From: Rhodospirillales bacterium
Lineage (GTDB): Bacteria; Pseudomonadota; Alphaproteobacteria; Acetobacterales; Acetobacteraceae
Direction of reading: 5' to 3'
Length of the DNA stretch: 64,000 nt
NCBI GenBank assembly: GCA_028869995.1
Contig: JAGWQN010000116.1
Location: forward strand, 1 to 64,000
Shown: positions 1 through 64,000 of the stretch, piece after piece
How positions within the stretch are numbered: the stretch's first letter is position 1
Layout: each line of letters begins with the position of its first letter
Notes under the pieces: generated by a model
Seen by the model: only the letters and a program-made list of their open reading frames with translations
The model's database searches: none
Told to the model about the DNA's origin: nothing
Program-made: the position numbers and the translations under genes

Positions 1-2
1 CG

Positions 3-2165
3 ACTCTCAACGAGAAATCCGTTATCGAGGTCGGCACGCCCGAACATTCGGTGGTCACCACCTGTGCCTATTGCGGCGTCGGCTGCGCCTTCAAGGCGGA
101 GATGCGCGGCGAGGAAGTCGTGCGCATGGTGCCGTACAAGGACGGCAAGGCCAATCGCGGCCATTCCTGCGTCAAGGGCCGCTTCGCGACCGGCTATGCC
201 AACCATCCCGACCGCATTCTGAAGCCGATGCTGCGGGCCAAGATCACCGATCCCTGGCGCGAGGTGTCCTGGGAGGAGGCGATCGCCCATGTCGGCAGCG
301 AATTCCGCCGCCTGCAGGCGCAATACGGCACGGGCGCCATCGGCGGCATCACCTCGTCGCGCTGCACCAACGAGGAAACGTACCTGGTGCAGAAGCTGGT
401 GCGCGCGGGATTCGGCAACAACAATGTCGATACCTGTGCGCGCGTCTGTCACTCGCCGACCGGATACGGGCTGAAGACGACCTTCGGCACCTCTGCCGGA
501 ACGCAGGATTTCGATTCCGTCGAGCATGCCGACGTGGTGATGATCATCGGCGCCAACCCGACCGATGCACACCCCGTCTTCGCGTCGCGCCTGAAGAAAA
601 AGCTGCGCGCGGGAGCCCGGCTGATCGTGATCGATCCCCGGCGCATCGACCTGGTCCGTTCGCCGCACGTTGCGGCGGCGCACCACCTGCCTTTGCGACC
701 AGGCACCAACGTCGCCGTGCTCACCGCGATGGCCCACGTTGTCGTCACCGAAAACCTTGTCAACGAGGCCTTCGTGCGCGACCGCTGCGATCTCGCGACG
801 TTCATGGAATGGGCGGCGTTCGTCGGCGACGCCTCGCGCTCGCCAGAGGCGACGGAACAAGCCACCGGCGTGCCGGCGGCTGAGCTGCGCGCGGCGGCGC
901 GGCTCTATGCCACGGGCGGCAACGCCGCGATCTATTACGGCCTTGGCGTGACGGAGCACAGCCAGGGAAGCACGGCGGTCATGGCGATCGCCAATCTCGC
1001 GATGGCAACCGGCAATCTCGGCCGCCCGGGCGTCGGCGTCAATCCGTTGCGTGGCCAAAACAACGTGCAGGGCTCGTGCGACATGGGCTCCTTTCCGCAC
1101 GAATTCGCCGGCTATCGCCATGTCGGCGATGCCGCGACACGACATTCCTTCGAGGCGGCGTGGGGCGTCCCGCTCGATCCCGAACCGGGACTGCGTATTC
1201 CCAACATGCTCGATGCGGCGCTCGATGGTTCATTCCGCGGGCTCTACATCCAGGGCGAGGACATCGTGCAGTCCGACCCTGATACACGCCACGTCACCGC
1301 AGGCCTCGCGGCGATGGAATGCGTCGTCGTGCAGGACCTGTTCCTCAACGAGACGGCAAACTGGGCCCATGTCTTCCTGCCCGGGTCGACCTTCCTCGAG
1401 AAGGACGGCACCTTCACCAATGCGGAACGGCGCATCGGGCGGGTACGCCGGGTGATGGCCCCGAAAGCGGGCTACGCGGATTGGGAGATCACCCAGCTCA
1501 TCGCCCGTTCCATGGGCATGGCGATGGAATACGAACATCCTTCCGAGATCATGGACGAGATCGCGGCACTCACGCCGAGTTTCGCCGGCGTCTCTTTCGC
1601 CAAGCTCGATGCGCTCGGCTCCGTGCAGTGGCCATGCAATGACACGGCCCCGGAAGGCACGCCGGTGATGCATGTCGAGGGCTTCGCTCGCGGACGCGGC
1701 AACTTCGTCGTCACCGAGTACGTGCCGACGGACGAGAAGGTCGGGCCGCGTTTCCCGCTTCTTCTCACCACCGGACGCATTCTCAGCCAGTACAATGTCG
1801 GCGCGCAGACGCGGCGGACGCCAAACACCGTCTGGCACGACGAGGACCGGCTGGAGATCCATCCGCATGATGCACAGGAGCGGAATATTCGGGACGGCAG
1901 CTGGGTTCGGGTGATCAGCCGGGCGGGCGAGACGTCCCTGCGTGCCCATGTCACCGAGAGGGTGGCGCCCGGCGTCGTCTACACCACGTTCCATCATCCC
2001 GAGACGCAGGCGAATGTCGTCACGACGGATTATTCCGATTGGGCGACAAACTGCCCGGAATACAAGGTGACGGCGGTGCAGGTGTCCCCCTCCAACGGCC
2101 CCACGGAGTGGCAGGCGGAATACGACGCCTTCACCCGCCGCGGCCGACGGATCGCAGCCGAATGA
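3..2165 (+). CDS. fdsA: Formate dehydrogenase alpha (catalytic) subunit, 5'-truncated by window edge
   Basis: Molybdenum catalytic subunit of a cytoplasmic NAD-dependent formate dehydrogenase, oxidising formate to CO2. The reading frame is open from the window edge (codons in phase with base 3), so the N-terminal iron-sulfur domains typical of the roughly 950-residue FdsA lie upstream; about 720 residues are visible. They begin just before a C-x2-C-x3-C cluster motif (first Cys codon at 63) completed by a Cys in GHSCVKGRF, the classic [4Fe-4S] site of the molybdopterin oxidoreductase family. The Mo-ligand cysteine is expected in RVCHSPTGYG (codon 447-449), so this is a Cys rather than a selenocysteine enzyme. 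A C-terminal molydopterin dinucleotide-binding domain (LLLTTGRILSQYNVG onward) completes it. The stop overlaps the fdhD start (ATGA), indicating coupling in an fdsGBA-fdhD-fdsD operon. Confidence 0.95.
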   Translation, partial: TLNEKSVIEVGTPEHSVVTTCAYCGVGCAFKAEMRGEEVVRMVPYKDGKANRGHSCVKGRFATGYANHPDRILKPMLRAKITDPWREVSWEEAIAHVGSEFRRLQAQYGTGAIGGITSSRCTNEETYLVQKLVRAGFGNNNVDTCARVCHSPTGYGLKTTFGTSAGTQDFDSVEHADVVMIIGANPTDAHPVFASRLKKKLRAGARLIVIDPRRIDLVRSPHVAAAHHLPLRPGTNVAVLTAMAHVVVTENLVNEAFVRDRCDLATFMEWAAFVGDASRSPEATEQATGVPAAELRAAARLYATGGNAAIYYGLGVTEHSQGSTAVMAIANLAMATGNLGRPGVGVNPLRGQNNVQGSCDMGSFPHEFAGYRHVGDAATRHSFEAAWGVPLDPEPGLRIPNMLDAALDGSFRGLYIQGEDIVQSDPDTRHVTAGLAAMECVVVQDLFLNETANWAHVFLPGSTFLEKDGTFTNAERRIGRVRRVMAPKAGYADWEITQLIARSMGMAMEYEHPSEIMDEIAALTPSFAGVSFAKLDALGSVQWPCNDTAPEGTPVMHVEGFARGRGNFVVTEYVPTDEKVGPRFPLLLTTGRILSQYNVGAQTRRTPNTVWHDEDRLEIHPHDAQERNIRDGSWVRVISRAGETSLRAHVTERVAPGVVYTTFHHPETQANVVTTDYSDWATNCPEYKVTAVQVSPSNGPTEWQAEYDAFTRRGRRIAAE

Positions 2166-2980
2166 GCGACGCCAGTCCGATCGTGCCGGCGGCGCGCGCG
2201 CGGATCAGGGGCGAGGTGCTCGATCACGGCGCGCGCCTGCTCGCCGAGGAGACGGCGATTGCGCTGACCTATCAGCGTGCGACGCACGCGGTGATGTTGG
2301 CGAGCCCCGCGGACCTCGAGGACTTTGCCATCGGCTTCAGCCTCACCGAAGGCATCGTCACACGTGCGGAGGACATCGAAAGCCTCGAGATCGTCGAACA
2401 GGATCGCGGCATCGAGCTCAGGATGTGGGTAGCCGATGCCGCGGCCGAGGCCCTGACGCGCCGGCGCCGCCGGCTCGCGGGAGCGACGGGTTGCGGCTTG
2501 TGCGGCGTGGAGAGCCTCGATGCGGCGCTCGCACCGGTGCGCCGGGTGGAACAGGGCGCGGGGCTGCGCCTCGATGACCTGGCCCGTGCCGTCGCATCGC
2601 TGCCGAGCGCCCAACCCATGAACGACGCAACCCATGCCGTGCATGCAGCTGCTTTCTGGCGGACGGGTGCCGGGCTGGTCGCGGTGCGCGAGGATGTCGG
2701 CCGGCACAACGCGCTCGACAAGCTCGCCGGCGCTCTCGCCCGGGCCGGTGAACGCCCGTCCGGCGGAGCGATCCTGCTGACCAGCCGCGTCTCGGTCGAG
2801 ATGGTGCAGAAGGCCGCGATGATCGGTGCCCCCGCCATCGTCGCCATCTCGGCGCCGACCGCCCTGGCGGTACGCGTGGCAGAGGCGGCCGGGATTATGC
2901 TCGCCGGGGTCGCGCGCGCCGACGGGCTCGAAGTTTTTTCCCACCCCGACGTCTGCGGAATCGCCCCGGATGGACACTGA
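2162..2980 (+). CDS. fdhD: Formate dehydrogenase accessory sulfurtransferase FdhD
   Basis: FdhD/FdsC family, 272 aa. Members of this family bind bis-MGD and pass sulfur from IscS to the Mo cofactor of formate dehydrogenase, an essential maturation step. The sulfur-carrying CxxC motif is present as TGCGLCG (Cys about residues 111 and 114), and the conserved segments DLEDFAIGFSLTEGI near the N terminus and REDVGRHNALDKL in the C-terminal half fit the family. The ATG at 2162 overlaps the fdsA stop by 4 bases and gives a family-typical N terminus; a longer in-frame extension from 2039 lies inside fdsA and is not believable. Location between fdsA and fdsD matches the known fdsGBACD order. Confidence 0.95.
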   Translation: MSDASPIVPAARARIRGEVLDHGARLLAEETAIALTYQRATHAVMLASPADLEDFAIGFSLTEGIVTRAEDIESLEIVEQDRGIELRMWVADAAAEALTRRRRRLAGATGCGLCGVESLDAALAPVRRVEQGAGLRLDDLARAVASLPSAQPMNDATHAVHAAAFWRTGAGLVAVREDVGRHNALDKLAGALARAGERPSGGAILLTSRVSVEMVQKAAMIGAPAIVAISAPTALAVRVAEAAGIMLAGVARADGLEVFSHPDVCGIAPDGH

Positions 2981-3191
2981 ACGTCTCACCTACATGGCCA
3001 ATCAGATCGGCAAGTTCTTCGCCCACGCGCCGGAGGCGCAGGCGGTGGCGGCGATCGAGCAGCATATCCGCCAGTTCTGGGAGCCGCGCATGCGCTCCGC
3101 CATATTGGCTGCCGATGGCGCGGGCCTCGACCCCCTCCCCCGCGCGGCCGTGGAACGGCTTCGCTTGACAGCCCAAGCCCCGCGGACCTAA
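2970..3191 (+). CDS. fdsD: Formate dehydrogenase delta subunit FdsD
   Basis: Small (73 aa) FdsD protein that closes soluble NAD-dependent formate dehydrogenase operons. The ATG at 2970 overlaps the end of fdhD by 11 bases. The N-terminal pattern RLTYMANQIGKFF, followed by a helix ending in HIRQFWEPRMR, is the recognisable FdsD signature; family members work with FdsC/FdhD in assembly or stability of the complex rather than carrying cofactors. No Cys cluster or transmembrane segment is present. It is the last gene of the operon; a tRNA gene follows 12 bases after the stop. Confidence 0.9.
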   Translation: MDTERLTYMANQIGKFFAHAPEAQAVAAIEQHIRQFWEPRMRSAILAADGAGLDPLPRAAVERLRLTAQAPRT

Positions 3192-3203
3192 TCGGGCGGC
3201 GTC

Positions 3204-3278
3204 GGGCGCGTAGCTCAGCGGGAGAGCACTGCCTTCACACGGCAGGGGTCACAGGTTCAATCCCTGTCGCGCCCACCA
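3204..3278 (+). tRNA. tRNA-Val (anticodon CAC)
   Basis: A complete cloverleaf can be folded by eye. The acceptor stem GGGCGCG pairs with CGCGCCC, the D-arm contains TAGCTCAGCGGGAGAGCA, and the anticodon stem CTGCC/GGCAG encloses the loop TTCACAC with anticodon CAC at 3236-3238. The T-arm has GGTTCAATCCC, and the CCA end is encoded at 3276-3278. It decodes GUG, the favoured valine codon in a GC-rich genome. Confidence 0.97.
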
Positions 3279-3334
3279 CTTGACGCCGACGCACGGGCTG
3301 CATCGCTTGGGGACGATGGATCGGCCGCCCAGCC

Positions 3335-4846
3335 TCAAGCGTAGATGAATTCCTCGCCGTCAAGGTCGATCGCAGGAAACTCGTCCTTCTCCCGCCAATA
3401 GTCCTGCGTATGCTGCCATTCGCGCTTCGTGCCGCGCCTGGGCAGGCGATGCAGATCCCGCAGCAGATACCCGGGATTGAAGTCCTCGGGGTCGATCCAG
3501 TCCAGCAGGGACATGCCCGCGTCCTCGGGGCGCAGCGCCAACTGCACCCGGCGCGCCCCACGAGCCTCCATATGCCCCAACAGGCGGCAGACGAAGTCCG
3601 CCACGAGATCCGCACGCAGCGTCCAGCTCGATCGAAAATAGCCGAATACCCACGCCATGTTCGGCACGCCGGTAAACATCATGCCGCGATAGGTCACCGT
3701 GTCGGCCAACACGAGCGGCTCGCCATCGATGGCAAACTCGATATCACCCAGCACCGAAAGGTGGAATCCCGTCGCCGTCACGACAATGTCGGCGTGGATC
3801 TCCTCGCCCGCCTTCACGCGGATGCCGTTTGGCGTGAAGCGCTCGATCTCATCCGTGACCATCGTCACCTGGCCACGTGCCACCGCCCGGAGCAGATCAC
3901 CGTCGGGAATGACGCAAAGACGCTGACGCCATGGCCGGTAACGTGGCGTGAAATGCCTCGCGACGTCATAGCCGGCAGGCAGAAAGGCACGGGTGGCGGC
4001 GATCAGTTCCTCGCGCACCTTGTCCGGCTCGTCGAGGCAGCGCTGGTTGAACAGGGCCTGATCATGAAGCAGCTTGCGGCGAACGATCTCATGGATCCAG
4101 GTCTCGTCCACCTTGAGCTCGCGCAACGTGTCCGCGAGTTCGTTCGCGTTGCGGCCGGTAAAGTAATAGCTGGGAGATCGCTGCAGCAGCGTCACATGCG
4201 CGCCGCGCGCCGCAAGCGCCGGGACCAGCGTGGCCGCCGTCGCACCGGACCCGATCACGGTCACGCGCTTGCCCCCAACATCGAGAGCAGCGGGCCAGAT
4301 CTGAGGGTGGACGATCGGGCCGCGGAAATCCTCCTTGCCCGGCCAGTCCGGCGTATAGGGGCCGGCGTGGCGATAATAGCCCTGGCACATCCAGAGAAAG
4401 CTGCAGGTAAACCGGCATCGCTCTGCGTCCGCGCCCCGCTGCGCCTCCACCGTCCAAAGGTTCGTCACACTCGACCAATGGGCGGCGATGATCCGGTGGC
4501 CATAGCGGATATGCCTTCCAAGGCCGTTCTCTTCGATCACCTCGCCGAGATAGTCGATGATTTCCGGACCCGTTCCGATCGGTTTGCCGGTCCATGGCTT
4601 GAAGCGATAGCCGAAGGTATGAAGATCGCTATCGGAACGAACTCCCGGATAGCGATGGGTATGCCAGGTCCCGCCAAAGCTTTCCTGGGCCTCGAGCACC
4701 ACAAAGCTGCTCCCGGGGCGCTGCGTGGTCAGATGATAGGCGGCACCGATGCCGGAAATGCCCGCACCGACAACCAGAACATCGACATGCTCGGGAAGGG
4801 GCCCCAGGGCGTGGTCCGACGGCTTGACCGGCTGATCCTGCGTCAT
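3335..4846 (-). CDS. FAD-dependent Baeyer-Villiger-type monooxygenase
   Basis: Flavin- and NADPH-dependent monooxygenase, 503 aa. An N-terminal FAD Rossmann motif GAGISGIGAAYHL lies near residue 21, the Baeyer-Villiger fingerprint F-x-G-x3-H-x3-W-P is present as FRGPIVHPQIWP near residues 155-166, and a second dinucleotide motif GSGATAATLVP follows. Together these assign it to class B flavin monooxygenases that insert oxygen into ketones or oxygenate heteroatoms; the substrate cannot be read from sequence. The ATG at 4846 is chosen because an upstream extension would run into the adjacent glycosyltransferase gene. It is the distal member of a co-directional minus-strand run with two glycosyltransferases and an M20 peptidase. 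Confidence 0.88.
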   Translation of the reverse strand: MTQDQPVKPSDHALGPLPEHVDVLVVGAGISGIGAAYHLTTQRPGSSFVVLEAQESFGGTWHTHRYPGVRSDSDLHTFGYRFKPWTGKPIGTGPEIIDYLGEVIEENGLGRHIRYGHRIIAAHWSSVTNLWTVEAQRGADAERCRFTCSFLWMCQGYYRHAGPYTPDWPGKEDFRGPIVHPQIWPAALDVGGKRVTVIGSGATAATLVPALAARGAHVTLLQRSPSYYFTGRNANELADTLRELKVDETWIHEIVRRKLLHDQALFNQRCLDEPDKVREELIAATRAFLPAGYDVARHFTPRYRPWRQRLCVIPDGDLLRAVARGQVTMVTDEIERFTPNGIRVKAGEEIHADIVVTATGFHLSVLGDIEFAIDGEPLVLADTVTYRGMMFTGVPNMAWVFGYFRSSWTLRADLVADFVCRLLGHMEARGARRVQLALRPEDAGMSLLDWIDPEDFNPGYLLRDLHRLPRRGTKREWQHTQDYWREKDEFPAIDLDGEEFIYA

Positions 4847-4874
4847 GGTTGCGCCTGCGCGCCCCGGCATCGCC

Positions 4875-5954
4875 CTAGGCGGCATCACGAAGTCGTTCGT
4901 AGATGGCGACGTATTTCCTTGCCATGGCGAATGCAGAAAGATTCTCCGCGACATGCTCGTGGGTCGAACGACGATCGATTTCGTGGATTTTCCCGATGCA
5001 CGCCACCATCTCGTCGATGTCGTCGACGACGAACCCGGTCCGTCCATCCAGGATCAGTTCGGGGACGACGCCGCGACCAAAGGCGATGACGGGACAGCCG
5101 ACCGCCATCGCTTCCACCACCACGGTCGCTCCGGGCTCTTCCCAGGTGATCGGGTTGAGGAGGGCGCGCGCGCCGCCGAGCAGGTTGAGTTTCTGTTCCA
5201 GATTAACCGGACCGATGTAGCGCGCCTGTTCGCCGTCGAGCCGTGGCTCGACCTCGCGCTTGAAATAGTCGATCGAAGCCTGCATTCCCTGCTCAACGAT
5301 GCCGGCGACGAGGATTTTCACGCCCGCGCGCTTCGCTGCGTCAATCGCAGTATGAGCCCCCTTGTCGGGAGCGAAACGACCAAGCCACGTCACATAGTCG
5401 CGCGACCCTGTCTCTGCGAAGCGATAGTCCGCCATCGGCACCCCGAGATGCACGACGCCCGCGACGTTGAGCCCAGGCGGTAGATTCTTCCTGGCCCGCT
5501 CGCTCACCGTCACCAGCGGCGCGGGGCGGATCCATTCCATGAAATATTGATCTGCGTCACCGATCCAGTCGTGGACGCGATCATAGGGGAAATTGGAATG
5601 CACCGTGGTGACGTGCGGAACCGCGATCTGAGACAGAAGCGGGAACTGGAACATGTCCGCGGTGGACGAGAGATGCAGGTGCACGATATCGAATTCACCG
5701 GCCCGCTCGATCGACTTTGCCAGATGGAAATAAGCCTTGAGCGCCGCCTGCCACGGCACGCCATCGGCGATCAGCGAATGCGGGAAGAACGAGACGAGCT
5801 TCGCCGAGGTCCGCGCGTCGCCGGGCGCGAACAGGGTGACGTCATGGCCCTGGGCCACCAGTTCCTCAACGATGAAGGCGATGATGGATTCTGTGCCTCC
5901 ATAGGTCGCAGGGGGTATGCTGATCCAAGGCGGAGCAATCATTCCGACTTTCAT
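4875..5954 (-). CDS. Glycosyltransferase family 4 protein
   Basis: GT-B fold retaining glycosyltransferase, 359 aa, likely cytoplasmic. The N-terminal acceptor domain starts MKVGMIAPPW with the glycine-rich PPATYGGTE loop typical of GT4 enzymes. The C-terminal donor domain contains WLGRFAPDKGAHTAI and the E-x7-E type motif in EEPGATVVVEAMAVGCPVIAF, which binds the nucleotide-sugar donor. No signal peptide or membrane segment is present. It lies 28 bases upstream of the monooxygenase and 31 bases downstream of a GT39-like membrane protein, so the three are probably cotranscribed. Acceptor and sugar are unknown. Confidence 0.88.
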   Translation of the reverse strand: MKVGMIAPPWISIPPATYGGTESIIAFIVEELVAQGHDVTLFAPGDARTSAKLVSFFPHSLIADGVPWQAALKAYFHLAKSIERAGEFDIVHLHLSSTADMFQFPLLSQIAVPHVTTVHSNFPYDRVHDWIGDADQYFMEWIRPAPLVTVSERARKNLPPGLNVAGVVHLGVPMADYRFAETGSRDYVTWLGRFAPDKGAHTAIDAAKRAGVKILVAGIVEQGMQASIDYFKREVEPRLDGEQARYIGPVNLEQKLNLLGGARALLNPITWEEPGATVVVEAMAVGCPVIAFGRGVVPELILDGRTGFVVDDIDEMVACIGKIHEIDRRSTHEHVAENLSAFAMARKYVAIYERLRDAA

Positions 5955-5985
5955 CTCATCGCTCCATGACCGGGATTAGGGGCTC

Positions 5986-7641
5986 TCATCGCCTGCCCTG
6001 CTTTCGCGATAGCAGCGCCTTGGGGCCGCTGAGGCGTACCAGCGCCCGCGGGTCGGCTACCCGCTGATCATTCTCTCGCAGACGCATGATGATGACCGGG
6101 TGGGCGGCCGGTCCGGTGCGCGCAATGATCTGCCAGCGTGATCCTTCGCGAAATGCTGCTTCCCTTACCTGTCGGATATGTTCCCACGCGCCCACCCGAC
6201 GGTCGTCGCGAAAGACGAGCAGCGGGATGCCGTAATGATCAATGGCGTGGATGACCTGCTGCACATGCGAAAATCGCGGCAGGTATTGACTGTTATTGTA
6301 GCCGCCACCGCCCAGAAGGCGCGATCCGCGAACGACGAAAAGGCTGGGGCGGGCGGGATCGATGGAGGCCAGTGCCGAGATCATGGCGCCTTCCCCCGGT
6401 GGCGGGGTCACAACCAGGACGACCGGATTTTGGGCCGGGACAAGCTTTCGCACCAGGCGCGCCGCCGCAAAATATCCATTGTCGGGAAGCCTGTTTGCAG
6501 AAAGCGCCGCCGGCACCAGTGAGAGGGCCGTGACCGCGACCAATGCCGGCCGAACGACCGCCGGCAACAGGCCGCGTCGGGCGACTCGTCGAGCCACACG
6601 GTACAACCCGATTCCCGCGAAGCAGAAAACCGGCGCCAACAACGGCGCGAGGTAGCGATCCTGGATCGCGGCCGGTGCGATCATCTGAAAGAGCCACACG
6701 CCGAACAATAACGCCACGAGCACGGCCCATGTCGGATCGCCGCGGCGGTATCGTAACGTGTCGAAGACGCCCATAGCAGCGAACACCAGTACCACAGGAC
6801 CGACCCCATGGTAGAGAATTGCGCTGTTGGCCCTGAGCGCCACCAGCATGTAGTGAAGACCCCAGGCGTAACGAAAGCCTGCGGCAATCTGGCTATAGGT
6901 GATCGCGTACCAGGCTCCGGCGAGAACCAGGACAACGGGGACGGGCAGCCAGAAATTGCGCTGGCGCAATAAATTCCACCGCCCGGTGACGAGAACGGCG
7001 ATCGGCGGCACAAGGGCGAGAGCGGCCCCGTTACCCTTGATCATGATCGCGGCACTCGCGACCACTCCGAACAGCAGCGCACTGCCCGCCGTTCCCGCGC
7101 GCAGGTAGCGCGCATAAGCAAGCGCTGCGAGCAGACTGGTCAAGGCCACCGGAATGTCCAGCATGAGTTCCATGCTGCCGTTCTGAATGATCGGAGAGAC
7201 AACAAGGCCGACCGCGCCCAGCATTGCGATGAGCCAACCCACGCGCCTGCGCAGCAGAATATACACAACGAGCGCGAGGGTTGTGGTCACCAGGGCCGAC
7301 AGGACCAGCGTGCCGTGCAGGCTGGTGGAGACCAGCAACATCCAGAGGGCCTCCACGAGGTAGTAGCCGGGGGCCCAGTGACCGATACCGACGAGAGGGT
7401 AGTGACTGTGAAACCAGATGAGATAAGAAATCGGCGAGCGGCCCAATCCATGCAACAGGTAGTCGTGGATCAGAAGACCATTGATGTAATGCGATGCGTC
7501 GTCGTCGGCGAACGTCCCCGAATAGGCATTGGCCAGGTACTGCAGCAGCAGCACGAGGCCGGTCAGCGGTAGCGCCAGGCCCAGCACCTCCCAGAGCGGC
7601 GTTGGCGCGCTCTCGACTTCAGGGTCCCGGTCGCCGCTCAC
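5986..7641 (-). CDS. Integral membrane glycosyltransferase, GT39/ArnT-like
   Basis: About 551 aa with roughly ten hydrophobic segments, starting with LGLALPLTGLVLLLQYLANA. Immediately after the first membrane segment comes an acidic FADDDASHY motif, the position where GT-C transferases (ArnT/PMT, DUF2029/GT39) keep catalytic Asp residues in the first periplasmic loop. This suggests transfer of a sugar from a polyprenyl-phosphate donor on the periplasmic face. A GTG start at 7641 gives a GTGA overlap with the stop of the upstream M20 peptidase and is preferred over the longer form from 7680. The C-terminal about 150 residues are soluble. Confidence 0.75.
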   Translation of the reverse strand: MSGDRDPEVESAPTPLWEVLGLALPLTGLVLLLQYLANAYSGTFADDDASHYINGLLIHDYLLHGLGRSPISYLIWFHSHYPLVGIGHWAPGYYLVEALWMLLVSTSLHGTLVLSALVTTTLALVVYILLRRRVGWLIAMLGAVGLVVSPIIQNGSMELMLDIPVALTSLLAALAYARYLRAGTAGSALLFGVVASAAIMIKGNGAALALVPPIAVLVTGRWNLLRQRNFWLPVPVVLVLAGAWYAITYSQIAAGFRYAWGLHYMLVALRANSAILYHGVGPVVLVFAAMGVFDTLRYRRGDPTWAVLVALLFGVWLFQMIAPAAIQDRYLAPLLAPVFCFAGIGLYRVARRVARRGLLPAVVRPALVAVTALSLVPAALSANRLPDNGYFAAARLVRKLVPAQNPVVLVVTPPPGEGAMISALASIDPARPSLFVVRGSRLLGGGGYNNSQYLPRFSHVQQVIHAIDHYGIPLLVFRDDRRVGAWEHIRQVREAAFREGSRWQIIARTGPAAHPVIIMRLRENDQRVADPRALVRLSGPKALLSRKQGRR

Positions 7642-9038
7642 GCGCCGGCCCCGGGCGTGCCTTCCTCGCCCAGATCCCACCAGATGCCCGTGTAGGCAGC
7701 CAGCCCCTCGCGCAGAAGCGCCGGAAGCACGTGCTCGTTCGGTCCGTGTTGCTTGCAGCCATTGTAGCTATGCGGGACCCAGACGAGCGGCACATGAAGA
7801 AAGTCGACGAACACGTCGCCCGGCAGTCCGCCGCCGGAGTTAGGAATCACCTGAACGTGCCGTCCGAGGCTGCGTTCGATGCTGGCCGCTGTCCAGCGCA
7901 CCCAGGGGTGGTCCGGATCAGTCCTGCTCGCCGGCATGCGGATGCCGGCACGCTCGATGCGGATCTCGGGAAAGCCCGCGGCGTCGAGATGCGCGCGCAG
8001 AGCCGGCTCGAACCGGGCCGGATCGGCATCGACCGTGTAGCGGATCTGGCAATGCGCCCGCGCATCCGGAGCCACGGCATTGACCGGGTTCTCGGGGCGA
8101 CCGGACACCATCGCGAGGACGATGAAGCTGGTCCAGCCGAAGACTTTCTCCGCCGCGCTCAGCCCTGGTTCGCCCCACTCAGGATCGATGGTGGCCGACT
8201 CCTCGCTCTGCAACTCGAGCCCCGCCAGCGCGGCGCGCACCGAGTTGGGCATGCCGCTACGCGGCAGCCAGTCTTTGATCAGAATACGACCGTGCCGGTC
8301 CGCGATCGACGACAGCGCATGCGCGAGCACGATCGCCGGATCCGTCGTCATGCCGCCCCAGTTGCCGGAATGCACGCCGCCTGGCCGGACCTTCAGCACC
8401 AGGTCGAAATGAAAAGTGCCGCGCGTGCCGGACGTCACGGTCGGCGTATCGGGCCGGACGCGCGGCCCGTCGGAGGCAATCAGCACATCGGCGGCCAGGT
8501 GCCCGGCATGTTCCGCAACGAAGGCACGCAGGCCTTTTGATCCGGTCTCCTCGCTCGTCTCCAGCACCAGCTTCAGATTGAAGCCGAGCCGGCCGCCTCG
8601 CTCGGCGAGCACGTGCTCGAGTGCAGTCAGGTTCAGCACATGCTGTCCCTTGTTGTCGGCGGAACCACGGCCATACCAGCGCCCGTCGCGCTCGGTCAGG
8701 ACCCAGGGATCGAGCCCCTGGTCCCACTGATCGGCAAGCCCACGCACGGTGTCACCATGACCATAGGTGAGCACCGTCTGCTTCGCGCCCGGCTCGAGGC
8801 GCTCGGCGGTGAGGATCGGGCCGAACCCCTTCTCGGGATTGTCGTGCACCGCGACGGCAAAGCCCATGCGCTCGAGCCACGGGCGTATGCCCGCCTCGAG
8901 GTACCGGCGTACATCGGCCTCATGCCCGGGATCCTGCGAGGTCGACGGGATGGCCACCAGTTCGGCCAGGCGCGAGCGAAACGCCCCCGAGTCGAACACT
9001 TCGAGACTGCGCGCCATCGCACCCTGTCGTGAACCCAT
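7638..9038 (-). CDS. M20 family metallopeptidase (CPG2/PepV-type)
   Basis: Predicted dizinc amino-/carboxypeptidase or amidohydrolase, 466 aa. All expected metal and catalytic residues are visible: HGD in TYGHGDTV, the bridging Asp in GRGSADNKG, the Glu pair in LETSEETGS, the Asp in IASDGPR, and the C-terminal His in KQHGPNEH. A long lid/dimerisation domain is inserted in the middle, as in the M20 dipeptidases. The ATG at 9038 is chosen because a strong ribosome-binding site (GGGAGAAGG) precedes it; a longer in-frame form reaching 9125 lacks this. It is the first gene of the run leading into the GT39-like, GT4 and monooxygenase genes. Substrate unknown. Confidence 0.88.
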   Translation of the reverse strand: MGSRQGAMARSLEVFDSGAFRSRLAELVAIPSTSQDPGHEADVRRYLEAGIRPWLERMGFAVAVHDNPEKGFGPILTAERLEPGAKQTVLTYGHGDTVRGLADQWDQGLDPWVLTERDGRWYGRGSADNKGQHVLNLTALEHVLAERGGRLGFNLKLVLETSEETGSKGLRAFVAEHAGHLAADVLIASDGPRVRPDTPTVTSGTRGTFHFDLVLKVRPGGVHSGNWGGMTTDPAIVLAHALSSIADRHGRILIKDWLPRSGMPNSVRAALAGLELQSEESATIDPEWGEPGLSAAEKVFGWTSFIVLAMVSGRPENPVNAVAPDARAHCQIRYTVDADPARFEPALRAHLDAAGFPEIRIERAGIRMPASRTDPDHPWVRWTAASIERSLGRHVQVIPNSGGGLPGDVFVDFLHVPLVWVPHSYNGCKQHGPNEHVLPALLREGLAAYTGIWWDLGEEGTPGAGA

Positions 9039-9135
9039 CGTCCTTCTCCCTTGCATCGGCGCAGCTTGCCCTGCCAGCGCACGCGCGTCACCACCCGCCG
9101 CGCCGTCTGCGAGCGTGATCCGCACCGTGGCCGTG

Positions 9136-9903
9136 CTATTTTCCCCGGCCGTGTGCGAGCTCGGTCACCACGCCGTGCAGCGTGCGCAGTTCCTGCTCCG
9201 TCACCTCGCCACGCTCGAAGAAATGGCGGATGTTGCGCACCATGCCCGGCCGCTTGGCCTGGTTGCGCAGGAAGCCCGAGGCGTCGAGCTCACGGACCAG
9301 ATGTTCGAGAAAATTGTCGAGCTCCGCCTTGCGCGCGACCCGCGTCTCGTTCGTCATCAGGGCGCGTGGGGGCGTCTCGTCGTCGGCCAGCCACCATTCA
9401 TAGGCAACGACGAGCACCGCCTGCGCGAGATTGAGCGACATGAAATCGGGGTTCAGCGGGTAGCGGACCAGCGTATCCGCGGCCGCCATGTCGTCATTGT
9501 CGAGCCCGGCGCGCTCGGGGCCGAACAAGACGCCGGCGCGCAGGCCCCGCGCCGCCACCGCGCGCAGCTCGGCCGCGGCCCCACGCGCGGTGAGGACCGG
9601 CTTGACGATATGGCGGGGCCGCGGGCAGGTCGCAAAGACGCGATGAAGGTCGGCCGTCGCCGTCGCGACATCGGCATAGACCGTCGCGGCATCGAGGATC
9701 CGGTCCGCGCCCGAGGCGGTCCGCCAGGCCCGGTCCTGCGGCCAGCTGTCGCGCGGGGCCACGAGCCGAAGATGGAACAATCCGCCATTGGCCATGGCGC
9801 GCGCGGCCGCGCCGATGTTGTCGGCAAGCTGCGGGCGGACCAGAACGACCACCGGGCTACCCGGGATCGGCTCCAGTGCCGCACCGCCATCACGCCCGGT
9901 CAT
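9136..9903 (-). CDS. trmJ: tRNA/rRNA methyltransferase of the TrmH/TrmJ (SPOUT) family
   Basis: SAM-dependent 2'-O-ribose RNA methyltransferase, about 255 aa, probably TrmJ acting at position 32 of tRNAs. SPOUT motifs are clear: VVVLVRPQLADNIGAAARAM near the N terminus, then GVLFGPERAGLDNDD and YPLNPDFMSLNLAQAV, which form the knotted cofactor site. The ATG at 9903 has GGAG seven bases upstream and leaves a 29-base gap after cysS; a GTG at 9948 would overlap cysS. Family assignment is firm; the exact tRNA target is inferred from TrmJ homologues. Confidence 0.9.
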   Translation of the reverse strand: MTGRDGGAALEPIPGSPVVVLVRPQLADNIGAAARAMANGGLFHLRLVAPRDSWPQDRAWRTASGADRILDAATVYADVATATADLHRVFATCPRPRHIVKPVLTARGAAAELRAVAARGLRAGVLFGPERAGLDNDDMAAADTLVRYPLNPDFMSLNLAQAVLVVAYEWWLADDETPPRALMTNETRVARKAELDNFLEHLVRELDASGFLRNQAKRPGMVRNIRHFFERGEVTEQELRTLHGVVTELAHGRGK

Positions 9904-9932
9904 GCGAGGCTCCGACCCATCGCTGCCGCCGG

Positions 9933-11273
9933 TCACGCCCGGCGCCACGTCGTGCCACCTGGGCCATCTTCCAGCAGCACGCCCTTTGCCGCGAGCTCGG
10001 CGCGTATCGCATCGGCGCGGCCGAAGTCGCGCGCCTTGCGCGCGGCCAGACGCTCGGCGATCGCGGCCTCGATCCAGCCCGCGTCCTCCATGCCGCGAAA
10101 CCAGCCGGCGGGCGCACTGCCGAGCAGGCCGAGCAAGCGTCCCGCCGCGAGCAGCCCGCCGGAGGCCTCGGCGTCGCCGCCCATGGCGCGGTCAGCCAGA
10201 GCGTGCATCGCGGCGAACGCGGCCGGCGTGTTGAGGTCGTCGCAGAGTGCGTCCATCACCGCGGCCGGCACGTCCGCGGCCGGCGCGGGTGTGCGTTCGA
10301 GTGCACGATAGAAGCGGTCGAGATCGGCGCGGCAGGCCGCGACCGCCGCATCGGAATAATCCAGGATCGAGCGATAATGGGCGCGCATCAGCGCCATGCG
10401 GATCGCTTCGGCCGGTGCCTTCGCCAGCACGTCGCGAATGGTGAAGAAGTTGCCGAGCGATTTCGACATCTTCGCGCCGCCCACGTTCAGCATCTCGTTG
10501 TGCACCCAGAAACGGGCGAACACGCTGCCGGGGAAGGCGCAGAGCGACTGCGCCATCTCGTTCTCGTGGTGCGGAAAGATGAGATCGGTGCCGCCGCCGT
10601 GGATGTCGAAGTTCTCGCCGAGATGCTTCCAGCTCATCGCCGAGCATTCGATGTGCCACCCGGGGCGACCGCGGCCCCAAGGCGAGTCCCAGCCCGGCAG
10701 ATCCGGCGGCGAGGGTTTCCACAGCACGAAGTCGCCGGGATCGCGCTTGTAGGGTGCGACATCCACGCGCGCGCCGGCCAGCAGCTCGTCCGGCGCCCGG
10801 CCGGAGAATTTTCCGTACCCCGGGTAACTGGGCACCGAAAAAAGCACATGCCCCTGCGCGGCGTAGGCGTGACCGGACGCAATCAGGCGTTCGGTGATGG
10901 CGATGATGTCCGCGATGTGGCGGGTCGCGCGCGGTTCGACGTCCGGCGGCAGGACGCCGAGGGCCGCGATGTCGGCATGATAGTCGGCGGTGGTACGAGC
11001 CGTGATCGAGGCGATGGGCTCGCCGCTGGAAGCGGCGCGCGCGTTGATCTTGTCGTCGACGTCGGTGATGTTCCGCACATAGGTGACGCGCGGATAGAGC
11101 CTGCGCAGAAGCCGGGTCAGCACATCGAACACGACCGCCGGGCGCGCATTGCCGATATGCGCGAGATCGTAGACCGTGGGGCCGCAGACATAGACCCGGA
11201 CATGCTGGGGATCGAGCGGCACGAAAACCTCGCGGCGCCGCGTCAGCGTGTTGTGCAGGGTCAGAACGGCCAT
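9933..11273 (-). CDS. cysS: Cysteinyl-tRNA synthetase
   Basis: Class I aminoacyl-tRNA synthetase charging tRNA-Cys, 446 aa. The HIGH-type signature appears in [16 protein letters not shown] near residue 31, the KMSKS loop as KMSKSLGNF, and the zinc-binding residues in WHIECSAMS and HHENE. The C-terminal anticodon-binding part ends with the usual [17 protein letters not shown] helix. The ATG at 11273 gives a family-typical start ([13 protein letters not shown]). trmJ follows 29 bases downstream, so the two may be cotranscribed; the gene is divergent from the HpnL-like gene. Confidence 0.97.
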
Positions 11274-11381
11274 GGCGTTGTGTTGCCGAGCCGCGCGCCC
11301 GGGTCAACCGGTGCCGCGGTTGCGGAGGGCCGAAGCGCCCGGCGGTTGACGCGGCGCTGCGGGGCTGCGCAAACGGCCGCC

Positions 11382-12296
11382 ATGAAGTGGCGTCTTCTCA
11401 TGGTGGCGGCAGCCGCCGCCGCCGTGACCGCGCTTGTCGCCTGGGTCGGGGTGCGCCCGATCAGCGCCGCCGTCTGGCATGCCGCCTGGGCCATTCCCGT
11501 CGCCGTCGCAGTGCACGCGGTGCAGCTGGCCATGTCCGGCCGCGCCTGGCGCCTGCTGCTGGGGAAGGCGGCGCCGGGGCAGCCACGCATGGCGCTGCTG
11601 CGATGGCTGCGCGAAGCGATCAACTCCATGCTGCCGGTCGCCCAGATCGGGGGCGGGATCGCCACGGTGCGAATGCTGGCGCAGACCGGCATGACGCTCA
11701 CGCACGCCACGGCCGCGACGACACTCGATGTGATGATCGAGGCTGCCGCCATGACGCCGCCGGTCCTCGTTGCCCTGGCGCTGCTTGGCGCCGGACAGCC
11801 GATGGCCCTGATCGGAGGCTTCGCGGCGGTGCTGCTGGGCCTCGGCGGATTCTTCGTCGCGCAGCGAATGGGCCTGTTCCGCCTGGCCGAGCGCTTCGGC
11901 CTGCCGGGCCTGCATGATGCACTGCTGGAACTGCACGCCAACCCCGGCCCGCTGCTGGGTGCCGGGCTCTGGCACCTGTTCGCCTGGCTGCTCGGGACCG
12001 CCGAGACGTGGGTGGCCCTGCTGGCGATGGGCGCCGATGCGTCGCTGCGTTCCGCTTTCATTCTCGAAACCCTCGGTATGGTGGCGCGCGCTGCCGGGTT
12101 CGCCGTTCCCGGCGCGCTGGGCGTTCAGGAGGCCGGGTTCGTGGTCGTCGGGCAGCTCGTCGGCATTCCCGCCGATGCCGCGATCGCGGTGTCGATGATC
12201 AAGCGGGTGCGCGAGCTGCTGGTGGGCCTGCCGGGCCTCATCGTCTGGCAGGCGCATGAGGGGCGCCTCCTGCTGCGTCGCGCGCGATCGGCCTGA
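11382..12296 (+). CDS. HpnL/lysylphosphatidylglycerol-synthase-type integral membrane protein
   Basis: Polytopic inner-membrane protein, 304 aa, with about seven to eight hydrophobic segments. Family marks are INSMLPVAQIGGG in the second quarter and the C-terminal ARAAGFAVPGALGVQEAG, typical of the flippase-like HpnL/UPF0104 group (membrane part related to MprF). In hopanoid producers HpnL is encoded with hopanoid genes and is thought to move a lipid; no hopanoid biosynthesis gene is seen here, so the specific role is uncertain. A short GT4 gene converges on it, 16 bases after the stop. Confidence 0.8.
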   Translation: MKWRLLMVAAAAAAVTALVAWVGVRPISAAVWHAAWAIPVAVAVHAVQLAMSGRAWRLLLGKAAPGQPRMALLRWLREAINSMLPVAQIGGGIATVRMLAQTGMTLTHATAATTLDVMIEAAAMTPPVLVALALLGAGQPMALIGGFAAVLLGLGGFFVAQRMGLFRLAERFGLPGLHDALLELHANPGPLLGAGLWHLFAWLLGTAETWVALLAMGADASLRSAFILETLGMVARAAGFAVPGALGVQEAGFVVVGQLVGIPADAAIAVSMIKRVRELLVGLPGLIVWQAHEGRLLLRRARSA

Positions 12297-12312
12297 TCGC
12301 CTGCGCGGCCGG

Positions 12313-13545
12313 TCAGGCCCGCCCGGCCATGCGAGGTTGGACCGCGTTCGGACCCGCCCGCCCGATCGCGGGAGCCAGCCCGATCTCCGCCAATGCCGCG
12401 CAGAGCTTGGCCGGGCCGAGCGCGGCAACCGCGTGCGCCTGGCCGCGCGCGGCCAGCTCGACACGGGCGGCCGGATCGTCGGCAAGGCGACGCAGATGGG
12501 CCGCCGCCTCGCGGATATCCGCCTCGGCCCAGACCGCGCCCGGCGCCTCGTACATGCCGCTCGGGTCGGCCGCCGGCACCAGCCTGTAGCCGACCAGCGC
12601 CGCGCTGTCCGGATCCATGAACTCGAGATTGCCGGACCAGCCGGTGGCGATCACGGGCCTGCCAAGGAGCATCGCCTCCGCCGGGACCAAGCCGAACCCC
12701 TCGCTGCGGTGCAACGACATCACGATGTCGCAGGCACGGGTCAGGGCATGCGTATCCGGGGCCGACAGCGTTTCGGTGAGAATCCGGATATTGGGCGCAT
12801 CGGCCAGGGCCACCAGCGCGGCCATGTCGCGGCGAAACTGCTCCGGGAAGGTGATTTTCAGGACCAGGATGCGGTCAGCGCGTTCGCCGAACGCTTCGCG
12901 ATGCGCGGCGATGGCCGCCTCGGGGTTCTTGCGGGCCTGCGAGGAGGCCAGGTTGAGGGAAACCAGCGTCACCACCGCGTCCTCGGGCAGGCCGAAATCG
13001 GCGCGGCGCAAGGCCGACGGCTGGGGTGGCGCCATGGCCAGCGGCAAGGGCACGGCGCGGACGGGTACACCGAGCGGCGCGATGCCCCCGGCGGAGAACT
13101 CCGACAGGGTCCAGGCCTGGTGCACGAACCCGGCCCCGCGCCGCCATAACGGCGATGGCTTGGTCAGCTCCCACGTCCAGTAGCCGATCACCAGGCGTTG
13201 ACCGAGCACACCCGGCGGCAGGGCCCGCAAGGCCAGCGGCAGCATGGGCGGGTTGGCATGGATCAGCAGCGGAGCGGCGGGCGGCAGCGCAGGCGGCAGG
13301 ACGGGGTTGTCCAGATCGACCGACCAGACCGGCAGGTCGAGCCGCGAGATCGAAGCCCTCAGAACGCGCGCCGCCTGGGCGAGGCCAGTCGCCTGGCGCA
13401 TCGACGCGGCGATGATGATGCCGGTTGCCGGGCGCAGAGGCTGCGGCGCCGGCCGCGGCGCCAGCGTTGTGGCAACGGCCAGGGCGGCCCGCCGGCGCGG
13501 CCCCCGAGGCAAAAGGCGCCAGAGCTGATGTGCGAAACCGGGCAC
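12313..13545 (-). CDS. Glycosyltransferase family 4 protein
   Basis: GT-B glycosyltransferase of about 410 aa. The C-terminal donor domain carries ACDIVMSLHRSEGFGLVPAE and LGRPVIATGWSGN, the characteristic GT4 E-x7-E segment and following loop. The N-terminal 60 residues are Arg/Pro/Ala-rich; the start at GTG 13545 is the longest plausible one and no ATG is found until about residue 49, so the N terminus is tentative. The WSGNLEFMD segment resembles mannosyl- and rhamnosyltransferases, but the donor sugar cannot be decided. Its 3' end converges with the HpnL-like gene. Confidence 0.85.
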   Translation of the reverse strand: MPGFAHQLWRLLPRGPRRRAALAVATTLAPRPAPQPLRPATGIIIAASMRQATGLAQAARVLRASISRLDLPVWSVDLDNPVLPPALPPAAPLLIHANPPMLPLALRALPPGVLGQRLVIGYWTWELTKPSPLWRRGAGFVHQAWTLSEFSAGGIAPLGVPVRAVPLPLAMAPPQPSALRRADFGLPEDAVVTLVSLNLASSQARKNPEAAIAAHREAFGERADRILVLKITFPEQFRRDMAALVALADAPNIRILTETLSAPDTHALTRACDIVMSLHRSEGFGLVPAEAMLLGRPVIATGWSGNLEFMDPDSAALVGYRLVPAADPSGMYEAPGAVWAEADIREAAAHLRRLADDPAARVELAARGQAHAVAALGPAKLCAALAEIGLAPAIGRAGPNAVQPRMAGRA

Positions 13546-13611
13546 GCACCTGTCTGGCCCACAAATGCGCCAGACCGCAAGCCCGCGTTGCGCAGGCGTG
13601 CCGAGCGGCGC

Positions 13612-14841
13612 TCAGCGCGCCGGGCCGGCCCGCTCGATCACCTCGCGCACCAGTGGATAGATCTCGCGCGACCAGCGGCGACCGTTGAACACGCCGTAAT
13701 GCCCCACGCCGCTCTGGACGTGGTGGCGCTTGCGGGCGCCCGGCAGACGCCGGCAGAGCTCCTGCGCGGCCTCGGTCTGGCCGATGGAACAGATGTCGTC
13801 CAGCTCGCCCTCGACGGTCAGCAGCCAGGTGCGGCGGATGGCGGACAGATCGACCCGGCGTCCGCGGTGCGTCATCGTGCCCAGCGGCAGGTCGTGCTCC
13901 TGGAACACGGAACGCACCGTACCGAGATAAAATTCGCCCGGCAGGTCCATGACGGCGAGGTATTCGCCGTAAAAGCGCCGGTGCGCCGCGGCACCGTCGC
14001 GATCGCCGCGCACCAGCGCGCGGAACTGCGACAACTGCGCCGCCACGTGACGGTCGAGGTTCATCGACATGAAGGCCCCCAGCTGCAGGAAGCCGGGGTA
14101 GACGCGACGGCCGACGCCCGCATGCGGCCATGGCACGGACGTGATCATCTTGCGCTCGAACCAGCCGATCGGGTGGCCCTGCGCGAGTTCGTTGACGCGC
14201 GTCGGGTTGACGCGCGTGTCGATCGGGCCGGCCATCAGCGTCAGGCTGCGCGGCGTCGCCGGATGCCCGTCCTCGGCCATCAGCGCGGCGGCGGCGAGCA
14301 CCGCCGGAGCAGGCTGGCAGACGGCCAGCGCATGCACGCCCGGCCCGATCAGGCCGAGGAAATGGATGACATGATCGGTGAAGTCCTCGAGCTCGAAACG
14401 CCCGGCGGAGAGCGCGATGTCGCGGGCATTGATCCAGTCCGTGATCCAGACGTCGTGCTCGGCCAACATGGTGCGCACGGTGCCGCGCAGCAGCGTCGCG
14501 AAATGGCCGGACATCGGCGCCACGATCAGGACCCGCGGTTGCGGGCGGCCCGTGAGCCCGGGCTTGCGAAAATGCAGCAGGCGGGCGAACGGCGTCGCTG
14601 CCGCCACCTCCTCGACGACAAGCTGCGGGCTTCCGTCCACGACGACGGCGTCAATCCCGAATTCGGGGCGCTCATGCGTCGTCGCGGCGTGGCCGTAGGC
14701 CTCGCACCAGGCGGCGGCCCGCCTCACCCCCACCGCTGCCGGCGCCTGGCCGAAGCCTTCGAGCAGCCGCGCCGCCGAGCGGGCGAACTGTCGCGAGGGG
14801 GCGAGCCAGACGGACTGGGCCTGGTAGAAATCATAAAGCAT
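13612..14841 (-). CDS. phaZ: Intracellular polyhydroxybutyrate depolymerase
   Basis: Alpha/beta-hydrolase fold enzyme, 409 aa, that mobilises intracellular poly-3-hydroxybutyrate granules. The N terminus MLYDFYQAQ and the end of the protein (SGVGHYGVFNGRRW, with the catalytic His) match the intracellular PhaZ family. The nucleophile elbow reads HALAVCQPAP, so the nucleophile is expected to be Cys in a lipase-box-like site, as known for the Ralstonia-type intracellular depolymerases. ATG 14841 has GGAG upstream; a 15-residue extension is possible but unlike the family. No signal peptide is present, consistent with a cytoplasmic, granule-associated location. It is monocistronic and divergent from the ELM1-like gene. 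Confidence 0.93.
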   Translation of the reverse strand: MLYDFYQAQSVWLAPSRQFARSAARLLEGFGQAPAAVGVRRAAAWCEAYGHAATTHERPEFGIDAVVVDGSPQLVVEEVAAATPFARLLHFRKPGLTGRPQPRVLIVAPMSGHFATLLRGTVRTMLAEHDVWITDWINARDIALSAGRFELEDFTDHVIHFLGLIGPGVHALAVCQPAPAVLAAAALMAEDGHPATPRSLTLMAGPIDTRVNPTRVNELAQGHPIGWFERKMITSVPWPHAGVGRRVYPGFLQLGAFMSMNLDRHVAAQLSQFRALVRGDRDGAAAHRRFYGEYLAVMDLPGEFYLGTVRSVFQEHDLPLGTMTHRGRRVDLSAIRRTWLLTVEGELDDICSIGQTEAAQELCRRLPGARKRHHVQSGVGHYGVFNGRRWSREIYPLVREVIERAGPAR

Positions 14842-15118
14842 CGGCAGCTCCACGCGGCAAAGGTTCCGCGCTGGCCGGCATCGCACTCATCGGAGCCGTG
14901 ATCGTACCTCCGCGAACTTTTCAAGTATGAAGCAAAGCAGCCCCGCCGGCCGGATGCAACGCCAGGGGGACACAATGCCGGGCCGTGCCCCGCCGGAGCG
15001 AGCCGGGACGATCCGGGACGGACCGGTAGGGCCCGGCGGCTGGCGAGCGCGGGTTCGGCTACCGCGTCCGGCCGTGCATGCCTTGACGCGCCCCTGCCCC
15101 ACCGGCATCTGCCGGAGC

Positions 15119-16042
15119 ATGAATCCTGGTTCGTGCTGGTTGGTGTGCGAGGATCTCGGCGGCCTGCGCAGCCAAGCGCGCGGGCTCGCCGAAGTCGCGG
15201 GGATTTCGGCGGAGGAACGGCTGTTCACCCCGCGCTTTCCGTGGTCGGCCCTGTCGCCGCGGCTCTGGCCCGCTCCGGAGCGCGTGGCCGGGCTCTCGCC
15301 CCCCTACCCCGATTTCCTGATTGGCTGCGGCGGTAACGCGGCCGCGGTCCTCGCCGCGCTGCACGGCAAGGTGCCTGGCGTGATCATCCAGCATCCGCGC
15401 ATGGATCTGCGGAAATTCGACTTCATCATCACGGCGCCGCACGACCGGCTCTCCGGTAGCAATGTCTTCGTCGCGCGCACCGCGCTGCACGGCATGACCC
15501 CCCGCCTGGCGGCGGCACGCGCCACCTGGACGCCACGCCTCGCCCATCTGCCGCGGCCACTGGTGAGCGTGCTGGTGGGCGGCTCCAACGGGCGGTTCCA
15601 GCTCAACGCGGCGGTCGCCGAGACGATCGCGGCGGATCTGCGGTCGATGATGCGGTCGGACAAGGTGGGGCTCGCCCTGACGCCCTCGCGCCGCACCGCG
15701 CCCGACGTCCGCGCGGTGTTCCAGCGCGTCCTGGCTCCCGAGGGGGCCTTTATCTGGGACATGGCGGGAGAAAATCCCTATGTCGGCATGCTGGCCTGCG
15801 CCGATGCGATCCTGGTGACGGAGGACAGCGTGTCCATGGTCTCCGAGGCGGTGGCGACGTCGGTGCCCGTGCTGACGATCGGGCTGCCAGGGAAGTCGCG
15901 ACGGATCCGCGCCTTCACGGGGGGGTTGATGGATGCCGGCCGGGTGCGCGCCTATCGCGGCCGGCTGGAGACATGGGCGGTGGAGCCGCTCGACGATACG
16001 CCTGCGGCGGCGGCGGCGCTGCGGCAACGCTTCGGGTGGTAG
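15119..16042 (+). CDS. ELM1/DUF1022-family GT-B-like protein
   Basis: About 307 aa, similar to the mitochondrial fission ELM1 family widespread in alphaproteobacteria, which has a GT-B glycosyltransferase-like fold. Visible marks are a CWLVCEDLGGLRSQARGLAE start, IQHPRMDLRKFDFIITAPHD, VLVGGSNGRFQL, and the donor-site-like DSVSMVSEAVATSVPVL. The ATG at 15119 is preferred because the family signature begins at once; the region before it (from 14927) reads as non-family sequence. The enzymatic activity of bacterial members is not settled. It is followed 14 bases later by a protein of unknown family, probably in the same operon. Confidence 0.78.
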   Translation: MNPGSCWLVCEDLGGLRSQARGLAEVAGISAEERLFTPRFPWSALSPRLWPAPERVAGLSPPYPDFLIGCGGNAAAVLAALHGKVPGVIIQHPRMDLRKFDFIITAPHDRLSGSNVFVARTALHGMTPRLAAARATWTPRLAHLPRPLVSVLVGGSNGRFQLNAAVAETIAADLRSMMRSDKVGLALTPSRRTAPDVRAVFQRVLAPEGAFIWDMAGENPYVGMLACADAILVTEDSVSMVSEAVATSVPVLTIGLPGKSRRIRAFTGGLMDAGRVRAYRGRLETWAVEPLDDTPAAAAALRQRFGW

Positions 16043-16056
16043 GGCGGGAGCCAACG

Positions 16057-17952
16057 ATGCTCGATATCGCGACCTTCGACGCCAGAGCTGGCGGCAGCGT
16101 GCTGTACAAGGCGCTGGCGCATCCGCTCGCGGCCGAGGCCCTCGCCGCGCTCGGCGAACGGCTCGCCGGACGCGAGGTGGCGCTGGTCGATCCCGAGGGA
16201 TATGGCTCGGCCCTGGTGGCTCTCGCACCGCGCGCGTTGCCGATCGCCTCCGTGCATGTCCAGGACGTCCAGCGGATCGGCCAAACCGTCGCAGGGCATG
16301 CGGCGCAGGCTCTCACCGATCTGGCCGCGCAGGGCGCCCGGGATATCCTGATCGCAAGCTTCGATGCGGGGCGGCTGGTCGCGCAGCTGCGCAGGCTGCT
16401 TCCCGAAGCGCGGATCGAAACGCTGGACGCGATCAAGCTTCCCGCGGCGATGCTGAGCGCGCCGCGCTACCTCGACCGCCTCAACTTCGCGACCAACTTC
16501 GCGTTCTTCCGCGACGCCGACGGGCTCTCGACGCGCCTTGTCTCAGCCAATTACTGGGCCGGCTACGGCGCGGGTGCGGTGCGGCTGTGGCTGCGCCTGT
16601 TCGATGCCGGCGGCCGCGTGCTCGCGACCTGGGAAGAGGCGGTGCCGTCCGCCGGCTTCGCCATCGACAGCGCCGAGGTGCGTGCGCGCTTCGGCCTCGG
16701 GCCGTTCACCGGCCAGCTCTTCCTTCACGTCGTCGGCGCGGCCGGCCACGACGTGGTGAAATACGCCCTCGACACCTATGGCGCCGGCCCCGGGGCAAGC
16801 CTTTCCTGCACCCACGACGCCAATGCCTGGCCGGCCGACCGCTATGCCGGCATCCCCGCTCCAGCCCCCGGCGAGCGCGTGGTGCTGTGGCTGCAGAACA
16901 GCCACGCGACGCCGATCCCGGCCGGCGCCATCAGCTTCGACCGCATGGGTACGGAGAGACCGGTGCCCTACCCGCACGACGTGGCGGGCTTTGGCTCGGT
17001 CGCGGTGGACATGGAAACGCTGCTGCCGGGGCTCGCCTGGCCGGCGCAGATCGAGATGCGGGCCGGCCGGCACACGGTGCGGCCACGCTACGAGGTGGTG
17101 CGGGCCGGGCGCACGCGCATCGCCCATCCCAACGTCGAGCGCGCCGACCTGCGCCCCGACCCCGCGATCCTCGACCTGCCCGAGGCGCTCGGACGCGGCT
17201 TCCTGCTGCCCCTGCCGGTGCTGCCGCGCACCCGCTTCCGCACCCTGATCCAGCCCACGCCGATGGCGACGACGCAGCAGGCGCAGCCGCTGCGGCTCGA
17301 TGTCTTCGCTGCCGACGGCACCCTCGCGGCCTCGCACGTTATCGGCGTGCTGCCGCGCAACCACGACGTCGCGCTCGACCTCGATGCGATCCTCCCGGCG
17401 GGCGCCCTGGCTGAGGGCGGGCACGCCGAGCTGCTCTACGCGCGGGGCATCGGCGGTGCCGCGGATGGCTGGCTGCACGCGCTCGTGCGCGCCGAGGCCC
17501 GCGAGGGCGGGCATGCCGCCGAAAGCAGCTTCGGCGCCCATATCTTCAACACGTTGATGACGTGGCGCGACGAACCGCAGAGCTACTCGGGCCCGCCGCC
17601 CGGGTTGTCGACCCGGCTGTTCCTCAAGCTCGGCATGCAGCTGGGCGACGCGCGGGCGAAGAGCTTCGCGCTGCTCATCTACCCGGCCTCGGCACCATGG
17701 CACGGGAGTTCGGAGACGAGTCTTCAGCTCGTGGCCGGAAACGGGGCCGTGGTCGCGCAAGCGCCGCTCGCGATACGGTGCAGCGGCTCGGCGCTGGTCG
17801 TCGCCGAGGATGTCTTCAGCCCGGCGCAGATCGCCACCGCCGGTCCGCGCGGCTACGTGCTGGTCCGCGACACGACCTGCCGATTGTTCGGGTATCACGG
17901 CCTGATGACCGAGGACGGGCGTTTCTCGCTCGACCATATGTTCGGTTTCTGA
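16057..17952 (+). CDS. Large conserved-looking protein of unknown function (631 aa)
   Basis: I do not recognise this protein. The ATG at 16057 has a good ribosome-binding site (GGGCGGGAG) and lies 14 bases after the ELM1-like gene. Residues about 1-120 look like an alternating alpha/beta domain (ALVDPEGYGSALVALA, ARDILIASFDAGRLV). Residues about 150-620 are beta-rich with aromatic patches (SANYWAGYGAG, WLRLFDAGGRVLATW, SYSGPPPGLSTRLFLKLG), suggesting beta-sandwich modules. No signal peptide, transmembrane helix or known catalytic motif is evident. Codon use is like its neighbours. Pairing with an ELM1-like GT-B protein hints at a role in envelope glycan or surface chemistry, but this is only inference. 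Confidence 0.8.
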   Translation: MLDIATFDARAGGSVLYKALAHPLAAEALAALGERLAGREVALVDPEGYGSALVALAPRALPIASVHVQDVQRIGQTVAGHAAQALTDLAAQGARDILIASFDAGRLVAQLRRLLPEARIETLDAIKLPAAMLSAPRYLDRLNFATNFAFFRDADGLSTRLVSANYWAGYGAGAVRLWLRLFDAGGRVLATWEEAVPSAGFAIDSAEVRARFGLGPFTGQLFLHVVGAAGHDVVKYALDTYGAGPGASLSCTHDANAWPADRYAGIPAPAPGERVVLWLQNSHATPIPAGAISFDRMGTERPVPYPHDVAGFGSVAVDMETLLPGLAWPAQIEMRAGRHTVRPRYEVVRAGRTRIAHPNVERADLRPDPAILDLPEALGRGFLLPLPVLPRTRFRTLIQPTPMATTQQAQPLRLDVFAADGTLAASHVIGVLPRNHDVALDLDAILPAGALAEGGHAELLYARGIGGAADGWLHALVRAEAREGGHAAESSFGAHIFNTLMTWRDEPQSYSGPPPGLSTRLFLKLGMQLGDARAKSFALLIYPASAPWHGSSETSLQLVAGNGAVVAQAPLAIRCSGSALVVAEDVFSPAQIATAGPRGYVLVRDTTCRLFGYHGLMTEDGRFSLDHMFGF

Positions 17953-18043
17953 CCGCCCGCCCCAACGGCCGGCGGCGAGCCGCCCCCTTCCCCCTGGGGG
18001 CGGGGCCGCGCAGACTGGCGGCGAAGCAAAGGAGGCGTGGCCC

Positions 18044-20152
18044 ATGAGCACGGAAACCGGCAATGCGGGCACCGGCACCGTCTATACCGAACGCCATGGC
18101 GACATCGCGTTGCTGGTGTTCGACAATCCGCCGGTCAACGTCCTCTCTTCCGCCATGCGTCAGGCCCTGCGCCTGGCGCTCACCTCAGCACTCGAGGATG
18201 CGGGCGTCGCCGCCGTGGTGCTCGCATGCGCCGGGCGAACCTTCGTCGCTGGCGCCGATATCCGCGAGTTCGACGCGCCGCCGCCGCCCGAGACGACCGC
18301 CGGCAGCGTCTTCGATCAGATCGAGAACGCGCCGAAGCCGGTCGTCGCGGCTTTGCACGGCACGGCTCTGGGGGGTGGCTTCGAACTGGCACTGGCCTGC
18401 CACGGGCGCGTCATGGCGCCCGACGCGCGCGTGGGCCTGCCGGAAGTGCGGATCGGCCTGATACCCGGCGCCGGCGGCACCCAGCGCGTGCCGCGGCTCG
18501 CCGGAGCGATGGCGGCGCTCGACCTCGTCACCACCGGGCGGCAGGTGGCCGCCGACGAGGCCCTCCGACTGGGGCTGGTGGACGAGATCGCGACCGATAT
18601 CCGCGTCGCCGCCATGGTGCGCGCGCGGGCTCTGGTCGCCGCGGGCAGCTGGCCGCGCACCAGCGACCATCCGGTTCCCGCAGGGGACCGCGCCGCCTTC
18701 GACGCCGCCGTTGCCGCGGTGCGCAAGCGCGCGCGGGGCGCAGAGGCGCCGGTCGCGGCGGCGGAGGCCATCCGCTGGGCACTCGACCTGCCCTTCGCGG
18801 AGGCCTGCGCGAGGGAGCGAGCCGAGAGCCAGCGCCTGCGCCGCGCGCCGCAGAGCCGGGCGCTTCGACACCTGTTCCACGCCGAGCGCCTCGCCGCGCG
18901 GATCCCGCCGGAGGGCAAGCGGGTTCCCTCGCCATGGCCGATCGCGCGCACGGGCGTGGTGGGTGGCGGCACGATGGGCTCCGGCATCGCCATCGCCCTC
19001 GCCGGCGCCGGTTTGCCCGTGGTGCTCGTGGAGGCCGACGAAGCCGCGGCCGGTGCCGCCGAGGCCCGCGTGCTCGCGGTCCTGGATCGCCAGGTCAAGG
19101 GCGGACGCCTTACCCCCGCGGCCCGCGCGGAGCGCCTGGGGCGGATCACCTTTTGCGCCGACCTGCTGATGCTGGCCGACGCCGACCTGGTGATCGAGGC
19201 GATCGTCGAGGAACTCGCAGCGAAGGAAACCCTGTTCCGCCGCCTCTCGGCGGTGACACGGCGCGACACGATTCTGGCCTCGAACACCTCGCGGCTCGAC
19301 GTCGATCTGCTCGCGGATGTCGTCGATGCGCCGGAACGGGTTCTGGGCATGCATTTCTTCAGCCCGGCACACGTGATGCGCCTGATCGAGGTCGTGCGGA
19401 CGCCGCGCACCGCAGCCGAGGTGCTGGCCACAGCGATCACGCTCGCCAAGCGGCTGCACAAGCTGCCGGTCGTCAGCGGGATCTGCGACGGGTTCATCGG
19501 CAACCGCATCCTGACCCGCTGGCGCACACAATGCGATTACCTGCTCGAGGACGGCGCCATGCCCGAACAGGTGGACGCGGCGCTCGAGGCCTATGGGTTC
19601 GCGATGGGGCCCTATGCCGTCGCCGACCTCGCGGGGCTCGATATCGGCTGGGCCGGGCGCAAGCGTGCGGCGGCAACGCGCGATCCTCGCGTGCGCTACG
19701 TGGCCATCGCCGACTGGATCTGCGAGATGGGCCGGTTCGGGCAGAAGACGGGCGCCGGCTATTATCGCCATGACGCCGAGGGCCGGCACGTCGACCCGAC
19801 GATCACGCAGCTGGTGCTGCGCGCCTCGCGCGAGAAGCAGATCACGCGGCGCGAGGTCGGGGCGGAGGAGATTGTGGCGCGCGTGCATGCGGCGATGGTG
19901 AACGAGGCGGCGAAAATTCTCGCCGAGGGCATCGCGCAGCGGCCCTCCGACATCGATCTCGTGCTGGTCAATGGCTATGGCTACCCGGCGTGGCGCGGCG
20001 GGCCGATGCACGAGGCGGACGTCAAGGGCATCAAGGCCGTGCTCGCCGAGGTCGAGGCCATGGCGGCGGCGAGTGGGGCCGGCTGGGAGCCGGCACCGCT
20101 GCTGCGCGAGATGGCCGAGGCCGGTCGCCGCTTCGCCGATATGAACATCTAG
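18044..20152 (+). CDS. Bifunctional enoyl-CoA hydratase / 3-hydroxyacyl-CoA dehydrogenase (FadJ/FadB-like)
   Basis: Fatty acid beta-oxidation multifunctional enzyme, 702 aa. The N-terminal crotonase domain (about 1-190) has the oxyanion-hole segments FVAGADIREF and GTALGGGFELALACHGR, and the catalytic-Glu region LPEVRIGLIPGAGGTQ. The NAD-binding domain starts near residue 303 with VVGGGTMGSGIAIALAGAG, and HFFSPAHVMRLIEVV carries the catalytic His of hydroxyacyl-CoA dehydrogenases. Two C-terminal dehydrogenase repeats follow (GFIGNRILT; NGYGYPAWRGGPM). The start at 18044 is well supported by AAAGGAGG nine bases upstream. No thiolase gene is adjacent. Confidence 0.94.
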   Translation: MSTETGNAGTGTVYTERHGDIALLVFDNPPVNVLSSAMRQALRLALTSALEDAGVAAVVLACAGRTFVAGADIREFDAPPPPETTAGSVFDQIENAPKPVVAALHGTALGGGFELALACHGRVMAPDARVGLPEVRIGLIPGAGGTQRVPRLAGAMAALDLVTTGRQVAADEALRLGLVDEIATDIRVAAMVRARALVAAGSWPRTSDHPVPAGDRAAFDAAVAAVRKRARGAEAPVAAAEAIRWALDLPFAEACARERAESQRLRRAPQSRALRHLFHAERLAARIPPEGKRVPSPWPIARTGVVGGGTMGSGIAIALAGAGLPVVLVEADEAAAGAAEARVLAVLDRQVKGGRLTPAARAERLGRITFCADLLMLADADLVIEAIVEELAAKETLFRRLSAVTRRDTILASNTSRLDVDLLADVVDAPERVLGMHFFSPAHVMRLIEVVRTPRTAAEVLATAITLAKRLHKLPVVSGICDGFIGNRILTRWRTQCDYLLEDGAMPEQVDAALEAYGFAMGPYAVADLAGLDIGWAGRKRAAATRDPRVRYVAIADWICEMGRFGQKTGAGYYRHDAEGRHVDPTITQLVLRASREKQITRREVGAEEIVARVHAAMVNEAAKILAEGIAQRPSDIDLVLVNGYGYPAWRGGPMHEADVKGIKAVLAEVEAMAAASGAGWEPAPLLREMAEAGRRFADMNI

Positions 20153-20202
20153 CCAGCCACACGCGTCGACACCTGCCTGCACGCCATCCGGGACAAACGA
20201 CC

Positions 20203-21390
20203 ATGCCGACCCTGCCGACGGATCAAGGTTCAACATCGAAGGCCGTCGCCTGGCTCCAGTCGCGCCAGGCGGACATGCTGCGCCTGCTCGAGGAGCTCGT
20301 GAACACCGATTCCTCCTCGCGCGACAAGGCGGCGGTCGATCGTGCGGGCGATGTGCTGCGCCGCTTCTTTGCGACCCAGGGCATCGCGATCGAGGTCGAG
20401 CCCCAGCACGCGTTTGGCGACGTGCTGCGCGCCTGTGTGCCCCAGCCCGATGCGAACGATTCCCGTCCGATCCTGCTGATGGGCCATCGCGACACGGTCT
20501 TCCCACCCGGCGAGGCGGCGCGGCGACCGTTTCGTATCGATAAGGGGATGGCCTATGGTCCCGGCGTTGCCGACATGAAGGCCGGCCTCGTCGTCAACGC
20601 CTTTGTCCTCGCGGCCTTTCACGCGATGGGCGGCCACCCCTCGCCGCTCGTCGCGCTGATCACCAGCGACGAGGAAATCGCCTCCCCCGCGTGCCGCCCC
20701 GTGATCGAGCGCGAAGCACGCTCGGCTCGCGTCGCGCTCAACAGCGAACCCGGCCGCGCGAGCGGTAATATCGTCTCGGGGCGCAAGGGCGGGGTCTTCA
20801 TGCGCTTCGAGGTGTTCGGCCGCCCCGCCCATTCGGGTGCCAACTTCGCCGATGGCCGCTCGGCGATCGGCGCGCTCGCCCACAAGATCCTGAAACTGCA
20901 CGCGCTGACCGATCTCGCTCGCGGCACGACGGTCAATGTCGGCCTGGTGAGCGGCGGCCAGTCGGTGAACACCGTCGCCGCGCATGCGACCGGCGAGATC
21001 GACCTGCGCTATGTCCGTCTCGCGGACCGCCAGGCGGCTCTCGATGCCATCGGCGCGATCATGAACGCTGAGGACGAGCCCGGCACCTCCGCTCGCTTCG
21101 AAATCGCAGGCGAATTCCTGCCTCTGGAGCAGACCCCGGAGTCACAACGCCTGATGCGCCTCTACCTCGACGGCGCGGCCGAGCTTGGCATGGCGATCGA
21201 TGGCGAATTCACCGGCGGCTGTGCCGACTCCGGCTTCGCAGCGGCGCAGGGCACACCCACGCTATGCGGTCTCGGAGGCGTCGGCGGCAAGGCTCACACA
21301 CCGGACGAATATCTCGACATCGAAACGCTGGTGCCACGTGCCCAGGCGCTCGCCCAGCTGATCACCCGCCTCGGCGAAGCCGCTCTCTGA
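20203..21390 (+). CDS. M20 family metallopeptidase, glutamate carboxypeptidase (CPG2)-like
   Basis: Predicted dizinc carboxypeptidase/amidohydrolase, 395 aa. A full ligand set is visible: HRD in LLMGHRDTVFPPG, bridging Asp in GPGVADMKAG, the Glu pair in ITSDEEIAS, Glu in LNSEPGRA, and the terminal His in GGKAHTPDEYLDI; the lid-domain His is in GRPAHSGANF. The order resembles Pseudomonas CPG2, which removes C-terminal glutamate from folate or aryl-amide substrates, but specificity cannot be read. The ATG at 20203 follows a 50-base gap after the hydroxyacyl-CoA dehydrogenase. No signal peptide is apparent. It precedes the convergent gntR gene. Confidence 0.9.
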   Translation: MPTLPTDQGSTSKAVAWLQSRQADMLRLLEELVNTDSSSRDKAAVDRAGDVLRRFFATQGIAIEVEPQHAFGDVLRACVPQPDANDSRPILLMGHRDTVFPPGEAARRPFRIDKGMAYGPGVADMKAGLVVNAFVLAAFHAMGGHPSPLVALITSDEEIASPACRPVIEREARSARVALNSEPGRASGNIVSGRKGGVFMRFEVFGRPAHSGANFADGRSAIGALAHKILKLHALTDLARGTTVNVGLVSGGQSVNTVAAHATGEIDLRYVRLADRQAALDAIGAIMNAEDEPGTSARFEIAGEFLPLEQTPESQRLMRLYLDGAAELGMAIDGEFTGGCADSGFAAAQGTPTLCGLGGVGGKAHTPDEYLDIETLVPRAQALAQLITRLGEAAL

Positions 21391-21521
21391 GGCGCGAGGC
21401 GACCGCGTGTCCGCCGCGCGGCCAGGCCGCCGCGCCAACTTCGAGAACCGGCCGTGAGAATGGGGCCAAAAGCCTGCCCTGCGTTGCCCCGCAACCATGC
21501 GGCTCGGGCCACCCTCCGGGT

Positions 21522-22286
21522 TCAGCGAACCTCGTTCACGTAACGGTGATCCTCGGTTCTGGCCCGGTGGGTCGCGAGCAGGCAGGGGCGGCCGGTCTGG
21601 TCGAAGGAGGTCTCCTCGATCACGAGCAGCGCCGCGGGTGTGGGCAGCCCGAGCGCGGCGCGGTCGTCGGCGCTGGCCAGCTCTGCCCGCAATTCCTCGC
21701 GGGCAGCCGTGACCCGTATGCCCCACCGCTCCAACAGGTAGAGATAGAGTAGGCTCGGCAGCGCCGTCGCCTCACGCGGGAAGCCGGGAACGAGGCCCGC
21801 CGGGATGCGGTATTGGTCCAGCATGACCGCCTTGCCATCGACCCGGCGGAGACGATGAATGCGGATGACAGGCTCATTTGTTGCTATTCCGAGACGATAT
21901 GCGTCCTGCGCCGACGCGCCTTCCTCTCGCAGCAACAGTGTTACGGCCTGCGAATGAAGCAGCGCCCCGTCCGCTCCGCGGAGACGGAAATAGCGAAAGA
22001 AAAAGCGCAGGGCGTGAGCCGGGCTGCGCCCCGTCACCACCGTCCCCACCCGCGGACGACGGGTGAGGAGGCCCTCCGCGACCAGAGCGCCGAGCGCCTT
22101 GCGCACGGTCCCGACCGCGACGCCAAACTGAGCGCTGAGTTCCACTTCCCCGGGGATCGCTGTTCCGGGCGACCATGCGCCGAGGAGAATGCGCTCGGAC
22201 AGCGTGCGCTTGAGGCGCTCGTGCAGTGGCACGAAGCCTTCGTCACCGACGGGCGTGCTTGACAATCCTGTCGCCTTGGCTGGCAT
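21522..22286 (-). CDS. GntR-family transcriptional regulator (HutC/UTRA subfamily)
   Basis: DNA-binding regulator, 254 aa. An N-terminal winged helix-turn-helix (about residues 18-88; VPLHERLKRTLSERILLG, then PGEVELSAQFGVAVGTVRKAL) is followed by a UTRA ligand-sensing domain (about 100-245; ending TSFDQTGRPCLLATHRARTED). It is divergent from an M20/ABC importer operon, with only 33 bases between its ATG and the presumed start of that operon. A perfect inverted repeat lies in that gap, so repression of the operon and autoregulation are likely, relieved by a small ligand, perhaps the imported compound. Confidence 0.93.
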   Translation of the reverse strand: MPAKATGLSSTPVGDEGFVPLHERLKRTLSERILLGAWSPGTAIPGEVELSAQFGVAVGTVRKALGALVAEGLLTRRPRVGTVVTGRSPAHALRFFFRYFRLRGADGALLHSQAVTLLLREEGASAQDAYRLGIATNEPVIRIHRLRRVDGKAVMLDQYRIPAGLVPGFPREATALPSLLYLYLLERWGIRVTAAREELRAELASADDRAALGLPTPAALLVIEETSFDQTGRPCLLATHRARTEDHRYVNEVR

Positions 22287-22289
22287 ACT
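22259..22289 (+). promoter_or_regulatory. Predicted sigma-70 promoter for the M20/ABC importer operon
   Basis: A perfect -35 hexamer TTGACA at 22259-22264 is followed 19 bases later by CATACT at 22284-22289 (four of six matches to TATAAT). Transcription would begin near 22296, inside the inverted repeat at 22292-22307, which is the expected geometry for a repressor-controlled promoter. The spacing is slightly long and the -10 is weak, so this is tentative. Confidence 0.45.
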
Positions 22290-22291
22290 CT

Positions 22292-22307
22292 ATTTCTACA
22301 CAGAAAT
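22292..22307. promoter_or_regulatory. Candidate GntR operator: perfect inverted repeat
   Basis: ATTTCT-ACAC-AGAAAT is a perfect 6-bp dyad with a 4-base spacer, located between gntR (start 22286, minus) and the divergent M20 gene (plus). It begins 6 bases upstream of the gntR ATG and covers the predicted start of the rightward transcript. Position and symmetry fit a binding site for the dimeric GntR protein controlling both directions; the binding itself is inferred. Confidence 0.6.
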
Positions 22308-22319
22308 GCGGAGGCTCCA

Positions 22320-23621
22320 ATCCCCGCTCTTTCCGCCGCGGCCGCGCCTTCCCGGCTCGCCCACGCCGCGTCCATCATCGCGGAACGGGAGACGATCTGG
22401 CTCGATGCGCTGCGCCTGCTCCTCGAGGTGGACACGAGTTTCCCGCCGGGGGGTGGCTACACGGCGTTTGCCGACCTGCTCGAGACCCTCCTTGCTCCCC
22501 GCGGCTTCGCCTGCCAGCGCGTGGAGGTGCCGCCGGCGCTGTGGACGACCCCCGAAAGCGAAGGTCCGCGGGTCAACCTCATCGCCCGGCCCGCACAACG
22601 GCGTCATCCGGCCTGCGGCGTTTACGTGCACACCGACACCGTGCCCGCCGGCGAGGGCTGGACGCGCCCTGCCTTGACGCTGACGCGCGAGGGGGACCGG
22701 CTGTACGGCCGCGGGACCGCCGACATGAAGGGGGCGATCGTGGCCCTGCTCGCCGCCATCGACGCAGCCTCCGTCGCCGGCCTGGCGCTGGCGCGCGACC
22801 CGGTGCTTCTCGCCTGCACGGACGAGGAGGGGGGGCTCTATCCGGGCATTCGGTATCTTGCCGAACAGAACCTGCTTGGCTGCGAGGAACTCATCTGCCT
22901 CAACGGCGGGGCCGCGCCGCGCATCTGGGCTGGCTGTTTCGGCAGCCTGGACGTCGCCATCACGGTCGAGGGGCGGGCAGCCCATTCCGGCGATCCCGGG
23001 CCGCTCGGCGTGAACGCGGTTGAGGAAGCCCTGCCGGTGCTTGCCCGGTTGATGAACCTCAAGCGCGACGTCGAGGCGCGCGCCTCAGCCATGCCGCCGC
23101 CGCCGCACCGGGCCGGGCCCCTGACGGCGCGGCTCACGATTGCCGCGATCCATGGCGGGGCCAAGGGCTCGGCGCTGCCGGGAAGCTGCCGCATCCTGGT
23201 CAACCGGCGCGTGATGCCGGAAGAAAGCATGCCGGCCGCACTCGCCGAGATCGAGGGGGCGGTGCACGCGAGCCGCGAAGGCAGCAGGGCGCTGTCGATC
23301 ACAACCCAGCTTGTCGGCCGCCTCGATCCTGTCACGAACCCCGATGGCGACGCGTGCTGGCCGCGCTGGCGGCAGGCCCTCGCATGGGGTTCCGGCTGGC
23401 CTGAGCCCAGCTTCGCGCGCTACGGCTCCTCGACCAGTTCGGACATGGGTTTCGTCCAGCGCGCGGGCCTTTCCGAAATCATGCTCGGGGGCCTCGTCCG
23501 GCCGGAAAGCCGCGGCCACGGCCCTGACGAATTCACGACGGTCCAGGACATCGCCGCGCTCGCGCGCAGCCTGCTCGCCTACCTCGCCGATTGCCCCATT
23601 CCTTCAGGAGACCCGTCATGA
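22320..23621 (+). CDS. M20 family metallopeptidase (ArgE/DapE-like), apparent ATC start
   Basis: Predicted zinc amidohydrolase, about 433 aa. Motifs are HTD in GVYVHTDTVPAG, bridging Asp in GRGTADMKGA, the Glu pair in ACTDEEGGLYPG, lid His in GRAAHSGDPG, and terminal His in RGHGPDEF; the fourth-ligand position reads LNGG where Asp/Glu is usual. The family-typical N-terminal helix (SIIAERETIWLDALRLLLE) lies upstream of the only canonical in-frame start, GTG 22428. From the in-frame stop at 22260 to 22428 there is no ATG, GTG or TTG, but an ATC at 22320 sits 5 bases after a GGAGG. I therefore place the start at 22320; GTG 22428 is the conservative alternative. The stop overlaps the next gene (ATGA). 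Confidence 0.85.
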   Translation: MPALSAAAAPSRLAHAASIIAERETIWLDALRLLLEVDTSFPPGGGYTAFADLLETLLAPRGFACQRVEVPPALWTTPESEGPRVNLIARPAQRRHPACGVYVHTDTVPAGEGWTRPALTLTREGDRLYGRGTADMKGAIVALLAAIDAASVAGLALARDPVLLACTDEEGGLYPGIRYLAEQNLLGCEELICLNGGAAPRIWAGCFGSLDVAITVEGRAAHSGDPGPLGVNAVEEALPVLARLMNLKRDVEARASAMPPPPHRAGPLTARLTIAAIHGGAKGSALPGSCRILVNRRVMPEESMPAALAEIEGAVHASREGSRALSITTQLVGRLDPVTNPDGDACWPRWRQALAWGSGWPEPSFARYGSSTSSDMGFVQRAGLSEIMLGGLVRPESRGHGPDEFTTVQDIAALARSLLAYLADCPIPSGDPS

Positions 23622-25180
23622 CCCCACGCCGCACCGTCCTCGCCGGCGCCGCCGCGCTCGGCGCCACCCTCCCCCTCTCGCCCCTTTTCTCCTCGGCGGA
23701 AGCCGCGACCTTGGCGCCACGCCGGGGCGGGGTGCTGCGGATCTCCGTAGGCCAGGCCGCCAGCGTGCTGAACCCTCTGCTCACGCGGGTGAACCCCGAA
23801 TATCTGCTGAGCGAACTTCTCTATTCCGGTCTGACACGCCTGCGGCTCGACATGACGGCCGAACCGGACCTGGCTGAAAGCTGGACGACGAGCCCCGACC
23901 TCACGACCTGGACGTTCAAGCTGCGGCCCAACCTCGCCTTCCAGGACGGCACGCCGTGCACCAGCAAGGATGTCGAGGCGAGCTTCCAACGCATGATGGA
24001 TCCGAAGAGCGGGTCTGCCGCGCGCACCAACATCGGACCGGTGCACGATGTCGTGGCCACGGACGCGACGACCGTCGTCTTCCACCTCAAGGGGCCCTAC
24101 GCGGACCTTCCCGTGGCGCTCGCCTACACCAACGCCAAGATCATTCCGGAGGCGATCGCCAAGGGCGACATGAGCGTGCTGTCGCACAGCGCCAACGGCA
24201 CCGGCCCGTTCAAGCTCGTCTCGTTCTCGCCCGAGCGCGAGGTCATCGTCGAGCGCAACCCGCATTACTGGGACCCCACGCGTCCGCACGTCGATCGGGT
24301 CGAGGTCGTGGTTTATCCCGACCCCACGGCGGAGGCTTCGGCCCTGATTGCGGGTGATACCGACCTCATGGCCGAGACCCAGCCTTCGCAATTCGGGCGG
24401 CTCAAATCCGCAAAGGGGGTGGTGCCGCTGCGTGTTCCATCCGGCCAGTTCCTGAACGTGAACATGGCCTGCTACGCCAAGCCGTTCTCCGACATGCGCA
24501 TACGGCAGGCCCTGGCCCTCACCGTCGATCGCAAGGCGATGGTCGGGTTCGTGGCGGAGGGTTACGGCACGCCTGGCGACGACACCCCCATCAGCCCCGC
24601 TTATCATTTCTACCACAATATGCCGCTGAAGAAGCGCAACATCGCCGAGGCACGCAGGCTGCTGGCGGAAGCGGGCTACCCCAACGGCATTGATCTGACC
24701 CTCGTCGCCTCGGTGAACCCGTCGACACGGGCGCAGCTGGCCGTCGCGATCCGGGAGATGGCCAAGGAAGCGGGGTTCCGCATCGAGGTGCAGACCATGC
24801 CGCACGCGACATACCTCGCGACGGTCTGGAAGAAAGGGCATTTCTATGTCGGCTTCTACAACATGCAGGCGACGGCCGATGCGATCTTCTCCCTCCTCTA
24901 CACCTCCAATGCCGCTTGGCCGGAGACGCGATGGGACAACAAGCAGTTCGACACGCTGGTGGAACAGGCACGCCTCACCACCGACGAGGCCAAGCGGGCA
25001 GCGTTCTATGCGCAGGCCCAGCAACTGATGAACGAGCAGGTACCCTCCGTCATTCCGGTCTTCTTTGACCTCCTGGCGGCCAAACGCAACTATGTGGAGA
25101 ACTACGCCCTCAATCCGCGCGGCGCCGTCTTCCTGCTGGACAAGCTGTGGCTCGGCAAGGGCGCGCCCCATCGTGCCTGA
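23618..25180 (+). CDS. ABC transporter substrate-binding protein, family 5 (dipeptide/oligopeptide type)
   Basis: Periplasmic solute-binding protein, 520 aa. The N terminus has a twin-arginine-like export signal (TPRRTVLAGAAALG, then a hydrophobic stretch ending SSAEAA). Body motifs of SBP_bac_5 are LAESWTTSPDLTTWTFKLR near the start, DGTPCTSKDVEASF, and NGTGPFKLVSF. The ATG at 23618 overlaps the M20 stop and has CAGGAG upstream, so an earlier in-frame start at 23591 is unlikely. It heads the transport part of the operon: two permeases, a fused ATPase and a further M20 homologue follow. The ligand is probably a peptide or acylated amino acid that the M20 enzymes process. Confidence 0.93.
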   Translation: MTPRRTVLAGAAALGATLPLSPLFSSAEAATLAPRRGGVLRISVGQAASVLNPLLTRVNPEYLLSELLYSGLTRLRLDMTAEPDLAESWTTSPDLTTWTFKLRPNLAFQDGTPCTSKDVEASFQRMMDPKSGSAARTNIGPVHDVVATDATTVVFHLKGPYADLPVALAYTNAKIIPEAIAKGDMSVLSHSANGTGPFKLVSFSPEREVIVERNPHYWDPTRPHVDRVEVVVYPDPTAEASALIAGDTDLMAETQPSQFGRLKSAKGVVPLRVPSGQFLNVNMACYAKPFSDMRIRQALALTVDRKAMVGFVAEGYGTPGDDTPISPAYHFYHNMPLKKRNIAEARRLLAEAGYPNGIDLTLVASVNPSTRAQLAVAIREMAKEAGFRIEVQTMPHATYLATVWKKGHFYVGFYNMQATADAIFSLLYTSNAAWPETRWDNKQFDTLVEQARLTTDEAKRAAFYAQAQQLMNEQVPSVIPVFFDLLAAKRNYVENYALNPRGAVFLLDKLWLGKGAPHRA

Positions 25181-25216
25181 GACGGCCACCATCGAAGCCG
25201 CGGCCTGAGCTGAGGG

Positions 25217-26164
25217 ATGTCGCTCACCTGGCTGTCGCGCCGCTTGCTGCTGATGGCGTACACCATGCTCGTGGTCGCGGTGCTGGTGTTCGCCATCACG
25301 CAGGTGCTCCCTGCCGATGCCGCCGTGACGCTGCTGGGGCAGAACGCGACGCCTGCCGCGCTCCTCGCGCTGCGCCAGAAGCTCGGTCTCACCGATCCGA
25401 CGTGGTTGCAGTTCTGGCACTGGCTCTGGTCTCTGCTGCACGGGAATTTCGGTACATCGATGCGCACGGGCCTGCCGGTGGGGCCGACGATGTTCGCCGC
25501 GCTCTCACGCTCGCTGCTGCTGGCGGCCTGCTCCATCCTGCTGATGCTGGTTATCGCAGTGCCGCTTGGCGTCCTGGCGGCGCTGCGGCGCGGCAGCGCG
25601 CTCGACGTCTTCGCCAGCCTCGTCTCCTATCTTGGCATTTCGGTGCCCGAGTTCGTCACGGCCACGTTCGTCCTTGTCGTGCTCGCCGACCGGCTGGGCT
25701 GGTTGCCGGCCACCGGCTATGTGCCGCTTTCGCAACATTTCGCCGACGGCGTTCGCCATCTCATCGCGCCGGTGCTCACCATTTCGCTCGTCCTGATCGC
25801 GCATGTCGCGCGCATGATGCGCTCCGAAACGATTGATGTGCTTGCCAGCGACTATGTCCGGGCGGCCCAGCTGAAGGGCCTCCTGCGCCGGACGGTGCTC
25901 GTGCGCCACGTGTTGCGCAATGCGCTGCTGCCGGTTGTGACCGTGGTGGCGCTCGATGTGGGCTACCTGCTCGGCGGCATCATCGTCGTCGAGGAGATCT
26001 TCGCGATACCGGGCATCGGTCGCGAATTGCTGATCGCGATCCAGAACCGCGATCTGCCGTCCATACAGGCCGGGGCGCTGATCATGGCCGGAACCTATGC
26101 GGTCGCCAATCTTCTCGCGGACATCGCCTATGCGCTGCTGGACCCGCGGCTGCGCTATGACTGA
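25217..26164 (+). CDS. ABC transporter permease, DppB/OppB type
   Basis: Inner-membrane permease, 315 aa, with six hydrophobic segments; the first is MLVVAVLVFAITQVLPADAA. The long periplasmic loop after it contains ALRQKLGLTDPTWLQFWHWL, typical of DppB. The cytoplasmic EAA coupling loop reads DYVRAAQLKGLLRRTVLVRH and ends in the conserved NALLPVVTVV. It overlaps the DppC-type gene by 8 bases and lies 36 bases after the binding-protein gene, so one polycistronic transcript is expected. Confidence 0.94.
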   Translation: MSLTWLSRRLLLMAYTMLVVAVLVFAITQVLPADAAVTLLGQNATPAALLALRQKLGLTDPTWLQFWHWLWSLLHGNFGTSMRTGLPVGPTMFAALSRSLLLAACSILLMLVIAVPLGVLAALRRGSALDVFASLVSYLGISVPEFVTATFVLVVLADRLGWLPATGYVPLSQHFADGVRHLIAPVLTISLVLIAHVARMMRSETIDVLASDYVRAAQLKGLLRRTVLVRHVLRNALLPVVTVVALDVGYLLGGIIVVEEIFAIPGIGRELLIAIQNRDLPSIQAGALIMAGTYAVANLLADIAYALLDPRLRYD

Positions 26165-26987
26165 CCTGCTGCGACGCCTGTTTCGTACCAGACAAGGCGC
26201 CTTTGGCGTCTCGATCCTCATGATCGTGACCCTGATCTGCCTGCTCGGACCTGCGCTCGCGCCCTACAGCCCGGACCGCATGGACTTCCTCGGCCGCTTC
26301 GCCGCCCCGGGTGTCCGGCACTGGCTGGGCGCAGACCAGTTCGGACGCGATGAGCTTTCCCGCCTCCTCTATGGTGCGCGCGACACGGTGCCGGCGGCGC
26401 TGCTGGCGACGCTTGCGGGCACCCTCGTCGGCGCCGTCCTCGGCACACTCTCGGCCTATGCCGGCGGCTCCTGGGACGAAGCCATCATGCGCACCATCGA
26501 CGCGGTCATGGCGATTCCCGGGCTGCTGCTCGCCTTGCTGATTGCCAGCACGCTGGGCGGGGGCGAGCAAAGCGCCCTCCTCGCGATCGCCATCGCCTTC
26601 GCGCCCGGCATGGCCCGCATCACCCGCAGCGTCGCGCTCGCGGCCCGTCAGGAAGAGTACGTGGCCGCGGCCATCGCCCGGGGTGAAAGCGGCGTTCGGA
26701 TCGTGTTCGCCGAAATGCTGCCGAACGTCATCGCGCCGGTGATCGTCGAGACCACGATCCGCGTCTCCTTCGCGGTGATGCTGCTGGCGACGTTGAGCTT
26801 CCTCGGCCTCGGTGCGCAGCCGCCCTCCTCGGAGTGGGGGCTGCTGGTCAGCGACGGGCGCACCTATCTGCATGATGCGCCTTGGCTGGTGCTGGTTCCT
26901 GGCGCCGCGATCGCCATCAGCGCGATCGGGTTCAACCTGCTCGGAGACGGGCTGCGCGATGCGCTCAACCCGCGCGACGAGCGATGA
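26157..26987 (+). CDS. ABC transporter permease, DppC/OppC type
   Basis: Inner-membrane permease, 276 aa, partner of the preceding DppB-like protein. Family marks are the N-terminal PYSPDRMDFLGRFAAPG and GADQFGRDELSRLLYG, and the EAA loop EEYVAAAIARGESGVRIVFAEMLPN followed by VIAPVIVE. The ATG at 26157 (MTDLLRRLF) overlaps dppB by 8 bases; an in-frame start at 26097 would place 20 unrelated residues before the family N terminus. It ends overlapping the ATPase gene by 4 bases. Confidence 0.94.
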   Translation: MTDLLRRLFRTRQGAFGVSILMIVTLICLLGPALAPYSPDRMDFLGRFAAPGVRHWLGADQFGRDELSRLLYGARDTVPAALLATLAGTLVGAVLGTLSAYAGGSWDEAIMRTIDAVMAIPGLLLALLIASTLGGGEQSALLAIAIAFAPGMARITRSVALAARQEEYVAAAIARGESGVRIVFAEMLPNVIAPVIVETTIRVSFAVMLLATLSFLGLGAQPPSSEWGLLVSDGRTYLHDAPWLVLVPGAAIAISAIGFNLLGDGLRDALNPRDER

Positions 26988-28567
26988 CGGCGCTGCTCGA
27001 GGTCAGGAACCTCACGCTCGATTACGCAACGGGGCGCGGTTCCTTCCGCGCCCTCGAGGACGTTTCACTATCGGTCGAAGCCGGCGAGGTCCTCGGCCTG
27101 GTTGGCGAATCGGGCTCCGGAAAGACGTCCCTCGCCATGGCCGTGATGGGCCACCTTGCCGGCAATGCACGTCTCACGGCCGGCAGCATCCGGCTGGGCG
27201 GCGCAGAACTCACCGCGCTTGGTCCCGCCGCGATGCGCGCCACCCTCGGCAGGCGCATCGGCATGGTCTTCCAGAACCCCAGCACGTCGCTCAACCCGAC
27301 GCTGACGCTCGGCCGCCAGATCACCGAGGTTCTGGAGCGCCATCGCGGACTGTCCGGACGCGAAGCGTGGAAGGAGGCCGTGGCGTGGCTCGAGCGCGTC
27401 GAGCTGCGCCACGCCGAGGCACTGATGCGCCGCTATCCGCACGAGGTCTCGGGAGGCGAGAAACAGCGGGTCGTTATCGCGACCGCCTTTGCGCCCCACC
27501 CCGAGATCGTCCTTTTCGACGAGCCGACGACCGCGCTGGACGTGATCACCGGCGCGCGCATCCTCGAGCTGTTTCACAAGCTTCGCGCCGAAACGGGGGT
27601 CGCCGGCCTCTATATCTCGCACGATCTCGGCCTGGTGGCACGCGTCGCCGAGAATGTCGCGGTGATGCGCGGCGGGCGGATCGTGGAGACCGGCCGAGCG
27701 ACCCACCTCTTCGCCCATCCCACCCACGACTACACGCGCCGCCTGGTCGATGCGGTACCAAGGCCGCATCGTCGCCTGGTGGACGACAACCCGGGCTCGG
27801 CGGAGCTGCTTCGTGCCGAGGCCATAGGTGTCAGCTATGCGCGCCGGCGCCTGTTCCGCGCCTCCCCTGCCGGCGGCGGTATCGACGGGGTGAGCTTTGC
27901 CATCGGCGAGGGTGAAATCCTGGGCCTTGTCGGCGAATCCGGCTCCGGCAAATCGACCGTCGCGCGCGCACTGACCGGGCTCGTGCGCGCCACGGGCAGC
28001 CTTCGTCTCGATGGCGTTCCGGTCACGCGGATGCGGCACGATTACCGCCGCGCGGTACAGATCGTCTTCCAGCATCCGGATTCCTCGCTCAACCCGCGCC
28101 ATCGCGTGCGCGACATCCTGGCCAGGCCCCTGCGCCTCTATGGTGGTTCACTCGCGCAGATCCCGACCTTGCTGCGCAACGTCAACCTACCCGCGGACTA
28201 TGCGTCGCGCTGGCCCCACCAGCTCTCGGGGGGCGAGAAGCAGCGCGTCGCGATCGCCCGTGCCTTCGCCGCGAGGCCGCGCCTCGTGATCTGCGACGAG
28301 ATCACCGCCTCGCTCGATGTTTCGGTGCAGGCCAGTACCATCGAGCTCCTGCTGCAGCTGCGACGCCAGCATGGCACCGCTTACCTGTTCATTACCCACG
28401 ACCTCAATCTGATCCGCCAGATCGCGCATCGACTCATCGTCATGCGCGAGGGCCGGCTGGTCGATCGGCTCGACGTCAAAGCGCTCGGCAGCGGCCGGGA
28501 GCATCCCTACACGCGGGCGCTGATGGCAGCCTCGCCCCTACCAGTCGGAGAGGAGACCGGACCGTGA
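26984..28567 (+). CDS. ABC transporter ATPase, fused DppD-DppF (two nucleotide-binding domains)
   Basis: A single 527-aa chain carrying both ATPase halves of a peptide importer. Domain 1 (about 1-260) has Walker [10 protein letters not shown], signature VSGGEKQRV and Walker [14 protein letters not shown]. Domain 2 (about 275-520) has Walker [10 protein letters not shown], signature LSGGEKQRV and Walker [14 protein letters not shown]. The second half keeps the [10 protein letters not shown] tail of OppF proteins, while the first half has a shortened C-terminal extension and no Cys-rich cluster. It overlaps dppC upstream by 4 bases and the last gene of the operon downstream by 4 bases (GTGA). 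Confidence 0.95.
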
Positions 28568-29778
28568 CCCCACAGGAACTCATCGCTCGCGTCGACGAGA
28601 AGGCGTGCCTCGACTTTCTGGCCACCATGGTGCGCCACAAGAGCCACACGCAGACCCCGGGCGAGCGGGAACTCGCCACCTACATGGCCGAGCAGATGAC
28701 CAGGCTCGACCTCGAGGCTGAAATCGTGCCGCTCGAGGGTCAGCGCGTCAACGCCGTCGGACGCTGGAAGGGGCAGGGCGGCGGCAGAAGCCTTCTGTTC
28801 AACGGCCATCTCGACACCAACCCGGTCACCGAGGGCTGGACCGTCGATCCGTATGCCGGAACGATCGACGACCGGTTCATCTACGGCATCGGCGTCTCCA
28901 ACATGAAAGCGGGCGACGCGGCCTATTTCTGCGCCGTGAAGACGCTGCTCGAGGCCGGGGTGAAGCTCAAGGGCGACGTGATCCTGACCTTCGTCGTCGG
29001 CGAGCTGCAGGGTGGCGTCGGCACGCTGGCGCTGTTGCGGCAAGGTCTGCGCGCCGACTACTTCGTCAACGCCGAGCCGACAGACCTGCAGGCGCTCTCG
29101 ATGCATGCCGCAGCCTTTACCTTCATCATCGAGCTCATCGGCAACACACGCCATCTTTCCAAGCGCGAGGAAGCGGTCGATGCCATCATGGCTGCCTGCG
29201 ACCTCATCCCACGTCTCAATGCCCTGACCTTCTCCGGCGCGCCGAGCGAGGAGCACCGCTCGATCAACCGCTGCCACGTCGGCGTGGTCCACGCCGCCCT
29301 GGGACGCGAGCTTGAGGAATGGCGGCCGCCGCAAGTGGCCGATTATGCGCGCCTCAAGGGATCGTGCCGCTATGCGCCAGGCCAGAACGAGGCGCAGGTT
29401 CTCGACGATATCCGGGTCGAGCTCAGGGCCCTGGAAGATCGCTTTCCCGGCCTCAAGACCGCCCTCACGCCCGAGCACCTCAAGGGCCGGCCGATGATGC
29501 CGACCTTCGAGGTCCGGCGCGACAGCCCGATCGTCCAGGCGATCAATCGTGCCTACCAATCGGTCCGCGGCACGGAACAGCCGACCGGCGCGATCCGCCC
29601 CCCCGCCTACTACGGCACCGATGCGGCGCACCTGCAGCACGCGGGCATGGAGGGCATCGTCTGCGGCCCCGGCGGCCGTTACAACACCATGCCGGACGAG
29701 CGGGTCGATATTCCGGACTTTCTCGACATGATCCGCGTGTACATGCTCACGATCCTGGAAATTTGCGAGGTTGCATAA
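28564..29778 (+). CDS. M20-family homologue with degenerate metal-binding site
   Basis: 404 aa, M20 fold, last gene of the GntR-linked importer operon. The first ligand motif is intact (HLD in FNGHLDTNPV, residues 82-84) and a Glu is kept in NAEPTD (171), but three usual ligands are changed. The bridging Asp is Asn (GVSNMKAG, residue 113). The catalytic/ligand Glu pair reads GELQGG, so the metal-binding Glu is Leu148. The terminal His before PDERVDI is replaced (YNTMPDERV, about 374-375). It may be a single-metal or altered-specificity enzyme, or a binding/regulatory homologue. The GTG start at 28564 overlaps the ATPase stop. Confidence 0.88.
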   Translation: MTPQELIARVDEKACLDFLATMVRHKSHTQTPGERELATYMAEQMTRLDLEAEIVPLEGQRVNAVGRWKGQGGGRSLLFNGHLDTNPVTEGWTVDPYAGTIDDRFIYGIGVSNMKAGDAAYFCAVKTLLEAGVKLKGDVILTFVVGELQGGVGTLALLRQGLRADYFVNAEPTDLQALSMHAAAFTFIIELIGNTRHLSKREEAVDAIMAACDLIPRLNALTFSGAPSEEHRSINRCHVGVVHAALGRELEEWRPPQVADYARLKGSCRYAPGQNEAQVLDDIRVELRALEDRFPGLKTALTPEHLKGRPMMPTFEVRRDSPIVQAINRAYQSVRGTEQPTGAIRPPAYYGTDAAHLQHAGMEGIVCGPGGRYNTMPDERVDIPDFLDMIRVYMLTILEICEVA

Positions 29779-29934
29779 GCCAGGAACTGACGCGAGCGAA
29801 CGACGGCCGCCCGGCCCCAACACCCCTCCGCAACGGGGGCAAGCAGGGAACCGCATCTGCGATTGACAAAACCGCCGGCCGCCGCGCACTTGCGCACGAC
29901 CGTCTCGCGACCAGCCATATCAGAACCGTCCCAC

Positions 29935-30939
29935 GTGCTGCTCTCCATTAACGATCTCTCGGTCCGTTTCGCGACGGCGGCTGGAACAGCCGACGCCGTC
30001 GCGAGCCTCTCCTTCGCCATTGAGGAAGGGGAGACGCTGGCCATTGTCGGCGAGTCGGGCTCCGGCAAGTCGGTCTCCGCGCTGGCGATCATGGGACTGG
30101 TGCCCAATCCGCCGGGTCGCGTGACGTCCGGGCAGATCGTGTTCCGCCGCCGCAACGGCAGCACCGAGGACCTGCTGAGGGCGAGCTCCGCGCGCCTGCG
30201 CGACATCCGGGGCAACGAGATCGCGATGGTGTTCCAAGAACCTCTCGCCGCGCTGAGCCCGGTCTTCACCATCGGCGAGCAGATCGCCGAGTCCCTGCGG
30301 CTGCACCAGCGTAAGAGCCACGCCGACGCCATGCGCATGGCCGTGCGCATGCTGGGTTCCCTCGGTATCTCCGAGCCGGAGATGCGGGCCCGAAGCTACC
30401 CGCACCAGATCTCCGGCGGCATGGCGCAACGCGTGATGATCGCCATGGCGATGGCCTGCCGTCCACGCCTGCTGATCGCCGACGAACCCACCACCGCCCT
30501 CGACGTCACGATCCAGGCCGAGATTCTGTCGCTGATCCGGCAGATGAAGGAGGAGACCGGGATGGCGGTGCTGTTCATCACCCACAACCTCGGCGTGGTG
30601 GCGCAGATCGCCGACCGGGTGGCGGTGATGTATGCCGGCCGCCTGGTGGAAGAAGGCCCCACGAAGCAGATCTTTTCCTCCCCGCGGATGCCCTACACGT
30701 CGGGACTGCTGGCCTCCGTGCCACGCCTGGTCACCGATGACTCGCCCCTGGTGCTCAGCGCCATCCCGGGCGAGCCGCCGAGCCCGCTGGCGCACCCTCG
30801 CGGCTGCGCCTTCCATCCGCGGTGCCGCTACGCGGTGAAAGGCCTGTGCGATACGACTCCGCCGCCGCTGCGTGACCTGGGCAATGGGCAGGCAGCGCGC
30901 TGCCTGCGCATCGACGAGATCGTCGGCGGTGCGACGTGA
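29935..30939 (+). CDS. ABC transporter ATPase, DppD/OppD type
   Basis: Peptide-importer ATPase of about 334 aa and the first gene of a second importer operon. Motifs are Walker [10 protein letters not shown], signature ISGGMAQRV, Walker [14 protein letters not shown], and the C-terminal oligopeptide domain with the Cys-rich [15 protein letters not shown] cluster seen in DppD/OppD proteins (iron-sulfur in some members). The start is uncertain. GTG 29935 gives a family-like N terminus ([11 protein letters not shown]) but has no obvious ribosome-binding site; TTG 29863 would add 24 atypical residues. The stop overlaps the DppF gene (GTGA). Confidence 0.93.
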
Positions 30940-31928
30940 GCGAGCCAGCGCTGCTCGCCGTCGAGGGGCTGACGACATGGTTCCCCGTGCGCCACCGAGG
31001 CTGGCGCCTGCGTGCGCCACAACGACACGTGCACGCCGTCGATGGCGTGGACCTCACCGTCCAGCGCGGCGAAATCGTCGGCCTGGTGGGTGAGTCCGGA
31101 TCGGGCAAGACAACACTCGGCCGCAGCATCGTGCGCGCGGTCGAGCCCACCGGCGGGCGCATTCTCTTTGACGGCAACGACATCACCCATCTCTCGTCGC
31201 GCGCGCTGCGCCCATTTCGGAAACGCATCCAACTCGTTTTTCAGGACCCCACGTCCTCCCTCAATCCCCGCCTGCGGGTCGGCGATGCGATCGGCGAGCC
31301 GCTGATCATCCACCAACTGGCCGACACCGAGGACGCTCGCCGGCGGCGGGTGGAGGAGCTGTTGGCGATGGTCGGGCTGCCGGGCGAAGCGATGAGGCGC
31401 TACCCGCACGAGTTCTCGGGTGGCCAGCGCCAGCGCATCGGCATCGCGCGGGCGCTCGCGACGGGCCCGGAATTGCTCATCGCCGACGAGCCGGTCTCCG
31501 CGCTGGATGTCTCGATCCAGGCGCAGGTGGTCAACCTGCTGCTCGACATTCGCAAGCGCCTCGGACTCAGCATGCTGGTGATCGCGCATGACGTCGCCGT
31601 GGTCGAGCATCTCGCCGATCGCATCGTGGTGATGTATCTCGGGCGCATCATGGAGATGGCACCGAGCCGCGCGCTGTGCCGTGCGCCGCGCCATCCGTAT
31701 ACCGCGGCGCTGCTCTCCGCCGTTCCGGTGCCCGATCCGCTGTTGCGCCGCGCACACATCCCGCTGCCAGGCGAAATCCCAAGCCCGGTCGATCCGCCGT
31801 CCGGCTGTCCTTTCCGCACCCGCTGTCCCTTCGTCTTGCCGGCATGCGCCGAGGCGAGGCCGCAGCTGCGCGAAGTCAGCCCAGGGCACTGGAGTGCTTG
31901 CATCCGCGACGACGTGCTTCCATCCTGA
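30936..31928 (+). CDS. ABC transporter ATPase, DppF/OppF type
   Basis: Second ATPase of the importer, 330 aa. Walker A is GESGSGKTT, the signature FSGGQRQRIGIARAL, and Walker B LLIADEPVSALDV. The C-terminal oligopeptide domain has HPYTAALLSAVP and the Cys-containing GCPFRTRCPFVLPAC segment. The GTG start at 30936 forms a GTGA overlap with the DppD gene, indicating coupled translation. A binding protein and two permeases follow, completing the transporter in the order D-F-binding protein-B-C, which differs from the neighbouring operon's order. Confidence 0.94.
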   Translation: MSEPALLAVEGLTTWFPVRHRGWRLRAPQRHVHAVDGVDLTVQRGEIVGLVGESGSGKTTLGRSIVRAVEPTGGRILFDGNDITHLSSRALRPFRKRIQLVFQDPTSSLNPRLRVGDAIGEPLIIHQLADTEDARRRRVEELLAMVGLPGEAMRRYPHEFSGGQRQRIGIARALATGPELLIADEPVSALDVSIQAQVVNLLLDIRKRLGLSMLVIAHDVAVVEHLADRIVVMYLGRIMEMAPSRALCRAPRHPYTAALLSAVPVPDPLLRRAHIPLPGEIPSPVDPPSGCPFRTRCPFVLPACAEARPQLREVSPGHWSACIRDDVLPS

Positions 31929-32003
31929 CGGCGATACATTGCTTGTGCATCTTCGGTGGTGCCCGATGAGCCCACCTGAACTCAAAAAAGCGTGAGGGGC
32001 ATG

Positions 32004-33575
32004 ATGAAGGCAGGACGGAGAGAGGTTTTGCGCGGGCTGGCTGGCACGGCGTTGGTCCTGGAGACCAGCGTCCCGGCATTGGCGGCCCCCGGCGACAGCG
32101 CGGCGCGGCCTTTCGTCGCCGCCTTCAAGGGTGGCGCCACCACGCTTGATCCGATTATGCGCAGCGAGACCACGACGATCTCCTGGCAGCGGCAGATCTT
32201 CGACACGATTACCAGCCTGAGCCGCGACGGCAAGCCAGAGCCGCTCATCGCGCTCGCCTGGAAGGACATCTCGCCGACGCAGTGGCAGCTGACCCTGCGC
32301 CCAGGCGTTCGGTTCCATGACGGATCCGAGATGACGGCGGACGATGTCGGTCGTTCGATCATGGATACGAAGGAAAATCCCAAGTCGCAGTTTCGCGAGT
32401 ACGCGAGCACGGTGACCGGCTACAAGGTGGTGAACCCGACCACGATCACGGTGTCCTTCACCAAACCCAACCCGCTGTTCCCGATTTACCTCTCGCAGAT
32501 TCCGGTGATGCCGGAGGCGCGGATCGCCAAGGAGGGCCGTACCGCCTTCGCCCAGCATCCGATCGGCACCGGACCTTACAAGTTCATCTCCTGGCTGGCG
32601 CAGGATCACCTGATCCTGCAGGCGTGGGATGGCTACTGGGGGACGAAGCCCGATTTCCGCCACGTGCGGGTCGAGAGCATCCCCGAAGGCGCGACGCGCC
32701 TGGCGGCGCTGCTGTCGGGACAGGTGCAGTACGCGGAGAAGATCGACCCGTCCGATTTCGGACGCGTACGGAACAGCGGGCGGGCCTCGCTCAGCGTCAC
32801 GTCCGGCCTGCGGACCATGTATCTCGCGTTCGACGTCTGGCGGGGAACGAACTCCGCGGGAATGGCGCCGGGCAGCAAGAATCCGTTCATGGATTCACGC
32901 GTGCGCCATGCCGTGGCGCAGGCTATCAATGTGCCGCTGCTGCGCGAGAAGATCTTCGACAGCGCCGCGACCGTAGCGGCCCAGTTCACCCCTGCCGGCC
33001 TCGAGGCACACAACCCGGCGCTGAAGCCGCTCGCCTACGATCCCGCCAACGCCCGCAAGCTTCTCGCGGCGGCAGGATACGGCAAGGGATTTTCCGTTCG
33101 CCTTGATTCGACCAACGACCGCTATCTGGAGGATTCGCTGGTCGCCCAGGCGATCGGCGGCATGCTCGGCGAGGTCGGCATCAAGGTAAAGGTCAACGCC
33201 ATCCCCAAAGCGGTGTTCTTCCCACAGATCAACAGGGGGGAGTTCACCATGTACATGGCCGGCTGGAGCGGCACCGACCCGATCTCCACTTGGAACGCAT
33301 TGTTCCACTGCCGTGACCAGAAGGCAGGCTTCGGCCATGTCAACCGCGCCCATTACTGCGACGCAACGGCGGACAAGATCATGGCGAAGGCCGCAGAAAC
33401 CTTCGATACGCCGAAGCGGATCGAACTCGAGCGCGAAGCCTACGCGATGGCGCTGAAGGCCCGCGCCTACAGCCCGCTCTATTTCCAGGACGAGGTCGCC
33501 GGCGTGGCCAAGGGCGTGGCGTGGCAGGAGCGGCCGGATGGGCTCGTGTTCGTCGCGCAGATGAAGCGGGCCTGA
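32004..33575 (+). CDS. ABC transporter substrate-binding protein, family 5
   Basis: Periplasmic binding protein of about 523 aa. The N terminus AGRREVLRGLAGTALVL resembles a twin-arginine signal, with a likely cleavage near PALAAPG. SBP_bac_5 marks include TLRPGVRFHDGSEMTADDV, HPIGTGPYKFISW and YDPANARKLLAAAGYGKG. ATG 32004 is 4 bases after AGGGG; ATG 32001 is equally in frame but too close to that site. It differs strongly from the binding protein at 23.6 kb, so the two importers probably have different ligands and do not reflect a recent duplication. Confidence 0.92.
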   Translation: MKAGRREVLRGLAGTALVLETSVPALAAPGDSAARPFVAAFKGGATTLDPIMRSETTTISWQRQIFDTITSLSRDGKPEPLIALAWKDISPTQWQLTLRPGVRFHDGSEMTADDVGRSIMDTKENPKSQFREYASTVTGYKVVNPTTITVSFTKPNPLFPIYLSQIPVMPEARIAKEGRTAFAQHPIGTGPYKFISWLAQDHLILQAWDGYWGTKPDFRHVRVESIPEGATRLAALLSGQVQYAEKIDPSDFGRVRNSGRASLSVTSGLRTMYLAFDVWRGTNSAGMAPGSKNPFMDSRVRHAVAQAINVPLLREKIFDSAATVAAQFTPAGLEAHNPALKPLAYDPANARKLLAAAGYGKGFSVRLDSTNDRYLEDSLVAQAIGGMLGEVGIKVKVNAIPKAVFFPQINRGEFTMYMAGWSGTDPISTWNALFHCRDQKAGFGHVNRAHYCDATADKIMAKAAETFDTPKRIELEREAYAMALKARAYSPLYFQDEVAGVAKGVAWQERPDGLVFVAQMKRA

Positions 33576-33698
33576 GCAGCGAACGAAGGGCATGCAGCGC
33601 TTGCGCGGAAAACGCGCCTCCCTCATGGCGGCGCGCGCCACGGCCACGCGGCGCGCATGCCCTCGGACCGCATCTAGCAACCGAGGTGACGCGACGGC

Positions 33699-34619
33699 AT
33701 GACCGGTTTCCTGTTCGCTCGCCTGCTGCGTGCGATCGTCACGCTGTGGGCGGTGCTCACGCTCGTCTTCGTGCTCATCCATGCCACCGGCAACCCGATC
33801 GCCGTGCTGGCACCGGAGCAGATGGATGCCGCGCAGCGCGCCGCCCTGGCCGCGGCTCTGGGCCTGAACAAGCCGCTGCTGGTGCAGTATGGGGTGTTCA
33901 TGGGCGGCGTGCTGCACGGTAACCTTGGCGTCTCCTACTACAGCAACACGCCGGCCATGCCGTTGCTGCTTTCGCGGGTGCCGGTGACGCTCGAGCTGGT
34001 CGGGCTCGCGATCGGCACCGCGGTGGCGATCGGCATGCCCTTCGGCGTGTTTGCCGCGCTGCATCCCGACAGCCTCGCGGACCGCGCGCTGCGCGGGCTA
34101 TCGGTGCTGGGCGCCTCGGTGCCGACGTTCTTCGTCGGGATCGTCCTCATCTTCGTCTTCAGCGTTCTGACCAACGTGCTGCCGGCCTCCGGCGGTGGCA
34201 ACATCGTGCACTTCATCATGCCGGCGATCACGCTGGCCTTTTTCCGCATCGCCTTCTTCACCCGCCTCGTCCGCAGCTCCCTGCTCGACTCACTCTCGCA
34301 ACAATATGTGCGCACCGCGCGCGCCAAGGGGCTCAGCGAGGCGATGGTGGTGCTGAAGCACGCGCTGCGTCCTGCCGCGTTGCCGCTCGTCACCGTGTTT
34401 GGACTGCAATTCGGCCAATTGTTCGCCGGCACCGTGATCACCGAGACCATCTTTGCCCTGCCAGGCATGAACCGGATGGCTCTGGAGGCGCTGTTCCGTC
34501 TCGACTACCCGATCATCCTCTCTTACGTGCTGGTTGCCGCCGGAATGTTCGTGTTCATCAACCTGGTCACCGATGTGCTTTACGGCGTGATCGATCCGCG
34601 GGTCGGTCATGCGCGTTGA
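33699..34619 (+). CDS. ABC transporter permease, DppB/OppB type
   Basis: Inner-membrane permease, 306 aa, six predicted membrane segments (first: LWAVLTLVFVLIHATGNPIAV). The EAA loop is QYVRTARAKGLSEAMVVLKHALRPAALP, shown here only as QYVRTARAKGL and HALRPAALP. GAGGTGAC lies upstream of the ATG. A 123-base gap separates it from the binding-protein gene; nothing recognisable was seen in that gap. It overlaps the DppC-type gene by 11 bases. Confidence 0.94.
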   Translation: MTGFLFARLLRAIVTLWAVLTLVFVLIHATGNPIAVLAPEQMDAAQRAALAAALGLNKPLLVQYGVFMGGVLHGNLGVSYYSNTPAMPLLLSRVPVTLELVGLAIGTAVAIGMPFGVFAALHPDSLADRALRGLSVLGASVPTFFVGIVLIFVFSVLTNVLPASGGGNIVHFIMPAITLAFFRIAFFTRLVRSSLLDSLSQQYVRTARAKGLSEAMVVLKHALRPAALPLVTVFGLQFGQLFAGTVITETIFALPGMNRMALEALFRLDYPIILSYVLVAAGMFVFINLVTDVLYGVIDPRVGHAR

Positions 34620-35484
34620 GCTGCGCTCCCTGCCCTGGCTTTCGCTCGGCATTTTTATGCTCCTGGTGATCTGCGCGGTCTTCGCGAGCTGGATTGCGCC
34701 GCACGACCCGGAGCACCAATCGCTGCTCGCCAGGCTCACCGCACCCGTTTGGGAGAGCGGCGGCAGCTGGAAGTACCCGCTCGGCACCGACGGGCTCGGA
34801 CGCGACGTGGCATCCAACATCTGCTACGGGCTGCGGGTTTCGTTGCTGGTCGGGTTCATCTCCGTGGCGATCAGCATCGTGCTGGGAGCAACGGCCGGCC
34901 TGATCGCAGGATATCGCAGCGGCGGCTGGTTCGACCGTATCGTCATGCCGCTGGTCGATTTGCAGCTTTCCGTCCCGGCCGTCCTGATTGCCTTGGCCGT
35001 CATGGCGATGACCGGCCGCGGGCTCCTGAAGCTGATCCTGGTCATCGGCGTGGTCGGTTGGGCCCAGTACGCCCGGCTGATGCGCGCGAGCGTGCTGGCG
35101 GAGCGCGAACGCGACTATGTGATGGCGGCCCGACTGCTGGGCGCCTCCGAGTTTCGCGTGCTGTTCCGCCACCTGCTGCCGAATGCGCTGAACGCGCTGC
35201 TGGTGCAGGCCTCGGTCGATATACCGCGCGCCGTGGAGCTGGAGGCTTCGCTGTCCTTCCTCGGCCTCGGGGTGGCGGTGACCACGCCGTCGCTGGGGCT
35301 GCGCGTGGCGCAGGGCTATCAGTACCTGTTCGGGGGGAGTTGGTGGCCCTCCGTGATCCCGGGCCTGGCGCTGGTGTTGCTCGTGCTGGCGGAAAACCTG
35401 ATCGGTGACTGGGCGCGCGACGCGCTCGACCCCCAATATCGCGGCCGCGCGGTGCGCGTGGCGGCGCTGGCCAAGGATGCGTGA
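34609..35484 (+). CDS. ABC transporter permease, DppC/OppC type
   Basis: Inner-membrane permease, 291 aa, partner of the preceding DppB-like protein. It contains PLGTDGLGRDVASNICYGLR after the first membrane span, and the EAA loop DYVMAARLLGASEFRVLFRH followed by LLPNALNALL. The ATG at 34609 overlaps the upstream stop by 11 bases. It is the last gene of the second importer. The following 166 bases (35485-35650) before tRNA-Lys contain no gene or clear terminator that I can see. Confidence 0.94.
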   Translation: MRVELRSLPWLSLGIFMLLVICAVFASWIAPHDPEHQSLLARLTAPVWESGGSWKYPLGTDGLGRDVASNICYGLRVSLLVGFISVAISIVLGATAGLIAGYRSGGWFDRIVMPLVDLQLSVPAVLIALAVMAMTGRGLLKLILVIGVVGWAQYARLMRASVLAERERDYVMAARLLGASEFRVLFRHLLPNALNALLVQASVDIPRAVELEASLSFLGLGVAVTTPSLGLRVAQGYQYLFGGSWWPSVIPGLALVLLVLAENLIGDWARDALDPQYRGRAVRVAALAKDA

Positions 35485-35650
35485 CGGGCGGCGCAAAGCC
35501 CGCCCGGAGCCAGCGCGTGGCATGGCAGAGAAGCGAGCCGTAGCCGGACGTTAGCCCGGCGCTCCCGGCGACAGGCAATGCCAGGCCCGCCGATCGCCTT
35601 CCACGTTCATCGCTTGCCGACGTAGAGGTCGCATTGTTGTCAGGGGACGG

Positions 35651-35726
<76 letters not shown>

Positions 35727-35790
35727 GCCGAACCGACAGGGGCGGCCGTATAGCGTTCCCACACGTTCTTGGGAAGCCCCGTTGGCCTGG

Positions 35791-36882
35791 CTAGCCACCC
35801 AACGGCAGGTATTTCACCAGCGACAGCCCCTGCTCCGCCGCGATCATCTGATAGCTCGCCTGTAGCTGGGTCTGCACCGTCGAGAGCTTGGTCATGGCGG
35901 CCGCCGCGTCGACGTCCTCGGCCGCCGAGAGTTGGGTCTGCAGCGCCGTCGCCGCCCCGGCGAGCTGGGTTGAGGTGGCCTGCATCGCGGTCTGCCGGTC
36001 ACCCATGACGCCGGCATCCTGGTTCAGCGCCGTGATGGCGTCGCCGAGGCTGGTGCGGACGTCGCTGACCAACGTCGAAAACCCGGCATCCGAGAGCTGT
36101 GTGCGCGACAGCGAGCCGAGCGTGGCGAGCGCACGCAGCACATCGCGCGTATAGGAGCCCGTGGTCGAGGAGCCCGTGGAGGCGATATCCGCGTTGGCAT
36201 TGGCAACGATCCCCGTGGGTACGTAGATCCCGCTGCCGGTCTCCGCGAGTGTTCGCAGATCCGTCCCCGAGGAAGCCGCGGCGTTCAGCGCAGCCGAGAA
36301 TGGGCTGGTGGCGGCGCTGTTGGACGTGGCGACGGCCAGCGTCGAGGCGATCGTCGCCGTGGCACCGTTGCTGCCCAAGCCGGCGACCGCGGCCGCGATC
36401 GCGGTCGCGAAACCCGAACTTCCGATGCTGTCTGGATTCGGCACCGGCGCGTTCGCCGTGTCCTGTCCGGCGAACACGTAGGTGTTGCCGTCCTTGCTGT
36501 CGAGAAGGTTGGCGACCTGGGCCAGCGCATCGCGGGCACTGGCGGCGATGCTGTCCACGGTGCCGGAATCGAGGCCGTTGAGGTTGTTGGTCTGGGCATA
36601 GAACTTACTGGCAATGGAACTGATCTCCGACAGCGCCGTCTGCGCGACGCCCATCGGCCCGGCCGCAGCCGCGATATTCGCCTGGTAGGTCGAGTTCGCA
36701 TGCAACGCCGGCGTGAGGGACAGCACGGTCGAGGTGCCGCCGCCGAGCCCTGCGACCTCGGGCGACACGTAGCCTGAGGCGACCTGTTGCGTTAGCGTAT
36801 TGAGCTGGGTGCGCGTGGCGCCCGCATTCGCCAACAGCTGCGCGAGCACCGGCGATCCGCCGCCCGTGATGGTCGCGCTCAT
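35791..36882 (-). CDS. flgL: Flagellar hook-filament junction protein FlgL
   Basis: Flagellin-like junction protein, 363 aa, the third of a leftward flgE-flgK-flgL operon. The N-terminal helix resembles flagellin D0/D1 (LANAGATRTQLNTLTQQVASG), the segment KDGNTYVFAGQDT is the FlgL signature, and the C-terminal helix (TKLSTVQTQLQASYQMIAA) resembles the flagellin C terminus. The ATG at 36882 overlaps the flgK stop by 4 bases; a 9-residue extension to 36909 would lie within flgK. It is exported by the flagellar type III system and sits distal to FlgK. Confidence 0.88.
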   Translation of the reverse strand: MSATITGGGSPVLAQLLANAGATRTQLNTLTQQVASGYVSPEVAGLGGGTSTVLSLTPALHANSTYQANIAAAAGPMGVAQTALSEISSIASKFYAQTNNLNGLDSGTVDSIAASARDALAQVANLLDSKDGNTYVFAGQDTANAPVPNPDSIGSSGFATAIAAAVAGLGSNGATATIASTLAVATSNSAATSPFSAALNAAASSGTDLRTLAETGSGIYVPTGIVANANADIASTGSSTTGSYTRDVLRALATLGSLSRTQLSDAGFSTLVSDVRTSLGDAITALNQDAGVMGDRQTAMQATSTQLAGAATALQTQLSAAEDVDAAAAMTKLSTVQTQLQASYQMIAAEQGLSLVKYLPLGG

Positions 36883-38411
36883 GGCACCGCCTGCTCCAGC
36901 GTGTTCCACATTGCCTGCACGGCGCTGATCACTTTGGCGTTGGCGCCATAGGCGTTCTGCAACGCGATCATGGTGGACATCTCCGTGTCGATCGAGACAC
37001 CGCTGCCCGCGGCAAGCCGGGTCTGCAACGCGGTCTGCAGAGATTGCGCGCTGGTCAGCGCGGCCTGCGCGTCGGCTGCGTCCGCGGCTTGAGCGCCGAC
37101 CAGCGCGCTCGCCTGGCCCGCGAGATCCGGCTGCGGTCCGTAAGGCGCGGCGAGGTTGCCGGCCGGGCCCAGCCCCGTGGTGGCCGCCGCGGGCTGGCCA
37201 ACGCCGGCCTGTGCGTCCGAGCCCAGCGCATAGGACAGCACGCGCGTGATCAGCGTGGTGAAGCCAGCCGGGCCGCCCGGCGGGTTGGGCGTGAAGGCGC
37301 TGGCACCGATCAGCGAGCCGGCCACCGCATTGGTGCCGTCGCGCACCAGCGAGGGGTTTGCCGCGACCGCGGGATTGACCGTGATCGTTCCCGCGTAGCC
37401 GATATAGTTGGCCTGGGTCGGCGTACCATAGGGTGCCGGAACATGGCCCGCCGGGTCGGTGAACAGGGTCATCCCCTGCGCGCTGAACCGGGTCGAGAGC
37501 GTTTCCGCAAATTCGTCGAGTTCGGCCTGCTGGGTCGGCAGCGTCTGATCGCGCAGCGTGAGGTTGGCGCCGATCGCTCCGGCACCGGTTGCCGAGGTCA
37601 GGGTCGCCGTCACGTCGATGCCGCCGAGCGTGATCGCGGGGATGGTGGTCGGGTAGACGGAGCCTGCAGAGAGCGTCGCCGGCTGTGTCGCGAACATGGT
37701 GCTGCCGTCGAGCGGCAGGGAAAGTCCGCTCGCGGTGTAGGCTGTCACGTTCCCGTCCGGCTGCCCGAGGAAGCGGATCCCGCCCAGTTGCCCGGCCTGG
37801 TCGATCGCCGCGTCGCGCTGGTTCTCGAGGTCGGCGGTGGACTGGCCGGCACCCTTGAGGGCGACAATCTGTTTCGAAAGACGGCCGATCGTCGCCAGCG
37901 TCGTGTTCAGGGTCGTGACGTCGGCGACGATGCTGTCCTGCGCCGCCTGGCGCGCTTGCTGGTAGGCGTTGGAGAGCGTGTTGATCTGGCTTGCGAGCGT
38001 GCCCGCCGAAGCCACCACCGCGCTTTGCTGCGTCGCGTTTGCGGGATCGTTGAGCAGTGTCGAGAAGGCATCGCCGAGCTTGCCGAGCAGGCTTGCGATA
38101 TCCTGCGACTGGCCCGTCGCCCCCTGGGCCGCGGCAACGGTCGAGAGCGCGGAGGCGCTGGTGGACAGCGCGCCGACCGTCGCGTTCTGCGCCAGCACCT
38201 GCGACTGGATCGCCGTGTCGAGCGCGCGCGTGGTCGGCAGGGCGAGCGTGCCCATGCCCTGGCTGCCGGCGGTGACGTCCTTCGTCGCCGAGACCTCGCG
38301 CGCGTAGTCGGGTGTCGAGGCATTGGCGATGTTCTGTGAGATCGCGCCAAAGCCCTCGGCGATCGCTGCCAGCCCTGAGCCCGCGTTGGCGAGGGCGCCT
38401 TCAAGACGCAT
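36879..38411 (-). CDS. flgK: Flagellar hook-associated protein 1, FlgK
   Basis: 510 aa. The N terminus carries the flagellar rod/hook family motif ISQNIANASTPDYAREV (about 24-40), and the C terminus the matching amphipathic helix (EMSTMIALQNAYGANAKVI, near the end). The middle is long and Ala/Thr/Ser-rich, as in FlgK. It lies 2 bases downstream of flgE and overlaps flgL by 4 bases. It forms the first hook-filament junction ring and is secreted through the flagellar export apparatus. Confidence 0.92.
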   Translation of the reverse strand: MRLEGALANAGSGLAAIAEGFGAISQNIANASTPDYAREVSATKDVTAGSQGMGTLALPTTRALDTAIQSQVLAQNATVGALSTSASALSTVAAAQGATGQSQDIASLLGKLGDAFSTLLNDPANATQQSAVVASAGTLASQINTLSNAYQQARQAAQDSIVADVTTLNTTLATIGRLSKQIVALKGAGQSTADLENQRDAAIDQAGQLGGIRFLGQPDGNVTAYTASGLSLPLDGSTMFATQPATLSAGSVYPTTIPAITLGGIDVTATLTSATGAGAIGANLTLRDQTLPTQQAELDEFAETLSTRFSAQGMTLFTDPAGHVPAPYGTPTQANYIGYAGTITVNPAVAANPSLVRDGTNAVAGSLIGASAFTPNPPGGPAGFTTLITRVLSYALGSDAQAGVGQPAAATTGLGPAGNLAAPYGPQPDLAGQASALVGAQAADAADAQAALTSAQSLQTALQTRLAAGSGVSIDTEMSTMIALQNAYGANAKVISAVQAMWNTLEQAVP

Positions 38412-38413
38412 GG

Positions 38414-39736
38414 TCAGCCCATCATGTTAATCGTCGCCTGCATCATCTGATTCGCGGTCGTCACCGTCTTGGTGTTGGCGGTGTAGGCCTGCTGGGCGAC
38501 GATGAGGTGGGTGAACTCCGAGGCGATGTCGACGTTGGACTGCTCGTCGGCCGAGGTGACGAGCGTGCCGGCGCCGTTGGTTCCGGCCGCCTGAACCAGC
38601 GCGTTGCCGGAATCGATCGTGGCGGTGAAAGCCTGTCCGTCCTGGCGCTGCAGCGCGTCGGGATTGGCGAAGGTGACGACGGGCACCTGGGCGACCGTCT
38701 GGCTCTGGCCGTTGCTGTAGTTGACGACAACATCGCCGGCGCTGGTCGTGCTCACGCTGCTGACGGATCCGGCGGGAAGCCCGTTCTGGGTCAGCCCGGT
38801 CAGATCGAAGCTGCTGCCGGCATACTGGGTGAGCCCCGCGGACGAACCGAAACTGCCAAGGTTGAGCGTGACATTCTGCGCCGCGCCGCCACCGAGGTCG
38901 GCCGTGAAACTGAGTGTCGCCGGTCCATTGGCGCTGTAGCTGCTCGCCGTCACGCTACCGGAGGCGCCGGTGATACTGCCGATGGTGCCGTCGGCCACGG
39001 GGTTGCCGCTCGCCGTCGGGCCGAAATTGACCACCGCCGTGCCGCGCGCGGCGGAGACCGTGTCGTCCGGCACGTTGATCGAGACCTGCCAGGAGTTGGG
39101 TGCGAGCTGGGTCCAGTCCAGTGCTACGGTGTGCGCCGTGCCGAGCGCATCATAGACGCTGACCTGCGAGGTGATCGGCGCCAGGCTCGTTGGCGTCGCC
39201 GGCAGGTTGGCGGAGAGGTTCATCGTGCTGGTGGCCACCGGCGGATAGGGCGTCTGGGCGATCTGGATCGGGACCAGCGACGAGGTATTGGCCTGCCCGG
39301 TGACAGGATCGACCGGCCAGCCATTGAGCGCATCGCCGACATCGTTGACGAGATAGCCGTTCGCATTCTCGCTGAAGGTGCCGTCGCGCGTAAAATATTG
39401 CCCGGGCCGGAACGTCTCGCTCGCGCTGCCGGCGGTGGTCGTCGCACCCGGCCGGCTCACGGCGAAAAAGCCCTGGCCGGAGATGGCCAGACTGGTCGGG
39501 TTGCTGTTCTGCGTGATGGTCCCTTGCAGGGCGTTCTGATACTGCGGGTGCGCGACCACGGAGCCCGATTCATTGACGGTCGCGGTGCTCTGGGTGAGGT
39601 AATCCTCGAACGAGGTGCCGATGCTCTTGAAACCGACGGTCTGACTGTTGGCAATGTTGTCGCTGATGTTGCTGAACGACGCGGCCTGGGCGTTGAGCCC
39701 GCTTACCGCCGTGTCCAGCGCGCCAAAGATCGACAT
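38414..39736 (-). CDS. flgE: Flagellar hook protein FlgE
   Basis: Main structural protein of the hook, 440 aa. It begins with the family N terminus SIFGALDTAVSGLNAQA and the rod/hook motif ISDNIANSQTVGFKS, has LAISGQGFFAVSRPG and YFTRDGTFSENANGYLV, and ends with the C-terminal coiled helix (DIASEFTHLIVAQQAYTAN). The ATG at 39736 has GGGAGC upstream; the much longer in-frame extension to 40699 overlaps fliK on the other strand and is an artefact of high GC. A sigma-54 site lies 40-54 bases upstream. Confidence 0.96.
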   Translation of the reverse strand: MSIFGALDTAVSGLNAQAASFSNISDNIANSQTVGFKSIGTSFEDYLTQSTATVNESGSVVAHPQYQNALQGTITQNSNPTSLAISGQGFFAVSRPGATTTAGSASETFRPGQYFTRDGTFSENANGYLVNDVGDALNGWPVDPVTGQANTSSLVPIQIAQTPYPPVATSTMNLSANLPATPTSLAPITSQVSVYDALGTAHTVALDWTQLAPNSWQVSINVPDDTVSAARGTAVVNFGPTASGNPVADGTIGSITGASGSVTASSYSANGPATLSFTADLGGGAAQNVTLNLGSFGSSAGLTQYAGSSFDLTGLTQNGLPAGSVSSVSTTSAGDVVVNYSNGQSQTVAQVPVVTFANPDALQRQDGQAFTATIDSGNALVQAAGTNGAGTLVTSADEQSNVDIASEFTHLIVAQQAYTANTKTVTTANQMMQATINMMG

Positions 39737-39775
39737 AGGCTGCTCCCGGGCTTGCTGCTGATCGGCGTCGCCGAC

Positions 39776-39790
39776 GCAGGAAGCGTGCCA
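39776..39790 (-). promoter_or_regulatory. Sigma-54 (-24/-12) promoter for flgE-flgK-flgL
   Basis: On the minus strand the sequence is TGGCAC-GCTTC-CTGC, matching the RpoN consensus TGGCAC-N5-TTGC at nine of ten defined positions and with the required GG-N10-GC spacing. Transcription would start near 39764, giving a leader of about 28 bases before the flgE ATG. Hook operons of flagellated alphaproteobacteria such as Caulobacter are known RpoN targets, which supports the call. Confidence 0.75.
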
Positions 39791-39921
39791 GTGCAAAGGC
39801 CAGGCAAACGGCGGCAACTTTGCCCGACCGCATGCCCGTGCCCGGCCGTTTTGACCCGGCAACATCTGCCGCGGGGCCCAAACAGTCCCATGCAAGCGCG
39901 AGTGATCCGCCCGCCCGTCAC

Positions 39922-39937
39922 TGGCCGCGAATTTGCA
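39922..39937 (+). promoter_or_regulatory. Sigma-54-like promoter for fliK-flgD
   Basis: TGGCCGC-GAAT-TTGCA keeps the invariant GG-N10-GC and a perfect TTGCA -12 element, although the -24 box deviates after TGGC. It points toward fliK. The transcript would begin near 39947, almost at the ATG at 39949, implying a leaderless or nearly leaderless message or a start further downstream. Confidence 0.5.
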
Positions 39938-39948
39938 ACGGCCCATCC

Positions 39949-41244
39949 ATGGCAATGCCCGTGTCCTCCGCCGGCCAGACACCGCCGACTTCACCGGACG
40001 CGCTCCGCGTCCGCGCGAGCATCGCGTCACGGGGCCCAGCCGCCCCGTCCGGCGACGCGGGCGACGCTGCTGGCGTAAGGCCGGATGGCCTCGTCCGGGC
40101 CAGAAGCGCGTCCGGGCCGCCAGCGTCCGCCCTGTCGCCGCGCCAGGCTGGTTTCGCGACCGTGATCGCCAGCGCGCTGGGTTCCGCCGCGCCAGCTTCA
40201 ACCGGCGCACCGGCGGCAGACGGTCCGCCCTCCCGCTTGGCGGCTCCCGCGTCCCCTTCGGCCCATCGGCCGCGCCGGCCGCAGCAGTCGGTGGCGGGAC
40301 CAAGCCCAGCCATCGCCAACCTGGCGGCGCTCGCGGCGACGCCGCCGCCGCCCGCGACAACCGCCGCCTCGCAGGCTCCGCCGATCGCCGGCGACCCGGC
40401 ACATGGCGGGAAGGCTGCGAGCCCGCCGGCGACAACGGCGGCGATCGCCGGCCCCGTCGCAACCGCCGGCAGCCTGGCCTCCACCAGCGCGACCAGGATC
40501 GCGGCAACCCGCGGGGCCGTGGATGGCACGGCGCCCGCTGCGCCCGGCATCGCGAGCACCCCGACGAGCACGTCCCCGTTGCCGGCCGCGGCTCCAGCGC
40601 GGGCGACCAGCAGCGGTGCCGCCCAGGCCGCGAGTAGCCAAGAGCCCGGAAGCGCCCTTCGGCATGACGCGTCGAGGCCCCCCGACCTCGCTCCAACACC
40701 CCTGCATCCGCCGGCGGCCGCGGCAGCGCCGTCGCCCAACCCGATGTCAGCCGCCCTCCTGAGCGCGAGTTCGACGGCGGCGAACGCCACGATCCCGGGC
40801 AGCGCGACCACCGGCAACGGCGTGGCCGCCGCCCGCGCGACTGTAACCCAGGTCACCGGTGCCATCGTTCAGCTGGGGCCGGCGGCCGCGGCGCCACGCG
40901 CCAGCACCATCACCCTGCATCTGGCACCGCCAGCGCTCGGCCATGTGGCGATCCGCATCTCCGCGCCGCACAGCGCCAGCGCCGTGGTGACCATCACCGC
41001 CAGCCATCAGGCGTCGGCAGACGCGCTCGCCACGGCACGCCCGGGCCTCGAGGCATCACTGCTGCGCGCCGGCCTGCCGCCCGATACCCGCATCATCATC
41101 CATACACCGGGCGAGCCCCCGACCAGCGGGGGAAGCCCCGATCGCGGGTCGCGCCAGCCCGGCGGCCAACCGCGCCGCCCCACCCTACCGGCGCGGACAG
41201 AGACCGAACTGGATTTCGCCGAAACCCTCGACATCAGCGCCTGA
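39949..41244 (+). CDS. fliK: Flagellar hook-length control protein FliK
   Basis: About 431 aa. The first 300 residues are low-complexity Ala/Pro/Thr-rich, typical of the FliK ruler region. The C-terminal domain has ITLHLAPPALGHVAIRIS, equivalent to the FliK LRPxxLGxVxVxL core that switches export specificity when the hook is complete. ATG 39949 and ATG 39955 are both in frame; earlier starts would overlap the flgE promoter. It is followed 15 bases later by flgD, and faces flgE across a 212-base divergent gap that holds two sigma-54-like sites. Confidence 0.82.
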   Translation: MAMPVSSAGQTPPTSPDALRVRASIASRGPAAPSGDAGDAAGVRPDGLVRARSASGPPASALSPRQAGFATVIASALGSAAPASTGAPAADGPPSRLAAPASPSAHRPRRPQQSVAGPSPAIANLAALAATPPPPATTAASQAPPIAGDPAHGGKAASPPATTAAIAGPVATAGSLASTSATRIAATRGAVDGTAPAAPGIASTPTSTSPLPAAAPARATSSGAAQAASSQEPGSALRHDASRPPDLAPTPLHPPAAAAAPSPNPMSAALLSASSTAANATIPGSATTGNGVAAARATVTQVTGAIVQLGPAAAAPRASTITLHLAPPALGHVAIRISAPHSASAVVTITASHQASADALATARPGLEASLLRAGLPPDTRIIIHTPGEPPTSGGSPDRGSRQPGGQPRRPTLPARTETELDFAETLDISA

Positions 41245-41259
41245 CCAAGGAGACGCCGC

Positions 41260-41916
41260 ATGACCGCCAACCTCGCCGCCACCGCCGCCACCCAGAGCAG
41301 CACGGCCGCCAGCACGACCGGCGGCGCCAACACGCTCGCCTCGCTGAGCTCGAACTTCACCGACTTCCTGAACATGCTGATGACGCAGCTGCAGAACCAG
41401 GACCCGACCTCGCCCATGGATACCAACCAGTTCACGTCGGAGCTGGTTCAGTTCACCTCGGTCGAGCAGCAGATCAACACCAACAGCAGCCTCACGAAGC
41501 TGATCCAGTACACGCAGGACGGAACGATGCTGCAATCGGCGCAGATGGTCGGCAAACAGGTCGCGGTGACCGCGAGCCAGCTGGCGCTGCAGAATGGCCA
41601 GGCCGGACTGCAATACACCGCGACCAGCGCCGGTCCCGTCGTCGTCACCGTCACCGACTCCTCCGGGAACATTCTCGATCAGCAGACGGCGCAGGCCGCC
41701 CAGGGGCCGAACAGCTGGAACTGGAACGGGCAGACGAGCGCCGGAACACAGCTGCCTGACGGCGCCTACAACGTGAGCGTCACCGAAGGCGGCGGCGCCC
41801 TACCCTTCGCCGTGGTCGGCACCGCATCCGGCGTGCAGAACGCAAGCAGCGGCCTCGCGCTGCAGCTCGGTGCGCTGAGCGTGCCGTTTTCGTCACTCGT
41901 CTCGGTTCTGAACTGA
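41260..41916 (+). CDS. flgD: Flagellar hook assembly (scaffold) protein FlgD
   Basis: 218 aa. The conserved N-terminal region NFTDFLNMLMTQLQNQDPTSPMD and TSELVQFTSVEQQ is diagnostic of FlgD, the cap that guides polymerisation of FlgE; it is cited here only as NFTDFLNMLMTQLQNQDP and VQFTSVEQQ. The C-terminal half forms the Tudor/fibronectin-like part (SWNWNGQTSAGTQLPDGAYN). CAAGGAG lies 9 bases before the ATG. Co-directional with fliK and probably cotranscribed. Confidence 0.95.
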   Translation: MTANLAATAATQSSTAASTTGGANTLASLSSNFTDFLNMLMTQLQNQDPTSPMDTNQFTSELVQFTSVEQQINTNSSLTKLIQYTQDGTMLQSAQMVGKQVAVTASQLALQNGQAGLQYTATSAGPVVVTVTDSSGNILDQQTAQAAQGPNSWNWNGQTSAGTQLPDGAYNVSVTEGGGALPFAVVGTASGVQNASSGLALQLGALSVPFSSLVSVLN

Positions 41917-41960
41917 GTCCGGCATCGCCTTCACGCTCCCTTTACCTCTCGCGGCAAGAA

Positions 41961-41976
41961 TGGCCGCAGTCCCGCA
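41961..41976 (+). promoter_or_regulatory. Weak sigma-54-like site upstream of flagellin
   Basis: TGGCCGC-AGTC-CCGCA keeps GG-N10-GC and shares the TGGCCGC -24 half with the fliK site, but the -12 element is CCGC instead of TTGC. The transcript would have a leader of about 50 bases before the flagellin ATG, a region where FlbT could act. Low confidence. Confidence 0.3.
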
Positions 41977-42036
41977 AAACGGCGGGGGCTCCCGCAACGT
42001 GCTCAGCACACCCCGGACTCGAAGGAAAACGCCCCC

Positions 42037-42888
42037 ATGTCCCAGTTCTCGATCAACACCAACATCTCAGCGCAGATCGCGCTCCAGAGTCTCAGCACCA
42101 CCAGCTCCTCGCTGGCGGCCACGCAGAAGCAGATCTCGACCGGCTATCGCGTCGCCGATGCGACCGACGACGGCGCCGCCTATGCGGTGGCGCAGCGCGT
42201 ACGCTCCGATGTCGGCGCTCTGACAAGCGCCAACCAGCAGCTCGGCAACATGCAGGGCCTGCTTTCGACCACCGTCACCGCGCTCACCAACGTTTCCAAC
42301 ACGATGAACAGCGCCCGCGCCGTCCTGGTGAAACTGGCGGACAGCTCGGTGACCGGTACGACGCGCACGCAATACGTGCAGCAGTATCAGTCGATGATGG
42401 CGAACATCAAGACGTTCGTGCAAGACGCCGGCTACAACGGCAAGACGCTGATCGGCAACATCACCGGCAGCACCGGCTCCTTCGGCAAGGTGGCCACTGT
42501 ACGCAACGAACTCGGCGCGACCTACGGCGTCGGGACGTTCAGCGGCTCGTCGTTCTTCGCCTCGGTCAACTTCACGAGCACGCAGCTCAACGGCGCGTCC
42601 ACGGTGCAGGGGCTCATCACCAGCACCGGCACCTTCCTCAACAAGCTGAACACGCTGGGCACCGAGCTCAATACCTATGGCAGTGCCACGAACTACGTGA
42701 ACAACCAGATCACCTACAACAGCGACAAGATCGATGCGCTCAATTCGGGCCTGGGGTCGCTCATCGACGCCAACCTGGCGCAGGAATCGGCGCTCCTGCA
42801 GTCGTTGCAGGTCAAGCAGCAGCTCGGAACGCAGGCGCTCTCGATCGCGAACAGCGCCCCCTCCAGCCTTCTGAGCCTGTTCAAGTAA
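42037..42888 (+). CDS. Flagellin
   Basis: Filament subunit, 283 aa. The N-terminal D0/D1 helices begin SQFSINTNISAQIALQSL and the C-terminal helix ends LGTQALSIANSAPSSLLSLF, both diagnostic. The central part (about 130-200) is short and rich in Ser, Thr, Asn and Gly (ITGSTGSFGKVAT, GTFSGSSFFASVNF), a typical surface-exposed and potentially O-glycosylated segment. AAGGA lies upstream of the ATG. Only one flagellin gene is seen in this window. flbT and flaF directly follow. Confidence 0.95.
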   Translation: MSQFSINTNISAQIALQSLSTTSSSLAATQKQISTGYRVADATDDGAAYAVAQRVRSDVGALTSANQQLGNMQGLLSTTVTALTNVSNTMNSARAVLVKLADSSVTGTTRTQYVQQYQSMMANIKTFVQDAGYNGKTLIGNITGSTGSFGKVATVRNELGATYGVGTFSGSSFFASVNFTSTQLNGASTVQGLITSTGTFLNKLNTLGTELNTYGSATNYVNNQITYNSDKIDALNSGLGSLIDANLAQESALLQSLQVKQQLGTQALSIANSAPSSLLSLFK

Positions 42889-42901
42889 CGTCACGCCCGG
42901 A

Positions 42902-42920
42902 CGCGGGCAAAATGCCCGCG
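42902..42920 (+). terminator. Stem-loop after flagellin gene
   Basis: CGCGGGCA-AAA-TGCCCGCG forms a perfect 8-bp hairpin 14 bases after the flagellin stop. No clear T-run follows, so it may act as an mRNA-stabilising or processing hairpin instead of a full intrinsic terminator, partly separating flagellin from flbT. Confidence 0.5.
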
Positions 42921-42957
42921 CCTGATGTTCTCTCGTTCACGGAGGTGACGTCCGCTC

Positions 42958-43434
42958 ATGTCGACGCTGGTCCTGGAGTTGCGCCAGGGTGAAACGATGA
43001 TCGTGAATGGCGCACCGATCCGCTTCCGAAGCAAATCGCGCATCGAGCTGACGGCTCACGCCCGGTTCCTGTTCGGCAAGCAGATCATGGCGCCGGCGGA
43101 AGCCTGCACGCCCGCGCGGCGCATCTATTTCGCGCTGCAGACCGCCTATATCGGCGCTGCGGACGAGCGCGAGGCGGGCCTTGCCGCCGCACGGCACTAT
43201 ATCGCCGCCTTTCAGGCCGCGACGACATCCCAGCTCGCCTGCTCGATCCTCGACCGCGCACTGGCGGCGGCGGAGGCCGACGAAGGCTACCAGGCCTTGC
43301 GTCTCGCTCGGCGCATCATCCGCCATGAAGACGCGGTGCTTGGCCCGACGCCGGAACCGCACAGCGCGGCACCAGGGGTGTCCGTGCGTCTGCCTGCCTC
43401 TCAAGTCACGACAATCGCGGAGACCTGTTCATGA
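42958..43434 (+). CDS. flbT: Flagellin mRNA regulator FlbT
   Basis: 158 aa. The start LVLELRQGETMIVNGAPIRF and IELTAHARFLFGKQIM are characteristic of FlbT, which in Caulobacter binds the 5' leader of flagellin mRNA and destabilises it until hook assembly is complete. GGAGGTGA is 9 bases upstream of the ATG. It overlaps flaF by 4 bases. FlbT/FlaF pairs are a hallmark of alphaproteobacterial flagellar systems. Confidence 0.95.
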   Translation: MSTLVLELRQGETMIVNGAPIRFRSKSRIELTAHARFLFGKQIMAPAEACTPARRIYFALQTAYIGAADEREAGLAAARHYIAAFQAATTSQLACSILDRALAAAEADEGYQALRLARRIIRHEDAVLGPTPEPHSAAPGVSVRLPASQVTTIAETCS

Positions 43435-43784
43435 ACAATCTCGGCACCGTCCGTCGCGCCGAGCGTGCCTACGCAGCGGCTTCGGCCACGCGCAGCCTGC
43501 GCGCCCAGGAGGCGGAGGTCTTTGCCCGTGTGATCGCCTCGCTGCGCCTTGGCGCACGCGGCTCGTCGGCGGATCGCGTGCGCGCGCTTGCCGACACAGC
43601 CTTGCTGTGGTCCAGCGTTCTCGACCAGGTCCGTGATCCGGCAAACCAGCTGCCGGAGCGGTTGCGCGCGATGATCGCCTCGATCGCGATGGCCGTGCAG
43701 CGCGAGGTCGCCGTACCGCAGCCCAACTTCGACTTCCTGATCGAAGTCAACGAAAACATCGCCGCGGGACTTGCCGACGACTGA
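43431..43784 (+). CDS. flaF: Flagellar biosynthesis regulator FlaF
   Basis: 117 aa, mostly helical. It shows the FlaF pattern (AERAYAAASATRSLRAQEAEV; LWSSVLDQVRDPANQLPERLR; VNENIAAGL), cited here only in part as LWSSVLDQVRDP and VNENIAAGL. In Caulobacter FlaF is a flagellin secretion chaperone that counteracts FlbT. Its ATG overlaps the flbT stop (ATGA), so the opposing regulators are made in fixed ratio. Confidence 0.94.
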   Translation: MNNLGTVRRAERAYAAASATRSLRAQEAEVFARVIASLRLGARGSSADRVRALADTALLWSSVLDQVRDPANQLPERLRAMIASIAMAVQREVAVPQPNFDFLIEVNENIAAGLADD

Positions 43785-43799
43785 ACCTGGGACGTCACC

Positions 43800-44654
43800 A
43801 TGAGCGGTTCGACCTATCTTCTCCCGCTGTTCCAGGGATCCGTCACCAACAGCGGCAACAACAGTGCCACCTCGCTGCTGACTGCCATCGAGCAAGGCGC
43901 GAGCGGCATCGGCGCCAGCGCTGCCGATCCCATGAGCGCCCTGCGCATCGCGCAACGCAACCAGGCGCAGGACATCGCAACGACCGCAGCTCAGCCGGCA
44001 GTCGCGCGCGATATCGCGGCGTTCAAGCAGGCCGTCGCCTCCGCCAGGACACCGCAGGACCTGCTGTCCAATCCGACCGCCCTCAAGGTTCTGCTCACGG
44101 CAAACGGCCTCGGCAGCGAGGCCTCCTACACCGCGCTGGCGCAGAAAGTTCTGTTGTCGAACCCCTCCGATCCGGCCTCGCTCGTCAACAAGGTGGCGGC
44201 AACCAATGCCAGCTGGCTGTCGGTCGTGAAGACCTACCAGTTTGCCTCCAAGGGTCTTGCAACACTGCAAAATCCTTCGGTGCAGCAGACGATCGCCAAC
44301 GGTTATGCCGAGGTGAAATGGCGCCAGTCCCTCGATGCCACGACGCCAGGTCTCTCCGATGCGCTGACGTTCCAGTCGGAAGCCGGAACGATCACCTCGG
44401 CGGGCCAGGTTCTGGCTGATCCGGTGCTGTTCAACGTGGTGACCACCGCGCTCAACATCCCGCAACAGATCGTCTTCCAGGACCGCTCGGCGCAGGAACA
44501 GGCGATCAACGCGCAACTCGACTATTCGCGCCTCAAGAACGCGACTTACGTCAACTCAATCACCGACCAGTTTCTGATCAACAGCCAGCAAAGCAGCAAC
44601 GGCAGCACGAACCTGACCAGTCTCGCGATCCAGGCGCAGGGCCTCATCGCCTAG
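43800..44654 (+). CDS. DUF1217 flagellum-associated protein
   Basis: 284 aa, no signal peptide, rich in Ala, Ser and Gln. It matches the DUF1217 family found inside alphaproteobacterial flagellar clusters, with repeated helical units such as DPASLVNKVAATNASWLSV and DALTFQSEAGTITSAGQVL. The LNIPQQIVFQDRSAQEQAI stretch and the C-terminal QFLINSQQSSNG tail look like those of exported axial components. Its exact function is not established. It lies 15 bases after flaF. The 90 bases that follow hold only a ribosome-binding site for the next gene. Confidence 0.8.
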   Translation: MSGSTYLLPLFQGSVTNSGNNSATSLLTAIEQGASGIGASAADPMSALRIAQRNQAQDIATTAAQPAVARDIAAFKQAVASARTPQDLLSNPTALKVLLTANGLGSEASYTALAQKVLLSNPSDPASLVNKVAATNASWLSVVKTYQFASKGLATLQNPSVQQTIANGYAEVKWRQSLDATTPGLSDALTFQSEAGTITSAGQVLADPVLFNVVTTALNIPQQIVFQDRSAQEQAINAQLDYSRLKNATYVNSITDQFLINSQQSSNGSTNLTSLAIQAQGLIA

Positions 44655-44744
44655 GCTGCCCGGCCGAGACCCATCTCGCGCGCATTCCGCCCGCCACGCG
44701 CGACACGGATCCGACACGATCGCCACGGCTCAAAAGGAGCGACC

Positions 44745-45500
44745 ATGAACGACCACGCGAACGACCACGCGATCCTCGCCGCTCGCGCCCGCACGTTGCT
44801 GGCGGCAGGCAGGCCGGCCGCCGCCGCACCGCTGATCGCCAGCCTGCGGGCGGCGCTCGCAGGCACACCGGAACTGGCGGAACTCGAGGCGCGACTGCAC
44901 CTCCTCGAGGGCGATCCCGCAGGCGCCTGCGCGGTGCTGGACGGCGCCATTGCGGCCGCACCGGCAGCGGCGTCGCTGCTGCTCGTCCGTGCCGAAGCGC
45001 GACTACGGTGCGACGACATGACCGGCGGCCTCGCCGATGCGGCCGCGGCGGTCATTGCGGCGCCCGACAGGGCGGACGCAAAGGCGATTCTTGGCATTGC
45101 CCTCATCGATCTCGGTCGTGCGCAGGACGCGCTGGCGTGCCTCGATGAGGCGGTGGCCGCGCGGCCCGACGACCCCTGGTTTCGTGAGGCTCTCGCAACA
45201 GCGTTCAAGCGTCTCGGCGATGCCACGACTGCGGCACGGGTCCTCGCCGACGGGATCGAGCGCGTTCCTGACCATCCCGGCCTGCGCAACGCCGCGATCC
45301 TGCTGGCCCTGAGCCGCGACGATGCCGCTGGCGCCCTCGCCCTGGCACAGGCGGCGCGCCGCGACGGTGCGATCGACGCGCAAGGGATCGACCTCCACGC
45401 CTACACCCTGTCCCTGCTCGGCCGGACCGAGGAGGCTGTCGAGGTCCATGCCGAGGCGCTCAAGATGACGCCGGAATGGGTCGGTGCGGCCCATGTCTGA
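44745..45500 (+). CDS. Tetratricopeptide repeat protein
   Basis: 251 aa made of about seven degenerate TPR helical pairs of about 34 residues (AAPLIASLRAALAGTPELAEL; AQDALACLDEAVAARPDDPWF; TEEAVEVHAEALKMTPEW), cited here only as AAPLIASLRAALAG and AVAARPDDPWF. The ATG at 44745 has AAAAGGAG upstream. It overlaps the next TPR-glycosyltransferase gene by 8 bases, so the two are translationally coupled and may form a complex. No signal peptide. Function probably as adaptor or substrate-presenting partner for the glycosyltransferase; this is inferred. Confidence 0.85.
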   Translation: MNDHANDHAILAARARTLLAAGRPAAAAPLIASLRAALAGTPELAELEARLHLLEGDPAGACAVLDGAIAAAPAAASLLLVRAEARLRCDDMTGGLADAAAAVIAAPDRADAKAILGIALIDLGRAQDALACLDEAVAARPDDPWFREALATAFKRLGDATTAARVLADGIERVPDHPGLRNAAILLALSRDDAAGALALAQAARRDGAIDAQGIDLHAYTLSLLGRTEEAVEVHAEALKMTPEWVGAAHV

Positions 45501-47898
45501 AGCGCTGAGCATGGCGCGCGGTCATACCGGCATCGATTCGACAGGGGTCGCTCAGATGCTGCTCGATCTCGGCGATCCGGCCGGGGCTCTCGCCCTCCTC
45601 GATATTGCGGATGCTCACGACGAGGCGAACACGCGCCGGCTCTCGGTCCGTGGCATGGCGCATCTGGCGGCGTCACAGCCGCAGGCGGCGCGCGCCGCGC
45701 TGCACCGGGCGCTGGCGCTTGGCGACAGGTCGGCTGCCACCCTGCTCAATCTGGCCCTGGCGGAGCATGCGAGCGGGGAGAGCGATCGTGCGCTGAACCT
45801 GATCGCCCTGGCGGAAGAAGCCGCGCCGAACTGGGCTGAACCGTTCCTGCGGCGGGCCGAGTTGCTGCGCCGCGCGGGCGAAAGGGACGCTGCGGCGACT
45901 GCCTACGACGCGGCTCTCGCGCGCGCCCCGTCGCGACCCGAAGCCCTGATCGGTCGCGCCGCGTTGCACATCGCGCGCGGCGAAGGCACGCAGGCGCGGC
46001 ATCTGCTCCTTCGCGCTTGTGCCGCCGCACCGCAACGGGGCGAGGCATGGGACGCACTCGGCCTGGCGCTGATGCTCACCGGCGATCCGGCGGCTGCCGA
46101 GGCGGCGTTCGAAACGGCGTCCCGGCTCGAGCCGACATCGATACCGCCGGCCCTGCACCGGGCAGAAGCGGCCTGGGCCGCCGGGCATGCGGAGGTTGAA
46201 CTCGCCCGGCTCCAATGCGAACCGAGTGCCGAGCCGGCATCGCTCGCCGCACGCGGCCTGCTGCTCGACCGCCTGGGGCGGCGCGACGACGCGGAGGACC
46301 TGCTCGAGGCCGCCGCGATCCTCGCGCCGGATTCCGCTCTCGTCGCGCGGGTGCGAGCCGATGCGTTGACGCGCACGTTCGACGCGGGCGCCGCCGTCGC
46401 CGCGATCGAGCGGGCCCTGGAACTCGATCCACGCTCGGTCGAGTTACGCAACAATCTCGGTGCTGCGCTGGTGCGCGCGCAGCGCCACAGCCGTGCCCGC
46501 ACGGTGCTCGAGGCACTGGTGACCGAGATCGGCCCTCGACCAGGACCGCTCTGCAACCTCGCCAATGCCCGCGTTTCCTCGGGCGACCAGGAGGGTGGTG
46601 TCGCAGCGGCGCGGGAAGCGGTGGCCAGCTCCCCCGAGGAGACGATCGCCTGGCGGGCGCTGGGCAACGCGCTCGTCTATCATCCGGCGGCGACCGGGCG
46701 CGAGTTGCGCGAGATCGCCGAGCGCGCCGCCGCGGCCCTGCAGGCGCCACCCGCTCCGGCCTTCGCCAACACGCCCGAGCCCGATCGCCGCCTGAGGCTC
46801 GGCCTGCTGTCGGCAACACTGAAGACCCACCCCGTCGGCTGGCTGACGCTGGCCGGGTTCGAGGCGCTCGACCCCACCGCATTCGAGATCATCGCCTTCA
46901 GCCAGCCGATCGGCGCTCATCCCGATACGATGACGCGCCGGTTCCGGGCGCTGGCCAGCGACTGGGTGGTGGCGGACACCGACCTCGCCGGCAAGCGCGC
47001 GGAGCGCATCCGCGCCCGAGGCATCGACATTCTCGTCGATCTCGGCGGCCATGGCGACCAGGGCTGGGCCGCGACCTGCGCGTGGCGTGCCGCACCGGTA
47101 CAGATCAAGTGGGTGGGCGCGCAGAGCCACACCAGCGGCATCGCGGCGATGGACTGGTTCATCACCGATCGCTGGGAGAGCCCGCCGGGCGCCGAAGCGC
47201 TGCATACGGAACGACTGCTGCGGATGCCGGATGGATATTGCTGCTATTCGCCGCCGCCCTATGCCCCCGAGATCGCGCCGCCGCCAGCGCTGGCACGGGG
47301 ATTCGTCACGTTCGGTTGTTTCAACAATCTTGCCAAGATCACGCCCCAGGTGATCGAGACCTGGGCGCGCATTCTCGCGCGTGTCGCAGACAGCCGCCTG
47401 TTGCTCAAGGCGCCGCAGTTCTCGGAGGCGGAGATCGCCGCCTCCGTCCAGGCACGTTTCGCCGCCCTCGGCATTGCCCCCGCGCGCGTGGAGCTGCGCG
47501 GTGCAAGCCCGCACCGCAGCTTGCTCGGGCAGTACGCGGACGTGGATATCGCGCTCGATCCGTTCCCCTATACGGGTGGGCTGACCACCTGCGAGGCGTT
47601 ATGGATGGGGGTGCCGGTGATCACCCGCCCCGGCGATTATTTCGCAGCCCGTCACTCCGCGAGCCACCTGGCCAATGTCGGGCTCCGAGACTGGGTCGCC
47701 GCCGACATCGATTCCTATGTTGAGCGCGCGGTTGCGAAGGCGGCGGATCTGCCGGCCCTCGCCACCCTGCGCGCGAGGCTACGCGCAGAGATGGCGGCGA
47801 GCCCTCTCTGCGATGGACCGCGCTTCGGGCGCAATCTCGCCACCGCCTTGCGCGCGGTCTGGCGGCAATGGTGCGAGGAGACCAGCGATGCTCGATGA
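45493..47898 (+). CDS. TPR-containing O-linked GlcNAc transferase-like protein (SPINDLY/GT41)
   Basis: 801 aa. Residues about 1-420 are TPR repeats; residues about 430-800 form a GT41-type GT-B domain with LRLGLLSATLKTHPVGWL, DILVDLGGHGDQGW, APVQIKWVGAQSHTSG, FGCFNNLAKITPQVIE and ALDPFPYTGGLTTCEALWMGVPVI, hallmarks of bacterial SPINDLY/OGT-like enzymes. Such proteins O-glycosylate Ser/Thr of protein targets in the cytoplasm. The location behind flagellin, flbT, flaF and DUF1217 makes flagellin the likely target, as for the TPR-transferase FlmG of Caulobacter. ATG 45493 is chosen (8-base overlap with the previous gene); GTG 45484 is also possible. The stop overlaps a methyltransferase gene by 11 bases. 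Confidence 0.92.
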   Translation: MSEALSMARGHTGIDSTGVAQMLLDLGDPAGALALLDIADAHDEANTRRLSVRGMAHLAASQPQAARAALHRALALGDRSAATLLNLALAEHASGESDRALNLIALAEEAAPNWAEPFLRRAELLRRAGERDAAATAYDAALARAPSRPEALIGRAALHIARGEGTQARHLLLRACAAAPQRGEAWDALGLALMLTGDPAAAEAAFETASRLEPTSIPPALHRAEAAWAAGHAEVELARLQCEPSAEPASLAARGLLLDRLGRRDDAEDLLEAAAILAPDSALVARVRADALTRTFDAGAAVAAIERALELDPRSVELRNNLGAALVRAQRHSRARTVLEALVTEIGPRPGPLCNLANARVSSGDQEGGVAAAREAVASSPEETIAWRALGNALVYHPAATGRELREIAERAAAALQAPPAPAFANTPEPDRRLRLGLLSATLKTHPVGWLTLAGFEALDPTAFEIIAFSQPIGAHPDTMTRRFRALASDWVVADTDLAGKRAERIRARGIDILVDLGGHGDQGWAATCAWRAAPVQIKWVGAQSHTSGIAAMDWFITDRWESPPGAEALHTERLLRMPDGYCCYSPPPYAPEIAPPPALARGFVTFGCFNNLAKITPQVIETWARILARVADSRLLLKAPQFSEAEIAASVQARFAALGIAPARVELRGASPHRSLLGQYADVDIALDPFPYTGGLTTCEALWMGVPVITRPGDYFAARHSASHLANVGLRDWVAADIDSYVERAVAKAADLPALATLRARLRAEMAASPLCDGPRFGRNLATALRAVWRQWCEETSDAR

Positions 47899-48529
47899 CC
47901 CGACCGGCGGCGCCGCCTACTGGGAGACGCGCTATCGTGCGGGCGGCACGTCCGGCGCGGGCTCGTCGGGCCGGCTGCTCCGGTGGAAGGCCGCCGTGAT
48001 CAATGGCTTCGTTGCGGCCAACGGGATCGGCGATCTGTTCGATCTGGGTTGCGGCGACGGCGCGCTGGCGGCGCATATCGTGGTGGCCCGCTATCGCGGC
48101 ACGGATGTCGCAGCGGACGCCCTTGCGCGCACGGCGGCAGCCCGCGACGGCATCGGCGACAGCCGGATGATCGCCTGGGACACGATGGAAAACGAACAGC
48201 CGGCAGAGCTGGCGCTGTCCTTCGACGTCATCTTCCACCTGGTCGAGGACCGTGCCTACGAGCGCTACATGCGCAGGCTTCTGGCGGCGGCACGCCGCTT
48301 CATCCTGGTCTACGCCAGCAACGTGGATCGCGCCTGGCCTGCGCCGCATGTCCGCCACCGGCGCTTTTCCGACACGATCCCGGCCATCGATCCGACCTGG
48401 CGCGTCGCCGCCCACGTTCCCAATCCGTATCCTTACGATCCGAACCGGCCGGACACGACGAGTTTCGCCGATCTCTACCTTCTCACCCGCCCGGGCGAGG
48501 CGGCGACGCTGGTGATACCGCCCGGCTGA
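47888..48529 (+). CDS. Class I SAM-dependent methyltransferase
   Basis: 213 aa. The SAM-binding motif I is LFDLGCGDGALAAHI (about residue 50), followed by an acidic motif II in YRGTDVAADAL and post-motifs in LSFDVIFHLVEDRAYERYM. The ATG at 47888 overlaps the GT41 gene by 11 bases, so it is translated together with it. A role in methylating a flagellin-linked glycan, or a sugar precursor, is plausible from context only. The 85-base gap to the convergent DMT transporter contains a small CCGCTC/GAGCGG hairpin (48583-48599). Confidence 0.85.
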   Translation: MLDDPTGGAAYWETRYRAGGTSGAGSSGRLLRWKAAVINGFVAANGIGDLFDLGCGDGALAAHIVVARYRGTDVAADALARTAAARDGIGDSRMIAWDTMENEQPAELALSFDVIFHLVEDRAYERYMRRLLAAARRFILVYASNVDRAWPAPHVRHRRFSDTIPAIDPTWRVAAHVPNPYPYDPNRPDTTSFADLYLLTRPGEAATLVIPPG

Positions 48530-48614
48530 CGCGAACGCACCGCGCGCCGCCGCGGGTGCCCATCGCTGCCCTCGGCCCCGATCCGCTCACCGCGAGCGGC
48601 TCGCCCCTATGGGC

Positions 48615-49481
48615 TCAGGCCCTGATCCGGTTGCGTCGCTCGCCGAGCACCAGGACCACGCCTGCGAGCATGACCACCGAAGCGCCGGCGAACACGGCCG
48701 TGTCCGGCACATTGCCGAACACGAGGTAACCGAGCACGAAGGCCCAGACCAGCGAGACATATTCGACCGTCGCCATCACCGCAGCCGGTGCCTGGCGCAC
48801 CGCCTCGAACAGGATGTACTGACCGAGACCGCCGAACAATCCGATCTCGAGCAGCAGCAGCCATTCGAGGCCGTGCGGCAGGCGGAAATGCCAGAGGCTC
48901 ATCGCCCCGGTCACAGCGAGAAAGACGAGGTTCTGGGCGAAGACCTGCAGCATCGACGTCTCGCGCCGCGCGATCTGGCGCATCAGGATCACCGCCAGCG
49001 CCCACATCGCCGCCGCCGCCAGCACCAGGCCGGTCGAGATCGACACCGGAACGCCGAATGGGTCGCTCGCCACCAGGACACCGGTGAAGCCAATGGCAAC
49101 GCAGGTCCAGCGCAGGGGCGTCACCCGCTCGCCGAGCAGCGGGCGCGCGAGCAACGTCGTGAGCAGGGGCGAGGCGTAGTAAAGCGTGGTGAGCTGTGCG
49201 AGCGAGAGGTGGCGGGCGGCCGTGTAGTAAAGCAGCCAGGCGGTGAGCGTCAGTACGCCCCGGGCAGCGAGCGAGACCTTCATCGTCGAGGCAAACAGCG
49301 CCGGCACCACCCGCCCGCGCGACGCGACCGTAACGCCGATCAGGATCGCGACGCTGCGAAAAAACAGCACCTCCGGCACCGGCAACGCCTCGACCAGCCA
49401 TTTGTTGGTCGCGTCGTGCATCGCGAACAACGAATAGGCGAGCACGCCCAGCAGCATGCCAAGGCCCAGCCGGTCACCCAT
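48615..49481 (-). CDS. EamA/DMT-superfamily transporter
   Basis: Inner-membrane drug/metabolite transporter, 288 aa, with ten predicted membrane segments in two EamA repeats. It starts LGLGMLLGVLAYSLFAMHDATNKWL, cited only as MLLGVLAYSLFAMHDATNKW, typical of the RhaT/YdcZ-like EamA group. The second repeat contains VEYVSLVWAFVLGYLVFGN. Substrate unknown. It lies 19 bases downstream of ccmB, in the place where ccmC is often found, so it is probably cotranscribed with ccmAB but functionally unrelated. Confidence 0.9.
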   Translation of the reverse strand: MGDRLGLGMLLGVLAYSLFAMHDATNKWLVEALPVPEVLFFRSVAILIGVTVASRGRVVPALFASTMKVSLAARGVLTLTAWLLYYTAARHLSLAQLTTLYYASPLLTTLLARPLLGERVTPLRWTCVAIGFTGVLVASDPFGVPVSISTGLVLAAAAMWALAVILMRQIARRETSMLQVFAQNLVFLAVTGAMSLWHFRLPHGLEWLLLLEIGLFGGLGQYILFEAVRQAPAAVMATVEYVSLVWAFVLGYLVFGNVPDTAVFAGASVVMLAGVVLVLGERRNRIRA

Positions 49482-49500
49482 GGATCACCCCGCGTGCCGA

Positions 49501-50157
49501 TCAGCCGGCGTGGCGCAACGCCGCGCCGGCCGCGAGCGGGCAGAACGGCGCGCACAGCGCCAGCAGAGCGGCCAGCACCAGGAGCGGAGCGGCATCGGGA
49601 GCCGAGGTACGCGCCGCCTCGGCCGCCAGGGTGCCCATGATCAGGACGGGCGTCGCCAGCGGCAGCACCAGCAAGGGCAGCAGCACACCGCCTCGCCGCG
49701 CGCCGACCACCAGGGCCGCCGCCGTGGTGCCGAGCAGGCTCAGCACCAGGGTTCCCGGCAACAGGCCGAGCAGCAGCACCCGGAACGGCGCCGGGGCGAC
49801 CCCGAACATGATGGCGACAGGCCCGGAGGCCAGCAGCAACGGCAGACCGGTGAGAAGCCAGTGGGCACAGGTCTTGAGCATCGCGACCCCGATCGGCGGC
49901 ACCCCGGAAAGCAGCAGCAGGTCGAGCGTGCCATCCTCGGCATCGGCCCCGAAAAGCCGGTCGAGCGGCAGGATCGCCGCGAGCAGGGCCGCGACCCAGA
50001 TCACGCCCGGACCGATGCGCGCGAGCAGCTTCGGTTCCGGTCCGACGCCGAGCGGGAAGAGCGCGGTGACCACGGCAAAGAACAGCAATGCCGCAACGCT
50101 GTCGGCCGCATGGCGCAGACCGAGTCGCAGCTCGCGGCGCAGCAGCTCGCCGAACAT
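49501..50157 (-). CDS. ccmB: Heme exporter protein CcmB
   Basis: 218 aa, six predicted membrane segments, permease subunit of the CcmABC(D) complex of cytochrome c maturation system I. Marks are the N terminus ELLRRELRLGLRHAADSV, the cytoplasmic RLFGADAEDGTLDLLLLSG loop after the second span, and VLPLATPVLIMG. The start overlaps the ccmA stop by one base (TGATG). The usual ccmC and ccmD are not in this window. Confidence 0.95.
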   Translation of the reverse strand: MFGELLRRELRLGLRHAADSVAALLFFAVVTALFPLGVGPEPKLLARIGPGVIWVAALLAAILPLDRLFGADAEDGTLDLLLLSGVPPIGVAMLKTCAHWLLTGLPLLLASGPVAIMFGVAPAPFRVLLLGLLPGTLVLSLLGTTAAALVVGARRGGVLLPLLVLPLATPVLIMGTLAAEAARTSAPDAAPLLVLAALLALCAPFCPLAAGAALRHAG

Positions 50158-50774
50158 CAGCCCACGAGCTCCAGCGTCGCCGCTCCAGGCAGCACGAAAT
50201 CCTGATGTGTCGCCGCGACCACGGCCCCGCCGGCCTCCCGATGCGCCGCCAGCAACGCCTCGAGCCGCGCCAGCGAGGCGGCATCGAGCGCATTGGTTGG
50301 TTCGTCGAGGAGCCAGAGCGGGGCAGCGGACAGCGCCAGGCGCGCCAGCACGGCGCGCCGCCGCTGCCCAGCCGACAAGAACCTCGCGGGAACCGCAACC
50401 AGTGCCTCGAGCCCCATGACGGCCAGCGCCGGCTCGACCCCGCGCCCAGCCGCAACCGCCCAGGGACGCAGGTTTTCGGCCACCGTCAGCCCCGGCTTCA
50501 ACGCATCGAGATGCCCGACATAGGCGATGTGCCGCGACCAGGAGGGGAGATCCTCGAACGGCTCGCCGTCCCAGGCGATGCGCCCCTCGTCGGGCCGCAG
50601 CAGCCCCGCGAGCACGCGCAGAAGGGTCGACTTTCCGGCCCCGTTCGCGCCGCGCAGCACCAGCGCGCCGCCGTGCCCGACACCGCCACTGACGCCGGCG
50701 AGCACCAGCCGTTCGGCCCGCACCGCCGCGATCGCCTCGAAAACCAGCCCGGCCCCCGCCGACTCCGCGCCCAA
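50157..50774 (-). CDS. ccmA: Cytochrome c biogenesis ATPase CcmA
   Basis: ABC ATPase that powers release of heme-loaded CcmE during cytochrome c maturation, about 205 aa. Walker A is RGANGAGKST, signature LSAGQRRRAVLARL, and Walker B LWLLDEPTNALD; the AGQRR variant of the signature is typical of CcmA. A TTG at 50774 gives the family length; the ORF stays open to 50939 but the extra part is Arg/Cys-rich, unlike CcmA, and enters acnA. The start is therefore uncertain. Divergent from acnA, an arrangement common in alphaproteobacteria. Confidence 0.9.
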   Translation of the reverse strand: MGAESAGAGLVFEAIAAVRAERLVLAGVSGGVGHGGALVLRGANGAGKSTLLRVLAGLLRPDEGRIAWDGEPFEDLPSWSRHIAYVGHLDALKPGLTVAENLRPWAVAAGRGVEPALAVMGLEALVAVPARFLSAGQRRRAVLARLALSAAPLWLLDEPTNALDAASLARLEALLAAHREAGGAVVAATHQDFVLPGAATLELVG

Positions 50775-50899
50775 TGCATGCCCCCGATACCGCCGCCCCT
50801 CATGGACTGAGGAGGCGTGCTGTGGCAAATCGCAGCGCCTGCATGCCCGGCCGCGGCCGGAGCGCGGGGTGGTCAGCGTCACAACGAAAGAGAAGCGCC

Positions 50900-53593
<2,694 letters not shown>

Positions 53594-53599
53594 CCACAC

Positions 53600-53634
53600 C
53601 CCCGGGGCTGGCGTTCGTATTGCCGGCCCCGGGG
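53600..53634. terminator. Hairpin between convergent acnA and secreted-protein gene
   Basis: CCCCGGGGC-T-GGC (53600-53612) pairs with GCC-G-GCCCCGGGG (53622-53634) across a 9-base loop, a 13-bp stem including one G-T pair. It begins 7 bases after the acnA stop. No T-run follows on the plus strand; it may work as a termination or 3'-end-protection structure for both convergent genes. Confidence 0.6.
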
Positions 53635-53663
53635 ACGCGGCACCGGCGCGGCCGCGCGAGGGC

Positions 53664-54278
53664 TCAGGGCTTCGGCTTCACTCCCGGCGGCATCGTTGCG
53701 GGCGGCATCGCACCGCCCATCATCTGCGGCAGCGTCATCGTCGGGTAGCCGGCCGGCACCGTGAAGTCGCTGGCCGGCAGGGGGCGATAATCGACCTTGA
53801 TCGCCTGCAGGATACCGGGATCGGAGCCGGTCGCGCCGAGGCGGCGGGCGCGCAGCATCACCCCGTCGCTCGTCACGCAGATCTCGCCGTCGCCGTTGGC
53901 ACTGTGGACGTCCCAGACATCGCAGGACATACCGGCAACGCTTGCCGAACCCGCGTGCCTGAAGCCCGACAACGCGCGCTGGTTGATCAGATCACGCAAC
54001 TTCGGCGACTCGGGCAGGCGTACGGCGATGTGCCGGGCCGGGGTCACGATGGTCATTTCGTTCCCGTGCGGCTCGATGATGGCGTAATCGCCCTCGGCCC
54101 CGATGCCGCTCACGCGCATCCGGTCGGCCGAAACACCGAACTCGACCGTCAACTGGTGGTTGTTCGCGTCCTGGTATGTGACGGTGACATCGCGGGTGGG
54201 GAACGTCCGTGGCCTGGTCTGCGCCCATGCGGGCGCCACCATGAGCAGCGAGAGGCAGGCGGTTGCGAAATGGCGCAT
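53664..54278 (-). CDS. Secreted protein, DUF4412-like
   Basis: 204 aa. A clear signal peptide (MRHFATACLSLLMVAPAWA, cleavage before QTRPR) predicts a periplasmic location. The mature part is beta-rich (VTVTYQDANNHQLTVEFG; MTIVTPARHIAVRLPE), a pattern similar to DUF4412-type outer-membrane/periplasmic proteins, with two Cys flanking a short segment (MSCDVWDVHSANGDGEICV) that could form a disulfide. The C terminus is Met/Pro-rich. Function unknown. It lies 48 bases downstream of aat. Confidence 0.75.
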   Translation of the reverse strand: MRHFATACLSLLMVAPAWAQTRPRTFPTRDVTVTYQDANNHQLTVEFGVSADRMRVSGIGAEGDYAIIEPHGNEMTIVTPARHIAVRLPESPKLRDLINQRALSGFRHAGSASVAGMSCDVWDVHSANGDGEICVTSDGVMLRARRLGATGSDPGILQAIKVDYRPLPASDFTVPAGYPTMTLPQMMGGAMPPATMPPGVKPKP

Positions 54279-54326
54279 CGGCTTCTCTCCCTTGGGTTGT
54301 TCAAACCTCGGCGCGCCGGCCCTGTG

Positions 54327-55052
54327 TCATGATGCGGGCGACACGACCCGGCGCCATCGCGCCATCTCCTCGGCGAGGCGTTCGGCCGGCGGATCCCCCG
54401 GCCAGCGCGCCGGCGTCGCCAGCGCGATGTCCAACAGGTGGTGATACGCCTCGCGCGGTATCGTGATCGAGCCGAACTGGGCCAGGTGATCGGTCACGAA
54501 TTGGGTGTCGAGCAGGACGAACCCGCCGAGCCGCAGGCGCGCGACGAGGTGCACCAAGGCCACTTTCGAGGCGTCGGTCGCGTGGCTGAACATGCTTTCG
54601 CCGAAAAAGGCGCCGCCGATCGCCACGCCGTAAAGCCCGCCAACCAGGTGCCCGCCAGCCAGCACCTCGATGCTGTGCGCATGCCCGAGCGCGGCCAGCC
54701 TGTTGAAGACACTCTCGATGTCGTCGTTGATCCAGGTTCCCGCCCGGCCCGGTGCCGGGGCCGCGCACGCGGCGATGACCGCGGCGAAATCGCCGTCCGA
54801 CCGCACCGTGAAGCCGCCGTTCCGCACCTTGCGCGCCAGCCGCGCCGGCAGGTGGAAACCCTCGAGGGGGATGATGCCCCGCTCGAGGGGATCGAGCCAC
54901 TCGAGCTCGGCGCTGGTCCGCGATGGCGCCATCGGGAACAGGCCGGCGCGATAAGCCCGCAGCATCAACTCGGGCGTGAGAAGCAGACGGCGCCGGCTGA
55001 TCGATCGGTACGACACGCGACGAGCATGCGCCGGCGCGGCGGCGATCGCCAC
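54327..55052 (-). CDS. aat: Leucyl/phenylalanyl-tRNA-protein transferase
   Basis: N-end rule enzyme (241 aa) that adds Leu or Phe to proteins with N-terminal Arg or Lys, directing them to ClpAP. Family motifs are LMLRAYRAGLFPMA near the N terminus, then GLYGVAIGGAFFGESMFS and LLDTQFVTDHLAQFGSI. The GTG at 55052 directly follows the upstream stop; a second in-frame GTG at 55016 would give a more typical N terminus, so the first 12 residues are uncertain. In most alphaproteobacteria aat directly follows accC; here two envelope-related genes intervene. Confidence 0.95.
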   Translation of the reverse strand: MAIAAAPAHARRVSYRSISRRRLLLTPELMLRAYRAGLFPMAPSRTSAELEWLDPLERGIIPLEGFHLPARLARKVRNGGFTVRSDGDFAAVIAACAAPAPGRAGTWINDDIESVFNRLAALGHAHSIEVLAGGHLVGGLYGVAIGGAFFGESMFSHATDASKVALVHLVARLRLGGFVLLDTQFVTDHLAQFGSITIPREAYHHLLDIALATPARWPGDPPAERLAEEMARWRRVVSPAS

Positions 55053-55823
55053 TTATTTCAATCGTGGCCCGGTCGCGGGGACGGTGTCGGCGGCCAGCAC
55101 GGCCGGCGCGCTCGCACCGATATCCTGTGCGATCTCGCGCGCCACCTCGCGGGCCAGCGCCGCGTAGCCGCCATCGGCCATATGCAACCCGTCGGGTGCC
55201 ATCAGCGACGTGGCGGGGATCGTTCCCGCCGCGAGCCAGTGCTGCATCAGCTCGTAGCGCGGGATGACGGGGACGCCGAATTCCCGGCCCAGCTTGCGCA
55301 GCGCGTCGCGATACGCGCGTGAGCCGCCGGCTCGATGCAGCACGGGTGAGACCTGCGGCTCCATCAGCATGGTGTCGATGCCCGCCCGGCGCAGCGCCAC
55401 CAATCCAGCCCGCGTCTCGGCGATGAAGCGCCGCACCGGGACGTGACGCAGCGGATCGTTGCTGCCGGTCTGCCAGATGACCAGCGCAGGGTGCTGCGGG
55501 ATCACCTGGCGCAACAGGCGTGGCAGCATGTTATCCGCATCCTGCCCACCGATACCTTCGTTACGCACCACCACGCGCACCGGCAGGCGCGCCGCCAGCA
55601 GGCGCTCAAGGCGTTGCGGATAGGCGTGGGAAGGGTCGCTCGCGCCGATCCCCTCGGTCGAGGAGGAACCGAAGGCGACGATCAGCAGCGACCCCCGCCG
55701 TGCCAGACGCGCCGCGCAGTGGCGCAGCGGCGTATCGGCATGCGCCGAGGGAATCGCGGCGGCGATCAGCAGCGCTCCGATCGCCGCGCCGATGCTCCGA
55801 CGTGCCTCACGAACCACGGACAT
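55053..55823 (-). CDS. Secreted SGNH/GDSL-family hydrolase
   Basis: 256 aa with an N-terminal signal peptide (IGAAIGALLIAAAIPSAHA) and probable periplasmic location. The SGNH blocks are visible: FGSSSTEGIGA (nucleophile Ser), RNEGIGGQDADN (Gly), WQTGSNDPL (Asn) and APDGLHMADGG (catalytic Asp-x2-His). These define an esterase, lipase or deacetylase. It lies between opgC and aat. A role in removing acyl groups from an envelope glycan, opposite to OpgC, is a reasonable but unproven reading. Confidence 0.88.
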   Translation of the reverse strand: MSVVREARRSIGAAIGALLIAAAIPSAHADTPLRHCAARLARRGSLLIVAFGSSSTEGIGASDPSHAYPQRLERLLAARLPVRVVVRNEGIGGQDADNMLPRLLRQVIPQHPALVIWQTGSNDPLRHVPVRRFIAETRAGLVALRRAGIDTMLMEPQVSPVLHRAGGSRAYRDALRKLGREFGVPVIPRYELMQHWLAAGTIPATSLMAPDGLHMADGGYAALAREVAREIAQDIGASAPAVLAADTVPATGPRLK

Positions 55824-55885
55824 GCCAAGTGCCTACCACGAAGCGGGGTCCCGGGAAAGCACGCTCCACCGGGCCGGTGCGCCCG

Positions 55886-56992
55886 TTACGCGGCCAGCCG
55901 GTGCGCGAGCTTCTCGCGGGACCGCCGGTCGAGCCAAGCGGCCAGGGCGATCATCACGGCGAAACCGCCGGCGTTGACAAGAAGCTGGGCCACGAGGCCG
56001 GGGCCGAACGTGGTGAAGGCCAGCCGCCCGAACAGCGAAAGCAGCGTGCCCGCCGAGAACACCTCCAGCGAGTGTCGCCCGCACAGGGCCAATGGACGCA
56101 GCAGCCAATGGTCCTGCACCGCGCTGAACCGGTCGGAGGACAGAGCCAGCAACATCACCGCCGCAACGTCGAGGATGCGGCGGGGGTCGAGCGTGCTCTT
56201 GTCCGGCGCGACGACGATGAGGGGATGCCAGGTAGACCAGCCCCATTCGCGCCACGGGGCCACGGCCAGCAAAGCATAGAGCAGGTAGGCAACCGCCACG
56301 GCCCGCAGCGGCCACCACCGCGGCAGCGAGAATCCTCCCCTGCGGTGCTGCACCGCCAGCGCCATGCCCAGCGCGAACAGGAACTGCCACGCCAGCGGAT
56401 GGAAGAACCAGCCATCATTCGACGGCCCGGCATCGATGTTGAGCCACGGATAAAGCTGAGCCACCCGCCAGAGCACAAGGGAAGGCAGCAACAACGCGGC
56501 CGGCGACAGCCGCCACAACGCCTGCATCAGCGGGAAGCTACCCAGCAGAACGATGTATAGTGGCAAAATGTCGAGAAACGTCGGGAGCTGCGCGAACCTT
56601 ACGGCGCGGCGAATGCCGTGCAGCCCGGCCGGCCGCGACGGCTCAATGCCCAGGAACTCGGTGCCGAAATAATGCGCCCAGAGTGCCACGATCACGAATG
56701 TTGCCAGCAGCAGCAGCACTTCCGCGGCATAAAGCTGCAGGCACCGCAGCGCCACGCGAACCACGCCGGAGCGCAGGCCCTGCTCCTCGAAGATCCGGCC
56801 ATAGGCCAGCATGCTCGACAGCCCGGCGAGGAGCACAAAGACCTCGGCAGCATCCGAAAACCCGAAATTACGCAGGGTGACGCTGCTAACCAGGTTGTTG
56901 CCGATATGATCGACGAAGATCATCAGCAGCGACGCGCCGCGCATGATGTCGATGCGGCCATCGCGGCGGCGGCGCGGCGTGGCCCCGCTCAT
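55886..56992 (-). CDS. opgC: OpgC-family membrane acyltransferase
   Basis: 368 aa with about ten membrane segments. The N-terminal signature RIDIMRGASLLMIFVDHIGN and LRNFGFSDAAEVFVLLAG is diagnostic of the OpgC family, which succinylates osmoregulated periplasmic glucans or related envelope glycans. The family fold resembles acyltransferase 3, using His (here in FVDHIG) on the membrane face. It starts 14 bases after accC, so cotranscription with the fatty-acid genes is likely. The expected glucan synthase genes opgG/opgH are not in the window. Confidence 0.85.
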   Translation of the reverse strand: MSGATPRRRRDGRIDIMRGASLLMIFVDHIGNNLVSSVTLRNFGFSDAAEVFVLLAGLSSMLAYGRIFEEQGLRSGVVRVALRCLQLYAAEVLLLLATFVIVALWAHYFGTEFLGIEPSRPAGLHGIRRAVRFAQLPTFLDILPLYIVLLGSFPLMQALWRLSPAALLLPSLVLWRVAQLYPWLNIDAGPSNDGWFFHPLAWQFLFALGMALAVQHRRGGFSLPRWWPLRAVAVAYLLYALLAVAPWREWGWSTWHPLIVVAPDKSTLDPRRILDVAAVMLLALSSDRFSAVQDHWLLRPLALCGRHSLEVFSAGTLLSLFGRLAFTTFGPGLVAQLLVNAGGFAVMIALAAWLDRRSREKLAHRLAA

Positions 56993-57006
56993 GCTGTGCC
57001 CTCCTG

Positions 57007-58347
<1,341 letters not shown>

Positions 58348-58351
58348 GCGC

Positions 58352-58804
58352 CTATTCGATGATCAGCAACGGCTGATCATACTCGACCGGCGCGCCGGAG
58401 GCGACCAGCACCCGTGTCACGGTGCCGGCGCGAGGCGCCTTGATCTGGTTGAACGTCTTCATGGCCTCGATCAGCAGCAGCGTTTGCCCCGCCGCCACGC
58501 TCTGGCCCGGCGCGACATAGGGCACCGCTCCCGGTTCCGGCGAGAGATAGGCGACCCCCACCATGGGACTGCGCACCGCGCCGGGATGCACCGCATCATC
58601 GGCCGGACCCGGTGCGGCGGCCGGCGCGGGTGGCGCGGCGGGCGCCATCGCCGGGGCCACCATCGACGCTGCGACCGGCGCAGGCGCCCGAGCCACCCGC
58701 ACCCGTCCCCCCTCGCCCTCGATCTCGATCTCGGTGAGGCCCGTCTCCGTCAGGATCGCGGCCAGCGCGCGTACCGCGTCCGCGTCGAATGCCGGGAGCT
58801 TCAT
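58352..58804 (-). CDS. accB: Acetyl-CoA carboxylase biotin carboxyl carrier protein
   Basis: 150 aa. The C-terminal biotinyl domain holds the biotinylated Lys in [15 protein letters not shown]; the AMKT variant is common in alphaproteobacteria. The N-terminal helix ([16 protein letters not shown]) is joined by an Ala/Pro-rich linker (about residues 45-70). The ATG at 58804 overlaps the aroQ stop (ATGA) and has AGGA upstream. Confidence 0.96.
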
Positions 58805-59253
58805 TCCTGATCCTCCAGCAGTTCGGCCATCGCCTCGATGGCGAGGGCATAGCCGGTCACGCCCAGCCCGGCGATCACGCCCGTTGCCGCCTTGGAGACG
58901 TAGGAGTGCTGCCGGAACTCCTCGCGGCGGTGGATGTTGGTGATATGCACCTCGATCACCGGCAGATCGCAGGCCAGAAGCGCATCGAGCAGCGCGATCG
59001 ACGTCGTGGTGAAGGCCGCCGGGTTGATGACGATGCCCTGCGCCATCATGCGGGCCTCCTGGACCCAGGTAACCAGCTCGCCCTCGTGGTTGGTCTGGCG
59101 GAACTCGATCGCGACCCCACACTGATCCGCCCGCTCCGCACACAGCGCCTCGACATCGTCGAGCGTCGCACGGCCATAGATCTGTGGCTGCCGCTGACCC
59201 AGCAAGTTGAGGTTGGGCCCGTTCAGCACATAGACGAGAGGACGGTCTGCCAT
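58801..59253 (-). CDS. aroQ: 3-Dehydroquinate dehydratase, type II
   Basis: 150 aa dodecameric enzyme of the shikimate pathway. Type II motifs are [19 protein letters not shown] (catalytic Tyr and Arg), [30 protein letters not shown] and [18 protein letters not shown] (catalytic His). The ATG at 59253 gives the standard N terminus; an extension to 59382 overlaps thiS on the other strand. First gene of the aroQ-accB-accC-opgC-SGNH-aat run. Confidence 0.97.
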
Positions 59254-59357
59254 GCGCGGGCGGTAGCATGGCCCGCGCGTCGCGCCAACTGCGCCGGAAG
59301 GCGCCGCCACCGGGCGCCCCCTTGGCGGGGGCCGCCTCTCCCGCCCATATTGCCGCC

Positions 59358-59576
59358 ATGGATACGGCGACCCGTCTTGCAATCGACCTCAACGGCGAGG
59401 AGCGCGTCTTCGACGGACCGCTCAGCATCGCCGGGCTGCTCGAAGGCCTGGGGCTCGACGCGCGCAAGGTCGCGATCGAGCGCAACAAGACCATCGTCCG
59501 CCGGGCACACTATGCCGCGACCTGGCTCGAGCCCGGCGATACGGTCGAGATTGTTCACTTCATCGGAGGCGGATGA
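59358..59576 (+). CDS. thiS: Sulfur carrier protein ThiS
   Basis: 72 aa ubiquitin-like protein that carries sulfur as a C-terminal thiocarboxylate for thiazole formation in thiamine biosynthesis. The Gly-Gly terminus is present ([10 protein letters not shown]) and the fold pattern [20 protein letters not shown] fits. The ATG at 59358 overlaps no other gene; its stop overlaps thiG (ATGA). No TPP riboswitch could be recognised in the 104-base gap upstream, which contains a GCCCCC/GGGGGC hairpin at 59316-59332. Confidence 0.93.
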
Positions 59577-60367
59577 TGGACGGAGCTGCAGCATCCACCG
59601 ACACGTGGAGCGTCGCGGGGCGCCATTTCCGCTCACGCCTCATCGTCGGCACCGGGAAGTACAAGTCGCTGGAGGAGACGGCGGCGGCGATCGAGGCCTC
59701 GGGGGCGGAGATCGTCACCGTGGCGGTGCGGCGCGTCAACCTCTCCGATCCCAAGGCGCCGATGCTGCAGGATTTCGTCGATCCGAAGCGCTACACCTAC
59801 CTGCCCAACACCGCGGGCTGCCACACCGCGGAGGACGCGGTCCGCACGCTGCGCCTTGCCCGCGAGGCGGGTGGCTGGAACCTGGTCAAACTGGAGGTCC
59901 TGGGCCCGCCGCCGCACCTCTATCCCGACATGGCGGCGACGCTCGAAGCCGCCAAGGCGCTGATTGCCGACGGATTCGACGTGATGGTCTACTGCGCCGA
60001 TGACCCGGTGGCGGCCAAGCGCCTGGAGGATCTGGGCTGCGTAGCCATCATGCCGCTCGGCGCCCCGATCGGCTCCGGCCTCGGCATCCAGAACCCGGCG
60101 ATGATCGCCATGATGATCGAGCAGGCAAAGGTGCCCTTGCTGGTCGATGCCGGCGTCGGCACGGCCTCCGATGCCGCGATCGCGATGGAACTCGGCTGCG
60201 ACGCGGTGCTGCTGAACTCCGCGATCGCCCACGCCCGGGACCCGGTGATGATGGCACGCGCGATGAAGGCCGCCGTGGAAGCCGGGCGGCTCAGCTTCCT
60301 GGCGGGGCGGATGCCGCGACGGATGGGGGCCGATCCGTCGAGTCCGCTGGCCGGCCTGATCCGCTGA
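59573..60367 (+). CDS. thiG: Thiazole synthase ThiG
   Basis: 264 aa TIM-barrel enzyme forming the thiazole phosphate of thiamine from deoxyxylulose phosphate, dehydroglycine and ThiS thiocarboxylate. The Schiff-base Lys is expected in [11 protein letters not shown]; other marks are [43 protein letters not shown] and [18 protein letters not shown]. It is coupled to thiS by a 4-base overlap. Its last 77 bases overlap the 3' end of the YihY gene on the opposite strand. Confidence 0.97.
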
Positions 60368-61208
60368 CCTCGCGCTCCAGCACCGCATTCAGCTCGCCGC
60401 CGGCCAGAGCCGCAAAGGCCGAGACCCAGAACCAGAGCATGATGCCGGCCACCGCCGCGAGCGGGCCGTAGGTCGCGTCGAAGCGCGCCACCTGCGCCAC
60501 GTAGGTCGAGAAGAGTGCGGTGGCCGCCATCCAGCCTGCGGTCGCCGCGAGCGCTCCGGGCAGGACGTGGCGCCGCCCGGTTGGCCGATGGCTGGGGCCG
60601 AACCGGTACAGCGCGCTCAGGACCGCGGCGACGAAGCCCGCCGTCAGTGCCAGGGAGGCGAGGTGGATCAGGGTGCGCGTGTCACCCGGAATGCCCAGGC
60701 CCCTCGCCGCGGCCGGCAGCGCCACCATCAGCGCCAGCCCCAGCACCGCACCGATAACGGCCAGCAACGTCATCGCCGCGGCGGTGATCTGCACGCGCAG
60801 CGTCGAGCGCCGCTCCTCGGCGTCATAGGCGAAGTTCAGGGCTGTCATCAGCGACCCGGTGCCGGTCGTCGCGCTCCAGACCGTGAACAGGGCCGAGATC
60901 GCGACGCCGAGAGAGAGCGAGGAACTGCGATGCGAGACGAGCACGCCAAGCTCCTGCGCGATCATCGTGTAGGCGGGCGGGGGCAGGAACGCCTTCAGGG
61001 TCTCGAGCTGCGGCGCCACCGTGCCGATATCGAAGACAAGACCGTAGATGGAGACGAGCATCGCCAGCGCGGGAAACAGGGCCAGCGTGGCGTAAAAGGC
61101 GCAACCGGCAGCGGCCAGCGACGTGCGGTGCGCCAGCACGCGAGTCACCAGAACGCGTGCCACCTGGGCGGCCAGCAGGTGCCGTGGCCGGCCTGCAGCC
61201 GGTGTCAT
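60291..61208 (-). CDS. YihY/BrkB-family inner-membrane protein
   Basis: 305 aa with six membrane segments. The family signature is seen in [22 protein letters not shown] after the first amphipathic region and [29 protein letters not shown] near the end (cited only as [11 protein letters not shown] and [19 protein letters not shown]). The family was once misnamed RNase BN; function is unknown. The ATG at 61208 has GAGGAGGGG upstream and is preferred over a longer form to 61307. Convergent with thiG, overlapping by 77 bases. Confidence 0.9.
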
Positions 61209-61362
61209 CGCGATGCCCCTCCTCCTCGCCGTCCTGCCATTCTGATGCTCCGCCACCCGTGGTCCACGGCCCCTCGTTCCATGCCGCGCACGCGAGGCGA
61301 GTGCCATGCAGCCAACCGCTAGCAGGAATTCGTTTGCCGGAAGAGGCTCGACGAAAAAAGCG

Positions 61363-61391
61363 CTTGCAAGGGCGGGGGCTGACTCCTATGT
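61363..61391 (+). promoter_or_regulatory. Predicted sigma-70 promoter of decarboxylase leader
   Basis: CTTGCA (61363-61368), 17 bases, CTATGT (61386-61391) matches the alphaproteobacterial housekeeping pattern CTTGAC-N17-CTATAT at five of six positions in each box. Transcription would start near 61398, giving a leader of about 150 bases before the decarboxylase GTG. Confidence 0.55.
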
Positions 61392-61413
61392 GCCGCGTCC
61401 ACGCAGCGCGCAC

Positions 61414-61551
61414 GTGCCTCTGGCCCTCGGGTTACGCAACGACGTCAAGCGTTCTGGCAATCGTTTTGTCGCTGGTTCGTTCGACCGTTTCGCAATCTGG
61501 GCCCGCCGCCTTGGCCAGGCGGGCCTTTCACTTGGAGGCCATCTGCGGTGA
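61414..61551 (+). CDS. Candidate regulatory leader peptide (SpeFL-like), 45 aa
   Basis: Short ORF inside the decarboxylase leader, from GTG 61414 to a TGA that overlaps the decarboxylase GTG (GTGA). Residues 15-32 read GNRFVAGSFDRFAIWARR; the SFD-x5-AR pattern matches the end of the E. coli ornithine-responsive arrest peptide SpeFL as I recall it (SFDFHFFNAR). Codons 13-25 (CGT, TCT, AAT, CGT, TTT, GCT, GGT, CGT) are unusually T-ending compared with the GC3-rich neighbours, suggesting nucleotide-level constraint. The AR codons lie exactly on the 5' arm of a GC hairpin. The frame is open further upstream (to 61306), but the predicted transcript starts near 61398. Translation is inferred, not proven. 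Confidence 0.5.
   Translation: MPLALGLRNDVKRSGNRFVAGSFDRFAIWARRLGQAGLSLGGHLR
61501..61524 (+). promoter_or_regulatory. Attenuator-like hairpin in decarboxylase leader
   Basis: GCCCGCC (61501-61507) pairs with GGCGGGC (61518-61524) across a 10-base loop, followed by CTTTCA and then the decarboxylase Shine-Dalgarno GGAGG (61534-61538). The 5' arm begins at codon 30 (Ala) of the leader ORF, so a ribosome paused on the Ala-Arg codons would block the hairpin. It could act as terminator, pause site or translational block; the T-run is poor. Confidence 0.5.
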
Positions 61552-62678
61552 CCCAGAAAATCGCCCGGTATCTCGCCGAGCATCAGCCGGCGACGCCATG
61601 CCTGGTGTTCGACGTCGATCAAGCAGAAGCCAATTTCCGGGCTCTGCAGAGCGCCCTTCCGGTCGCGCGTATCTATTACGCGGTCAAGGCAAACCCCGCG
61701 GCGCCCATCCTCGAGCGCCTGGTTCGCCTCGGCAGCTTCTTCGACGCGGCGAGCATCGAGGAAATCGAATCCTGCCTCGCCGCCGGCGCCCGCGCCGACG
61801 CCATCAGCTTCGGCAACACCATCAAGAAGGGCTCGGCCATCGCCCGCGCCTACGCGCACGGCGTCGGCATGTATGCCTTCGACTCGGCAGAGGAGCTCGA
61901 GAAGCTCGCCCGCCACGCGCCGGGAGCGGCGGTCTATTGCCGCATCATGGTCGCCAATGCCGGCGCGGACTGGCCGCTGTCGCGCAAGTTCGGCACGACC
62001 GTGGAACGAGCCCGCGAGCTGATGCTGCGGGCGCGCGCGCTGGGCCTCGACCCGATGGGCCTCTCCTTCCATGTCGGCAGCCAGCAGACGTCCACCGCCA
62101 GCTATGAGGCGGCGATCGCCAAGGTGGCCGTGCTGTTCACGGATCTGCGCGACGCGGGCGTGAAGCTGCGCATGATGAACCTCGGGGGCGGCTTCCCCAC
62201 TCGCTACCGCGACGAGGTGCCCGCTATCCGCGCCTTCGCCGACGCGATCGGCGGCGCCCTGGCACGGGCCTTCGGCAACGAGCTGCCAGACATCGTGATC
62301 GAACCCGGCCGTTCCGTCGTCGGCGACGCGGGGGTCGTGGCGTGCGAGGTGGTGCTGGTGAGCCAGCGCGATCCCGCCGACCCGGTGCGCTGGGTGTATC
62401 TCGACATCGGTCGCTTCGGGGGCCTGGCGGAAACCGAGGGCGAGGCCATCAAGTACCGCATCGCCACGCCGCACGACGGCACCCCGACCGGCCCGGTCTC
62501 GATCGCCGGCCCGACCTGCGACGGCGCCGACATTCTCTACGAGAAAGCCAACTACCGGCTGCCGCTCGCGCTGACCACGGGCGACCGGGTGGAACTGCAC
62601 GCCACCGGCGCCTACGTCACGACCTACGCGAGCCAGGCCTTCAACGGGTTCGCGCCCCTGAAGGAACATTACATCTAG
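61548..62678 (+). CDS. Ornithine/diamino-acid decarboxylase (PLP fold III, group IV)
   Basis: 376 aa, alanine-racemase-fold enzyme that decarboxylates ornithine (or lysine) to make putrescine/cadaverine. Motifs are the PLP Lys in IYYAVKANP, His in LSFHVGSQ, the phosphate loop LGGGFPTRY, EPGRSVVGDAG, and the second-subunit catalytic Cys in GPTCDGADILY. GTG 61548 is preceded by GGAGG at the right distance and overlaps the stop of a leader ORF. Eukaryotic-type ODCs of this fold are typical of alphaproteobacteria. Regulation through the leader is likely. Confidence 0.94.
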   Translation: MTQKIARYLAEHQPATPCLVFDVDQAEANFRALQSALPVARIYYAVKANPAAPILERLVRLGSFFDAASIEEIESCLAAGARADAISFGNTIKKGSAIARAYAHGVGMYAFDSAEELEKLARHAPGAAVYCRIMVANAGADWPLSRKFGTTVERARELMLRARALGLDPMGLSFHVGSQQTSTASYEAAIAKVAVLFTDLRDAGVKLRMMNLGGGFPTRYRDEVPAIRAFADAIGGALARAFGNELPDIVIEPGRSVVGDAGVVACEVVLVSQRDPADPVRWVYLDIGRFGGLAETEGEAIKYRIATPHDGTPTGPVSIAGPTCDGADILYEKANYRLPLALTTGDRVELHATGAYVTTYASQAFNGFAPLKEHYI

Positions 62679-62753
62679 GCGGTCCGGCACCGGCGACGCC
62701 CCGGCCTGTTTTCTCCTTCTGCTGATGTTACAAGCACTGCAGGAGGACCGCCG

Positions 62754-63596
62754 ATGGACGTAGATGCCCTCGCCGCCCTGGTGCCGGACGGCGCCCAGCT
62801 CGCTCTGGTGCCGGACAACTCGCTCTCTCCCGGCGCTTTCGCCCGCGCCCTGGTTCGCCGCGGCGTCCGAGACCTGCGCCTCGTCGGCGTCCCCGTCGCC
62901 GGTTATGCGACCGACCTGCTGATCGGCGCCGGCTGTGTCGCCGAGCTCGAAACCTCTGCCGTCACCCTGGGCGAGGCGGGCATGGCACCCCGCTTCGCCG
63001 CGGCCCTGGCCGCCGGGCGCCTGCGGGTCGTGGACACGACCTGCCCGGCCATGCACACGCGCCTGCAGGCGGCCGAAAAGGGCGTCCCCTTCATGCCGCT
63101 GCGCGGTGTCCTGGGCAGCGACCTCGTCGCGCATCGGCCGGACTGGAAAGTCATTGACAACCCGTTTCAGCCTCGCGGCGCGGAGGCAGCCGACCCGATC
63201 CTGCTGCTGCCGGCGCTCTCGCCGGAATTCGCCGCCTTCCACGCCGCCATGGCGGACGAGGAAGGCAATGTCTGGGTTGGCCGCAGGCGCGAGCTCGCCA
63301 CCCTCGCCCACGCGGCGCAGCGAAGCCTCGTCACCGTCGAGCGACGCGTGCCGGGCAACATGCTGGAGGATGAGCGCCTGGCGCCGGGCGTCATTGCCGC
63401 CGTCTATGTCTCTGCGATCGCGGTGGCCCGGCACGGTGCCTGGCCCATCGGCCTGCTCGACGAATACGGCTACGATGCAGCGCATATCGATCTTTACGCG
63501 AAGCTGGCGCGCTCCGAGCCGGGGTTTGCCGAGTATTGCGCCCGCTTCGTTGCCGCCCCCACCGAGCCCCCGGCAACGATACTGGCTGCGGAATGA
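62754..63596 (+). CDS. CoA-transferase subunit A (family I)
   Basis: 280 aa. An alpha subunit of a heterodimeric CoA-transferase or CoA-hydrolase-like enzyme (PF01144 fold): it has DLRLVGVPVAGYATDLLIGAG near the N terminus, LGEAGMAPRFAAAL, and a C-terminal barrel (LLDEYGYDAAHIDLYAKLA). No Ser-Glu-Asn-Gly catalytic Glu motif is expected in this subunit. GGAGG is 8 bases before the ATG, and the stop overlaps the beta-subunit gene (ATGA). The acyl substrate is unknown; similarity is to the IpdA-like group. Confidence 0.85.
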   Translation: MDVDALAALVPDGAQLALVPDNSLSPGAFARALVRRGVRDLRLVGVPVAGYATDLLIGAGCVAELETSAVTLGEAGMAPRFAAALAAGRLRVVDTTCPAMHTRLQAAEKGVPFMPLRGVLGSDLVAHRPDWKVIDNPFQPRGAEAADPILLLPALSPEFAAFHAAMADEEGNVWVGRRRELATLAHAAQRSLVTVERRVPGNMLEDERLAPGVIAAVYVSAIAVARHGAWPIGLLDEYGYDAAHIDLYAKLARSEPGFAEYCARFVAAPTEPPATILAAE

Positions 63597-64000
63597 ACGG
63601 AAAATCTAACGAATTGCTGCTGATCGCCGCGATCGCGCGGCTCATCGCCGACCCGGCCGCGCACCCGGCGCGACACGTGGCGGTTGGCGCGGCCTCCCCG
63701 ATTCCGGCGGCCGCCTGCTGGCTGGCGAAAATGCAGGGCGCGGACATCCGGCTCTCGCTGCTGCATCGTCCGCGTGGCAACCCGTTCAGCGAAGGCACAC
63801 GCGAGCTGTTCGATCTCGCGGGCCAGGGTCGGATCGACCTCTTTTTTCTCGGCGGCGGGCAGATCGACGGCGCCGCCAACATCAATCTCATCGGCACCGG
63901 CGCGTGGCCAGGCACCGGTGTCCGCTTCCCTGGCAGCTTCGGCTCGGCCTTCATGTACCTCACGGTCCACCGCACCATCCTGTTCCGCGAGGAACATTCG
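63593..64000 (+). CDS. CoA-transferase subunit B, 3'-truncated by window edge
   Basis: The first 136 residues of the partner beta subunit are visible and the frame is open to the window edge. RIDLFFLGGGQIDGAANINLIG and GSFGSAFMYLTVHRT fit IpdB-like beta subunits, which differ from the classical SENG-containing CoA transferases. The start overlaps the alpha-subunit stop by 4 bases, giving equimolar translation. The catalytic part downstream cannot be judged here. Confidence 0.85.
   Translation, partial: MNGKSNELLLIAAIARLIADPAAHPARHVAVGAASPIPAAACWLAKMQGADIRLSLLHRPRGNPFSEGTRELFDLAGQGRIDLFFLGGGQIDGAANINLIGTGAWPGTGVRFPGSFGSAFMYLTVHRTILFREEHS

What the first reader, a model, noticed from the sequence alone, without database searches (positions are those of the whole stretch)
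15119..17952. ELM1-like protein coupled to a 631-aa protein of unknown family
The two genes are 14 bases apart. I could not assign the second to any family: an alpha/beta N-terminal domain followed by a long beta-rich part. ELM1-family proteins in bacteria have a GT-B fold but no established reaction. The pair is a candidate new surface-glycan or cell-envelope system.
Basis: inference. Interest (0 to 1): 0.5.

Follow-up and report, generated by a model that had tools for sequence, protein, structure and literature searches.

The report
Sugar-transferase gene with uncharacterised partner gene
Two neighbouring genes, one for an enzyme of a family recently shown to add the acidic sugar Kdo to the bacterial outer-membrane lipid and one for a strongly conserved protein of a family nobody has described, stay paired in many alphaproteobacteria, so together they probably build or modify the innermost sugars of that outer membrane.

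Summary
In detail: an ELM1 gene (15119-16042, 307 aa, Pfam E 5e-86) and a 631-aa gene (16057-17952), same strand, 14 bp apart. The 631-aa protein ('UN') has no credible match in Pfam, NCBIfam or PDB sequences, nor by Foldseek with a confident AlphaFold model (pLDDT 88). UN is a real, strongly conserved family restricted in our samples to Alphaproteobacteria (86 of 385 genomes). 85 of those 86 also have ELM1. In Acetobacteraceae 79 of 80 loci keep ELM1 directly upstream although other neighbours change. Elsewhere in the class the order is often ELM1 - 2OG-Fe(II) oxygenase - UN, in a carAB-greA-lrp-...-trxB locus; relatives without UN keep that locus with ELM1 alone. The window protein keeps the SRRT motif needed there. 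Best reading: a cytosolic LPS inner-core module, with ELM1 adding a Kdo-type sugar and UN, sometimes with the oxygenase, acting on the same acceptor. UN's chemistry is unknown; LPS involvement here is inferred from homology and context, not shown.

The parts
15119..16042 (+). ELM1 (PF06258) protein, GT-B-type glycosyltransferase of the KdoT kind, 307 aa
   Evidence: Pfam 5.3e-86; SRRT at residues 190-193, HD at 108-109, NPY at 219-221; KdoT biochemistry from PMC12856342
15686..15697 (+). codons of the SRRT motif (residues 190-193), the motif whose second Arg (R180 in KdoT) is needed for full Kdo transfer
   Evidence: translation, position, present in 106 of 107 dereplicated ELM1 rows; mutagenesis in PMC12856342
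16043..16056 (+). 14-bp gap between the two genes, with GGGAG upstream of the UN start
   Evidence: sequence
16057..17952 (+). UN: 631-aa protein, probably cytosolic, of an undescribed alphaproteobacterial family
   Evidence: no family, PDB or fold match; no transmembrane stretch
16093..16482 (+). UN N-terminal alpha/beta domain (about residues 13-142), with the conserved GG....KA..HP segment at its start
   Evidence: AF2 secondary structure, conservation
16483..17949 (+). UN beta-rich part (about residues 143-631), read here as about four beta sandwiches, with conserved LSCTHDANAWP, QNSH, VRPRYE, AH.NVER, SFGAH..N, EPQSY, CRLFG.HG and DHMFG motifs
   Evidence: AF2; conservation over 126 rows; domain borders are my inference from the strand pattern
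12313..13545 (-). GT4-type glycosyltransferase two genes upstream, opposite strand; homologs lie close to ELM1 in 10 other fetched loci
   Evidence: Pfam 1.4e-9; membership in the module is inference only

Best explanation
ELM1 and UN form a cytosolic two-gene module of LPS inner-core assembly (a three-gene module with a 2OG-Fe(II) oxygenase in much of the class). ELM1 is a KdoT-like GT-B glycosyltransferase: at the cytoplasmic face of the inner membrane it moves a Kdo-type ulosonic acid from its CMP donor to the Kdo-lipid A acceptor made by WaaA. UN works in the same step or the next one on that acceptor: its N-terminal alpha/beta domain and strongly conserved polar patches on beta sandwiches bind, and more likely than not also chemically modify, the newly added inner-core sugar. 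Shown: gene pairing, conservation, motif, co-occurrence. Inferred from a characterised homolog: ELM1's reaction. Inferred from gene coupling only: that UN acts on the same molecule. Not known: UN's reaction.
For: ELM1 identity and KdoT motifs SRRT, HD with KdoT biochemistry and partial complementation by a Rickettsia ELM1. WaaA is present in all 15 Acetobacteraceae tested, in our genome next to an lpxK-type gene (L175). UN comes with ELM1 in 85/86 genomes (Fisher p 7e-8). ELM1 is directly upstream in 79/80 Acetobacteraceae loci, 65 of 78 measured gaps at most 25 bp, while the next commonest neighbour family occurs in 14 loci. In 36 class-level loci outside the family, ELM1 is within five genes upstream in 28, immediately in 12, with the oxygenase between in 13. 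The oxygenase co-occurs with UN (57/86 against 9/299; within Acetobacteraceae 32/35 against 14/35). Recurrent neighbours are GT4 and GT9 (heptosyltransferase family) proteins. UN is more conserved than ELM1 (23.5% against 11.9% of columns at least 95% identical) and has no TM segment.
Against: No experiment on any UN protein was found. ELM1 occurs without UN in 229 of 299 UN-less genomes, so UN is dispensable for whatever ELM1 does generally. No sequence of A. baumannii KdoT could be fetched here, so orthology of P0001 to KdoT rests on Pfam family, motif and the positions given in the paper. Some Acetobacteraceae reportedly have Ko and no detected Kdo (PMC8036547), so the donor may not be Kdo. 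Co-occurrence p-values ignore shared ancestry. The pair in the window does not lie in a recognisable LPS operon.
Confidence: 0.55

Rival explanations
1. UN is a non-catalytic partner: a lectin-like scaffold or chaperone that holds the Kdo-lipid A acceptor, or pairs with ELM1 in a complex, so that transfer works in the cell.
For: Beta-sandwich architecture; dependence on ELM1 (85/86) and adjacency; KdoT needs its partner GnaT in vivo though not in vitro (PMC12856342).
Against: UN has twice the share of near-invariant columns of the enzyme ELM1, with many invariant His, Asp, Glu, Arg and Trp, which fits catalysis better; most ELM1 proteins in the class do without it.
Confidence: 0.25
2. The module makes another glycoconjugate (exopolysaccharide, glycolipid or protein glycan); ELM1 here uses a different donor or acceptor from KdoT.
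For: The ELM1 family is diverse (several distant paralogs per genome in genus g13); neighbours in Acetobacteraceae include GT4 genes of unknown target; Kdo was not detected in Granulibacter LPS.
Against: SRRT, whose Arg is modelled next to the Kdo carboxylate, is kept in 106 of 107 rows; a distant alphaproteobacterial ELM1 partly replaces KdoT; GT9 heptosyltransferase-family neighbours.
Confidence: 0.25
3. UN sits beside ELM1 for expression reasons only and has an unrelated job.
For: In many alphaproteobacteria the locus is flanked by housekeeping genes carAB, greA, trxB.
Against: Pairing survives complete change of flanks in Acetobacteraceae; the only UN genome without a detected ELM1 is 70% complete.
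Confidence: 0.1

Closest known systems
KdoT (ELM1 protein A1S_2903, Acinetobacter baumannii), KdoIII transferase
   Same: PF06258 family; SRRT and HD motifs at matching places; no TM segments; a host with WaaA
   Different: KdoT's partner is the GT4 enzyme GnaT; the window ELM1 is followed by UN, which is not a GT4. Activity of P0001 not tested; its identity to KdoT not measured here
KdoO, Kdo 3-hydroxylase (PF11004), makes Ko in Burkholderia and Yersinia
   Same: A 2OG-Fe(II) oxygenase is part of the wider module (His105, Asp107, His164 and Arg174 invariant), so an oxidative change of an inner-core sugar is conceivable
   Different: The module's oxygenase is a different family (PF13640, prolyl-hydroxylase-like); true PF11004 was found in 2 of 15 Acetobacteraceae and not in this genome
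Rickettsia rickettsii ELM1
   Same: Alphaproteobacterial ELM1 that partly restores core synthesis in a kdoT mutant (PMC12856342)
   Different: Presence of UN in Rickettsia was not examined
Plant ELM1 (mitochondrial fission)
   Same: Family name and Pfam model
   Different: The plant role in dynamin recruitment has no bearing on a bacterial gene; the annotation 'mitochondrial fission' is misleading here

Membership tests
ELM1 (PF06258) | Full-length match above the curated cut-off | tested here: met
   288.9 bits against cut-off 27, profile 2-304 of 304
KdoT (KdoIII transferase) | SRRT motif | tested here: met
   S190 R191 R192 T193; 106 of 107 rows
[quoted passage not shown]
   Needs an enzyme assay
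KdoT (KdoIII transferase) | Host makes the Kdo-lipid A acceptor (WaaA present) | tested here: met
   PF04413 match in G000:C50, 9.3e-52, beside an lpxK-type gene judged by its sequence start only (L175)
KdoT (KdoIII transferase) | Sequence orthology to A. baumannii KdoT | not tested
Any described protein family, for UN | Match above a curated cut-off in Pfam or NCBIfam | tested here: not met
   P0002 alone and 61 or 49 family members
Any fold of known function, for UN | Convincing structural match | tested here: not met
   Best PDB and BFVD hits have TM-scores near 0.1 and generic beta-sandwich identity; predicted cellular structures were not searchable
2OG-Fe(II) oxygenase (third gene in relatives) | HxD...H iron ligands and 2OG-binding Arg | tested here: met
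   H105, D107, H164, R174 invariant; PF13640 at 1e-9 to 2e-11
KdoO (PF11004) | Match to PF11004 in this genome | tested here: not met
   No match in G000, 2 of 15 relatives positive; G000 is 77% complete

The most novel reading that the evidence does not exclude
UN is the founding member of a new enzyme family that, with a KdoT-type transferase and a prolyl-hydroxylase-like oxygenase, makes a so far undescribed inner-core sugar modification conserved across a large part of the Alphaproteobacteria.
Probability: 0.35. Interest if true: 0.75.

Novelty: new variant of a known kind. Interest (0 to 1): 0.52.

Why it matters
ELM1 genes are in about 80% of the alphaproteobacterial genomes sampled and are still annotated 'mitochondrial fission'. 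If the module is what it seems, it gives an inner-core step spread over much of the class, a function for an undescribed 631-aa family, and a testable route to the unusual acid-stable Kdo/Ko-lipid A linkage reported for acetic acid bacteria.

Tried and rejected
(1) N-terminal domain of UN as a nucleotide-sugar or CoA-type Rossmann domain: suggested by the beta-alpha-beta pattern, not confirmed; my second structure job was run on the fragment without an alignment and gave pLDDT 40, so it says nothing; this was a planning error. (2) RskA_C, MucB_RseB, Mur_ligase and Asp/Glu racemase hits: all below cut-off and scattered, rejected. (3) Complement C3, GH2 and phage tail fold hits: TM about 0.1, long-chain beta-sandwich background, rejected. 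(4) Internal repeats among the beta sandwiches: hhalign D2-D5 and D4-D5 align over most of their length but at about 1% probability, not significant. (5) UN on plasmids: none. (6) UN outside Alphaproteobacteria: none among 399 genomes sampled from the phylum. (7) KdoO as the module's oxygenase: PF11004 absent from this genome and from most relatives tested. (8) UN as a rare or recent gene: rejected by 428 loci.

Full report
What is there. The two genes are as described: ELM1 at 15119-16042 and a 631-codon gene, called UN here, at 16057-17952, 14 bp apart on the + strand. ELM1 matches PF06258 over its whole length at 5.3e-86. UN matches no Pfam or NCBIfam family above cut-off, and neither do 61 close or 49 diverse family members. 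Profiles of the family find no PDB chain better than E 0.5.

UN is a real family. A full-length homolog was found in 107 of 200 genomes of the order, all in the window's own family, one copy each, and 428 confirmed stretches in the GTDB contig collection; named loci include Acidisphaera, Acidiphilium, Acidocella, Acidisoma, Lichenicoccus and Endobacter. A profile (A1) finds it in 86 of 385 genomes sampled across the class, spread over many families, and in a phylum-wide sample of 399 genomes only in alphaproteobacteria. Across 126 dereplicated rows 23.5% of columns are at least 95% identical, against 11.9% for the ELM1 rows. Neither protein has a transmembrane stretch, so a cytosolic place is likely.

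Structure of UN. AlphaFold2 with A1 gives mean pLDDT 88.4 and pTM 0.89: an alpha/beta domain (about 13-142) and then a beta-rich part, which I read as about four sandwiches. Foldseek against the PDB and BFVD returns only generic multi-sandwich chains with TM-scores near 0.1. The fold of the N-terminal domain alone stays unassigned, since the fragment model was poor.

Coupling. In Acetobacteraceae ELM1 lies directly upstream of UN on the same strand in 79 of the 80 loci (the exception is L083, where none was detected); 65 of 78 measured gaps are at most 25 bp. The flanks change: after ELM1 and UN the commonest neighbour family occurs in 14 loci, an AstE/AspA-type hydrolase, followed by a GT9 heptosyltransferase-family protein and two GT4 glycosyltransferases in about 7-10 loci each. 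Elsewhere in the class the locus is typically carA-carB-greA-lrp(opposite strand)-ELM1-[2OG oxygenase]-UN-trxB-lysR. Of 36 such loci, ELM1 is within five genes upstream in 28, immediately in 12, and ELM1-oxygenase-UN are consecutive in 13. Genomes without UN keep the same locus with ELM1 but no UN (L194, L196, L197). UN occurs with ELM1 in 85 of 86 genomes (the other is 70% complete), ELM1 without UN in 229 of 299. An ELM1 tree mixes UN-plus and UN-minus rows; in the Acetobacteraceae clade that holds the window, UN-minus lineages sit inside a mostly UN-plus group, which fits repeated loss (bootstrap not settled, many forks open).

The third gene. The 207-aa protein between them matches 2OG-FeII_Oxy_3 with invariant iron and 2OG ligands and resembles solved prolyl-4-hydroxylase-like enzymes (9blq, E 2e-16). 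Its close relatives are in 66 of 385 genomes: 57 with UN, 9 without. In this genome two homologs lie elsewhere (C20 and C69), one beside zapE/mdh-like genes as in G004. In Acetobacteraceae 32 of 35 UN-plus and 14 of 35 UN-minus genomes have one. In G213 and G241 the oxygenase is beside ELM1 without UN, so it is tied to ELM1 also on its own. These counts are not corrected for shared ancestry.

What ELM1 does. In A. baumannii the ELM1 protein KdoT transfers the third Kdo from CMP-Kdo to Kdo2-lipid IVA in vitro; its SRRT motif is needed, and a Rickettsia homolog partly restores the core (PMC12856342). The window ELM1 has SRRT at 190-193 and HD at 108-109 (KdoT: R179/R180, H109/D110); SRRT is in 106 of 107 rows. 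WaaA, which makes the acceptor, is in this genome and in 14 relatives tested. Some acetic acid bacteria carry Ko in place of Kdo (PMC8036547), so the exact donor is open.

Mechanism. Best reading: a cytosolic inner-core module in which ELM1 adds a Kdo-type sugar and UN acts on the same acceptor in the same or next step; the oxygenase, where present, may oxidise that sugar. The step from gene coupling to UN's action is inference. UN's conservation argues for catalysis rather than a passive scaffold, but no active site has been shown.

Novelty. ELM1 is a member of a known kind. UN is an undescribed family, and the ELM1-oxygenase-UN module was found in no paper of the library searched; most subscription journals are not covered, so prior description elsewhere cannot be excluded.

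Noticed in passing
window 4875-7641 and 11448-13545: Other envelope-type genes nearby: a GT4 (4875-5954), a PMT_2 protein (5986-7641), an LPG_synthase_TM-type protein (11448-12293) and a GT4 (12313-13545), interleaved with a cysS-like gene, an SpoU methylase and a PHA depolymerase.
   Followed up: partly
G000:C20:2259-2885 and G000:C69:6540-7145 (L173, L174): Two further prolyl-hydroxylase-like 2OG oxygenases in this genome, one at a place shared with G004 beside zapE/mdh-like genes.
   Followed up: partly
L106:2629-3660 and 13 other Acetobacteraceae loci: An AstE/AspA-type (succinylglutamate desuccinylase/aspartoacylase) gene lies a little upstream of ELM1-UN on the opposite strand in about 14 loci; meaning unknown.
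   Followed up: no
genus g13 genomes (G014, G025, G040, G045, G048, G056, G063, G076, G077): Two or three ELM1 genes per genome and an oxygenase but no UN; the second and third ELM1 copies are distant (E 1e-19 to 1e-32).
   Followed up: no
L133:9603-10946: In G258 a PAP2-type phosphatase and a divergent PMT_2 gene are inserted between ELM1 and UN; both are types that modify lipid A in other bacteria.
   Followed up: no
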